Origin: Thunnus maccoyii
Taxonomy: Eukaryota > Chordata > Actinopteri > Scombriformes > Scombridae
DNA length: 64,000 nt
NCBI RefSeq assembly: GCF_910596095.1
Contig: NC_056550.1
Location: 14,226,001 to 14,290,000 of the forward strand
Reading direction: 5' to 3'
Shown: piece by piece, positions 1 to 64,000 of the stretch
Layout: every line of letters starts with the position of its first letter
Position numbering within the stretch: the stretch's first letter is position 1
Notes under the pieces: model-generated
What the model saw: the letters and a program-made list of their open reading frames with translations, nothing else
Told to the model about the DNA's origin: nothing
Database searches by the model: none
Program-made: the position numbers and the translations under genes

Positions 1-1278
1 CGAGACTGCAACGCTATTGACATCCTAGACAAGCAGCCAGGGAGGGGATGAGGAAATGAGGATTAACTTTTGATCAGATTAACGGATTAACAGTTGATCA
101 GATCCTAAGAAATATATAATTGTGAAGGAGGAAATTCAGTAGAAAAAAAAGGAGACAGTGCTGGGAAACTGATATTGAGAAATTGAAGGGTGGATCAGAA
201 ATTGCAATTTCAAGAGAAACAGATGTTTAAAAATTCCCTTTCACTACATTGCCTCCAGTTTCACCTGACTGAAAAGTTTTTTGGAAACTGGAAACTGATT
301 CACCTGTGTGTGCGTGCAAAAGAGAGAGAATACTCACAAAAACATATATATAAATGCTATACTGAGTTTTTTATTAATATATGCATCTGAGTTGGCTTTT
401 CGGTATTATATATCAACAATCTAATGACCGGTCTCATCTACTTCTTTCTATACTTTGCAATTACAGGAACCTGTAAAGGTGAAAGGTTAGACAGACATAT
501 TTTCCACTGGAGGAACTGGCTTTCTTGGCCTGGTTTCATATCTGATTTGCAGATATGTAACCAGACTTCTAACAGATCTTTAACATGTGTGTATTTGTAT
601 AACAGGTTTGAGACAGGGAAGGTAAGGCTGTGACAGCAGTGCTGCAGGAGGAAAAGGAAACTAAGCATATTGTACATGTAACAGAGGATCTGCAGATCCA
701 GCGAAAACAATTCAAATTTAAACTCACACTAAAATAAAGTATAGTGGCTTCTTGAAGTCTAATAAGTCAATTTCTAGCTGAAGAGAAGACTATTTGTGAG
801 AATTCAGACATATTTCTGCTGCAAGTAAAAACACTGGTGAATGACTGCACCATTAGTCCAAATGCACTGACAAAGATTATCGGGGCTATATGCTAATAGG
901 CAGAAAGAAGTTGTGAGAGCAGCGACACCTTTTGAGAGAGAACAATGGCATGAGGTGTCAATACCCCTTCTTCAAATGACAGAAAAAGCTGTCAAAGAGG
1001 GTGATAGTGCTGATGAAAGAAACCAGGAAGTCTGAAAAGCGAAAGCCCGTTATTGGAATCATTTGGACAGGATATTTGCTCCATTGCTGCTTCTGTTCTC
1101 AAATGACAGCATGAATACAAAACAAAACAATTTGACCGCAAGGCACAAATATTAACCAGGGCCAGCTGTATGGGAGACTACACTGAGACCCTCAATCAAA
1201 CCAAAATGTTATAGTCATTTGATAACATAACCATGAAGAGGAGTGGTGAAAACATCTGCCATGTGTAATAATGGACAT

Positions 1279-1358
<80 letters not shown>

Positions 1359-2015
1359 CTGAAGGTTAGAACATTTTTTGTAAAGTTTTTCCTGTTCATA
1401 CTAAAATCTGGCATTGCTCGGTCTGCATTTGGTGAGATGGAAATTTTTCTCTCTTCTCAGATTTGAAAAGAAGTACATTAATGGAGGATATTAAATGCTT
1501 GTGAAAGTTCCTTTTTGAGATTGAACAATAAAAAGGTTAAAGTACAGATGTTTGCTTTCTTTGTTTCGGTGTTAACGTTCAACCAAAGCAGAGCTTTTAT
1601 AACATACAGACAAAAGCTTTTCAACTAGAGGAGGAAGCATTTCTCAGGTGAAATCCAATGAAAGATCTGCAGACACACCCTGAACGTTTGGCTGAGCTCT
1701 TAGTTTGCCATCTTATGCTATGATTTGGGTTTGGTTTGCAGCTGATTGATCACTGATTGAAAGCTTATCTCTGACATGCTTTCTTATAAAGGATTAATGC
1801 AGAATTTATCTTTGGGACATTCAAACATTGCTGTGAATCATTCTTTCTCATCATCTTTACTCTACAAAACTAGTGATTTCCATTTAACACAAAACTATTT
1901 AACACATTTTTGTGTGTACTGTATATATATGGCTTCTTTTGCGCATGCTATCAACTGCACATGGTTGCAGTTTTTTGTTCCTGGTGAACTGTGTGCAGTT
2001 TTTTCCTTCTTGTAC
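1..2015. other. Left-edge stretch without a recognised exon
   Basis: AT-rich sequence after tbl3 exon 14 in the gene's direction. I searched both strands by eye for the expected tbl3 WD40 exons and found none. It holds a TA microsatellite (1293-1357) and otherwise unassignable sequence. It is best read as tbl3 intron, possibly enlarged by a decayed insertion. Confidence 0.5.
1279..1357. repeat. Poly-A followed by (TA)n microsatellite
   Basis: A run of A leads into about 32 uninterrupted TA units ending at 1357. Open frames crossing it encode only Tyr-Ile repeats and are not genes. Confidence 0.97.
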
Positions 2016-5000
2016 CTTATCGTGTGCCTTCTCTGTGGCGCGGGCGGTCAGCTGATGTATATCTGCTCCTGCCATAGACAAGTCTGCAGGGAGATCCCAC
2101 ACCTTTACAGTACAGTCCTGACTACCAGACACGATGAAAGATGCCTTCATCCTGGACATAAAAAGATGGAGCATCATTATTGTCACATAGATGTACAGAA
2201 ACACACTGATTTCCTTTGTATTTAGGAACAATTTGATCTTTTTTCAAGTTTTACCAAGTGAATCTATAATATGTGTCCCTACACGGGATAATAAAACACA
2301 CGTGTGACTGCAGGAAAGTGAAGTGTTACCTGGAGCAGGTGATGGAGCCCACAACATTAGTGTGGCTGGAGCCGTGGGCCACGCAGTGAACCTGCCCACT
2401 GTCACTGTCCATCTGCCACACACGCACTGACCTGTCCTGAAGACAAACACAGAACATACTAATGTTATTGTTGGCATAAATGTGGCTTAATAATCTCTAA
2501 TATTTATAGAATGGCTTCTCTTGATCGTGTCCATGTGTTGATATTTATGGTTTTGCATTGAAACCGGAACATCTGCATGAGCCACCTGTCTAAACATAGT
2601 TCAATGTACATATTTATTGTTTCCTTGTCTGCAGTGTGCTCACCTTCGCACAGCTTGCAAATAGAAAGCCCTTTTTGAACACGTCCAGTGAGAGGACAGT
2701 ATCTGTGGAAGATAAAAAGATAAACATAGTAGAGTGTGCCAGGAAAGATAAGCAGTTATCAGACCTGCTCACCAACATTTTTTTTATTTCTAACCTCTTC
2801 CACTCCCCCCTCCCTACCATCGACACATTTTTTGTTCTTTTTTGGGAAGGGCAGGGGATGTTTAAGGGGAGATAACAGGTCAACAGTATATGTCACATAG
2901 AAGTGGTATACATCATGAAGATTAATTTGAGGTGCAGCTCAGCACTGTGTGTCAAGTTTTACTAGTCATAAATCTGTAATGAGCATTGTGTTTTGGTTAG
3001 ACGCATATTTAAATTTTGAAAGTTTAGAGTATGTAACGGTTTAGAACATTATGATGGCCATTCCCATGATCAATTATGTCTCATAAGTTGTTGAAGCAAT
3101 TTTTGGGTTGATACCATTTATTACACAGATTTGGTGTAAAATTGAACCATTTTTGGCCAATCGAGAATTGATAAAAATGGTCAAAAATCCCTCCAAAATA
3201 CCATATTGCGACACCAAGACTTTGAGGAACACCACAGAAAAATTCATGCTGTGATTTAGTATCAAAAACCTTTGACATTTGGAGATTTCTGTAAGAATTG
3301 CATTTTTCAGCATTTTTTGGATGGCGAGTACTTCTGTTCTGGTAATTCCTCAGAAACCCCCTAATTGTCAATATACCTAGAAGAGCCATACATCCCCTGA
3401 TTGCTCTAGGTCTCTAGTTTGTGGTTGCAAAGTTTCATGAGGATGTGACTGTCCTTGAGGTCACAATAGGTCATTTTATACAGTGAGGTCAAGTGTTAAA
3501 AAATGGTCTCACTACAATGAAATGGCTACTATGGGAATTAACATCATCACACATGAATACATTTGGGCTCATTGAATCCACAAGAGTCTCAGCTTTCCAG
3601 TCATACTAAATTTATGCAATTCCAAAACTGTTTAGGGACCCCAGTATGCAGAAATATTCAAATACACCATTTTTAGAATAGGTGAAAATAACACATTTAT
3701 ACTGCATGCAAAAAACTGCATGATTTTTGCCTAAAACTGCTTGGGATTAGCATAAAGTGGGCATGTCTGTAAAGGGAAGACTCGTGGGAACCCATAGAAC
3801 CCATTTTTATTCAGATATCTTGAGGTGAGAGGTCAAGGGACCCCTTTGAAAATGGCCATGCCAGTTTTTCGCTCGCCAAAATTTAGCCTAACTTTGGAGC
3901 GTTATTTATTCCCCTTACCAACAAGTTAGGATGACATGGTTGGTACCAATGGATGCCTTAGGTCTTCTAGTTTCAAGTGATCTTCACTCTGGCTTTAAAA
4001 CTTTAAACCCACTACAGCCTCTGAAAGACAGTAATGTTGGCCGAGGCGCTGGCGTCCTTGTGGAGTTTAAGAGGTTAATCATAAACCCTGACTGTCTAGC
4101 ATCTGAATTCTTTGGATTTTAGTTGCACTAATGACAACTTTCATTTTCACTAATTCTGCCATCATTTATGGAGCCTGTCTTCAACCTTTAATAAGTGTTT
4201 TTAATTTATTAGTTGAGTGGTATGAAAGCTTTATATTATTCCATTACCTTAAAATTACACTACACTATATAATCAAAAATATTTAGAAATGAATTTTCCA
4301 TTTATTCAATTGCCTTTTGGATTGTGAAGCACTGTGCAAGTTTACTCTACAAATAAAAAGGTTATTATTATTATTATTATTATTATTCACTTTATGATAA
4401 AAAACAGACAGCACACTAACTAACATTTTTCAGCTTTTTTTTTTCCCCTCACAGATTTTCATTTCCAGTCACTCATTTATTTCCAGTCATTGAGAAACTA
4501 CTGCAACTTTTAGAAACAACAGTCAACATTGCAAAAATAGACCTAAATATGCCTGTTTTACCAATATTACTAGTTAGGTGAGGTTGACATGTGTTTAGAA
4601 AAGTTGCACAAGTGCATTTCTTTAGGACAACACGTCCTCACTCTAGCAACACAGACTACCATAGATAACTTTCAGCTCTTCTGCAAAATTAATAAACACA
4701 CTAGTATGTGTCACACATAGGTATAAACATACACCTGCTGCCCTCTGCTGGCGACTGACCTGTGTGTCCGTAGAGGATCTGGCAGCTGTTGGTGAGCAGC
4801 TCAAACACCTTGATCTGGCAGCTGTTAGTGGCCACCACGATGTGGCTGTCACCTTTACCCAGAAACTTCACGTCCAGCACCTCGTCGCTGTAACCCACAA
4901 ACTGCAAGGGGAGGATGGAGAGGGGGAGCAAACAGAGAAACAACGTTAAAAATGACTTACTAATATATACTGGCACATATATTGGCAGTCTGACAACAAT

Positions 5001-8000
5001 AAATATTAGCACTGGTACTGGTACAGGTTTCTTCCCAGTACCCACCTGTTGCTGTGTGGTGAGACCGGGCAGCTGGTAGAGCAGTATGTTGTGCTCTGCA
5101 GTGACTGTGGCCAGTCTGGAGGAGGCAGGCAGGTGAAGCAGGTACACTAAGCTGCGGGGGTCGTCGTCCTTTTCTTCCTCGTCCTCAGAGATGGGGCTGA
5201 GGGTGGAGGGGAGGGTCTGGGTGTAGACACAGCGCGCCGTGCTGGCCTCCCACACTCTCAACACACCTGCAGTGAGGAAGGGAGAAGAGGTGAGTGACAG
5301 AAAGTGAGCGAACACAGATTCAGTTCTCGAGACGGTGCAGGAGCCAAACCTTTGCTGCCAGCTGTGATGAAATGTAAGTCTTTGCTCTTTACTCCGATCT
5401 GAGAGAAGTCCTGTTTCTGAGGCAGCAGCACAACACCCTCCACAGCCTGGACACAAAGGCAACACACGGAAATGAACAAATGTAGCTGCAGCGCATGATG
5501 ACTGAATGAAGATTTGGTCTGTTAGGATGATGTTCAAATAATACATTAGCATCCATTAGCGATTTACCTCATAGACCGGTACAGTTCTCTTGGCTTTCTG
5601 GCTCTTCAGATCCCACACTGTGCAGATCTTATCTCTGCCAGAACTACAAATAAAGATTAGCACACAGTTACAGGCATGAAAAAGTAAAACACACAACATT
5701 AGAGACCCAGAAAATGCCAAATGCTCAAGATTTGATTTAACACAACTTTGATGTACCCATCCACTGAGTGGCTGATTTTACAGTACCTGATCATGGTGCC
5801 GCCATCTGCGCTGAAACTGAGAGACGTGACAGCGCTGTAGTGGCTCTGCAGCACACACACACACTGGCTGGAGCGCAAGTCCCACAGCCGAATGCCGCAG
5901 TCCAGAGACGAGGAGAATAGCTGCAGTCTGTTGATATCTGGGTGAAACTCGACCAGGCTGCAGACACACACAAGGATGATTATATATATTACATTATTTT
6001 ACATATGTTACAGATTTATTACAAATCCTCTGATCATGCCAAATTCAACCAAAAGCCATTCTCTCATATCCTTCATGCCCTCCATCTGGTTGTTCAATGT
6101 ACTATATAGAGACTATAATGTGTTTGATGGTGACTAATAAATATGTATGATTAATCTACTGTCTTATTTGAAATAAAGGCCATTGTATGTGCAATCCTGG
6201 TGTATTCTGGAAATGTCCTGCAACATGGCAGCACCTGTGACATTCAAACTGACTGTAAACCTGTTACACTGGTTGAATTAGAGCAGCTCTGTTCATGAAA
6301 CACTCAGTTGTTTCTTCAGCTCAATAAGGCTGCAGGAATAGGACTGGGTATCAAACCTTAATACTTTTTTTAATACAGACAACAACGTGTCCATAACAAA
6401 GGCATCGAATGTCTGGACAGATACGTAATCTATCTGTTCTTTGATCATATAGTTCCTGATTTAAAATTAAATTTTATCCAATTTTAAACTAAATAAAAAA
6501 GTGCTTTTATCTAGAAACTATTTTTACCAGTTCACTGCCATTTCTTGATTTTATACACTACTGCTCAATCTTACAGGATCACAATTATTAAGATGGTAAC
6601 GGTGTAAGTGGTTATGGTAATGATAATTGTTGTTATACAAACACACACACTACTGTTTTACTTATATTTTTAATAGTTTACTATTGTACTTCTTTCCTCT
6701 TTTAAAATATATCTTAATGTTTTACCAATTTAAACAGTCACTGATTTTCTTTATTTAATCTGTTAAGCACTTTTAGCAGCATTTTGTGTATGAGAGGAGC
6801 TACATAAACAAAGTTTATTATTATCATTATTATATTAACTCAAGTATTGTATATGCAAACAATACCCCGGCCTGTCCAGGAGTGACTCACTAATCTTATC
6901 CCTTGGCTGATTGTAGTGTAGTAGTGTAATTTAGTTAAACCAAAAAACAGCTTCTGTACATGCACATTATTCACAGCATTTCTAGTTCATAGATATCTTG
7001 ACTTACTGCACAACACCGGATGACCCTTTAAGGTTGTGGGTGCAGTACTGCTTCACCACATCCCAAAGCTTTATAGTGCCGTCACAGCCACCTGCAAAAC
7101 AACAAGAAGACAAACTCTGCAAACTGTGTAATGTCCATGTAGCAGAATCACACAGAAACAAGCGCCATGAAAGTCTAAACTGATTGTCATTAGTTGTGTG
7201 CTGGCTGACCTGTGGCCAGGAGCGTGGAGGTGGAGTCAAAGGTCATGCTGGCTACTGGCACAGTGTGAATGGCCCTCCAGGAGCGCGTACACTGAGCTTG
7301 CTTCCAGTCCCACTGCTTCAGCAGCAGGGCCCTGCTTGCTGTTACCAGCAGCTGTAGAGAGACACAGAGACATAATGAATATTCTACATGCTGATATTAA
7401 AAATGTTTACACCATGACGTTTGTTTGTGTGAGGTAATCAGGCGATTCAGGTGTTTGCTTACCTCATCATCACAGCTGAGTGCGAATGATGTGATGTCCT
7501 CTTGATCATCCTGCAATCACAGTATGGGCAGATATGATAAAAAGGCTCTAAAGATAAATAAACATGTACAAAATGCATGAAATGGTTCTGGACTCACGTG
7601 TTCAATGCTGTGGACGATCTTTCCTGTGCTGATCTCCAAAACATTGACACGGGATGCACAGGTGCAAAAAATGTACTTCTCATCTTTGCTGATCTGAAAA
7701 ACAACAGGTTAATCAAAAACTAAAGAGGCAGTGTGCTGATTTTACACATCAAAGTCAGTTCACTAGTCACGCGGAAACTATTTAAATCGTGAAGAGTTGT
7801 GTAATGAGCTTTGTCTAAAACTCAAATTATGCTTTCAATGTCTATGTGATGTAAATTCTGCTATCTGCAGTGTGAATCTCAAAATGTATGACTGCCCAGA
7901 CTGAGCATATAAACTGAATACATGTGAACATGTCTACCTGTGCACACGCACAATGTTATATAAACAGAACCACATGAAAGTCCACTGTCCCATTGATTCT

Positions 8001-8938
8001 GGAGTGTATTAAGATCTTGAGAAAATAATCAGTGTAATGTCATTATAATGTCATCAAAATCATTGTCTTGAGCTTAGGATACTACACCTTTATAGATGCA
8101 ACAATTAATCAATAATCAGCAACTATTTTGATAAACAATTAATTGTGCTGTTTTTCCTCAACGTATATAACTGTCAATTTAATATCTTAAGATTCAGGAC
8201 TGTTGGTTGGACAAAACAAGAAAATCAAAAGCATCACTGTAGGCTCTAAGAAATGGTAACTGGCATATTTTCCACTATTTCTTAACATTTCACAGACCAA
8301 ACGATAATAATCACAAGATTAATTGCTAATAAAAATAATGATTAGTTGCAGCCTGATATGCTTTTATAAAATAAATCATGGATCACAGATTGAGGGTGTG
8401 GAGTTTGAATGGCATGGACATTTATCAAGCAAGGAAAGTTTAATGATACAAGTAATGTTGAGTTGCATCAGGGGAAATTTAGGATCCAGTGTTTTTGGAG
8501 CTTGTCTTGGACCAGCGACTAAAAAGTCAGGATATCTCAGCCTCTGCTGCATCACTTTGACCACTCTTGAAAAAATCTGTCCCTCACAAGTCCCCAAACT
8601 TTCTGGAAGTTCAATGCTAAATCAGCACAGTGCCTCTTTGAGATGATTTAGGTTGGTCCACCAGGTAATACACACTAATGTCAGCAACATAGAGACACTT
8701 GAGACACAAAACACAAAGCACAAAACTCACCTGTACTTTTCCTCCTTTATAAAAAGGCTCAATCTTGCTAGAAACATCATAACTGTGGGAAAATAACGGA
8801 AATAGGAGGGTAAGTCGTGGCTACTTTAAATGACAGTAAAAACACATGTAGCTTAGCTTGTGTTAGCCAGCCAACAACCTGCACGTGCGGTGCAACGAAA
8901 ACTTACTTTGTTTTGAACTGAAGATTTGTATTTGCCAT
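2016..8938 (-). CDS. tbl3: Transducin beta-like protein 3 (UTP13 homologue), 3' end missing
   Basis: WD40 protein of the UTP-B subcomplex of the U3 small-subunit processome, acting in nucleolar pre-18S rRNA processing (family knowledge). Fourteen coding exons are readable on the minus strand: 8907-8938, 8731-8782, 7598-7693, 7463-7510, 7210-7351, 7007-7091, 5787-5957, 5568-5643, 5350-5446, 5046-5266, 4760-4901, 2644-2702, 2330-2436, 2016-2151. Start ATG is at 8936-8938. The protein opens MANTNLQFKTK and soon reads KIEPFYKGGK, as in human TBL3. Typical WD blades are visible (GCDGTIKLWD, SGRDKICTVWD, SGSQDCTVKVWD). One loop carries an acidic insert, SEDEEEKDDD. Exon 14 ends in AHDK before a GT donor. 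The remaining blades and the UTP13 C-terminal domain, roughly 40% of the human length, are not found between 1 and 2015, so the gene probably runs off the left edge. Confidence 0.95.
3060..4095. repeat. Interspersed teleost repeat in tbl3 intron 11
   Basis: This roughly 1 kb stretch of the large intron between exons 4760-4901 and 2644-2702 has phrases I recognise from a very common perciform repeat, such as the block around 3925-4030 (taggatgacatggttggtac, then a stretch ending near ctacagcctctgaaag). Boundaries are approximate and the class is unknown. The rest of this intron (2703-3059 and 4096-4759) shows only low-complexity DNA and a TTA run near 4366-4386. Confidence 0.6.
5958..7006. other. 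tbl3 intron 6, no recognised content
   Basis: AT-rich intronic DNA between tbl3 exons 7 and 6. No exon, RNA gene or clear repeat was recognised on either strand. Confidence 0.6.
8093..8355. repeat. Inverted-end repeat of the ATTAATC family, tbl3 intron 2
   Basis: A block bounded by gatgcaacaattaatcaata on the left and gattagttgcagcc on the right, roughly inverted copies. The interior reads like a widespread teleost repeat (tggacaaaacaag, then catttcacagaccaaac). Relatives occur near 10862-10960, 17218-17300, 39619-39890 and 54545-54845. It lies in tbl3 intron 2 (7694-8730), which has no other recognised content. Confidence 0.65.
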
Positions 8939-9621
8939 CTTGCTCGCGATAAAAATGCCAACCCCGGGATATTTCGGCTATTACAGTGGTGTAAATGACT
9001 TATTTCTCACTTCGCACGTTGGCTACAGTCAACACATCCATCCCGCATGTTGATAGGAAGAGTCGCGCACTTTGTACGTCATCCGAGCGCACGGAGCTGT
9101 GATTGGCCAAGTGGTTTTTTGCTCACAACGTTGAAAAAATCTAATTTCTATTGTCAATATTGAGCCTAATTAGATCGATTTTCATATCATAAATCATATA
9201 AACTGAGAGTTTGTGGAAAATCAAATTTAAAATTAAAATGCGTGCATGTTCTGTGGTCATACAATTCGTCACTGTGGCTCAAAACAATAAACGCTGCTGA
9301 GCTATTCATGTTAAAAAAAGAAGCTCCTGTTTGACATGTGGAGGCTGTGCTTTGATGCTAGAACAGCAGGGAAAGGACGCGCTTCATGAGAGCCATTATC
9401 TCCCTTCGTTTATATAATTTACTGTTGTCATTTGTCCGCACACACACACACACACACCCACAAACACACACACACGAACCCTCCTTCATGTTTTGTCAGG
9501 AATGTTCATGTGTGTGTTGCATTGATAACGCGGGTGTGTGTTCTGTGTGTGACATGTGAGGGGACCGATATGGAGTAAAGCAGCACCGGGAATGGAAACA
9601 CGGTGAGGGAAGGGGATTATC
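8939..9621. promoter_or_regulatory. Divergent promoter region between tbl3 and rnf151
   Basis: The two start codons face away from each other 683 bp apart (tbl3 ATG at 8936-8938, rnf151 ATG at 9622-9624), so both promoters must lie here. The tbl3-proximal part is CpG-bearing (gcgcac, tccgagcgcacgg) and TATA-less by eye. A CA-rich microsatellite occupies about 9437-9475, nearer rnf151. Human TBL3 and RNF151 are also neighbours. No specific factor site is claimed. Confidence 0.7.
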
Positions 9622-12367
9622 ATGGTGAGTAGCAGACAACTTCTGTTTATTTTTGTAATCTAGGTTTTATGTCTCACATCTATTGACAGATACTTGAAAC
9701 TTTTACACGTAGTCTACATATTTTAGGCTTTATGGGAACTTGACGTGATTTTTGTTTTTCGAAGCTTAAATTGTAGAGGCTATAGTCTTGTATGTAGCTA
9801 CTGTATATCGTGGTACTTTTTATTCAATATTTGAATTAACTAACAATGACAATTAAGTAACTCTTGGCCAATTTGATGTGCTTCCAAGTATTTTAAAGTG
9901 ATCTCATCTTATTTTCTGAAGAAAAAGAATACAAACAGAAGGATTGTGGCTGTTTTCTTTAATCATGTGATCAGTCATATGACTTTCCAGAACAATTCTG
10001 TTTTGTCATCTCCTGCCTTTATGTTGGAAACACTATGGATGCTTGTAGGCAGCTGTAGAGTCGTGGTTTACAGCTGTTGAAAGAATATTTACCCGTTGAT
10101 TTACCTGTTGTTGCATTAAGTGTCACAATATGTCCGTCTACTCAGGTCTGACCCCCAATATCTCCCTGAAATACATTATAAGTGTGTATTATGATGAGCC
10201 TGAATGAAGTAGTGTTATATTGGCCACATCCAGGCGGACCCAGAGGTGTCAACACAGAGCGGGGGCTATGATGTGGAGCTGTTTGTGGACACTCCAGACT
10301 ACGATCTGATCTGCACCATTTGCCAGGGGGTCCTCAGGTGTCCAGTAAGAGCTGCATGCCACCACATCTTCTGCAAGAAATGCATCCTACAGTGGCTGAA
10401 GAGGTACTGAACATGGATCAATACCACTGGACATTGTAAAAAAAAAAAAAAAGTACAGTATTGGATTGTTATTAATATCTAGTCTATACAGTAGAACATC
10501 AACATCATTTATCCTCTTCAGACAGGAGACCTGCCCCTGCTGTAGAAAGCCAGTGAACCCAAGCTTGATCTTTGTCATGTTCAAGCTGAGCAAATCTATT
10601 GGACGCATGAAGATCAAGGTAGGAAACTGAGAATAGGAGGAGAGTTGAATCTGTACACATTTGTACACGTTTGTAGTTATCATGACATCTCTTATTATTA
10701 TAATTAAGTGGCTGTATATATACAGGTTGCCCAGTGGCTTATTGTAGATTTTATCAGGCCATGTCAACGTGTTGATACAGGGCATATTCATATCTATTCA
10801 TATCATATTGTAAAGGTTACAGTCAAGATGTCACTTTGGCCCTTAAATGGTGACTGTCTGTAACCTCAACTAATGATTATTTTCATTATCAATTAATCTA
10901 CTGAATATTTTTTAGTCAACTGATTAATCATTCAATCTTTTCAGTGTCATAAAATAATGGAAAATGTCCATCGCTAGTTCTGAGAGTCTATAATTGTCTT
11001 GTTTTGTCTGACTGTAGTGCTGCTGCCCCATATAAAGAAGATGTTATTTGGCACTGGAAACTTTTAAAGGGATGTTAATTGAGCAGGCCGGCAGGCAGGA
11101 GTATATGCAAGAAATAGTGATATTTATTGACAAAAATATTGATGAAACAGAGGCAAAAATGAACCTAAACTAAGCTGAAGCAAAGAACAAACATATAATC
11201 TGCAGCCTCACATCAAGCTGCTACCAGTGTTTGGTCTTGTACCTTCTCAGCCTCACCTAACTAAAACATACCATCTACTGAGGTTACCACAGGGTGAGCT
11301 AGACTGATACAAAGCTTTCAAAACACGTAGAACATTGATGTAGAATTTCTCTTTTACTGCTGACAGATTATATTATTATTATACAGAATGTCATTTACTA
11401 AAGAACAGTTTTATGCTTCTGACCTCAACTTGACAGAGCCCAGAGACTCACTGCTTAGTGCGGCTAATGATACACTTGTCACTATCACTGATTAAGCAGA
11501 CAATCTGCCCTACCATCACAAAACTCTAAAAAAAAAAAAAAACACTAGTAATGTTGGGAGCAAAGACCCAGTGAAAAGGTAGAGGAGTGACCTTTCACAA
11601 TGACTAATAGTCCAAAACCCGAAATAGCTTGTCAGAATGATTGTTGATTAACCTCTGTCAACCAACTAATCAGTTAATTGACTTATCATTTAAGCTCTAA
11701 GCAACAGTCATCTGTTCAGTAACTAATTTTGCCTAAGTTGTTCTCAACACCAGTAATATCACATCTGTTTGATAATAACAGTCTTCAAACAGTACTTGTA
11801 GTTAAGAAAGATTGAGTGAATTCTCTAATTCTGTAAGCATTTATGTGATTAATGTCTTTTTCTAGCTATTGATTAGTTTGTGTGGTCTCTTCTTAGTGTA
11901 AGAATGAGATCCGTGGTTGTGCAGAGACCTTCCCCCTCTCAGAGCAGTACTGCCACAGCATGAGCTGTCTGTACGAGCTCATCCCCTGCCCGTACCAGGG
12001 CTGTCGCGCACAGCTCCTCCGCAGGGACCTGGACACCCACGCACGCCACTGTGACCACTGGCGCCAGCCCTGCCACATGGGTTGTGGCACGATACTCTCC
12101 CACCGCACCGAGGCTCAACACAACTGCTACAAGCAGCTGAGGCAGGAGTACGAAGCCAGGCAGAGGAACCACAGGGCCATCGCCACTGCCCTGCAGAGGA
12201 AGATGAGGAGGATGCAGAGCACCATGGCCCACATGAAGAGACAGATAGGGCTGATCTGTGAGAGCCTGGAGGTGATGGACGACCTGCACGAGGTGGAGGA
12301 GGAGGACGCCGGAGAGAGCAGCGGCAGCTCCGGTGGGACTCCAAGTAGCAACAACAGCAACTGCTGA
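9622..12367 (+). CDS. rnf151: RING finger protein 151-like E3 ubiquitin ligase
   Basis: Predicted RING/TRAF-type zinc-finger ubiquitin ligase of the RNF151/RNF41 group. Exons: 9622-9624 (ATG only), 10234-10403, 10522-10618, 11897-12367, giving 246 aa. The initiator is followed at once by a GT donor, and exon 2 supplies Ala. The RING at about residues 27-68 shows its metal ligands in CTIC, the AC-H-H stretch, FCKKC and CPCC. A TRAF-type Cys/His region follows (CPYQGCRAQL, HARHC, CHMGCG). The C-terminus is a helical basic stretch and an acidic Ser/Gly/Asn tail. RNF151 rather than RNF41 is favoured by synteny with tbl3 and rps2 and by the close match around HIFCKKCIL. The mammalian protein is linked to spermatogenesis; the fish role is not evident. 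AATAAA lies at 12530-12535. Confidence 0.93.
10619..11896. other. rnf151 intron 3 with decayed repeats
   Basis: Intronic DNA holding a degenerate copy of the ATTAATC-type repeat near 10862-11045 and another fragment near 11560-11705. Nothing coding was recognised. Confidence 0.55.
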
Positions 12368-12469
12368 GGGACAAGTTAGTTGCTGCTGCTGGTTGGCTAC
12401 TGCTGTGTATAATTTCTGCACGTGTTCATTTCTTTGAAGGTGTGTGTTTGAAGATGTAGGTAGGTACGG

Positions 12470-12505
12470 TAACAGTCGAAAGTTTGGACACACCTTCCAA
12501 TTTTG
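12470..12505. repeat. Fragment of a Tc1/mariner-type repeat end in the rnf151 3' UTR
   Basis: The phrase aaagtttggacacacctt matches a repeat end common in teleost genomes. It sits between the rnf151 stop codon and its AATAAA, so it would be part of the mRNA. Confidence 0.45.
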
Positions 12506-12639
12506 TGCTGTTGTTTCATCTATTTTGTAAATAAAGTATATAACATTACACTGTAGGTTGTTTTCATTCATCATTTAAGAGGAGAGTGGAGACTGTGCTT
12601 GTTGACAAGTGATGAAGGATGCTGATCAACACAGTAATG

Positions 12640-12676
12640 CAAAACTCACCTGCACTTTTCCTCCTTTATAAAAAGG
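12640..12676 (-). pseudogene. Echo of tbl3 exon 2 and its splice donor
   Basis: Thirty-seven bases match 8721-8757 at 36 positions. They cover 27 bases of tbl3 exon 2 plus its splice donor, in the same orientation. The remainder of the exon is absent, so this is a non-functional fragment in the rnf151-rps2 intergenic space. Confidence 0.8.
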
Positions 12677-13139
12677 GTATTCATGTCTACTAATGTTAGC
12701 AATATAATAATATAATAATAATAATACACTTTCTTATCAACTGATATATTATAAATAAATAATAATAAACTTTATACAGCAAAGTTACAAGGTGCTTTAC
12801 ATCATTAAAACATTAAAATACTACAATTAAGCAGTACAATAAGACATTTAAAATAAAAGAGAATAAAATAGCTCTAGTATGAGATTAAAATAATTGTAAT
12901 AAAACAATAAAACAACAGTAGCAATGAAACAGATAAGACATGTTGGAAATAAAACAGCGTGGTATCAATTAAATGAAACTGAATAGCAATAAATGCTTTT
13001 TTTATGAATGTTTTTAATCATACCTTTTGGTCAGTGATGAAAAAACCTGTCGCTAGTGGGCAGCAGTCAGCGCGTTTTCTCGTGGAGGAAATATCGCGAT
13101 GATTCCTAAGGATAAAACCCGGCGAGACTTCTCTCGGGT
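12677..13139. other. rnf151-rps2 intergenic DNA
   Basis: AT-rich stretch with ATA and AAT runs (12700-12950), then CpG-bearing promoter sequence of rps2 from about 13060. No gene recognised. Confidence 0.55.
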
Positions 13140-13162
13140 CTTCTTCCTGTTATAACGATCAC
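13111..13162 (+). promoter_or_regulatory. rps2 core promoter and TOP 5' exon
   Basis: A pyrimidine tract beginning with C (CTTCTTCC at 13140-13147) fits the 5' terminal oligopyrimidine start of vertebrate ribosomal-protein mRNAs. A TATA-like GATAAAA lies 29 bases upstream (13111-13117). The short non-coding exon ends at 13162 before GTAAGT. TOP starts place translation under mTOR/LARP1 control (family knowledge). The exact start is inferred. Confidence 0.75.
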
Positions 13163-13469
13163 GTAAGTGGACCGATGAATTGTTCATTCTAGTCAAAATC
13201 CGCGTTTATCTCACGCATCGTCCTGCCAAACACATTAATGTTTGCTATAAAACTACACAAGAACATATTATATTAAGATACTGACGGCATTTATTAGCGT
13301 AGTGAAGCAGAATTTGAGATATTTTGACTTTTTGAAGATATGTGTTCAGTGTTGAATATGGCGGCGGTGCTCGTGTTCTGCGATAAATGACAGAATATAA
13401 TTTAGGCGCTCTGTTGCTTTAGCGGTCAAAATATATATTAACTATGATCTTTGTTTTGTTCTGCAGCAA

Positions 13470-15860
<2,391 letters not shown>

Positions 15861-16029
15861 ACTTTTTGTACAGTGGAATTGTTGAAATAAACAATCTGGA
15901 AACATAAATTTAATGTGTATGGTCTTGTTACTTGTGCTGAACTCTTGACAGAACGCGTGTATTAATAAGCTCCTTACATAGACTAGTTTTGCATCAGGAA
16001 TCCACATTATGGTATAAATGTAAAATCTT

Positions 16030-16575
16030 GAGGTACCTCTACTACAGTATTTCAATTTTATGCACTTTATACTTGCATTACTACATTTCAGAGGGAAATA
16101 TTGTACTTTCTACTCTCCACTACATTTGACAGCTTTATGCAATGAATAATATAACAAGTTTTTTAAAATACAACACATTGTTAAAGATGAAACCAGTGGT
16201 TTCCAACTTTTTTGGCTTTTGACGTCTTACAAAAAGCAGTGTGTAGTCGGTGTCACATTTCAGATGTCTTTTAAGTTGTTAACAGCTCCGCCAAATGGTG
16301 TTTTTTCCACTTCTCACATGGTCTAGTTTCATTAAATGATCCAATATTTCAGCAGCTACAACAGTAACATGCTGCTTACACACTGATGCTTCAGTATTAA
16401 AAATCTAATGTCATATATAATATCAGTCAGAGGGACCAAACATTCTTTTACTATTTTTAAGTACATTATGCTGCTAATACTTATGTACCTAAGTAGTTTG
16501 TTTCATGCAGGACTTCTACCTGTATGGAGTATTTTTACATTGCTGTATTGGTACTCTTAAGGATCTGCTGTATGT
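16030..16575. repeat. Teleost interspersed repeat between rps2 and ndufb10
   Basis: Phrases at 16085-16140 (cagagggaaatattgtactt, then ccactacatttgacagcttt) and 16495-16560 (gcaggacttctacctgtatg, then tatttttacattgctgtatt) belong to a repeat I know as abundant in fish. The shorter element at 53585-53833 looks like the same family. The rest of the convergent gap (15892-16980) is otherwise empty. Confidence 0.65.
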
Positions 16576-17024
16576 AACTTTAATCACCGTTATAATTTTG
16601 AAAAAATCAATTTGAAATTCATAGTGGACACAGACAGGTATATTTAGCCATCTAGCAAATGAACGAACTTCCTTACATGGATGCAAAAATATTTTCATAA
16701 ATCAGTCCTACTTTTTTAAAGGGAAACATATCACTATATAAACAGTGTGACAAAGTCTGATAGAGAAATTGCCTCAATATCATATCAAGTTCTACTGAGG
16801 GTGTGATGAGCAGATGAGCTGATGCATTGAAATGAAAATTGTTCACCCCCCTATATTATGTGGTTGTTTGCAAGTCCCAGTAAAAGTTAATTGTTGGAAA
16901 GTCACAATTATACATGCACTGTTGCAGATGTCACTTTTAAGACAGGGTGAAAAGACGCTAACATCTGGTTTCTCACATAAACTTTATTTTACAAGTATTA
17001 CACAGGACAGATAGAGAACTGTTT

Positions 17025-18752
17025 TTAAGCATTCTGGGCCTGAGCTGCCATCATCCTCTCTTTTTGCTTCATTAGACATTTCCTCCCGCTGGCGTACGCT
17101 CCCAGGTCCCCATCTAGAAAACAGCAGATCGTACATTAAAACACATCTAGTGGTAGTCGAGCTAAATTTGAAAGTGTCAATGAGTAAAGCATAAAACGTG
17201 TTCATAAAACAAGATTGGGCTGCAATTATTTTCATTATCGATTAATCTTTCAATTCAGCGTTAAGTCTATAAAATGTGTGCAAAATGCCCATTATGATCT
17301 TATTTCCAATTACATAAAAACTGAAGCAGGAAATTCTGCATTTAGTCAGCAATGTGAAGCATGACAACAACAATAATATAAAGCTTACACCTTTCTTTTC
17401 CATCACACCACACATTCTCAAACTAATCTATTGAACAGTACTCACAGCGTGACTGGAAGTTCTTTGTTGACTCGTTGAACTGCTGTATTTCCCTTGCACA
17501 GTTCTGCTCGTAGCTGGATCCTTCCCTCTGCTGGCAAGCCCTCAGACGCTCCTGGACCACCTTCACAATCTCCTGGTCCACTTTACTGAGGAATCAAGAT
17601 ACAACAACACAGTATAAGGAGAAATTCACATTCTACAGCGAGGCTGCAAGAACAATAATGTCTCCAGAGCTGACTTGGATGCCTGCTTGTGTTAATGGCT
17701 TAAAAAGGACATCCTTCCTAGGCCACATCAGCCTACCACTGGTCAGGCAGATGCACCTACAACTACTATACTGTCCTTATAATGTAAATATTTTTATACT
17801 CAAATGTTTCTCATAATTAAAAGGGCCTGAATAAGACACTTCATGAACTTATTCCAAAGTTATGGGCTCTAATCAGCTGCTATAATCTCCACTCTTCAGA
17901 AAAGGCTTTCCACAGGAGCAGGGATTTGCTTCCATTGCCATGTTGAGTGATCAGACCTGGCTTGCAGTCAGTGTTTCAATTTATTTTCTAACGTGTGGGA
18001 TGAAGTGGAGGTCTGAGCTCTGTGCAGGCCAGTAAAATTCTTCCACACCAACCTCAGAAAGTAATGTATCTTCTAGACCTTTGTGTACAGGGGCCTTGTT
18101 ATGTTGAAATAGGAACAGGCCTTCCCCAAACATTTACCAAATGTCGGAGGCACAGGAGGCTAGTCTTGACCTCCAAGTTACTCCGGCAGTGTGTGACCAG
18201 GCTGGTGACCAGTATGAGGGGTGCAACCCACATACTCAGCTCTGCTGCTCATCCCACAAATGCATGTTCCTTACAAATGTGGCACCATTTAAAAGGGAAA
18301 TAAACAGGCTTTCCAACGGTATTAGATTTATTGCTAAGAAGCATTGTTACAACAAAGAAATAATCTACCAAACACAAATTTCCTTACTTTTTGTGCTAGT
18401 TTATTTGCAGCTTTTGAGGCACTTGAGGGTCTGAGGCCCCATGGACAGTTGCCACTTTGCATGATTGGTAACCCAGCCTGTGCCTGATGCTGAAGTTAAC
18501 TTCTGATTCGTGGTTGAGGGGAAAATTAAGGGAAACATAAATAATCTCCGTTTTTCACCACTTACACAATGAAAGAGTGTTAGACATTGTAGCGGAAGCC
18601 TTAACGCTATTTAAACCCACTTTCAGATTTTTGACACCTTTGTTTTGCCTATAAAAACATAAACAAGGGCAATTTCACTGACGTCTCTTCATACAGACCA
18701 CGTTAGACCAGATCCAGATGAAAAACCACTATACTCATCAAATCTGGACTAG

Positions 18753-18801
<49 letters not shown>

Positions 18802-19719
18802 GGATTTGACTAGTCTAAATTACAGTGGTTTTTGATCTGGACCTGATCTAATGTGTTCTGGATGGAGAAATATCAGTGTCTAACACTCTTTCATAGCGGA
18901 AGTGGTGAAAAAACAGAGAATTGCTCGCTAAATATCATTATTTATGTTTCCCTTAACCCATAATTTGAAGCTAACTTGAGCATCGTGTTTGTGTGTCTAT
19001 ATTTCATTTACATATGCTTGTATAAGTAGTATACTGTGTATATACTATATATATTTAACTGTAGAGCCTACTGGGTATATCTGGCACACAGAATGTCCAT
19101 CATGATGAATAAATCTCATCTTAACTAGATCTGTGCTTGGCCAGTCACTTACTAGTCTCTCCTCCACTGCATCTCTGCTTCATAGTAGCAGAGGTAATCT
19201 CCCTCCTGGCACTCCGTCAGGTCAGGGACACGGCGGAACTTCTGGTGGTAGTAGACAGACTTGTTGTTACCCCGAATGCTGTCAACAACATCTGGAAAAT
19301 AACGGGAGAAAACACAGTTCAGATCACAACTTAGCAAAACCTAGGCAAAGCTGAATGTATGACGCTAGCTAGCCTAGCTCGCTAAAAGCGTATACCTCGC
19401 AATATTTCCACGAAGCAGAGCCTTATAACTAAATTGGTGTAATATTTTGCAAGGCAGCAACGGTGACAGCATCGTTAAAATATCTAAATATGCCCATTAT
19501 ATGTCCACACTACACCCTCAGCTCCTGATAGCGGTGTTGTTGTGCTAGCTAGCTCAGTTAGCTTCGGTTACCTCTAAATGTGGTGACAGGCAGGTCCACG
19601 GAGTAATAGAAGAGTTTAGACAAAATCAGGGCTGGGTTTGGCAGTGCTGTCTGTTTGTCCACAGCCGGAGTCTGCCGAGGAGGCTCCGGATATGCTCCTT
19701 TATCATAGTCTGCAGGCAT
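17025..19719 (-). CDS. ndufb10: NADH dehydrogenase 1 beta subcomplex subunit 10
   Basis: Accessory subunit of respiratory complex I, peripheral on the intermembrane-space side of the distal proton-pumping arm. Exons: 19572-19719, 19153-19291, 17446-17585, 17025-17113, giving 171 aa (human 172). It opens MPADYDKGAYPEPPRQTP. The family core reads YYHQKFRRVPDLTECQEGDY and MQWRRDYKVDQEIVKVVQER. The four conserved cysteines are present as a CX6C pair (CQEGDYLC) and a CX11C pair (CQQREGSSYEQNC); these form the disulfides linked to MIA40/CHCHD4 import. It ends AAQAQNA. No cleavable presequence is seen, as expected. A reverse-strand AATAAA is at 16983-16988. Intron 2 contains a foldback mobile element. 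Confidence 0.97.
18526..18956. mobile_element. TTAA-flanked foldback MITE, piggyBac-like, in ndufb10 intron 2
   Basis: Perfect 20-base inverted termini (18526-18545 and 18937-18956, ttaagggaaacataaataat) are bounded by TTAA at both ends. The arms stay complementary inward, for example gaaagagtgttagacattg against the complement of the stretch near 18877-18896, and the Asp-free ATCTGG blocks flanking the centre. An ATT microsatellite fills the apex (about 18754-18800). There is no transposase ORF. TTAA target duplication is the hallmark of piggyBac-type insertion. The rest of intron 2 (17586-18525, 18957-19152) shows no gene. Confidence 0.85.
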
Positions 19720-19791
19720 TATTCTGCCCTAATTTGACCAAGACTAGAAAAATCCTACAATTCGACCTCGACAGCTCTCCTTTCGAGGTGG

Positions 19792-19801
19792 CGCATGCGT
19801 A
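19792..19801. promoter_or_regulatory. NRF-1-type site upstream of ndufb10
   Basis: GCGCATGCGT matches the palindromic NRF-1 consensus and lies 73-82 bases upstream of the ndufb10 ATG. NRF-1 is a known activator of nuclear respiratory-chain genes. Occupancy is inferred. Confidence 0.6.
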
Positions 19802-20857
19802 GAAGACACAACACAATGGCGAAGTAGAGGTCAACAAAAACTTTAATGTTATCAATATACTCTTTATTTTTATTATTCTACAGTTATTATTGGGTACAAA
19901 TATCATGCTTGACGAGAAACGTAGCACAAGCCCAATTACAGTATTTTTAAAACAGGAAGGTCGAAGTTTAAAGGTTACAGGTGGAGCTGTTGTACCATGA
20001 AAATACATTAGGTGGTGCTGCAGAGCTAACAACTACTGCATAGTGATACATTTTGGCACTTTTTTCACACATTTTTGGTATTAGGCATCAAAATTGAGCA
20101 TTTAAAATTGCTAAATTTTATCTATTTTTTTCACTGAAAATGCAAAGTTTTGTATAAGAAACAAGATTTATGCATGAGGCCCATACTTAAAAAGAACTTA
20201 AAAAGGAGTTTATAATTGATCTCATATTTGACAGTGCAGGTTTGCTAGGACATAGATGAATGCCTCAGACGTGTGATGGTGAGTAAACAGTGGCCACATT
20301 TGTCTTGTTCGCCTTTTAAAGCATCAAAGATACTGAACCCCAAACTGTTGCAGGACACTCCATTGCAGGAAAACTTTCTGTCCAATGTTATGTGGCCTGC
20401 TGTATATATATGTAAATTTATTTGTATCTATCTGAATGTAATTAATCAACAATCAATCACCTACACTGAGTTCCCAACTGCTGGCTGCAATATTACTGCT
20501 CTTTAAAATAAGAGAAGATGCTATATCAACCTTAAAGCAGACCAGGTGAACGTTGGCCACACGACAATGAAAACTTTCTTCTTCCTATCTCTCTCTCTCA
20601 ACTCCTTTCTTGGTTATATGGTTCCTGTCCACTGGGCTTCCCACCACCTTAGACCTCTGAGTCCTGCCTCTTCCCTCCTCCTATCTTCTCCTGTCATAAC
20701 TTGGCAGAGATTGCCTTGTTTGAAAGAGAATACGGCTCCTCAGCTGGGCCAAACACCAAATTAGAGCCCTTACACTTTGTATCATCTTATGTATGACCCT
20801 TACATCAGCACTATTCTCTCTCTCTTTCTACCCCTCGCCTGGTCAGTGTGCACAGCC
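19802..20857. other. ndufb10-rpl3l divergent intergenic DNA
   Basis: No gene seen. The right part (20570-20857) is pyrimidine-rich and presumably carries the rpl3l promoter and 5' leader. No TATA or TOP start could be fixed. Confidence 0.5.
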
Positions 20858-23800
20858 ATGGTCAGTCCTCCCACTCTTTTTGGTTCTTTTTATGCTATTA
20901 TGTGCAGTTTCATCTGTCTTTGTCTTCGACATGTGGGCATGTGTGTGTGATTTATGAGTTTGTTTGGCTGTTTGGATTTATTAGGATGGATGAAGTGTTT
21001 TGAAAAGTTATCTTGTGATGGCTGTCTTTGAGGGGACCGCGTGGAATACTGAAATGGCGACTACTTTTTGATGCAGCGTCTCACCCTCTGTTTTCTTCAC
21101 TATTTGGACTATTTATTTCTTGGTTTGTTCATCCTGTATACCTACAGTGTGTTTATGCCATATGTTATCTATCAGGAGTTTTATCAGGGAAAGCTCCTGT
21201 GGCATTATTGTAACAATTATTGTATATCTGATTTCTGGGTTACATTTCTCACTGGGTCATCTGAGTTGCTTGTTAATATGTGTTGATTTTCTGGGGGTCA
21301 TGTCCTCTCCAGTCTCATCGCAAATTCCATGCCCCCCGCCATGGACACATGGGGTTCCTGCCACACAAGTGCAGCAAGATGCATAGGGGTAAGGTGCGCA
21401 CATGGCCCAAAGATGACCCCAGCAAACCTGTACACCTCACTGCCTTCTTTGGATACAAAGCTGGCATGACCCAAACCATCAGAGAGGTGCACCGCACTGG
21501 CCTCAGTAAGTAGCCTACGACTGGACTCAGCATCATGGTTGCATGGGAGGCTTGAGGAAAAATATTTACTGAGTGATGCTTACTCAGTTCTGTTTAGACA
21601 GGATGACTAGAGAGGATGAAGGGTGGGGGTCTTATAAGGTCAGGTGTTGGATGTTAATCTACTGGGTTCTGTACAAATGTACAGCTTCTGCACTGGTTTG
21701 AAATACTATATAACACATAATGGGACATATTTATGCTGTTACTAAAATACCTGCTAATAAATCATAATTTTCTATATTTTCCCCACAGAGCAATCAAAGC
21801 GAGAGGAGGTAGAGGCAGTCACCATCATTGAGACTCCCCCGATCATTGTGATGGGGGTCGTGGGATATATCAAGACTTTGCAAGGCTTTCGTTCCTTTAA
21901 GACCATCTTTGCCGAGCATCTCAGTGACGAGTGCAAGCGTAGATTTTACAAAAACTGGTGTGTGTGTGATTATACACCTTGTATATCCCATGTAAGGGAA
22001 AGTCAATTCACCAAACACTTGATGCTCACTTGTACTGTTGTTTCTAATTATGTGTCTTTCTATGTTACAGGTACAAGAGCAAGAAGAAGGCCTTCACCAA
22101 GTACAGTAAGAAGTGGCAGGAGGAGACAGGAAAAAAACAGCTGGACAAGGATTTTGCTATGATGAAGAAATACTGTTCAGTCATCAGGGTTATTGTTCAC
22201 TCCCAAGTAAGCCAGTTTTTCTTCATACCGGTGCAACACTGTTCAGAGTGACAAACTGCATAAAATTTATACCCCAAACATTTACACTATAAACTTAAAG
22301 CACAAGCCATCTTTCACTCCTGTCTCCTCTCATGTCAGTCAGACTGCATTGGTTAGTCTAATGATTGACTGCTATTCTCTCCTTCTCTTGAATCCACCCC
22401 TGCAAAAGGGCAGAGGTTCCAGAGTTATCCACCTGACCACATGCAATGGAAATAAGTGTTGCCACATCCCCGATCACTCGACTGCCAAGAGTAAAACAAG
22501 TCTGGTCCCAACACTGTCTGTCTGTGGGGGAGCAGAGGAGAGCAGCGTTTCAAATAGCAGTTTAAAAATAATTTTCAGGGCAGAACCTGGCTGCTGATCC
22601 AGACTTTGCCAAGTGAAAACCTTTATGTTGGCAGTGAACAATATGAAGATGAGCCAAGATCACTCTTGATGGTGTTGCTAAGATCAGCCTTTTCTCTGTG
22701 CAGGTTTCAGCTTCAGCAGTGGCATTAAGATCAAAACGTCTTGTTTTTAGTTGTCTGATGTTATGACTGAGAGTTCAAACATGGTCTTGTGCTGATTAAT
22801 AAATCTAATTATAAAAAGACAGGACGATGATGTGTCGGGGGAATATTATTTCAGTCTGAGTGACCCTGAACAACAAAGCTTTTCTAGATTTTTGCACTTT
22901 TTTCAGTTACAGATCAACTGGCTTCACAGGTCTTTATTCTCCATTTGCAGATGCGATTGCTGCCCATAAGGCAGAAAAAGGCCCACATCATGGAGGTGCA
23001 GCTAAATGGGGGAAGCATCTCAGACAAGGTGGACTGGGCAAAGGAGCATCTGGAGCAGGCTGTGCCCGTCTCTTCCGTCTTTTACCAGGATGAGATGATC
23101 GATGTCATTGGTGTCACCAAGGGACATGGCTTCAAAGGTTGGAAACATCCTGCTAGTTGCGCCACAAGTTGTAACACAAATGAATTTATAACCAGATCAT
23201 ATCAATCAGTCAGTTTGAGCCTTTTGTGCTCTGTTTGGGTTGATAGGTGTGACAAGTCGCTGGCACACAAAGAAGCTCCCCAGGAAGACTCACAAGGGTC
23301 TGAGGAAGGTGGCCTGTATTGGAGCCTGGCATCCTGCTCGTGTGAACTACACCATAGCACGTGCTGGTCAGAAGGGCTATCACCACCGTACGGAGCTCAA
23401 CAAGAAGGTTAGCTGATTCACCAGTAAGACTTTATGCTGTTACTTGTTCTAACAACAAATCCAATCCAAAATCATCATGGTTTCCCATTCCTTGATTCCT
23501 TGATTTCCTTATGTCCTCAGATCTACCGTATGGGTAAGGGTGTCCACATCCAGGATGGAAAGGTGATCCGGAACAACGCTTCTACTAACTACGACACCAC
23601 CCAGAAGACCATTACCCCCATGGTACTGCCCTTATTCTGTGACAAAATATGGTCATTTACAATACAGAAAGGAACAAATGGATAATCAAATCTACCAGCA
23701 TATGTGAATTCTGATAACACTTTCTATGAAGCCAATATCTGTAATGTATTATTGGCATCTACATAGTGTATTATGATGTATTATAACAGTGTTAAGTCTT

Positions 23801-24599
23801 ATAACTGCTTTACCAATTTTTCATGAACAGTTACAAGCTCCTATAGACACACTGTTGCCCTCTGTAACCATAATGAATGCAAGGTGTAGTTATGGCATCT
23901 GTTATAGTGCCTTAAGAATGTACTGCATGTATAATGCACTATACTTATTGGCTTCATAGAAAGTGATATCAAATGTCTTTCCCTTTTTTTCTTGATATTG
24001 TCCCTGTAGGGAGGCTTCCCACGCTATGGTGAAGTGAATAATGATTTTATCATGGTGAAAGGCTGTGTTGTCGGGGCTAAGAAACGTGTCCTCACCCTGC
24101 GAAAGGTACAGTCTGATTTTGAAAGTCTGAATTCAGATGTTACACTATTGTACCTTTCTGAGGTTATAAGTTGAACAGGTAGGCTATTTTCAAATTGAAA
24201 GGAAATGCGTATCTTGTGTGTTTTCCTACACCCAGTCTTTGCTCGTGCACACATCTCGCAAATCCAAGGAGGCTATTCAGCTCAAGTTTATTGACACCAC
24301 TTCCAAGTTTGGTTACGGGCGCTTCCAGACTGCCCAGGAGAAGAGGGCTTTTATGGTGAGTGTGAGAACATTAATGGTCCCCATAAAAATCTGAATTCCA
24401 GGAAACAAGGAGAATGAGTGTTTGCAGTGTGCATTTCCGCCTCACAATAAGGGTCTGTTTTTCTTTTTCCTGTGTTGACATAATCACTGCTGAATGCTCC
24501 TATGTGGATTTTAACCTTTGACCTCTGGTTTACCTGCAGGGGCCACTGAAGAAGGATGCCCTGAAGACACTGTCCGAGCATGTGCCAGAAGAGGCCTGA
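20858..24599 (+). CDS. rpl3l: 60S ribosomal protein L3-like (uL3 paralogue)
   Basis: Paralogue of ribosomal protein uL3, which lines the peptidyl-transferase region; in mammals RPL3L replaces RPL3 in heart and skeletal muscle. Exons: 20858-20860 (ATG before a GTCAGT donor), 21313-21505, 21789-21957, 22071-22206, 22951-23137, 23247-23407, 23521-23622, 24010-24105, 24236-24355, 24540-24599, giving 408 aa (human 407). It begins [20 protein letters not shown]. Core stretches [20 protein letters not shown] and [17 protein letters not shown] are intact. The first exon is assigned by the ATG|TCTCAT split known in the uL3 family, and the ATG context (gccATGg) is good. The C-terminus [13 protein letters not shown] differs from RPL3. 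Position next to ndufb10 and msrb1, as in human, favours RPL3L over RPL3. AATAAA is at 24631-24636. Confidence 0.95.
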
Positions 24600-24639
24600 G
24601 AGAAATTATTATAATCTCATGCAATAATACAATAAAGTT

Positions 24640-25274
24640 TTAAATAACTGTCCATGTGTGCAGTTGAAGTTCATTCGAAGAAAAGAGCTACACAATTTTT
24701 GAACAGATATTTATTGTTCAGAAATAAATAAGCGAGAACATCTGGACTGTTCCAAAACAACATGCACCAACGTAGATTGGTTCAACAGAACTCTCCATGT
24801 TTTTCAGTTTGTTCAACCCCACATGACCATAACCATGATAAGAGGTTTAGAAAATGGATGGATGGATAGTTTGTTAAAGCAGTAACTCTTTTAAACAGTA
24901 ATCATCAACAACACCTTGTTTTTGTGCAGTTAACACATCCAGTTTTCAGTATTTCATCTTTTATCAGTGTTAATGTTGAAGAAAAACATTTGGAAAGCTG
25001 GTTTTTAATGTCCTCTCATTGCTGCTAGAATAGATACAGCTCAATTTTCTTCACAGTAGAGGCACCTTAGCACCATCCTCACAATCCAGATCACTGCGGT
25101 GCTTAGCCTGCCGCCAAGACACATCCCATCCTGCACTGGTTACAATGAACACACTCAGGATCAACACTGAGCCCAGCTGCAGCAGCCTTAGAATCCATTA
25201 CATGATTCGTGACAATAGCTGCATAATGGCCATGTTTACACCATGCATGTCCCATCTAAGGCCTCAAGGGGGCA
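24640..25274. other. Gap between rpl3l and the tex2-like stop codon
   Basis: Presumed 3' UTR of the tex2-like gene on the minus strand, with a reverse AATAAA in tatttattg near 24704-24709. A ggatggatgg run is near 24855. No further gene. Confidence 0.55.
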
Positions 25275-28200
25275 TTACTCTGACATGTACTCCTGGGACT
25301 CCATGGAGGACTGGTGGGATGAGGAGTGGATTGAAGAATGACAGGATGCAGGTGGGTTGTCCAGGCCAGATGTCATCAGGGGCAGATATAAATCATCCAT
25401 ATTGGGCATGACAAACACTTTCTGATGAAAAGATATATGATAAATATGGTTAAACATTAGGTTTAACTGTTTTTAATGATAAAAACTTATAATATTTCCC
25501 TGTAAATAAATTTATTGATGCACTCACCTGGAACTCACACTGCAGTTTTTTCTCAATCCACTCAGTGACATGGGTGAAGGTGACCTCCCTCTCCCCGAGC
25601 ATGGGACGCACATGAAGGTCTAACCTGGGAGGCACTTGGAAACTGTACCTGAGAGGGCAGAATGAGAGACAGACTGCGTGTGAGAAACAAAGAAAGAAAT
25701 ATAGAAAGCAAACAATTCACATTTAACCTGCGGCATGAAAGAGGACAAGGAAACTCAATACCATATCCTGTCAGTAGGTGGAGGTGGGATATTGATGGCC
25801 AGAGTTCCAGAGAGTTCCAGGACCTCAACGCTGAGCATCAGAGGCATGTTGGACACCTCAGCTATCTTCTTCTTGATGTACTCGTTCTCTGTGGCCTTCT
25901 GAAAGTATTTGGACTTTGCTATTTTGTCCACAAATCTCAGGATCTTCCTGCTTGTGCTGCCACCAGTGTGCCTGGGAAAAATAAGCACAAGGGCTGAAAT
26001 GTTACTTTGAAAACGAGTGTGAGTGGGAAACTGACTGCAGCCCTGGTGCTTCACATGCAAGTATTTTCTATTTCTACAAGTAAATGTTACTTTTAGATGT
26101 TAAAATAGCATGTTGATTGTGTATCATCCAGTTTCTTATACTTTATACACTTAGCCAGCATATAAAGGGTAGATCTGCAGTTGCACCAGTGCTTTAGATA
26201 GGTTGGAAGTGGTTGGACATGCCCCAGTTAGTGTTGTCATATCAGGCGTTCTCCATCAGCCATCAAAGGGTGAACATCATATGGAAATTACTGTATTTAC
26301 TACTATTTTTTTGGCTTGTAAATACTATTTATGTCAACATCCAAGCAATAGTTTCAACTGTGTTTTTCTGAAATCTACCGTATATCTGAGTTAGTGTCAA
26401 TCAGTCATTCCCAGACTGTTTCTGCCATGCCCCCATTCATTCATGACCCCAAGAACATTAACAGTGTCTTTCTTTTCTCATATTTCTCATTAGCTTCTGT
26501 GGTGCAAATGAAAAATGCAAATTAAACTTTTGCCTTTCCCGAAGTAACAGCATTTTCGCAGCAGACATTTTGATTTGTCATTGCAGGGGATGGGAAGGTG
26601 GAACTAATAACCTTAACGACACTGCATTCCAACAATTATCGCAATGCAGTGCAGCGCAGGAATGAATAATAAGTTGTTACACCTGTTTATGACAAGTCAA
26701 AATGTCTCACTTTTTTGCTTTTTTGCAGGAAAATACAGATCTGCTGTGACATCACCAAATATGAGGTGGCCACAAGTGCAACATACTTCAGAAATTATAG
26801 TGCAGTAACAGTTTTGTGACTTATGATTCACGGTGTATTTGATGCCTGTAGTAGCAAATAGACCCTTTCACTGACAACATTTTGCCATGTCATAGCAGGA
26901 AATCATGGGTGTAAATAATAAAATTAAGGATATATGTGTTACATTTAAGGGGCCTGGTATTGTGCATTCACTGTCACGCTTGAAAAGAGAGGAGCTATCA
27001 TTAATGTTATTACTAACATCTGTTTTGCTCTTCCTGCTTTGACAAGTCAAAATCTTTGCAGTGAAAAAGCCCTATAAATGTGTTAACTTACCCATCAGCT
27101 GCTACCACTGTGCTCTTATCTCCCACAGACCCCTGGGGCTCAGAAGGAGGGACTTCCTCTTCATCAGACGAGCCTGCGCTGGATGACTCTTCATCACTAT
27201 CAGCCAGTATACACAGCCTGGGTTTTGAGCTGAAAAACATACCAGAGGTGCCTCTTAAGACCCTCCTCATGTACGCCTCCGTCTCCACACCTTCTCTGAA
27301 CATACACTGAGGAACATGAAACTGAGATGGGCCTCACCCTACTTGTGGGGTCTCTGGAACACTGTGAACTTCATCCTCTCCCTCTTTACCCAGCTTACAC
27401 AGGTTCATCTTAGTCTCCAGGGTCATCTGAAGGCAGCCTGTGTACACTAGCTCCAGCTCCAACCACAGGCCTGGGAGACAGAGATACAGAAAGAGCTGAC
27501 AGGTACTAGGTAATGCTTCAGATTTCTTAATGTACTTTGTCCTAAAGCTGGAGTTTGTTTTGGATCTTTTCTTGAGCTGGTCTGGCACAGTGTTGTTACA
27601 AATGGGACATTAGAGCAGGAGAGGATAGCTCTGGCATGTTATTGTTGGTTGAGCTTAGTCAAGGCTAAGAGGATTGCTAATCGCTTAGGTAGGAGACAAT
27701 GGAAAGCTTTCAGGGCGGGCATGACAAACTCTGTAATGAAACAAATGAGATCATGGCCTAAGCTGACTGCAGAAGTGTTTCTGATAGAGACTGTCAGGTA
27801 AATCTTATCGGGCGACTCCACCACATGTGTAATGGTATAAAAAGGAAAAAACTAAACTAAACAGAAAAAAGAGTAAATATAAATGTACCTCTTCGATCCA
27901 GTGTAGGTTTGGCGGTGCTGAGGACCTGGGGGAGGCAGGTGCCCATGTCCAGATCAGCCAGAGTCAGCTCATTCATAAAGTACGGCAACTACAATGAGAT
28001 AAACAGCACCTTTAAGAAGTTAACATGCTGCTTTCATGCCACACATAAAAACTCCAAAAGGAGAGGAGGAGGAGAAGCTCCGTATAGGTAGCTAATTACC
28101 TTAAACAAATTGGGTCAGGGTTAGGGGAAGCCTACGGTGAGCGTTAGTGTGTGCGCAGGAGAGATGGGAGAGAGCGGAGTAAAACGAATGGTGTGTGTCA

Positions 28201-31200
28201 AAGAGGAGAGCAGGAAATGAGTAATGGGATGCTGCGGTGCCATCAGTGCTCCTGTACTCACTCCCACCTCCTGCCTTTGGAAAAAGAGGGAGTGCATTAT
28301 CAGCAGACTCTCAAACACACACACACACACACACACACTGAAGGGATCCGCAGTGTTGATGTGCCTAATGTCATGTGTTTTGAGCTTGTGCACAAAGCAG
28401 CGCTGACGTTCAGGTCGAATCATTCAGTGACACAATTTGTAGAGCTCTGACCTGCAGTAAACTCACTGTCGCCTGCTCTTAAAGCAGCCACATTAGTCAT
28501 TATGACACTGATGATCCTGTTGGCGATAGTGTGAAAATGAATGTGCACATGAAAAGAATTGTTTTATCAGCCAAGGACTTCAGTTTCTGACTAGCCTTGA
28601 AAAATAAATTAAACTCCCTATCAATCGTTATGTGAGTCATGCGAAAAACAGCATATATCAAAACACCACCCACTTACACTCCATATTTTCATATTAACCT
28701 CACCTTGATCTTGGTGAGTTTCTTCTGGATCTTGTGCGCCACCTGATCGGTCCAGTACTTCTCCCGGAGAAAGTCCCAGAAGATCCTGCCCACCAGGGAG
28801 TTCACCCAGGTGGGCTGCCCCTCTGCAGAGTACCCCCCTGCCTCTGACCCTGCACTTGACTCAGCTCCAGTTTGACCTCCAGAACTGTGCTCTTCATTGT
28901 GAATCTGCAGGAAATAAGAGAGTCATAATGGAACCACAGTGAGTCATTAGGAGTCATATGTTTATTTCAGGGGTGCAAGCTTCAATTTCTTTACCACATC
29001 TATCTTATTCTATCCTCAAGCCACATGCTCATACTGATTCTGCACTTACCTCCCATAAGCATAACAACAGACTGTCTCTTTGTGGGGGGCCAATCCCAAA
29101 CCAGGATTAGTGGCTCAGTCTGGTGTGCTGCAGACGCACCACAGTCAGTTCCTATTAATATCTTACCAGCCAGGTGACATCTGATATTTCTGCATTTTTA
29201 CATTTGGTCTGGTCAGCAAGGATTTGTACGGCTGAGCCAGCATCCTGAACAAGGTTGGTCTGTGCAGAGCAGAACAATGGAACAGTAGCTGATATTGACT
29301 GGCTCTGATCAATAGGAGTGATGTAGAGTATTAGCATGACATCCAAAGGGTAAGTAGAGCAGAGACAAAGTCTTGATTGCTGCTCACAATGGACAGGGCC
29401 ATGTTCAATTCAAAGTTTTCATACAACCGCCAGTTGACACAATGCTAGATCTAAAAACTAAATAAAAGTGTTGTTCATTGACCTTTTTGTGGGTTGTGGG
29501 GCTTCCTTTATCACTGTGGCAGGGGCTGGGTGTGGGATTGCAACTCTCTGAGCCAATCAGTTGTGTCATATAGGTGCTGTAGTCCAAGAGCGTTCTAGCT
29601 CGCATAGCCCCTAGCAGATCGTGCAGCTCCTCTGTGCTTTCTTTAACGGCATCTCCACCACACGGCATGTCTGAAATGACAGACAGGAAGTCAGTGAGCA
29701 GAAGGAGCTGGTAAATATAACTCTCTGCTCCATATATGCAGTATTTGCAGCAGCTCAACAGCTCCCAATCAGCATGGACCAAATCATCCTCTTACCCGTA
29801 TTCTCCTTGCTGCTCACACTGCTCCTGGCTCCAGCCCTGGAGGCAGACAGGAAGTGCTGGAACCACTCCTCCTTCTCTCTTCCTGTGCGGCCAAACAGAT
29901 AGAGGATGACAGGAAGATGGTGGTCTGGTACAGTGTGTCTCTCTGCTCTTTCTTCCTCCTCCTGCCCTTCGATCAGACTCTCTTCCCCTACCTCCCCCTC
30001 AGCCAGAGTGATGCAGATGGGGTATTTCTTGTTCCACACTCTCTTGCGAGCCAAACCAGGAGGTACAAGAGACACCTGGGATGAAAGTTAACAAAATGGT
30101 ATGATAAAGGAAAATCTTTTTTTAATGTATATTTTCTTTCTAAAAGAGAGTCATTCAATTTGTTCAGCATTGCCAAAACATTCCTCACATTGATTAGATT
30201 GTGTGTACACTTTATTCTATTATCTGAGTGGCAGCTACTCTGGCCTTCATCTCAGATAGAAGCCAGGTCATGTTTATTCAGAGCATCATCACTTCACTCG
30301 TTATCCCTGTGGGTCTTTCACCTCCGTGTTCGATGACAAAGTGAGTGCAGAGAGATGAGAGTGAAGAGTTCAGGCGAGAGGTCACCTTGCCTCTCTCTTT
30401 TCCTCCCCTCTGAGGGACATGCCTGCTCTCCTGGGACTCATAAATGAGAATTTTTTTTTGCAGACACACTGACCTTACAGTTAGCCAGCTGGTAGGTGCA
30501 CGAGCGCAAAAATGTGGCCTCATGGGGCATCTCGTCGAATGCTGCCCACCGGGGGATGTTGGCACGTGGGTATGCCAGGCGCAGCCAGCTGCCCTCCAGG
30601 GTGACATAGACAGAGTGCGTGATGGAGGGGTGAAACATCTCAGGGTCGTAGATTTGTGTCTCATTCATCCAGCCCTGGAGGAAAATTATGAAGGCGTTTA
30701 ATCCAAAAGGATCAAAACAGCAATCCACAGCAGACACAGTTTGGTTTTGCATATTTCTGAACATCAGTCACAAATTACTTCATATTTCCATTTTAGAATT
30801 GAAATATAATGATGGCAATATTTGGGTGCACCAAGGCAACCAGTAAAGATGTCAGCCTAGCAAAGACAAAGCCAATTAAGCAGTGCAAACTGTGTCAATA
30901 CAGCTCAGCAGGAGGGGAAACAAGAGACATGGCAGAATATATCTGTCTCATTTAACACTGTGGATGTGTATTTGAAAAAGCCCACAGCCTGCTGTTAGTA
31001 ACCCCTCTATCCTCATAAACATCACCTCAGCTGAACCTGCTAACTCTGCGTTTGTAGAGGCAGCCAACCCCTCTCTCAGCAGAGCTGTCAATAAGTGCTT
31101 TGGGAAAGCTATTATCAAAATAACCTGCTCTTTAAATGCTGAACCTGCTGTGCCCGAGGATATTTTTTTATGCAGTAATTACCTCAGAACTAATCCATTA

Positions 31201-32788
31201 AGCACTGCTGATTGCAATCTTTATTGCTATCCAATGCTTAATACGGCTGCTGTTGTTGTTTGTTTTGATTTTAATCTCATCCTGCAGAACACACATTAGA
31301 GCTTGAGCCAAATTTCCATGTAGCCAAATTGTTAACAGGAAAACAGGAAGTACCTGGGAACAGCAACAGAGTTTTCGCTGCATATTGAAGAAAAGTGGGA
31401 GTCAATATGTTCATATGCAGATATGTGTTGGTTCTTTTTTTTAAGAATCTGAATGTCAATTAAAATTAAGTTTTTTCAACTAAAGAACAACTTAGAAGTC
31501 AGACATACCTGCTTGATGCTGCTCTTACATGTAAATGCATGCATATGTTTCTCTATACTATATTCTGCTCATTGTTTACCTCAAGGATTTCTGGATCTGT
31601 ACACTTTCCATCTAGTGGATCCATGTTCAGGGCCCTGGCCTTGCAGAAAGGAGAGTTTCTTCTGGCAGATGAGCGACGCGGGGCAAACATGAACACTACC
31701 ACCAGCCCCAAAATAAAGCCACATGCGACCCCCACAGACAGACCTGTCACATAGGAGGGTAGGGGCAGCACAAAGAACCCATAAGCTAGAAGTCCAACAG
31801 GGAAGAGCCAGTGAAGAGGCAATGATGAACCTGGGATCATGCCCCGAGACTGTTTGAAAGTTCGCTGGTGTGCCCCTCTGGATCCATTCTGGAGCTCCAC
31901 CACCTGAATCATGTCTCCATAGGTGCGGATCTCCAAATTACTGTCTCTGCTGTGATGTTCTGGGGAAACAGAAGATTTTATTAAGGAGCCCTTTTGGAGT
32001 CTTCTAAGAGGAGTGTCACGCACACTTCTCTGCTCTCCATCAGGTCTCCTCCGGTACTTAAGGTCTCCATCTTCACTGCCCCCCTCTCTTCCACTGCTTC
32101 CTTGGGAGGTTGGTGAATCTCCCACACCAGAAGCCCTGCCCTGCTTGGGGCTGCCGGAGCTTTCGTCCCCCATGATCTTACTCAGCATGCTCAGGGGATC
32201 CTGCATGGCCTCAGAAAACTTCCTCCGCGTGTCCTCCAGCTCAGCGATCAGCGAGCTGCCCCGGGGCTCAGTGGGAGACAAGCTGCCCGTGGATGTCGGT
32301 GATGCCCAGCCATCGTTCTCATTCAGTCTTCCTGCTTCAGGCCTGGCCTCGGGGATCTTTGGCTGGGTAAGCTGTTTCCAAGGATGCAAATGCAGCTTAG
32401 AGTCAGACTTGGAGAGGTTGACCTCCGGCTCAACCCGGCGGGAGATCTCCGTGCTCAGGGACTTGACCAGGCTGAGCAGAGGTTTGCCTCTTAGAGAGCT
32501 GCTCTCTCTAGGCTCCAGATCTGTGGAGGAGGATTTGACCAGGTTGGTGGTGACAAGCAGGCCTGCTGATGATGCCGACAGGTCAGCTAAAGATCCTGGA
32601 GAGGAGGGGGAGTGAGGCAGGAAGAGAGGCTGGGAGCGGTGGCTTTGGCTCAGTTCCAAATCCATTCCCAGGCTGAGTTCAGCTCGGCTCTCCCTGTCTT
32701 GAGGTTTGTCTTTGGAAAAAGCTACAGTTGGACCCTCATCGTGGCCGTCCAGGCTGAAGATGAGCTTACTCTCCTCCATGCTGGCCAT
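25275..32788 (-). CDS. tex2l: TEX2-like SMP-domain protein
   Basis: ER-anchored lipid-transfer protein of the TEX2 (yeast Nvj2) family. Coding exons: 31580-32788, 30474-30674, 29796-30075, 29483-29670, 29167-29259, 28704-28904, 27889-27988, 27343-27470, 27092-27306, 25762-25971, 25528-25648, 25275-25421, giving 1030 aa. The N-terminal exon is Ser-rich and disordered with a TEX2 signature (LVKSLSTEISRR, MLSKIMGDES). Hydrophobic segments at about residues 335-385 (WLFPVGLLAYGFFVLPLP, VGVACGFILGLVVVFMF) would anchor it in the ER. A PH-like region follows (LARKRVWNKKYPICITLAEG, YLFGRTGREKEEW). The SMP domain starts near WVNSLVGRIFWDFLREKYW and contains LPYFMNELTLADLDMG, IPPPPTDRIWY and VTEWIEKKLQCEFQKVFVMP. 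Human TEX2 is on chromosome 17, so this looks like a separate paralogue. Start is the first in-frame ATG (32786-32788). Confidence 0.93.
26858..27075. mobile_element. Short terminal-inverted-repeat element in tex2-like intron 9
   Basis: Left end atagaccctttcactgacaa is an imperfect inverted copy of the right end, whose complement reads atagggctttttcactgcaa. TA dinucleotides flank both ends. It ends only 17 bases from exon 9. A decayed relative sits near 44120-44310. The remaining intron (25972-26857) shows no gene. Confidence 0.65.
28314..28339. repeat. (AC)n microsatellite in tex2-like intron 6
   Basis: About 13 AC units within the intron between exons 7 and 6. Apparent ORFs crossing it are compositional. 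The rest of 27989-28703 has no recognised content. Confidence 0.95.
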
Positions 32789-32907
32789 CAACCAGGACCT
32801 ATAATGAGAATGTGGTCAACCGAATGGAGCAGTTGTCCTCCAAAACATGGAGCATGGTGCTGATGTAGTCTTGGAACGTCATAGCCTAAAGTTCATCATA
32901 TTGGATC

Positions 32908-35900
32908 CTGGAAATGTAGAGAGGAAATGATTATTTTAACAGCTACATTTTTTTTTTTTACCAACAACATAACCTTTAATGACAGCATGACATTTAACAT
33001 TAAGCCTCCCTGCTTCTTGTTCACCTGCTGCTCTGACCTTCTTTCTTGTTTCCTTCTTCCCTCTCACTTTTCTAATTTTCTCTCCCCTCTCACTCTTTGA
33101 CCTTTCTTTCTAATCTCTTCCGCGCTCGCTCCTTTGTCCTCTTTACTGTTGCTCTGAATGCGTACAGGGAACCTTGTGTGTCTCACTCTGTGTGTGCCGT
33201 CAATTCATATGAAGTCAGAGTCTGAGGTAGAGGTAGGGCTTTGTTTCTGGAAACATTAAGCACAGAGAGTCACAGATAATCCCAAATTACGTAGATGCAA
33301 TTATCCGATCCATTAGCCATGATCCATCGGGATGTGTACGCCTATTGCACATTTGTCTTGTATTAGGAGCCCCAGAAGATGCCCAGTACAACAGCAGCCT
33401 TTGTCATTTAAAGTATTTGTGCAGTTTTGTTCTCGTGCAGTTTTCTTCTCTTGCATCTGGCCTGCAGAAGTTGTAGAATTCAATTACATCCTCTTCTCAT
33501 TTACATCATCTCATCATATTGTTCTAGATGGTTCAGGGATTCAAAACAGTAACTTTTCAATAACAAACTCACTTCTATAAACTCATGACTACCTGAGGTT
33601 TGATTGAAGTGAAACACAGGAGAAAAACTTCATCTGTGATAGCATCTGCTTACATGGATGAGGAAAGTGAACACATGCTGCCGTTTCCTGTGTCTTGAAC
33701 TTGATGTAGAACCAAATAAGTGTGCACACACTCGACCAAGCAGTCAAGATGAATGTATATGCATGCACACTCACTTCAGCCATGTTTGTATACTCAAAAT
33801 GCATGCTGGCTTTTTATTATTTACTGAGCTCTCTCACTCAACTAGAGATATCATAACTCCATGGCATGAATATTAACCAGGCAAACAAGCTGTTTTCTTT
33901 CCAGCCATACCCTGACCACTGTCCATTATGCCTTCAAAAGCATGACAATTAGACACTCCCTCGGGAAATCTTTAAGCTTTAAGAGCATATGGACTATAAC
34001 AAGCCCTTCACTGCTTGTTTACATGTGACAATCACTGACGTGTATCACAGCAGGCGTGCTGCACAGCCCATTTCACCATGAGTCAATAGCTACAGTACAA
34101 TCCAGACCGAGAGTGGATTAACTGTAATCCTCAATATTAAAGAGGCTTTACGACAGGAAATTAAGACACTTGGGACATAAAACACTGGAATGAATGAGCA
34201 ATCAATGTGTCTTTCAATTTCAGATACACTGTAAGATAAATTTTCATCCACTTGAGCTCGCTGTCAGCCACACACACCACATAATGCAGTGTCACAATCA
34301 GATACAAGACGGCTTTATGTGCAATAGAAAGTCACTGTGCAAAGTAAGAAAACTGATAAATATCAGTAAGAGCTGAGTTTATGCAACATAATCCACCAAC
34401 AGAGGAAATATATGTATTCTTAACCTCAAGATACAATTGAAAGCTCTGGAAAAAGCTAGTATGTGGACCTTGAGTTAACTTTTGTGTTCCTATTTTAGTA
34501 AATTATTAGTTTCTTGTCATCTTCTTCTTGTTCACAGTGAAAATCCTGCGGCCAGATTCGTCACACAACATAGGATAAAACAGAGGGAGATAATATTGTC
34601 ACAAACTACTTTTCCTGCCATATAGTGGACACATTTTAACAACAAACAACAGCACAGCTATGACACATGAGCAATCGATGGCCATTGTCCAGCAAATTAT
34701 AAATTCCAACTGCAACCTGGACGAAACAATTTTCGAGGCCACGGTAGTCATTTGTTATCATGTAGCTCACGTAATTGAATTTTTTCTTCCTGCCTGCACC
34801 TTTATCTCTCTTCTCACTTCTCTGCACACTGTTCATAAGAAGAGATATTCATTTTAGCACAAATAGCACCAACCTGCTGGGCTGTTTGTCAAATCTAATT
34901 AACCAAAAGCGCTGCTCTGCAGGTCCTTAAGCTGCTCCAGGCAGCCCTGCATTACCCTAATCAATTTCTCCTTTGGAGTCAATTTGAATCGGTTCATGCT
35001 GACAGGGAGAGGAAAACCTTTGCTGCTCAGTGGAATATGTAGACAGCAGGGATTTGGCAGCTTTCCAGTCAGTAAGGTGGATTAATTTTTGCAGAAACAA
35101 GAAAGAAAAGAAAAACAAACCATCAGAGGACACAGGAGTTTGGGAGGGGAAAGTCTAGAAATCCAGTTTTTGGTGGAAAAGTGGAAAGTGTAGCAGATTG
35201 CTCTCTAATATTTAGTAAAGGATGATTTTAAACATGCAATGAAATGTTTTTAACTGAAAGACTGAAAGTGGGATCTGTAATGAACACCTTTTTGCAACTG
35301 GAGTGAGCAAATGGGGAAGTAACAGTTTTACAGAAAAGTGCTGCAATCTGGTCCAGTAAAACTGCATGCATGCACTGCAACCACATTTTCCATGACAGAA
35401 GTCAACTTATCAAGAAAAGTCATATCATTTTAATATAACTACAGAGCATCACTGTCTATAAGTACAACATTTTGACTTGTAAATGAAAAAGTAATTTGGG
35501 TGACAGTGTCAGACAAAATTAAGTGGCTGGTTGTGGTTGCTATAACAACAGTTAATGAAGTTAAATGGAGTCATTTTTGAGAGCAAGGTATTACTCTCTA
35601 CCAGACATTTTTTAATGTATTATAGGACTTATTAAATAAAAAGGGCCTTATGCCAAAGTCTATCTCTTCTCTATCATGTGAAATTGATTCTTACAAGACA
35701 AATGGGAAAGTGTCATTAGATCCTGTGTAGCCACTTGTAAAAAAAAATGGGGCAGGTAGATTCAAGAGGCTGTCAACAAGTAGATAGTAGTGGATCACTT
35801 CAAACTGATTAAAATTGAGAGGGAGAAACTACACGAACAGCTGAAAATCCCACTTTTATCCCTGACGTTAGCATGCATGGGAGTGAATCCTGCCACAAAA

Positions 35901-36357
35901 AAAAAAACATGTCTATCCACCTCTGTCTGTCCTCCATTTGGCTTTTCTATCCTGGCTTGACAAGGATAATAGGATCTGTCCTGAATATATATTAAAACCC
36001 AATATCATAAGGACTGTCCGTGATTTTTTTCAATTCATTTCCATGACATACCTGTGCTTAATCCTGTCCCTGTCCTCACACTACCACTTGACCCAGATGA
36101 CTGACACATTTGGCACTAGGCTGTGTTTGGGGTATCACATGGTCAGTGTTGGTGAAGCTGTACCTGATGTAATTGAGCAAATCATTAAGACAATATCTCC
36201 AGGGCTAAAAGTGGTTGATTATCTATTCAGGGCTTTCTCCATCACTAAATGAGCCCCATTTTTGCGCATTAAACTTTGTTTTCCCCAAGGCCGTAATGCA
36301 AAGTATTTTTTTTTTGCTGTAGGTGTTTACAGCTACCAGTAACACCAACACACTCAC
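32908..36357. other. tex2-like intron 1, no gene recognised
   Basis: About 3.4 kb of AT-rich intron in the 5' UTR. Pyrimidine-rich near 33040-33145. No exon, RNA gene or clear repeat seen on either strand. Confidence 0.6.
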
Positions 36358-36780
36358 CTGAATCTGACATGTCTGACCAGCTGCTACTGTGATATCGGTG
36401 ACAGAGGCTGGAAGATGTCCACGGTAAAGAAGGCGCCGGTTTGTGCAGAAATGTGCTCCAAATGCAGGCTGCAGTCATCAGTCTAGATGCTGCAGAGTGC
36501 GGTGTGCCGCACACGGGGACGCGCACCATCCACAAGCCGCAGGCAGCAAGTATTCATTCAACTTCACTTAGATTGTGTCCAGTCTTTGTTGCAAAAATCG
36601 CCCAAAACTCCTTCTCCTCATTCAAACTAACTGTTTAGCTTTCAGATACGCGCGTCAGAAGCGTCGCCACCGTTTGACATCGCTCCTTCCTTTCCGCGTC
36701 AGGAGGCGTCAACGCAATACAGAATAATGTGATTATTAGAGTCCTGGTTGCCGACCGGACGACACTCTAATCCAGATTAG
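36358..36780 (-). other. Probable 5' UTR exon and promoter of the tex2-like gene
   Basis: A consensus donor (GTGAGTG on the minus strand, 36351-36357) follows a GC-richer, CpG-bearing block. The next exon begins at 32907 after an AG acceptor and carries UTR until the ATG at 32788. A TC run is at 36818-36832. The upstream limit of the exon is a guess. Confidence 0.55.
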
Positions 36781-38411
36781 ACCTCAGAGGCCGTCAGTTG
36801 ACAGAGCGACTCGTCCTCTCTCTCTCTCTCTCCTCTGCACTCAGCGTCAAAACACAGACTGAGCTCAACTCTCTCCCTCTCTGACACCGCAGTCCTGTAC
36901 GCAGACTTATGTAATTGCACGACCTGGAAAAATTCATGCCTGAGTTGCTGCTAAAAAGCCTCTTATTTAAAAGCCACTACTAGATCACAGCGGGCAAATG
37001 TTCAAAACACTCCTGACATCTATACGTGGTTTATTTAGACAATAGTCTTTACTGATTTCCACATTAAGCATCTCACTATTGGGATTTGCAAACTATCTCT
37101 ATTGCCTGTGATCATTAAGTTTGCATATGTGGTTGAAAGGAATACATGCAGAGTGACAGAGAAAGATTAAAGTGGAAAGAGGGGACATCATCTGGGTTTT
37201 GAGTTTTGGGATGTTTATGGATGCTGCTCATCTGAAATCATCATGCACAGAGGGAATAACCTGCTGGCCTTGTATGACTAACATTTAATTGGCTGCAGTT
37301 TTCTCTCATAATTGTCCGGATATATTTAGACGTAGTGGATTCCTCCTTACTATAATTATTGCTGCCTAAGCAAGAATCCATAAAATAACATGCAGTTTTG
37401 AAATCACATCAATTGATGGTGCTGTTACCAATCTGTATTTCCATTATTAGTGGCATATATTACCTGTTTTCACATGATGTTTGAAGGCGGTGCTATGTGG
37501 GCAAACGATATAAAAGATATGTAGTAAGTGTTGCCATTAACCACAAAACAATCTTAAATTGATCTGAATAAAATCCAGTTAATCTGTTTTCAAGCTAAAG
37601 AACCACATTCGGTTCATTTCTTTCCTTTATTAGACAAACTGGTTGGTTAACTTCACATTTGTCCCAGTAGAAATGACTGGTAGCCAGATGAAGACTGGGA
37701 CTGTGCTGCTGGAAGGTGTGAAGGTAACAACGTCGCTGCATGCTTAATGTTGACGGTGTGCAGTAGATGGGTTCCCTCTATCAACTAGTGTTTCTGACAG
37801 CTGTGAGCATCATGTGCCCCTCAAACTCATACGGAATGACTCTGGTGTGACTGCTGCCACCTGTTGGCTAAACTGTAGAAAAAGAAATCACTCTTGTAGA
37901 GCAGCAGGGTGAGACAGCCGCTGGCCCTTAATGTAAGTAAGCATGCTCTGTCCTATCAGTGGCCCTATTTTTTATTGATAAAAAGTGATATGAATTAATT
38001 AATTCCAAACTGGCTTCATGCACAGACATTTGTTCTTGCCTCAGTCTTAGTTCAGGATAAACTGCATTTGTTAACATCTGACTTTTTTCCATCATCTGTG
38101 CAAAATCAGACTCCTGCAGTATCACGGGTACATTTTGAAATCAACAAACAACATAATGATCTACATATGCAGTGACTACTGCTATTAAGTCTTTAATTTT
38201 CCATATCGGTACAGAGAGAATAGAGTTTTCACACAGTTTTAAAGGTGGAGTATTCAGCAGATGGGTGGAACAACACAGATGGAGCATTATTCTCTTAAAT
38301 GATACATTTGAGCAAAACGGCACATTGAAATGCAAAGCGTCAATGATGCATTTAAGCTGCTTTACTCTTATCCATAGTCAGAACCTGGGGTCTTTCCCTC
38401 CATGTTGGAGG
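36781..38411. other. Intergenic DNA upstream of the tex2-like gene
   Basis: No coding region recognised. The right part (from about 37900) is the expected 3' UTR of the minus-strand zinc-finger gene. Confidence 0.55.
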
Positions 38412-41400
38412 TCACTCTGCTGTGTGTGCATTCTTATGTTGAGTCAGCTGTTCCCTCTGACAAAAAAACTGATCACAAATATCGCAGGTGTAGGGTTTTT
38501 CTCCTGAAAAACGTTTCATGTGTGTTTTCAGGTGACCGCTGGTGTGAAAGAGTTTCCCGCACGAGCTGCAACAATACGGTCTCTCTCCCGTGTGTGACCG
38601 CCTGTGAACTCTAAGGTTCTGGCTCTGACTGAATCCTTTCCCACAGATATCGCAGTGATATGGTCTCACCCCAGAATGGGTCCTCACGTGCACAACCAGA
38701 TGCTCTTTCCGGACAAACGTTTTCCCACAGTCTTGACATTTAAAGTCTTTAATTCCTGCGTGTATTTTCGAATGCATTTGTAGGCAACCGGAGCTTGTAA
38801 ACGTCTTGCCGCAAACGTCACAAACGAGGCGTTTGCTGCAAGCACTTTGCAAATTACTCAGAAGCTCCTTTGCAGACTCATTTGTCTTATGTGTGTTTAT
38901 GTGTTTCATTAAAGGACGGATGTACTGAAAACCTTTTCCGCACACAGGACACAAACTGCGGTCTTTTTGAGTTTTAGCGGGAGAATCTCCATCGGGCGAC
39001 ATCTGATCCACGCTGCCATTTTGTCTTTGCAAAACCTTCACTTTCCGTTTCCTCTGCTTTGTCTGCGCTCCTTTGCTCTGCACCCAGTCCTCATCGCTGT
39101 CAGTTTCCTCACTCTGATCCTCAGAGCAGTCTGAAGAGACCGGCTGCATTTCATAAGTCGCTTGTGTGTCGGGCTCATCTTGCTCACTTTTCACAACTTC
39201 AGGAGAAGTAAAAATAACCTGCTGTGTTTGACTGTCATCCTCAAGATCCTCCTGCTCCTCTTTTATCCTGGATATGTTTAAGTCTGTCTGAACCAAGCAG
39301 TAGTTCCCATTATCATTTTCTGTATGTGTTTGACTGTTATCCCCAAGTTCCTCCTGCTCCTCTTTAATCCTGGATATGTTGAAGTCTGTCTGAGCAGAGC
39401 AGTAGTTCCCAACATCATTTTCTGTATCTGCGCTGGTTTGAGGCTCTGCTGGTGTTGAGGATTCATGGTTCTCCTGCGGCACTTCCTCTGCAGTCACAGT
39501 ACTGTTGGTCAGTGGAGGCTCTGTAGCTACAAAGGAGATAAAAGCAAATGTTGACAGGCTGATGTTTGAAAGGAAAGAGGGAGAAGGAGAGAGACAGGTA
39601 GATACTTGGGATTATAGAGCTGGAATGATTAGTGGATAAATCAATTAGTTGACCGACAGAAAATTCACCTTTAACACTTTTGCTAATTGTTTTTATTTGT
39701 TAAAGTTATATTTTAAGCAGAAATGCCAAAAGTTCACAGGTTACAGCTTCTCAAATGTAAATATGTGCTGGTGGTGATAGTAAACTGATAATCTATGGGT
39801 TTGGGGCTGCTGGACAGACTAAATAAACAATGTCAAACTTGATCTACTAAAAACTCTGACAGTTTATAGAGCGAACAGTTAATGATTGGTGAAACTGTAT
39901 TTGTGCAATTTGCGCATATACAGTGTTGATATTGAATTGGACACAGCAGGGAAAAGTGGGGGAGGTTTGAATGTGTTGGAGAATAATCTTGATTGATTGA
40001 TTGATATTAATTTCTGAAATGTTCTTTCCTGCAGTGTGTCTACTGAGAGAAATGTTGCTCTTGAATTTTTAAAATAAAAATCTTCAGTGCAGCACAAATT
40101 AAATTCTAGTCATGTCCTTTGTCTTGGTGTCTGTCCCTGGACAGATGCTATTATTTGGTGTGTGACATGTGATTAGAGCACAAAACTGTTTGCTGTACAA
40201 GAACACGTCAGAACCATTGAAGGAGATGTATTACCACTATGGAATAAATCAAGACTAAATATTCAACATCAAACTGCGAGGACACAGTTAAAGACAGATG
40301 GGTAACCAGGGCTACATCTTCATCCTAAGCCATGTTGTTCACATGTTAACAAATATTAGCATTTTTTTAAACTTTAAGTGAGAAAAAATGAACTTTGCTT
40401 TGCCATATGCAAATGTATGCTGTTAGTAAAGCTTAACATCTTTTTATTACTGTCTTTTTTCTTTTTAAATTTATTCTCAAATCAATCCAGGATTCACTAA
40501 CAAGCAGTCATTCAAAGGACTCTCAGGTGAAAATATAGCACGCACATTTGTGTACATTACCATAAAGAAGACTTTCATAAATCTTCTTTATATTGACGAG
40601 GGCATCCTTAGCATCTTCTGTGTCCATTTGCCATGGACAGAAGCACTCAGCTAAAAAACCATTTGTAGTTCTCCTGGCAAGGAGGAGGATTGGATGTCGC
40701 TCTAAAAGTTCCCACTTGTGGAGCTGGAACAAAATTAACACAAAATCATAAGAGTGAAAATTGGAAACATAACTACAAGTTCAGAGATCTGAGAAAAACA
40801 ATGTTTTACGCTTTGATACCATTGAGAGTCCAAGTGAAGTAACTATTAACAGTTTCTTAGTAGTAATGTCAACAAAAAAAAACACACTTGAAAGCTTCGA
40901 ATTCAGTGAGAGACAAGAGAAAAATTGCAAGCTTCTATGTATCTGTTCATCTGAAAGCTCTGCTACTGCTACACACAGGATATCAGACACCATCAGATAT
41001 GGACAAGGAACAAGCTCAGAATTCAAATTATAAAGTGAAAATGTTCCTTTTCAAGTTTTTGCTTCTAGACTACGCATTTGAAAGTTGCTTAAATGAATCC
41101 TGCATGCTATTACATAGTTTCTATGACTAACATCTTAACTCTTAAACAGCTTTGGATTAATGCAATAACATAACTCATCCATGTTGATGGTCAACTAGAT
41201 TGGTTTCCAGTTATTGTGGATAACACAGTACTTTTTATTCCATCCCAAGTCTTTTCTATTATACTTTCTAATGTTTTGCATAGTCATAGGTGGACCACGC
41301 TGCAAAGCATTTTATTATACAGTGCACTGTACTATATGTGTGACTTTGCACACAAAAAACTATTACTGAACTTTTGTTGTCTTAAACTACTTAACTTACA

Positions 41401-41802
41401 TTACATAAAATGCAGTAATCAGGCATTGATCTGTACTTAACGCATCAACTAAATTGAGAATACAGGATTGTCTTGCACAATGAAAGAAGGATGAATGTTC
41501 GAATGCTGAAAAAGTCAATGCAACATAGCAATGTGTACGTGAATGTAAAGATCAGGGATGATGTACTTACTATTTTATGACCACCGTCTGAAAGAAAGAA
41601 AACCTACCAGTAGATTTGTTGCATCATATACTTTGTTAACGCTGCAGTTTTTTTTCTGCCTCTCTTTCCAGTCAAGGGCAACTTTTTTCTTGCGTTTTTC
41701 AAGTTTTTGCTTGTAAGGCTGCTTGGCACCACAGTGCTGACACGTCTTGCTGGCTACCCCGATTTTTTCCTTACAGATGTGGCATTCTTTTTGAGTAGGC
41801 AT
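38412..41802 (-). CDS. Zinc-ribbon/C2H2 fusion zinc-finger protein
   Basis: Likely nuclear DNA-binding protein; function unknown. Exons: 41608-41802 (ATG directly after the acceptor), 40561-40723, 38412-39520, giving 488 aa. A probable 5' UTR exon ends at 43128. Residues 1-65 hold a CxxC-x10-CxxC zinc ribbon (CHICKEKIGVASKTCQHC, like UPF0547-type ribbons) followed by a Lys-rich helix. Residues 66-119 form a second conserved segment (LLERHPILLLARRTTNGF, ECFCPWQM, KKIYESLLY). The last exon has no usable initiator ATG before its acidic IKEEQE linker and joins in frame through a phase-1 intron (TAT G|AG). Six C2H2 fingers follow; the fifth reads HLKTHMKRF, so its last His is Phe. The IKEEQE linker is repeated within exon 3. 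Separate genes for the two halves are possible, but exon 3 would then lack a start. Confidence 0.8.
39521..40560. repeat. Intron of the fusion gene with ATTAATC-family repeat
   Basis: Repeat-derived sequence at about 39619-39890 (gctggaatgattagtggata, then gcttctcaaatgtaaatatg, then tgggtttggggctgctggac). The rest of the intron is AT-rich without coding signs. Confidence 0.55.
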
Positions 41803-43127
41803 CTGGAGAAAGACACATAAATAATGATTGGAACACTGCATGCTGTGTTATGAGGGGATAAGAAATTCATTTTCCTACCCGTACTATGTTGACAAGAGTC
41901 ATGGTCTTTTACCTTAGAAAATCTTGTCTACACAGTGGCCTAACTTGTTTGCCTTCAAAGAAAGCTGCTACAATATAATACTACTCAGTACCTGGTTCCC
42001 CGAATTTTTTTTTTTATCAAGTCAATACATAATAACTGTATTTGTGGTAGTCTTCTAGAGGAAGGGGGGTCAATAAGAGGTCTGAGATCAAATGTAAGAA
42101 TAAATGCTTGTTATAGAATTAACAAATACCTATTGAGAATGACATACGTGAGGTGGTATTCTAACAAATGCATTCATCCTAAAAACATTCACATAGTCAC
42201 ACGTAACTGACTGGTGTCAGACTTCTGTGACCCATCAGATTCTAGCTATGTTGCTATTGGAAAGGTTTTATCATGTACTAAAATTTGACAGCTGTTACCA
42301 AACACAATGCCTGCATAGATTTTAGATAGGATCATAGATATTGATGGGTGTAAAGAAAAAAAAGGATTATACAGAGACGGTCACATTTTCAAATGACTGT
42401 CTGTAAAGGATTACCCACACCTGTCAATATCTAGTCGATCAAGTAGCATCACACAATCAACGCCAAAATCAAACGTCCTATCAAAACGTGTCACCTTACA
42501 CAAAACTATAAGTACCGTGTTTGGTAAATACAGCTTGTGATGTATGATAATAACGTTTACAGTGGCCGTAAATTGACATCAGATTACAGAAACTGATGGG
42601 TCACAGAATTTGGTTTAACACCTACTGTGTCTTTTCTATTCCTGGCTTTGCAGCTGTACCTGTCTTGACGTCATCTAAAATCAATGTCGTTCCAGCAAAC
42701 CATTTCGTGTAACTGTGAGGGTTTACACCATTTATTATCTTTTTATACAGTCTATGGTTTAAACGCACATAACGTTAGACATCGTTATCTAACGTTATGT
42801 TAAGCTACTTCTTCGTTGTCCTTCGAAATTATAATACTTTCCCTGTAACAATAAGCGATCTCCTTCGATTAGCTATCTTGAGAACGGATATTATTTAAAG
42901 TAACGTTTAATACACACACACATTATACGGTTATAATTTCCATGCTAGCTGACTTCTCCAAAGATAACTTTTGGCTAAGTTAGCTCTTACAACGTTATTC
43001 ACGGGTAAACATACTACCAATAGTAATCTTAGTTACTATATTAGACGGCGAAACGGCACAAAAAGACACTGACTACATATTCTATTGTTCTTGAATTATT
43101 TTATATCACTATTTACTGACAACTTAC
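41803..43127. other. 5' UTR intron of the fusion gene
   Basis: AT-rich DNA between the ATG exon and the probable UTR exon whose donor GTAAGTT lies at 43121-43127. A repeat end (ttatacagtctatggttt) is near 42746. CpG content rises from 42780 towards the promoter near 43140-43250. Confidence 0.5.
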
Positions 43128-43259
43128 CTTTAACAGATGCTGTGAACCGTCTCTGCCTTCAGTCACAACTCAAGCGTGTGCGCGCTGTAGACTGTCCGGG
43201 TGCTGCACTGCCCTCGCAGTTGAGTTCCGCCTTTTTCGTTCCGTCAACATCACGTTATT

Positions 43260-46200
43260 AACTAAATCTTACACTCTTCTCACACTTAAAATGAACTAAA
43301 TCACGATATAACTTCATTTAACGAAACGGACTTGGCAGCAATGGAATATAATATTCATAAGTATGTTTTAATTGGTACATAATCATCTGAAAATAAGAGT
43401 CGTGTTTTCGTTACCTTAGAATGGGCCCTTTATCTACTTGGGAAGCGGGTCCCCATGGAGGCCGCCATGTTTCTACGGGAGCCCAGAACGGACCAAGCAA
43501 ACACTGACTCTAGAGAGGGCCTTTCACGTTTTAAGCGTAGTGGGAGGGGAGATGTATTCATTTGTTTGCGATCTGCAACCTCACTGCTACATGTCATTAA
43601 ATCTTACACACTGTGTTATTATAGATCCCACCGCTTTTCTTGGCAAGACATGCCCTGTGTAGCATTCAAACACTAGGATTGTCCAGGTGTCCATGCTCAC
43701 GCTGCTAGCCTGCCATTTCCTAACTGTATGTTCAGCGGGTATGTGGTGTTAAATAATGAGAAACATTAATTCTGAAGGACTATGAGTTAACAGTTTGAGT
43801 AAAGCGTAGAGGCTATATTATGTGTAGCATGGAAATGTTGATTTTGGCACCTCACTATTATTTTAAGAAAGGACATGAAAAATTGTGAATCTGTCCTTTA
43901 ACTCACAGAGGGCTTTCAGTTTGTGGTAACATGCAGGCACTTAGGAGTGGCAGTTGATGTAATAAAATTGATTTTCGCTCTAGTGGAAGCACTTCATTCT
44001 TTCCCAAATTTACCATCATGCTGCGATGTTTGTCAAGCCATAATGTTGGTAAGGTAAATCTGCATTTACCATCCAGAATATCTGCATAAAGTTAAAACTC
44101 CTTGCTTGTCAGAGTAGAAAAAGCACAGGTGGAATTAATAACATTAATGATGTCTATACTCCAGCGTTGTGGTATCGCGCAGGCTCACTCACAGACATGG
44201 CTTATTCGTGTAATTAACGGAATGGAGCCATTGTTCATGTTATTAACACTTGTGTTTTTCCTGCTTTGAAAGATCAAAACGTTTACCGTGAAAAGTGTCT
44301 ATCAGATCTGGTGTAATAATAGATCTGCAGTACATCTTTAGTACCATGTAGCTTCATGCTGAACATTAGATGTTTAGACTGGGGGATAACATCAGTGAAG
44401 ATATTTCTAGTCAGTGGCCACAGCCAGGAAAAGATAAACAAACTGCTGTAATGTGATATGAAAGGATATTTATTGTCCCCATTATGGAAATTTGGTTTCA
44501 CCATATGAACCACCATTAGAAGACATTACACAGAAAAATATACAAAAATACATACAGAAAATGTGAGAAAAGAACAGCTCCACAGGTGCTGCTCTGCACT
44601 TGGATCATCCAAGTGTTTTAACCCATTTTGACTGTCTTGTAAAGTGCCAAAACATTTCAGCAGTCTAAATCATACTGAACAGAAACCTTGGGGGATCTAT
44701 GACCATAATTAGACAGCGAGAGAACAGATAAAATACTTCTTCAAATTGTTCTTCCAAATGAGTCGTCACAACACGACATTCACATTGTTACAGATGTGTC
44801 TGTGTGCTAATGGGGGAAAAATATTTCCTTGGCAGATGCAGTGCAAAGCCTTAATGAGGCTACCTGGCGAATTGAAAGTGGGCTTAAACTTAATTTGGTT
44901 TTAGATCAGTGTATGTAAATCACAGAAATTGGTGCAAATAGCTTGACTGAGCATTAGAAACCCAGTTCAAATGTCTGTTTTATTAAAAGATTATTGCAAC
45001 AAAAATAAAATAAATAATAAATATTTAATAAATTTTAGTCATTTGGTTGATTCAAAATACCCAAAAACATCATATTGCACATTTTTTCCTCACAGATATT
45101 ACAACTGTGTGACATTATTCCTGCTTCGGGGCTGTATTGCACAAGAAATGGTGCGGCTGCAGCTCAGGTTGTAGAGCAGGTTGGTGCTTCCCCATCTCCT
45201 CCTTTACATATGTTGAAGTATCGAGCAAAACACTGAAACCCAAATTGCTCCTGATGTGTGTGTATTTAAAAACACACTAAGTTGCTTTGGACAAATGTTT
45301 AAAGCATGGTCACACACAACAGTATACAACATGTACTGCTCGATAATGAAAACTGAAAATTTGACACAATTTATTTTGCTGATATTCAATATTGGCCCAC
45401 AAATGAATCAAACTGCTCATGTCAAACAGCTGAAGCTCCGAAACACCCACACAGGTGACTGATTAGACCCAATCCCAGCACTGAGCGGGCATGTGTAGTC
45501 CAGTTTGAATGGCATGTCTGTTTTTCTCCTCTTAGTTTTATTGCACTTGTCAAAAGATGTTTTCACTTATTATGCCTGATTAGACCACTACTCTGGACTG
45601 TATGGGCATCTACACTGTCATGAGTAGACAAAGTTCAACCGGACTGAACACTGCACAAATCAAAAGGCTTCAATTCACGACCGCCCTGAATAATGGGGAG
45701 CGAAATCTAATGTGACCGCACCTTTATTTTTGTTGAACTAACAAGGAAAGGACAACCAACTTTATCGTTCTTATTAGTACACAGAGATTGGTGATGGGCA
45801 TGTACTGTAACGTCCAGCACAGATGTAACCACTAAGCAGGTCTAAGAGGTCTTGTCAGCCACAGTAATTGAAAACACCTGTGTGGCTGAGCAGGGCCTTT
45901 AAGGTGGGACAGTTTTACAGCTCTGTGATTCCAATTGGTGCATGAAATGTAATCACCAAATATTCATGGCAGCTCTGCCCAACTTCAACCTGTGGAAAGA
46001 AAAAGGTGACTGAGTATTCACTGTGAGGAGACTTATATAAAGCATGTCTCAAATCTATGCATGCTGGCTTTCATACCGCCTCAGCAGCATGTACTGAATC
46101 CAGTAACTGCATGATGTGAACCAAATTGAACTAAAAACTCATGGTAGGCTTTCTGAAAAGGCTGGCAATAATATATAATCATATGTGATTTGTTGTTAAT

Positions 46201-46311
46201 TGGTTAACCCTGGTGGTTAAACCCAAAGATGGCAAACAGGTGCCATGCATGTAAACCTTTCTTGTCTAGCTTATGAGCTCACAAGCTCTGAAATGACCCT
46301 TCTTGTTCATT
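43260..46311. other. Repeat-bearing DNA between the two zinc-finger genes
   Basis: No gene recognised. It contains a decayed TIR element near 44120-44310 (see 26858), a tRNA-derived SINE relic near 45150-45260, and, close to the zinc-finger stop codon, a 37-base word (46224-46260) found again at 51134-51170. Confidence 0.55.
45148..45262 (+). mobile_element. tRNA-derived SINE relic
   Basis: An A-box-like ggctgcagctcaggttgtag and the downstream phrase gagcaaaacactgaaaccca, then aattgctcctgatg, match the structure of a known teleost tRNA-SINE. It is degenerate, with no intact B box by eye. Confidence 0.6.
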
Positions 46312-48032
46312 TCACTCAGTGGCTGCTTTCTCATGAGTTTGCAGGTGCACCTTCAGATTAGGCGCAAACCTGTATCTCATACCACAAACATGGCAGCCAT
46401 ACGGCCTCTCTCCTGTATGCGTTGTCCTGTGTCTAGTCATCTGTCCACTTTGACGAAAACGTTTACCACAAATGTCACATGGGTACGGTTTTTCTCCTGA
46501 ATGGTATCTCATGTGTGTTTTGAGGTGACTGCTAGTGTTAAAAAGTTTGCCACACATGCTACAATGATAAGGTCTCTCCCCTGAATGACTTCTTTTATGA
46601 ATTGTGAGGTTTTGGCTCTGACTGAATGCTTTTCCACAGATATCACAGTGATATGGTTTTTCTCCAGAATGGGTCCTCACATGCACGATCAGATGCTCTC
46701 TCCGGTAAAATGTTTTGCCACATTCCTGACACACAAACTCTTTTATGCCTGTGTGTATTTTCCCGTGTAGCCGGAGACAGCGATTATTGGCAAAAGTCTT
46801 GCCACAGACATCACAAAAATAAACTTTGTTGTGATGACCTTTCAAATGCGTTATCAGCTCTTTTGTTGACTGGTATGTTATCCCGCAAACAGTGCAATCG
46901 ATTTTCTTCTCATGTGTTTTTATGTGTTTCATCAAAGAGCCGATGTACTGAAATCCCTTGCCACACAAATGGCAAAAGCTGCGGTCCTTTTGACTTTTAG
47001 CTGAAGAATTCTCATAAGGCAACTCTGCTTGGCTCTTCTTATTAACACTGCCACTTTGTCCTTGCAACATCTTTGCTTTCTGTATCACCATTTCCGTCTG
47101 TTCTCCTTTGCTGTTCACCCAATCCTCATCACTGTCATTGTTCTCACTCTGAGCTGCAGAGCAGTCTGAAGAAACTGGCTGCATTTCATAAGTTCCTTGT
47201 GTTTCTGGCAGATCATGCTCATTTTTCACAACTTCAGGAGAAGGAAAATTAGCCTCCTGTGTGTTACTGTCATTCCAAGGTTCCTCCTGCTCCTCTTTGA
47301 TCTCAGACATCTTGAAGTCTGTCTCCACCAGGCAGTAGTTCCAGTTATTATTATCTGGATCTGAGTTGGTTTGAGAGGGTCCCGGGACCTCAGCACTCAG
47401 GCTGAAGTTACACTCCTCTGGGGTCGACGGTCCCGGATTTTCCTGCAGCAGTGAGGACTCACATTCGTCTCCAGGTCCCACGGTGCTGCTGGTCAGTGAA
47501 CTCTCTGCAGGTGCAAAAGAGATGGAGGGACGTGTTACCCAACAGCTTAATGTTTCCATTGCAATCGATTTTCTACTAGATTCTAACAGACACACATGAT
47601 ATAAAACTCTTACTTCTGCATGGGCACTCTTTTCTTCTAAATGTTCCTGGAAAAGTGCTGTTCACTGCTATTTCTACTGCAGTAGAGCACGTACAGTACT
47701 TTAAGTGGATTACGTATGCCCGTGTACGCATGCGTGGACAAGCAGACGCAACATCCATAGCTATATAAACCTACTTTTTCGCCACTGAATGTGTAGGTTA
47801 TTCTGGCAAACGCTACGTAAACTGCACAGTAAACAAGGGTTCCCAAACCTGGTTTTTTTCGCAGAAGGCCCAGCTGGTGTCGCACACTTTCCACCTCCTC
47901 TTTAGATCGACTAACTTCGGCTTCGTACAGAGCTAACGTTATGGTTTTCTCCACCTCTCCGAGAATCTCCTCCGCCGCTGCGTACAGCCGCTGGTGAACA
48001 AACGACCTCAGCTGAAACATTGTGGTGTCCAT
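46312..48032 (-). CDS. C2H2 zinc-finger protein with eight fingers
   Basis: Putative sequence-specific transcription regulator of the large teleost C2H2 family. Exons: 47849-48032 (ATG at 48030-48032) and 46312-47504, giving 458 aa. The first 61 residues (MDTTMFQLRSFVHQRLYAAA, then EEILGEVEKT) are the helical N-terminal segment seen in many fish zinc-finger genes. A phase-1 intron leads to an acidic linker with IKEEQEEP and YEMQPVSSDC. Eight fingers then run from about CHLCGKGFQ to CHVCGMRYR, all keeping their Cys and His ligands, several joined by H-S-G-E-K/R-P linkers. The second exon is clearly paralogous to exon 3 of the gene at 38412, which lacks fingers corresponding to 2 and 8. It ends TH-EKAATE. 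A CpG-bearing promoter lies around 48033-48180. Confidence 0.93.
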
Positions 48033-48730
48033 GTCTCAGGGGAGAGACACGACACAGAAGCATTAAAATATAGCAGACAGATAAACTCAGCTAACGTTGG
48101 CTGAAAGCTGTCAAACCAGCTGCAGCCTGCGACCCGTCAATTGACAAAATAGGACTTCCGCTGTGACTCGTTCGGAATAAAAGTGTCAGCTCCAAAAACA
48201 CAAAAAACTAAACCCACCTCTTTCTAAATATCAGCGCCACCACTCAATTATGACGATTCTCACAAATAATAAAAAATTCAAGAGTGCAGTTAAACTTCAT
48301 AATCACCGAAAAGAAAGTGACCCTGACACGCTCCATAACAAAGCCCTCACCTAGAGAAACCCTGTGAGAGAAGCCCCCTCAGCCAGCTGGTTCAGGCACT
48401 CTGTTCACAAACACCAGTGGAGCCTCCATACAGTAACCCCATTAGTCTAAACCAAATTATAAGAAAAAAAAAGGAAACTATTTGACACATTGAAAAGAAT
48501 CAACCAAAAACCAGAGCAAACTGGAATGCTATTTGACCCTAAACAGAGAATACTCAGTGGCAGATACCCGGCCGCAGTGACCAGTCCACAACTAAGGAGG
48601 GAATGCTTTTATTCTAGAAGCTCGAACACTCAAACCGGAAGTCGCATTATACCAATGGAATGTTTACGCTTACCTTGACCGTTAACTTTAACTATGCCAA
48701 GCAGGGAGGCTGACGCTAGAAAATTTCATT

Positions 48731-48955
48731 GGGGGGGGGGGGGGGGGGGCTTAAAGTAGAGATGCCAGGATCCTCCTAGTGGCACTGGCAGGTAGTGGCA
48801 CCTCAGTGGCAGCCTGTGGTGTCTCAGTGGCAACCACAGGCCCGCTACAGGAGTGCAGTAGCTAGTGGCACTCTTGTGGCAGCTAGTGGCACTCCTGTAG
48901 CATCTAGAGGCACTCCCATGGCAGCTAGCATCTAGTGGCACTCTGGTGGCATTAC
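48731..48955. repeat. 19-G run followed by GTGGCAC minisatellite
   Basis: Positions 48731-48749 are 19 consecutive G. From 48765 a degenerate tandem array repeats a unit near 20 bases built on agtggcactcctgtggcagc. The ORF that crosses it on the minus strand is a compositional artefact. Confidence 0.85.
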
Positions 48956-49369
48956 ATTGCTTTTTCGTGTTCTGTGTGAAAGTGCTTATGACAAAAACAA
49001 CAGTGCGAAATAAATATATTGTTGTGTGAATTAATTGCATTAAAAAAAACACCCCTGATGTGTAAAGGTCTTGCAACAGGTGTATTATATTGAAATCTGT
49101 GATTGTTCATTTTGAACCATTACTATTATGTATTACACTGCAATAGACCACCCAACTAATTAGTTTCCTTCTAAAAGTAACATTGTGTACCAAACTGAAT
49201 TGAGGTTTTCCAAAGTGAAAGGGGTTGAATACTTTTGCAAATAGCAGTGATTTAGCAGGGGGGTTGAACATATTTCTAAGGCACTGTATGCATATCACAT
49301 TCTCATTAGGGGCTGAGATCCCCTAAAGATGTGATCCCAGAATTACCCGTCTTATCTTGTTTAATGTGT

Positions 49370-49514
49370 GCAGGAAGAAGTGCTTTATCTTTGAAGGAGA
49401 GGTTACTTCACCAAGGAGAACGGAGCAGGTATGTCGCCTCAACCCAGAAGTGCCAGATTTATGCTCGTTGTAGATCAATACTTTTGCACATTTGTTGCAA
49501 CTAACAAAGTCCAA
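49370..49514 (-). pseudogene. BED zinc-finger relic of a hAT-type transposon
   Basis: The minus strand reads DFVSCNKCAKVLIYNEHKSG followed by TSGLRRHTC, the CxxC...H pattern and GTSxLxRH signature of BED fingers at the start of hAT/ZBED transposases. No continuing transposase domain is seen. Just left of it, 49195-49290 resembles a MITE end (ggttgaatacttttgcaa). Confidence 0.75.
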
Positions 49515-49766
49515 TTTATTACCATCTTTGCCAGTAACAACTGAAAAATTTGTCCGAATGTCAGACTTGTCTTACTTTACTTTTTAATTGTCACAACCTG
49601 CTTTGATCTTGTTTTTAACTTTATTTGTTGACTCCATCCTCCTGGTTAGTGCTAGCTAAATCTCCGACCTGCATTTTTTTGACCACCCGCTTCCACCCAC
49701 AGCAAAGTTAAAAAGCTCCAGCGAGATTTGTGTTGGGCTAATGCAGTCTTCAGTAATCATGCAGTA

Positions 49767-51132
49767 ATCATTTTTCCTGTTCATACTGGCCATTAACAGA
49801 TCCATTTAAAATGCACTTACAGTGATGTGAGTGATGGGGGACAAAAATTACATTTAAAGTTAATCTAAAGCTTCAGCCATCCAAAAAGGTTAAATCAAGT
49901 GGACATCTTTCAAAGTTAGTCTGTTTAATGCTTAATTCCCCTTTTTTGTAACTATCTTTCCACTGCAGCTCAACAGGGAAACACTGTCTGGGGAAACACA
50001 AAGAGGGAATTTTATGCTAAAGCAACTGTAACTGTGGAAGATATCCACTTGGTTTGACTAACTCAGACAGCTGAAACCTCATATAAGCTTCAGATAAATT
50101 TTAAATGCAATTTAGCACAAAATGAGGACTGTGGATTTTGTCCCCCACCACTTACATTGGAAGCGCTTTAAGGGATCCTTTAATGGCCAGTATTAGCAGG
50201 AGGAATGATTGCAGCAATAGTGTTCAATGTTCATTTGCACACCTGACTACTGGAAAAATAACAGACTTGTTGCCAATCTATTGTTTAATATTTAACTCAT
50301 CTATCTAGCAAACAGTTTAAGATGTTCAAAGCCTATGAAGTGAAGTCTCGCCCGGAAAATGAGTCACAGCTTGCTTGTGTTAGTTTTGCACATGGTTTGC
50401 AGGCCTCAGTGTAAATTAGACGACTTCTCTGGATGCATGAAAACGTGTTGAACACACTGTAAAGCACAGGCCTCTTCAAAAGTATAATTGCATGATTATA
50501 TCAGTTGATGGTGCTGTGTACCCTACAAAATCTTTCCTCACCAAACACACTTGTGTGGTCAGAACAACATACATTTGGAGCAGGTATCTGTACCAATGAC
50601 TTCTTAGTGATGCTTGTAGAACAATTCACACTCAACTGATTTCCCTTGATTATTTGTAGAGGATTCCCTAATGCTACCAGGCCTTTTTACAGAGGGTAAG
50701 TTCAATGCCTCTCTTGCTGTTTAAATGTCTCTGGGATGAGCAGGTGTGGAGCTGCTCATTTCAAAGGCTGGAAGATCAGAGGGGAAGATGAAAGCTCCAG
50801 TGTCAGCCAGAGGATTAAGAAAGAAAGTGCAAACATTCATAGACTGTAATGTTTTATTAAATGTAGTTATAAAGTATTTAACAAAGCACTGACTTTTTTT
50901 TCATTTGGTGTGATGATGAAGTTTGCCTGTAAGGTATGATCAAAACTGTTAAGTTCATTTCAGAACTTTTGTCCTTTGTATTTAAGTTGTATTTAAGGAG
51001 TAGTGTTGTTTTTCATTTTGAGTGTTTGGCCTGGCGATGTTCAATTTATTCAAAGTCTGTACATTACTAAGCAGAGACAAATCCCTCTGCCTTTCAACTG
51101 ATGAGCCAAGCTAGTCCTCCCCTGCTCCAGTC
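49767..51132. repeat. Segmental duplicate, copy 1, with foldback repeat
   Basis: Closely similar to 58184-59615 in the same orientation. The first part (49767-50215) is itself a foldback: the sequence around 49771-49880 returns as an imperfect inverted copy at about 50078-50215 and resembles a common fish repeat (tactggccattaacagatcc). The second part (about 50290-51132) has no repeat hallmark. No gene recognised. Confidence 0.8.
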
Positions 51133-51359
51133 TCAAAGATGGCAAACAGGTGCCATGCATGTAAACCTTTATGTCATCCGTTTCAAATGACAGCAGCAGC
51201 TGATCACAGCTGGATCAGCTGTCATTCAGCTTTAACAGCTGTAGCGAGTTGTGATGTTAGTGTCTGCACACATGTGCACTGTCCGAACACTAATAAAGAA
51301 GCACCATCACTACCAGAGCAGAACTCTTTTCTTTCTTTCTTTTAGAGATATCTGTGAGG

Positions 51360-52290
51360 AAGATTTCAGAATTGAAGAATCTGATTGCCCTATTAAAAGA
51401 TAGCATCTGACCGCTCACCGGGTCTAGATGGAATAATGGCTAACTTTTACACACATTTCTGGGAGGAAATCAAAATATTACTATTGCAGGCCATAAGTGA
51501 ATGCATTATCAAAAAGGAACAAGGAACAATGAATCAAGGCATAATGTAAATTATTACCTAAACCTGGAAAAGATAAAAGATTTTTAAGCAATCAAAGACC
51601 TATTACTCTTCTAAATACAGATTAAAAGATTTTCACAACACTCTTGGCATGTAGGAAGAGGCATTAGATATGTATGTAGTATTCCACCTTTTATTTGCTG
51701 TTACTGAATTACTGGCCATTACTATAATTTAAAAAATTCCAACATTGAGGGATTAAACATAAACGGTCAACAATTAATTATGTCAGTTAGCTGACAACAC
51801 AACAACAAAGAACAAATTCCTTTGGCCTTACAAACAATCGTGTTCCTACTTTTCATAATATACACCTGTCAAAAATGAAACTCAATACCTAGGGATATGG
51901 ATAACCAAATGTTCAGAAACTAGTGAGAAAAATAAGCATTATTGCATCAGAAAAGGAGATTTGCTCAACAATTATGGAGAAGGTGGGATAAAAGCAATGG
52001 ATTTTGGAAATCATGAATGGAGTATTAAAAATTAAATGGCTTTAGTCCTTTCTAAGGAATGGTAAAGAGCCGTGGTTCTCACTGTCTTCACTTGTGTTTA
52101 ATAAATTGGGAGGTATAGCGTTTTTGTCAAAATGTGATTTTGAAATATAACCTCTGTGTCTGTTTAACTCCCTGCCTTCCACCAACAAGTCCTGTCACAC
52201 CGGAAAATCATTTATAAACATAATTTCAGCCCCAACAATGTCCCACTGTGGAATAATAGAGTCAACTTAACTTTCTCTACTTGTATATTC
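51360..52290 (+). pseudogene. Decayed L1-type LINE, ORF2 fragment
   Basis: Translation with frame changes gives reverse-transcriptase and C-terminal ORF2 phrases of fish L1: SPGLDGIMANFYTHFWEEIK, then LPKPGKDKRF and NQRPITLLNTD, later FNKLGGIAFLSKCDFEI and LSAFHQQVLSH. Stops and frameshifts make it dead. Confidence 0.85.
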
Positions 52291-52429
52291 ATTTTAGGTT
52301 ATTTCAACATTTCAATCCTGTTTGTTGTGGTTGGTTTTGTTTTGTTTTTCTTTGTTATTATTTCATATAACCGACTGATGGTTAAATGCCTTATGTATCT
52401 ACTGAAAACATCATTTAATAGGAGGTGTG

Positions 52430-52775
52430 ATTCTGTTTTGGACAGGAAGCCTTACTTCAACAGGAAACGACGGTTTCCGTCAATTTCCGTCATGGTCAAA
52501 ATGCAAACACTATCTGCGGACTTACAGCATCTACATGACACACCCACTTGGTTAGGTTTAGGCACGAAGAGGGGGATGGTTAGGGTTAGGGGTTAGGGGT
52601 CAGGGGTGATTGCAGTCTAATATGGTGAGGGAACTCGTAGTAAAGTAGCCGTGTCATATAGTAAAGTGGGTGTGTCGTGTAGGTCTGCAAGACTGCAGGC
52701 TTCAAAACGAGAATCTACAAACCAATGGGTGACGCCATGGTGGCTGCATCCACTATTTTTTTTACAGTGTATGTA
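52430..52775. repeat. Interspersed repeat with telomere-like core
   Basis: The right part (ctacaaaccaatgggtgacg, ending tttacagtgtatg) is a phrase common in fish genomes. Inside, 52577-52606 is a GGTTAGGG-type stretch, likely part of the repeat rather than a relic telomere. Confidence 0.6.
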
Positions 52776-53525
52776 CTAAAACTACACATTAAACCAGAGT
52801 TCCCAAACCTGGTTACTTTCACAGAAGGCCCAGCTGGTGTCGCACACTTTCAACATCCTCTATAATGTTAGATCAACTGACTTAGGCTTCCTACAGAGCT
52901 AACGTTATGGTTTTCTGCACCTCTCTTAGAATCTCCTCAGCTGCTGTGTACAGCCGCTGGTGAACAAACAACCTCAGCTGAAACATTACGGTGTCCATGT
53001 CTCATGGGAGAGACACTACGCAGAGGCATTGATACATGACAGCAGACAGATAAACTCAGCTAACGTTGCCTGACAGCTGTCAAACCAACAGCAGCTGCTC
53101 AGCTCTGTAACCACTGAATCTAAATTTCATCTCATAGTCTTCTCATGAATGCAAATAATCTTGCTTTTAATTTGGAAAGCTTACGTTATCAATTTCTAGT
53201 TGACATTGTGGGTGTATGTGATGGGCTAGTCTGTATATATTTTGTATAATGTATGTTTTTTGCTTTGTACTGTTTGTTATTGTGCTGTTATATGTTTTAA
53301 TTGTAAGGGACTGCAGATGAAAATTAGTTTAAGCGAACTTTGGCGCAGTACATGTTAACATTTATACAATACAACAGCCTGCGACCCGTCAACTTTCAAA
53401 ATAGAACTTCCGGTTTGACTCGTTCGGATGGAAAGAGTAATAGTAGTTGCCTATATACTGTTACAAAAACACAGAAAACGATACCTACCTCGGCCTAAAC
53501 ATCAGCACCACAGGTAACTTCAACA
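52770..53525 (-). pseudogene. Dead first exon and promoter of a third C2H2 gene
   Basis: Collinear with 47810-48240, the first exon and upstream region of the eight-finger gene. The ATG is retained (52996-52998). Codon 36 is TAG (52891-52893) where the intact gene has Tyr36. No finger exon lies downstream before the LINE relic. Positions 53093-53378 are an insertion resembling an L1 3' tail, bounded by CAACAGC duplicates (53086-53092 and 53372-53378). Confidence 0.88.
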
Positions 53526-53584
53526 AAGCTGTGAACGACCTCAGAGACAAAGCAAGGAGGGCTTTTATTTTAGTAGGTGGCGGT

Positions 53585-53833
53585 GTTACAGCGTATTTGG
53601 TGACCCATCAGATACTGTGAAATGCAGTGCTGGAACAAGCACTCAGATCTTTTACCTAAGTATAAATACTGCAATGTAAAAATACTCAATTACAAGTAAA
53701 ATGCAGAGTTTTTTAATTGTAATGAAATAGTTTTACATAGTAGTATTGATAGTTTTACTTAAGTAAAGGATCTGAGTACTTCTTCCAGCACTGCAAGGCA
53801 CATAATCTGATGGATCACCAAATACGCTGTAAC
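53585..53833. mobile_element. Inverted-repeat MITE upstream of msrb1 copy 1
   Basis: Left end gttacagcgtatttggtga is the exact inverse of the right end tcaccaaatacgctgtaac. Complementarity continues inward (gcagtgctgga, ctcagatc, tttac). It is a short member of a common teleost family (see 16030-16575) and ends 92 bases before the msrb1 start codon. Confidence 0.85.
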
Positions 53834-53925
53834 AGCGGCATGCACCTTTAAATTTTTAGTCCGGCAGTAAAACCAAAGAAGAAGAAGAAGACGGGAGGCT
53901 AAGTAACTAGTCTAACCGCAAGAAA

Positions 53926-55461
53926 ATGTCGTTTTGTAAGTTCTTCGGGGGAGAGGTCTTTAAAGACCATTTCAAACCAGGTACTGTTATTATTGACCTA
54001 TTGTTATTTGTAAAACGTTTATGCATAACGGCTCTTAGAGACGGTTTAGAGGTAACGCTTGAGTTAACAATAACAAGCTAGCCATCGTTAGCCAACAAAC
54101 CTGATTGTTATCGTTTGTAAATAACTTGACAGACAAGTTTGTAGATCTAGAGCTGAATTATTTAACTTAACCTAGCTGACAACAGAGATTTTAAGAAAGG
54201 GTTGACATTGTTTGGCATGGAAATACTGAATAAAAACCCTGTTAAGCAAGTAAAGTTTTGTAACCCATGGTCAGGTTACACAACCCTGTTACTAAACTGG
54301 ATGTGGTAGAGAAGATAAAGCTCCACTTAACACCTTTGAACAAGTGCAAAACATTATCTACATAACTGGATTTAAAAAAGCGTCTGAAAAATATAAAGGA
54401 AACTCACTGAAACAAAACAGAAACAGTGACAAATAGATGGCAATATGTGATCTGACGTATACGTAATCTTCATTTTAAATAAATCTTCCTCCTGCGATAT
54501 TTAGTAAGTTCATTGGTACTAACTGTTTTAGAGTCCTACAAAGTCAGTTGTCAGTCAGTTAGTGGATGAATTGATTAAACGATCTACAGAAAATTAATTA
54601 CCAACTATATTGTTAATTGATAATATTTTCTGGTTTATTTAGTCCTATATGACAGTAAGTTGAATATCTTTGGGTTGTTGACTGTTGGTCGGGATCAAAC
54701 AAGACATTTCAGGTTGCATCTTGGTCTTTGGGAAACAGTGATGAACTTTCTTCACCATTTTCTGATATCTTATAGACCAAACTAATTGATGAATCGAGAA
54801 AATAATCAACAGATTAATTGTTAATGAAAATAATTGTTAATTGCACCTTTTAACACCAACCATTATCTCCCATCCTTTACTCCTCAGGGATGTATATATG
54901 TTCCAAGTGTGATCACCAGCTGTTCTCCAGCCGCTCCAAGTATGAGCACTCGTCTCCCTGGCCAGCCTTCACAGAGACCATCCATGAAGACAGTGTGTCC
55001 AAACATGAGGAGAGACCTGGGGCATACAAGGTACCATCAGAAGAAAAGAGATTTACATTTTTAATAATTGAATCCTTCAGAGGAAGCTCAGTGTAAACTT
55101 ACTATATTCACTTCTAGACCAGCCACCACACACTTTCATACTTGAATACTCAGCTTAAACAGCTGATTGTGGTTTGTGTGTTATTTTTATTCCAGGTACG
55201 GTGTGGGAAGTGTGGAAATGGACTAGGCCATGAGTTTGTGAATGATGGGCCAGGCAGAGGGCAGTCTCGCTTTTGAATATTCAGCAGCTCACTGAAGTTC
55301 GTCCCTAAAGGTAAAACAGTGCTCTGATACATTTTGTAATACAGAATATGTAATAAAAGGATATTCATTATTAAAGTAATATGAAAGGTACAGGCTGGGA
55401 AACGACTCCCACATAATCTCTTCGTCTCTCTCTCTCCACAGATAAGGTTGATGGACAGTAA
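53926..55461 (+). CDS. msrb1: Methionine-R-sulfoxide reductase B1, selenoprotein, copy 1
   Basis: Cytosolic/nuclear enzyme reducing methionine-R-sulfoxide; in mammals it also reverses MICAL oxidation of actin. Exons: 53926-53980, 54888-55030, 55196-55310, 55442-55461, giving 110 aa. It opens [16 protein letters not shown]. The Zn-binding CxxC pairs are CSKC and CGKC. The family core reads SSPWPAF and [14 protein letters not shown]. The catalytic residue is encoded by UGA at 55274-55276 (Sec93, in SRF-U-IFSSSL); reading continues in frame through two more splice-consistent segments to TAA. A conventional reading would stop at the UGA. A SECIS candidate lies 73 bases past the stop. Adjacent paralogue at 56561. 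Confidence 0.96.
54545..54845. repeat. ATTAATC-family repeat in msrb1 copy 1 intron 1
   Basis: Intron sequence with gattgttaattgcacc at the right end and an inverted relative near the left. The interior (gggatcaaacaagacatttc, then tcttatagaccaaacta) matches the block at 8093. The rest of the intron is empty. Confidence 0.65.
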
Positions 55462-55533
55462 AGTGAGCTGTCAGGGGGGAAAATTGCAGGACTTGTAGAA
55501 GTTTCTTTGTGCTGCTGAAGGTGCGGACAGTGG

Positions 55534-55582
55534 ATGAAGTGTTCTGGGAAAAGGCCCAATGTGGGAGCACCAGGGCTCTGAT
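55534..55582 (+). promoter_or_regulatory. SECIS element of msrb1 copy 1
   Basis: ATGA (55534-55537), then a helix GTTCTGG pairing fully with CCAGGGC (G-U allowed), an AAAA apical motif 11 bases after ATGA, a CCC/GGG mini-helix, and TGAT (55579-55582) closing the non-Watson-Crick quartet. Position in the 3' UTR fits a eukaryotic SECIS. Confidence 0.88.
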
Positions 55583-56560
55583 GGACGGTGGCCTCACTGG
55601 ACAGCAAGAACAGAGGATTTTTCTCATATCTTTTATTATGCAGTCATCACAGACTCAGTAACCAGAATAGCCTCACTGATTATACATTCACTGTCTCATC
55701 AGCTGTTTATTGATTGAGACTAGACTTCATGTGATTCTGTCAGTTATTTCTTACCGAGAGTTTAAGGGTTTGTTTACCTTCACAGTTTTGCATGTAAGTA
55801 TAAAACTGAGTGTTACAAGTGAGTGAACACCAATCTGTAAGAAATAACTTACAAAACCTTAAACCTAAGACAAGATAAACCTTTTCCAAAGATTATTCAT
55901 GATGTTTTTAAAATTCATTCATCGACAATGACCTCTACCTGCAGTGTTTGTTGTGCTAGATGCAGAAAATTTGTAACTATAAATACTATTTTCACTACTG
56001 AGAAGCTTTATGTAAATGAATCACAATGGCTGATTACAAAGAACTTAAATGTATTTTAAATTAAAATAATGCAATAATGCAATGCTTTGATAATAAGTTT
56101 GTCTTTAATCTTGTTTTCAAATATTAAAGTTACTTTTTTCCTACGGGCTGTGACTTGTTTTAGTTCTCTGTATACCGGTATACTTGTGTGCACACACATA
56201 TATATATATATATATAACAGTATTATTTTCTTTAGATGAGGGTGTAATATGTTATATATGTTAAGTATCATCATATTGCATTAATTGATGCAAGTATTAT
56301 CAGACGTGTTACTCTTAAAAACACATTTTCGTCTGGGTTAATAGCCTCATACTGACACTGTTGCTTAGTGATGTAAGTACTGCCATCATGTGGAAGTAAC
56401 GAGAATAAGATCATTACACAAGGAGGACAGAGCAGTTGACACTTAATCTGGGGCGGCAGGTTTTTTCCAGCTTAAGCTGGCTGAGTCTTTGTAAACATAC
56501 TGTATGTTTCAAGTGAAAGAGATACTAAACCTCTGGTTTTGAGACACAAAGTCATTTGAC
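55583..56560. other. Spacer between the two msrb1 copies
   Basis: 3' UTR of copy 1 and the copy 2 promoter. A CA/TA microsatellite is at about 56191-56217. No further gene. Confidence 0.6.
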
Positions 56561-57918
56561 ATGGATGAAATGTCATATTGCTCTTTCTCTGGTGGAGAAG
56601 AATACAAAAATCACTTCCATCCTGGTGAGTGACAGAGAAGCATGAAGCTGCATGTGAAGGGTGACAAGTCACAGAGAAGTGAAAATTCAAGAAACCCTCC
56701 ACTCCAACTTTTATTGTGTTTATCGTTTTTCTGTGCTCACCTAAAATCTGAGTTAAAAGTGTGTAATTACAAGCATGAATTATGACATCACAATGTGTTT
56801 TCAAAGCCAGTTGTGGAGTATGATGTGGACAATTTAATGCCAAATATTTTAATATTCATTGATTTTGTTTTTTTCAATGAGGAAGAAAGAGTAGATGTAA
56901 TTTTAGTTTACTTGCTTAGTTTCGCTCAATTCCTGGATGCCTATGGGATCATGGTTATGTTATTTGATCCCACAGACACACAACAGTTGAGCCAAGATAG
57001 CCTAATATTGCTGTTTGACATAACTTCAGACTACACCAAATACATAAAAAGTCTGTCCTAAGGCATTTATTTATTTCTGACTCAGGGAAAGTGGGAAAAA
57101 CAGTAAAATTTCCCAAAACTGCTGTATCTCTGAACTACCTCTTTAACCAACTCACACATATTTAGGCTATTCTGTGTGATCTCCTTTTGATAAATAATGT
57201 CATAAATAATGTAATATTTTTTCACTTCCATTCACTGAGCCTCCCCTGAAACTCTTTGGAGCCCCCCTAGGGAGGCACGCCTCCCACTTTGAAAACCTCT
57301 GGCTTAAAACATGTCTGGAGGGGACCTTTGAAGCCCCTGATGCAGTTTTTCTTCTCTCAGGTATATACGTGTGTTCTGAATGTGGGCATGAGTTGTTCTC
57401 CAGCTTGTCAAAGTTCGAGCACTCTTCTCCTTGGCCGGCTTTCTCAGAGACTATTCATAAGGACAGCGTCTCCAAACACCCTGAAGCATGGGGACCCATA
57501 AAGGTAAATTATCACTGCAGAATTGTACAGCTGGATATCTTTATAATGTCAGCACATGTCTAGCTGGACTAAATGGGAATTTACTCCAACACTCTTACCT
57601 TTATTTATCATATAATTTAAAGGTTTTGATTAGAACTCTCTAAATTGAAATATCCCAGGTTTGTTGTGGGAAGTGTGGTAATGGACTGGGCCACGAGTTC
57701 TTGAATGATGGACCAAGAGAAGGGCTGTCACGCTTCTGAATATTCAGCAGTTCACTGACGTTCATACCTAAAGGTTGGCATATCAGTGGTTCTATCACTT
57801 GCATGCAGTGCATTACACAGCTGTGCTAATAGATTACACTGTTATACATCTTTAACCCACTGTTTTGGCCTCTACTGTGTCCACAGAAAAGGTTGATGGA
57901 CAGAAAGGTGAGCTGTGA
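56561..57918 (+). CDS. msrb1: Methionine-R-sulfoxide reductase B1, selenoprotein, copy 2
   Basis: Tandem paralogue of the gene at 53926 with the same four-exon layout: 56561-56624, 57361-57503, 57659-57773, 57887-57918. Exons 2 and 3 have exactly the same lengths (143 and 115) as in copy 1. Starting at the first ATG gives 117 aa; the second ATG (56570-56572), aligned with copy 1, gives 114 aa and puts Sec at 93 in both. CxxC pairs are CSEC and CGKC. UGA at 57737-57739 encodes Sec in SRF-U-IFSSSL. The tail is longer ([10 protein letters not shown]). Protein sequence has diverged clearly from copy 1, so the duplication is not recent, yet the Sec codon is kept. Confidence 0.94.
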
Positions 57919-57959
57919 AAGAGGGAAACGTTTTCTGCTGCTGAAGGTGTGGACAGTGA

Positions 57960-58005
57960 ATGAAGTGTTCTGGGACAAAGTCTAATGGACCTCCAGGGCT
58001 CGGAT
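57960..58005 (+). promoter_or_regulatory. SECIS element of msrb1 copy 2
   Basis: ATGA (57960-57963), the same helix GTTCTGG with CCAGGGC as in copy 1, an apical ACAAAG, and GGAT (58002-58005) in place of copy 1's TGAT. The tandem GA core is retained. Spacing matches copy 1 within a few bases. Confidence 0.8.
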
Positions 58006-58183
58006 GGAAAGTGTCCTCACTTGACAGCGAGAAAAGAGGATTGGTCAACATTTTTTAACAGTTAACATAGAGACATTAATTATCACTGTAAACTTAAAAG
58101 GACAGGTTCACCATTTTTCAAGTCTGTCTCAAAATAATAGTCCTGTGCCCAAATGAACAACAAAACAGGTTTTTCCTCTTGTT

Positions 58184-59615
58184 ATCATTCCTCCTGTTCA
58201 TACTGACCATTAACAGATCCATTCATAATGTGCTTACAATGTAAGTTATAAGGGACAAAAATACATTTAAAAATTAATCTAAAGCTTCAGCCATCCAAAT
58301 TGGTCAAATCAAGTAGATATCTTTCTGTCTTTTTTGTTACTATCCTTCCACTGCAGCTCAACAGGGAAACACTGTCTGGAGAAAGACAAAGAGAGAATAT
58401 TATACTAAAGCAACTCTAACTGTGGAAGATATCCACTTGGTTTGACTAACTCAGACAGTTGAAACCTCATATGTTGTCAACCTTTCCTTTAAGATTGAAC
58501 CATCTGTCTGGCAAACAGTTTAAGATGTTTAATTGAAGTGTTGCCAGGAAAATGAGTCACAGCTTGCTTGTGTTAGTTTTGCACATGGCTTGCAGACCTC
58601 AGTGTAAATTAGAGGACTTCTCTGGATGCATGAAAACATGTTGAACACACTGTAAAGCACAGGCCCCTTCAAAAGTGTAATTGCATGATTATATCAGTTG
58701 ATGGTGCTGTGTACCCTACAAAAACTTACCTCACCAAATACACTTGTGTGGTCAGAACAACATACATTTAGAGCAGGTATCTGACTAATACCAAAGACTT
58801 AGTGATGCTTGTAGAACAATTCACTTTTCAACTGATTTCTCTTCATTATTTGTAGAAGATTCCCTAATGCTGCCTGCATGTTTTACCAGGAAAACACACA
58901 AAAGAACATACTTTGTGCATGTAATTTATTTGACAATCTTAATTAAGCTACAAAATTCCACTGATTACAGTAAATATCTGAACAGCATGCCCCCACTGTC
59001 TCATGCCAGGAGCCCGTTATATGAAGCAGATCTACTGAGTTATCCGGATAACTTTACTGATGAAAACTTGAACCAGGCGTTTTTTACATCACAATGTTCC
59101 AGATTTGAAGGGGATATGCGTTTTTTTTCTTTCTTCTTTTACCCAGCGAAATTTTCCAGATAACTCAGTAAACCTGCGTCTCGGAGCGGGCTCGCGGAGT
59201 GGTGGAATTCTAAACAAAGTGAGGATGTGAGGGTACGTTCAATGCCTCTCGTGCTGTTTAAATGTCTTTGGGATGAGCAGGTGTGGAGCTGCTCATTTCA
59301 AAGGCTGGAAGATCAGAGGAGAAGATGAAAGCTCCAGTGTCAGCCAGAGGATTAAGAAAGGAAGTGCAAACATTCATAGACTGTAATGATGTTTTATTAA
59401 ATGTAGTTATAAAGTATTTAACAAAGCACTGCCTTTTTTTTTTCATTTGGTGTGATGATGAAGTTTGCCTGTAAGGTATGATCAAAACTGTTAAGTTCGT
59501 TTCAGAACTTTTGTCTCTTGTATTTAAAGAGTAGTGTTGTTTTTCTGTAGATTATTAAGTCAAATCCCCCTGCCTGTCAAATGACGAGCCAAGCTAGTCC
59601 TCCTCTGCTCCAGTC
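58184..59615. repeat. Segmental duplicate, copy 2
   Basis: Same orientation and order as 49767-51132. It lacks the inverted second arm of the foldback and carries about 340 extra bases at 58895-59235. The best-matching block is 59240-59493 against 50701-50955. Confidence 0.8.
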
Positions 59616-60973
59616 CTAACTTTGCTTCTGACCTCACCTCAAGCTCTTCGTTAATTCAGTAATACCTTCCTTGTGACTGATTAGATGTCTTTGTTGTGGA
59701 TTCTCTGTAATGTCGCCACACACAGATGGCACACAGACTAAATTGTCCTCAGGGGTGAAGTTTGGAAGTCTGGAAGAAGGAGGGAGAGTTCGAGAGGGGG
59801 AAAGCGACAAACCCAACAACAGACAGACAGACAGAGATGAAAACACAAAGATAAACCAGATGTGAGAATTAGAGATGGAGAGGAAAAGGGCTGTAATTAA
59901 CATTCGCTATCTGAGAGAGCACTCTTTCTGGCTGGCATCTGAAAACAGCTGCATGGCCAAGAGGAAGCAAACAGGAAGGAGGAAGTGGTAATCCTTTGAT
60001 AAAATCACGAGACAGACTTGGATTGCAACCGCACTTTTCTCCCACTGACCTCTGGGGCTCATCCTGGATCGGGATCCTTAATTACATTAAACCGCTACTG
60101 CTCAAAAGCCTTCCCAAGTCCCAAAGGCCGAGCCTTGAGGATCGACTAAACATATGTGTGTGAGTCATTCACGGGACATCTTGTTTTAATTGTATCCTAT
60201 ATTAGCCTGTTGCTTAGATATTGGCTGTTTACTGCACCTGCTTCTGTTTTGAGCCACAGAGAAAAGTGTCTCATTCTCAGTCCACATACCATGACATTAT
60301 ATCTAGTTCGTCAAGGTAGTATTCCCTAAAAACATCTGTCATCCACACACCACAGAAGCTGTGATCGCTTTGTGGGCTCGTGAGGAATAAAGCTCCTGAA
60401 TGCTTGACTTTAGCAGAAATAAAGAAAACTCCTTTCATCAGGGAGTAATATCTGCAGTATGTGAGTTTTGTATAATGACTCCATACGTGGGACTGACCTC
60501 CACATGTTTAAGACATACATGTGTTGGCCAAACATCTCTCTCCCTCTGTGTAATGAATGAAAGGATAAACAAGGCTTTTTATACATGACACGGGAATGTG
60601 ATTTCCGCTTTAGATCAAAGGAGACTTCAGGGAAATTCAAGGCGCTCCAGGTTGGGCATTGTTATAATTCTGTCAGGACAACATGTGCTTGAAAAAGACG
60701 GAGCTTATGAAAACCAAAATGAGAATATTTTTGCTCGTCCTCTCAGAGAGGCCCAGCAGTCAACCGCAATGTGAAATGATGTGTAGTTTAGCGAGAGTAT
60801 AAACAGATTTTATGTGGTGTGGGTATGTGAAATGCATGTATTGGTTATAAACACTGTAAATGTGGAATGAGTAATTGTATAAAAACACAATTAAAGGTTC
60901 ACTGGATTTGTACGTAAAGGAAGAAACAATGGGAAACCTCTGAGTTATGTTCATTCCAAACAAATGTCAACAG
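59616..60973. other. Intergenic DNA, no gene recognised
   Basis: A CAGA run near 59820-59832; otherwise unique-looking sequence without exon signatures on either strand. Confidence 0.55.
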
Positions 60974-62173
60974 TTTAAAGGTGCAATATATGACATTCAG
61001 ACTCACTAGATGACAGTAAACAACCGTGTATGTAAAGATATAATGAAGTAATGGCGTCCTGAGCAGAGAATGAAGTCACACTCTATGGAGCTTTTTCCCT
61101 ATCTTTATTCAAGAGTGTGGTATATCAATTTGAGAGCATAATTTATTGATTTCACATTCAAATTTTGTAATTTGTCCCTCAAAACCCAGTGTCAGTGTCA
61201 GTGGCTTTGCACTAGCAGCAGTCCGGATGGAGGAGCTGCTAACTGGCCTGAGGAAACTACAACTGTGGGTCCCAAAAAGAAGTAAAACTACAACTGTGGG
61301 TCTGTGTAACGCTTATCACTTCAATTTTGCGTATAAAAAATGAAGTTCAAGCAACCATCTAGCCTTCTCACACGGGGGTAACCATAGAAACATTTATGAT
61401 GAAGGTGACATCGTTTTCTCCACCAGCACACCAACAGGCGGGCACTATAATGCTGTATGCAGCTACTATAGTAAAAATCACGGGTGCTGGTGTTTAAATG
61501 AACCGTCTTTTTATTCCAAAAGTCGTAAGGAAAGCAAGGGAAGTACATTTAATAAAGCCCTGGCGGGCGGGAGTGGATGTACCCGGTTAAAGAATACCCG
61601 CCCGTATGGGACGCTCTAAGAAGTAAAGCAAACAAGCTCGCAAGGAGGCAGGGATCATTTCATTGGTCAACACTAAACCCGACAGGGTTGTTGCACAAAA
61701 AATCCAAGAGCAGAGAAGAAATCTGAGAGCAGAAGTTCCATGAGTGCACAGAAGCAGCCTGAGTGCGAGGAGAAGAGCTGAAGCTTGAGCACAGGAAATC
61801 TGTGCAAGCAACATTATATTTGAGTGCAAGCACACAGTTTGTATGTGATTCCATCCTTCCCGCGTCCATCTTCAACATAGCGGCTCGGTCTCAAAGTTTC
61901 TCATATTACAGCTAAACAGTCTGCTAAAATATGTTTCTGAAAACATTTGAAGCGAGAAATAGGCGATGCAGTAACAGAACCTTGATCTATATTTGATCAG
62001 CACTGCCTAGTTTGACAGTTTGATCTGACTTTCGTTAGTTGTGTGCTCAGATGCCACTTTCTTTTTTCCCAAACTTTATTGAGTAAATGATGCGCACATT
62101 TGTTTTAGTCTGAGATGCTGTTGCTCCAGTGCGACACCTAGTGGGGCTGAATGTTGTATATTGCACCTTTAAA
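60974..62173. mobile_element. 1.2-kb non-autonomous element with 17-base inverted ends
   Basis: tttaaaggtgcaatata (60974-60990) and its exact inverse (62157-62173) bound the segment. The inside holds a direct repeat of actacaactgtgggtc (61256-61271, 61289-61304) and no transposase ORF. The end sequence is common in teleost genomes. Internal parts may be nested insertions. Confidence 0.75.
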
Positions 62174-64000
62174 CATGTGAGGGATCGTTTTTGCAAAATG
62201 CAAACTTGCACAGCAAAGCCAAAAAAGCACCCAAAAGCACCCTTTAAAATCCCAAGTATGCGGGCTTCCAGTGAGAAAATAAACAATATGACAAATTTCA
62301 AAGAAACCACATATCTTGCCGCTTTATTGTCACCTTTATCGCAGGATCACATTCCTGTTTCTGAGCTCCACCAGCTTCAATAACACAGGGAGGGTTTTGG
62401 ACATATATGTATTTGCAAATATCACTCACTATCTGCACTCTGATCTGTTTCAGGGAGATAGGACCCCGAGACAGCAGCACAGGTTGGCTTGGAAGCTTCA
62501 AAGCAATACTTGAGGTGTGTGGCACTGGCATTGTTCAGGATCAGGGAGAGGAGTCCTTATTTTCAGGGATAAGAGAGAAGGTTTAAAACAGGAGAATAAC
62601 ACTGGCTGATTGTGCACCCACATGTCTACTTTATCCTGTCTTGATCAGAGACTATAGAGGGTTTGAAAGGCCTCAGAAAGAAACTGAGGACAAGAGTGCA
62701 TCGTGTCAAACAACTTTTCTGTTCTACTATGTGTTTGCTGTATGAGTTGCAGAGTCAGGGGCTGGTAAAATGACATGGATCCACAGATAAAAGTGTGCCA
62801 GAGGCCAGGAAACATTATGAAACACGCCATCCTCAGAGCATGGAAATATCAGGATGATTTTGGATTCCAGCTGAATGATTTAAAAGGAGGCTCAGCTCAC
62901 AGATACTCAGAGCAGTGATGGACTGTGGAAAATGCCATATTTGTGTCAGCACGTGTCCAGAAATGTTAGAGGCCTTTGACGCTGAAAGGGGTTTATGGCC
63001 AATTCGCAGACAAGAGACCAAAACTCTACTGAAGAGAGGAAAGTAATTACCTCAGACAGTCTTTGCTTGGCTACGATGCCACAGACTGTCCTCCTCCTGA
63101 AACTACACCCAACCACCCACCCACCCAGCAGCTAACCCCAGCTCCCTGCAATTTGTGGCTGCTCATCCTCTGTCATCTTGGTTAGTAATCCTAGTGCGCA
63201 CCATACAAGATCCAGATCATACTGTGTGAGAGTGTTTTCTTCACATTATTATGCAACCTTTTCTGTGTATATGTGTGTGTTTGCAACACATGTAGGCTAT
63301 ACATGTGTCTGAACTTTTGTGAACCTTGCAACCCCCCCAGAGGCCCCAGATGGGTGGTCCCAATAGGCAAAATTGCTGCTTTGGTCATGCTGATTGCTAA
63401 CTTCTGTGCAGAAATGTTCAAGGGTGCCTCAGCTCTTTATTCTCCTCCGTGATTATAACCCAATCAGAAACCTACAATCTACATCATTTCCAGTATTATG
63501 AGACAGTTACGGAGGTGTTCTGACTTTAGTCTTTCTCTTTAGATATTGTGATAGATGAACAGGAGCACAGTAAATATCTATCTTTTCCCCTGAAGATCTA
63601 CAAGTACAGAAGGGAGAGATTATCTACAAGAGTCAGCCTCTATTTGTATATTTTTTCTACAAATAATAATGATTACTGGATTAAAATTATGTGTGTGTTT
63701 GGGTGCATTAACTGTATATATACATGTACTGTAATATGTATTTGTTTGTGTCATCACATCTGGATCCCTTGAGTGCGGGGAATTCCACTCACCTCTACAG
63801 GTTTATGCCCCGCAGCACTTTTTGTGCAAAACACACAGCTATTTTAATCTTTTTACAGTAACTCATTAAAGTATTCAGCGTTAGAGCCAACTATCTTTTT
63901 AGAATTATCATTCATCACCCGCTCTTATATATTTATATATATATATAAACCCTGCAAACACATGATTAATATTTCTTCGGCATCAGCATTTGGCACAGAC
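62174..64000. other. Right-edge DNA, no gene recognised
   Basis: Low-complexity pieces only: CCCA runs near 63108-63128 and TATATA near 63925-63948. No exon or RNA gene seen. Confidence 0.55.

Follow-up and report, generated by a model that had tools for sequence, protein, structure and literature searches.

A tandem C2H2 zinc-finger gene of Thunnus maccoyii with a dispersed two-exon zinc-ribbon module as its probable front end

Three exons and their surroundings

The window considered here is a stretch of 64,000 nucleotides of the Thunnus maccoyii genome (C18:14226001-14290000). On its minus strand lie three exons, A, B and C, which a first-pass annotation had read as parts of one gene, and next upstream of exon C, on the same strand, lies a second C2H2 gene. 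The features of interest are as follows.

38412..39520, minus strand: exon C, an acidic linker, a C2H2 array and the stop codon (acceptor at 39520; alternative in-frame acceptor at 39526)
38424..38951, minus strand: C2H2 fingers 1-6 of exon C, residues 310-485 (the last His is absent from the finger at 437-457)
39183..39368, minus strand: psi-K-x-E motifs IKEE (39368-39357), IKEE (39266-39255) and VKSE (39194-39183), at residues 171, 205 and 229
39223..39430, minus strand: in-frame tandem duplication of 34 linker codons, seen as a pair of 106-bp pieces with 89.6% identity at an offset of 102 bp
40561..40723, minus strand: exon B, a predicted beta-hairpin and helix (163 nt, 54 codons plus 1 nt; phase-1 donor ATG|GTAATG)
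41608..41802, minus strand: exon A, with the ATG, a zinc ribbon and a basic segment (195 nt, 65 codons; phase-0 donor CTG|GTAGGT)
42500..43500, minus strand: CpG-rich (not GC-rich) stretch, a candidate promoter
43128..43250, minus strand: candidate non-coding first exon with donor AAG|GTAAGT (an inferred exon with a provisional 5' limit)
46312..47504, minus strand: neighbouring gene, paralogous linker and eight-finger exon (acceptor 6.6 bits, top 0.77%)
47849..48032, minus strand: neighbouring gene, helical first exon (MDTTMFQLRSF...) with a phase-1 donor (the joining of its two exons is a prediction)
52834..52998, minus strand: degenerate relic of the helical first exon, interrupted by several stops (found by tblastn)

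The C2H2 cluster sits between genes for ribosomal L3 and SelR. According to Pfam, the window carries genes with a TRAF-type zinc finger, a ribosomal S5 domain, ribosomal L3 and SelR at 11.9-23.4 kb and 57.2 kb, which we take to be neighbours in human 16p13.3 as well.

The exon coordinates and lengths proposed by the first-pass annotation were re-derived, and exons A, B and C add up to 1467 nt, or 489 codons including the stop (488 residues). The join TAT G|AG between B and C keeps the frame open, as had been claimed, and the acceptor G|AG aligns with that of the tandem paralogue next door. The acceptor is itself one of a tandem pair, TAG|CTACAG, in which the TAG (39526), six bases upstream of the CAG (39520), is also in frame and would give 491 codons. 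The ATG of exon A sits immediately 3' of a CAG and is followed by the four cysteines of the ribbon, C7-x2-C10-x10-C21-x2-C24. A six-frame search of the window for CxxC-x8-12-CxxCG gives a single hit, at 41784, and 60 block shuffles give none. Exon C had been described as having no initiator of its own. This holds for the exon as a whole, but an ATG does occur in frame at its codon 125, 3' of the conserved part of the linker and 5' of the fingers, and a shorter product from this codon is conceivable. The donor of exon B is weak (0.55 bits, in the top 8.3% of GT sites), but the first exon of the neighbour has a weak donor too (0.85 bits, top 7.5%). There is a second GT 15 bases 3' of the exon B donor, in the same phase. 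Codon usage has no power as a test of A and B; exon C itself scores 0.044, and B scores below most stop-free non-coding windows.

Upstream of exon A, the ratio of observed to expected CpG rises to 1.15, 1.40 and 1.11 in 500-bp windows starting at 42500, 42750 and 43000, where GC is 36-41%. The ratio is 0.14-0.49 in windows starting at 39250-41500, and raised values also occur over the fingers of exon C (0.8-0.9) and in the first exon of the neighbour (0.85-0.88). The donor at 43128, which would end a non-coding first exon, is in the top 0.09% of GT sites in the window. Beyond the CpG-rich stretch, a dispersed repeat occupies 43836-43899; an inverted counterpart at 58097-58159 is 83% identical to it.

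The finger exon and its tandem paralogue

Exon C is a tandem paralogue of the C2H2 exon of the neighbouring gene. The two are 72% identical in DNA over 958 bp, and their acceptors align, both in phase 1 (EPPLTNSTV/ESSLTSSTV). Over 345 aligned codons, dS is 0.83, dN 0.25 and dN/dS 0.30, a pairwise ratio that does not identify the constrained branch. The ratio is lower in the fingers (0.19, bootstrap 0.11-0.30) than in the linker (0.49, 0.31-0.77). Exon C has no internal stop or frameshift over ~370 codons, and in simulations that allowed only substitutions, runs remained free of stops in 7 of 500 cases at a divergence of 0.1 and in none of 500 at 0.2, 0.3 or 0.4. Given a dS of ~0.8 and the lack of an internal stop over that length, exon C has been coding for most of its separate history. 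It is retained coding sequence.

Pfam finds six C2H2 stretches in exon C (PF00096, E 1.4e-28), in agreement with the six fingers first noted there, but only five are canonical by pattern, the finger at residues 437-457 ending in Phe. The neighbour has eight fingers, and exon C lacks counterparts of its fingers 2 and 8. The residues predicted to contact DNA are identical between the two genes in one of the six fingers (REHV), one position apart in two (QQNV/QQNI and TGHT/TSHT), and two or three positions apart in the remaining three.

The linker of exon C carries three motifs of the psi-K-x-E form, as the motif is defined in a passage of PMC2978682. Their counterparts in the paralogue, IKEE and VKNE, stand at matching places. 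Each copy of the duplicated 34 codons has its own IKEE motif. That SUMO is attached at these putative sites is a conjecture by analogy.

The conserved block of the linker precedes the first in-frame ATG of exon C, so exon C depends on a coding exon upstream that exits in phase 1. In the neighbour, this is the helical first exon. Exon C has the homologous finger exon of the neighbour's subfamily and not the helical N-terminal exon: by tblastn, the helical exon finds itself at 48032 and the relic at 52998-52834, none of its remaining matches in the window is better than E 0.64, and no copy lies between 39.5 and 46.3 kb. Directly adjoining the relic is sequence that resembles the first part of the neighbour's intron, and no C2H2 match lies beside it in the window. 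Positions 39620-46300 were also scanned for single exons that start with ATG, span at least 40 codons and end at a phase-1 donor of at least 0.5 bits, and there were none. With a donor threshold of -2 there were two overlapping candidates, with starts at 43597 and 43561; with a minimum of 20 codons there were four, of which two fall within exon B. The same scan of 47500-48500, as a control, returned seven candidates, three unrelated ones and four variants of the first exon of the neighbour, so the scan yields false positives but does recover a known exon. The phase-1 exit that the entry of exon C requires is supplied by exon B.

The zinc-ribbon module and its copies in the genome

The first-pass annotation considered the N-terminal domain uncharacterised, and indeed it has no Pfam match above the cut-off. 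The ribbon matches PF10571 (UPF0547) weakly, at E 0.024-0.025 and 15.1-15.2 bits, below the gathering cut-off of 29; a relative of the ribbon on contig C17, described below, scores 13.2 bits. Exon B has no Pfam match. The annotation had called it a conserved helical segment. Folded alone, without an alignment, it does contain a helix, but the helix follows a beta-hairpin, in a model of low confidence (pLDDT 65, pTM 0.41). A helix that may precede the strands of exon B would span the A/B junction, and thus the intron may cut a single domain. Searched with the 119-residue N-terminus, solved structures gave a single match (E 1, to a designed protein) and NCBIfam one below the cut-off (E 0.26). 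Exact 8-residue seeds, which are sensitive to close relatives only, found no relative in IMG/VR or GTDB genomes. A degenerate ribbon pattern brought up two loci in IMG/VR, neither related. Among the open-access matches listed in a literature search, no title or abstract concerns the ribbon module.

Relatives were found within the window's own genome (782 Mb, 54 contigs). The copy numbers given here are lower bounds. Apart from their own two exons, the joined A and B segments found one relative, on C17 (E 0.0012). Used as a query in turn, the C17 exon A hit five loci: its own, C4 (73% identity), C19 (50%), the window (38%) and C23, the last a weak match (E 0.33) with two stops. A genome search with exon B scored 1 candidate, exon B itself. 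On C17, C4 and C19, the fetched flanks also contain a relative of exon B, 3' of the ribbon exon. The exon B of the window is related to those of C4 and C19 and, through them, to that of C17.

The four copies of exon A that were aligned share 16 invariant columns, including the four cysteines and QP-x-K, and all 6 pairwise scores exceed those of all 2000 shuffles. Exon B is more divergent, with two invariant columns across the four copies. Its pairwise scores exceed all 2000 shuffles in 5 of the 6 pairs; the sixth, window against C17, is not significant by itself, its score being reached by 75 of 2000 shuffles. Gene structure is shared as well. An ATG lies 0-2 bases after an AG in all four copies, a CAG acceptor precedes exon B in all four, and CTG|GT in phase 0 ends exon A in three (window, C17 and C4; not C19), placing the A/B intron at a common position. 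With relatives elsewhere in the genome and a common gene structure, the N-terminal unit with its zinc ribbon has proved to be a genuine two-exon module, as the annotation had held. The dispersed module is recognised by a ribbon exon that begins at or just before the ATG, a phase-0 exit and then exon B, all of which are present in the window gene.

The copies differ in their state of preservation. On C19, the frame is broken in exon B and exon A has no recognisable donor; on C17, exon B has an early in-frame stop; on C4, the frame stays open but no good donor follows exon B. A phase-1 exit can be read only in the window and C19 copies (in C19 by eye, taking the frame of its core). At the position corresponding to the exon B donor, the C19 copy carries GTGAGT, and since this donor is in phase 1, it is likely that in the ancestor exon B was spliced to a further exon. 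The loci on C17 and C4 (L007 and L014) share three blocks of 179-1257 bp, 76-82% identical. This likeness extends to non-coding sequence, so the two loci derive from a duplication of several kilobases at the DNA level. Between exons A of C17 and C4, dN/dS is 0.27 over 70 codons, a value that is uneven (0.74 and 0.11 in two parts) and based on small counts.

The first-pass annotation had proposed counting the partners that follow the N-terminal segment. In this genome, 0 of the 3 other copies with fetched flanks have a C2H2 array nearby. The flanks extended ~17, 11 and 19 kb downstream of exon B on C17, C4 and C19 (C23 is represented by a 3-kb locus only), and tblastn of eight 10-kb stretches with the window's fingers gave one match, at E 0.35. 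The module is therefore not tied to C2H2 fingers. Among the four copies with both exons, only that in the window combines two open exons with two recognisable donors, and it alone was seen with fingers. Near the C19 copy (L017:7587-9173, plus strand) there is a 528-codon open frame with a P-loop-like GETGTGKSTLVN. Downstream of the C4 copy (L015, minus strand, ~2.8-7.6 kb) there are pieces of open frame resembling parts of a retroelement polyprotein, perhaps of the BEL/Pao type.

How the exons may be joined, and comparison with known systems

The reading we favor, with a probability of roughly 0.6, is that of one gene on the minus strand: a tandem C2H2 gene in which the dispersed two-exon zinc-ribbon module has taken the place of the usual front exon. 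According to this model, transcription would begin with a non-coding first exon at the CpG-rich promoter (~43.2 kb), which would be spliced to exon A, whose first codon would be the start, then to B and to C. Exon C would derive from the tandem duplication that it has in common with the C2H2 gene next to it. It would have lost its helical first exon, and its phase-1 entry would have been taken over by the phase-1 exit of the zinc-ribbon module. To judge from the family, the product would be a nuclear protein that contacts DNA through its C2H2 fingers. The SUMO-type motifs of the acidic linker, kept in the paralogue, may recruit repressors, and the zinc ribbon with its beta-hairpin and helix may serve as a protein-contact domain replacing the front domain found in the neighbour.

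There is another way to look at exons A and B. Perhaps they form a small stand-alone zinc-ribbon gene that ends in intron 3 (...YGNVHKCACYIFT stop), and exon C belongs to another transcript. Past the weak exon B donor, the frame runs on for 12 residues beyond the exon-B tyrosine and then closes. Just 3' of exon B are two AATAAA motifs, at 40475 and 40448 (86 and 113 bases downstream), which could serve as poly(A) signals in a region where the background is ~1 such motif per kb per strand. Also, as noted, the other copies with fetched flanks have no fingers downstream. But two separate genes would leave the constrained-looking exon C with only the internal ATG at codon 125, and the phase-1 donor of the C19 copy (read by eye) makes onward splicing of exon B probable in the ancestor. 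We therefore consider this arrangement unlikely.

Or perhaps exon C serves as an alternative last exon of the neighbour, the exon at 48032-47849 skipping 47504-46312 to join 39520. The splice phases match, and the two last exons are paralogous, but the transcript would have to skip an exon with a good acceptor (6.6 bits) and also run past the candidate promoter at 43 kb, and this seems less likely still. Least probable of all is that exon C is a decaying orphan joined in frame with A and B by coincidence: it is short of two fingers and one zinc ligand relative to its paralogue, the first-exon relic at 52998 shows that decay does occur in the cluster, and one frame in three would fit by chance, but no stop or frameshift has arisen over ~370 codons at dS 0.83, and dN/dS is well below 1 (though a pairwise ratio cannot assign the branch).

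If the single gene is accepted, one might go further. The ribbon with its beta-hairpin and helix could be an unnamed N-terminal domain that is spreading in fish genomes as a two-exon cassette, and that here has replaced the front exon of a fast-evolving C2H2 gene and founded a new domain combination. This we offer tentatively, as a good deal more doubtful than the gene model itself. The short domain that precedes the fingers (KRAB, KRAB-like, FiNZ) serves to classify lineage-specific C2H2 genes. If the idea is true, the new combination falls within a kind of gene whose better-studied members have been reported or proposed to silence transposable elements, and an exchange of front exons beside an unchanged paralogue and the relic of an old exon would show how new domain combinations originate.

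The nearest parallel is the gene next door. Like the gene of exon C, it has the homologous linker and finger exon, the same acceptor position and phase, and corresponding psi-K-x-E motifs. It differs in its helical front domain, encoded by one exon, and in its eight fingers, as opposed to five and one defective.

By profile, the ribbon of exon A shares its weak match (PF10571) with UPF0547, whose human member, C16orf87, is described in passages of PMC13133221 as a subunit of a MIER-HDAC complex and is the one studied protein with a ribbon of this type. The predicted zinc ligands of C16orf87 (PMC13133221) are Cys16, 19, 30 and 32, as compared to cysteines 7, 10, 21 and 24 of exon A. It is tempting to suppose by analogy that the ribbon recruits HDAC or a corepressor. 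The idea is weakened by the same passages, in which mutation of the ribbon cysteines of C16orf87 leaves the binding of HDAC1 and MIER1 unaffected. The passages of PMC13284713 (on ARID5B) that concern C16orf87 contain nothing on the ribbon. In Sp3, an IKEE motif also lies between other domains and the zinc fingers, and a passage of PMC2978682 identifies it as the SUMO site through which Sp3 represses. Here the likeness is of the motif alone, with no claim of homology.

The overall layout is that of fish KRAB-like and FiNZ proteins, which in the accounts drawn from PMC11603059, PMC10547256 and PMC9101882 likewise have a short N-terminal domain before the C2H2 array. The neighbour's helical exon may, at a guess, be the published KRAB-like domain. 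In the same accounts, FiNZ genes have a single exon upstream of the finger exon. In contrast to both kinds of fish protein, so far as layout allows comparison, the N-terminal unit here consists of a zinc ribbon and an alpha/beta piece, and it is encoded by two exons.
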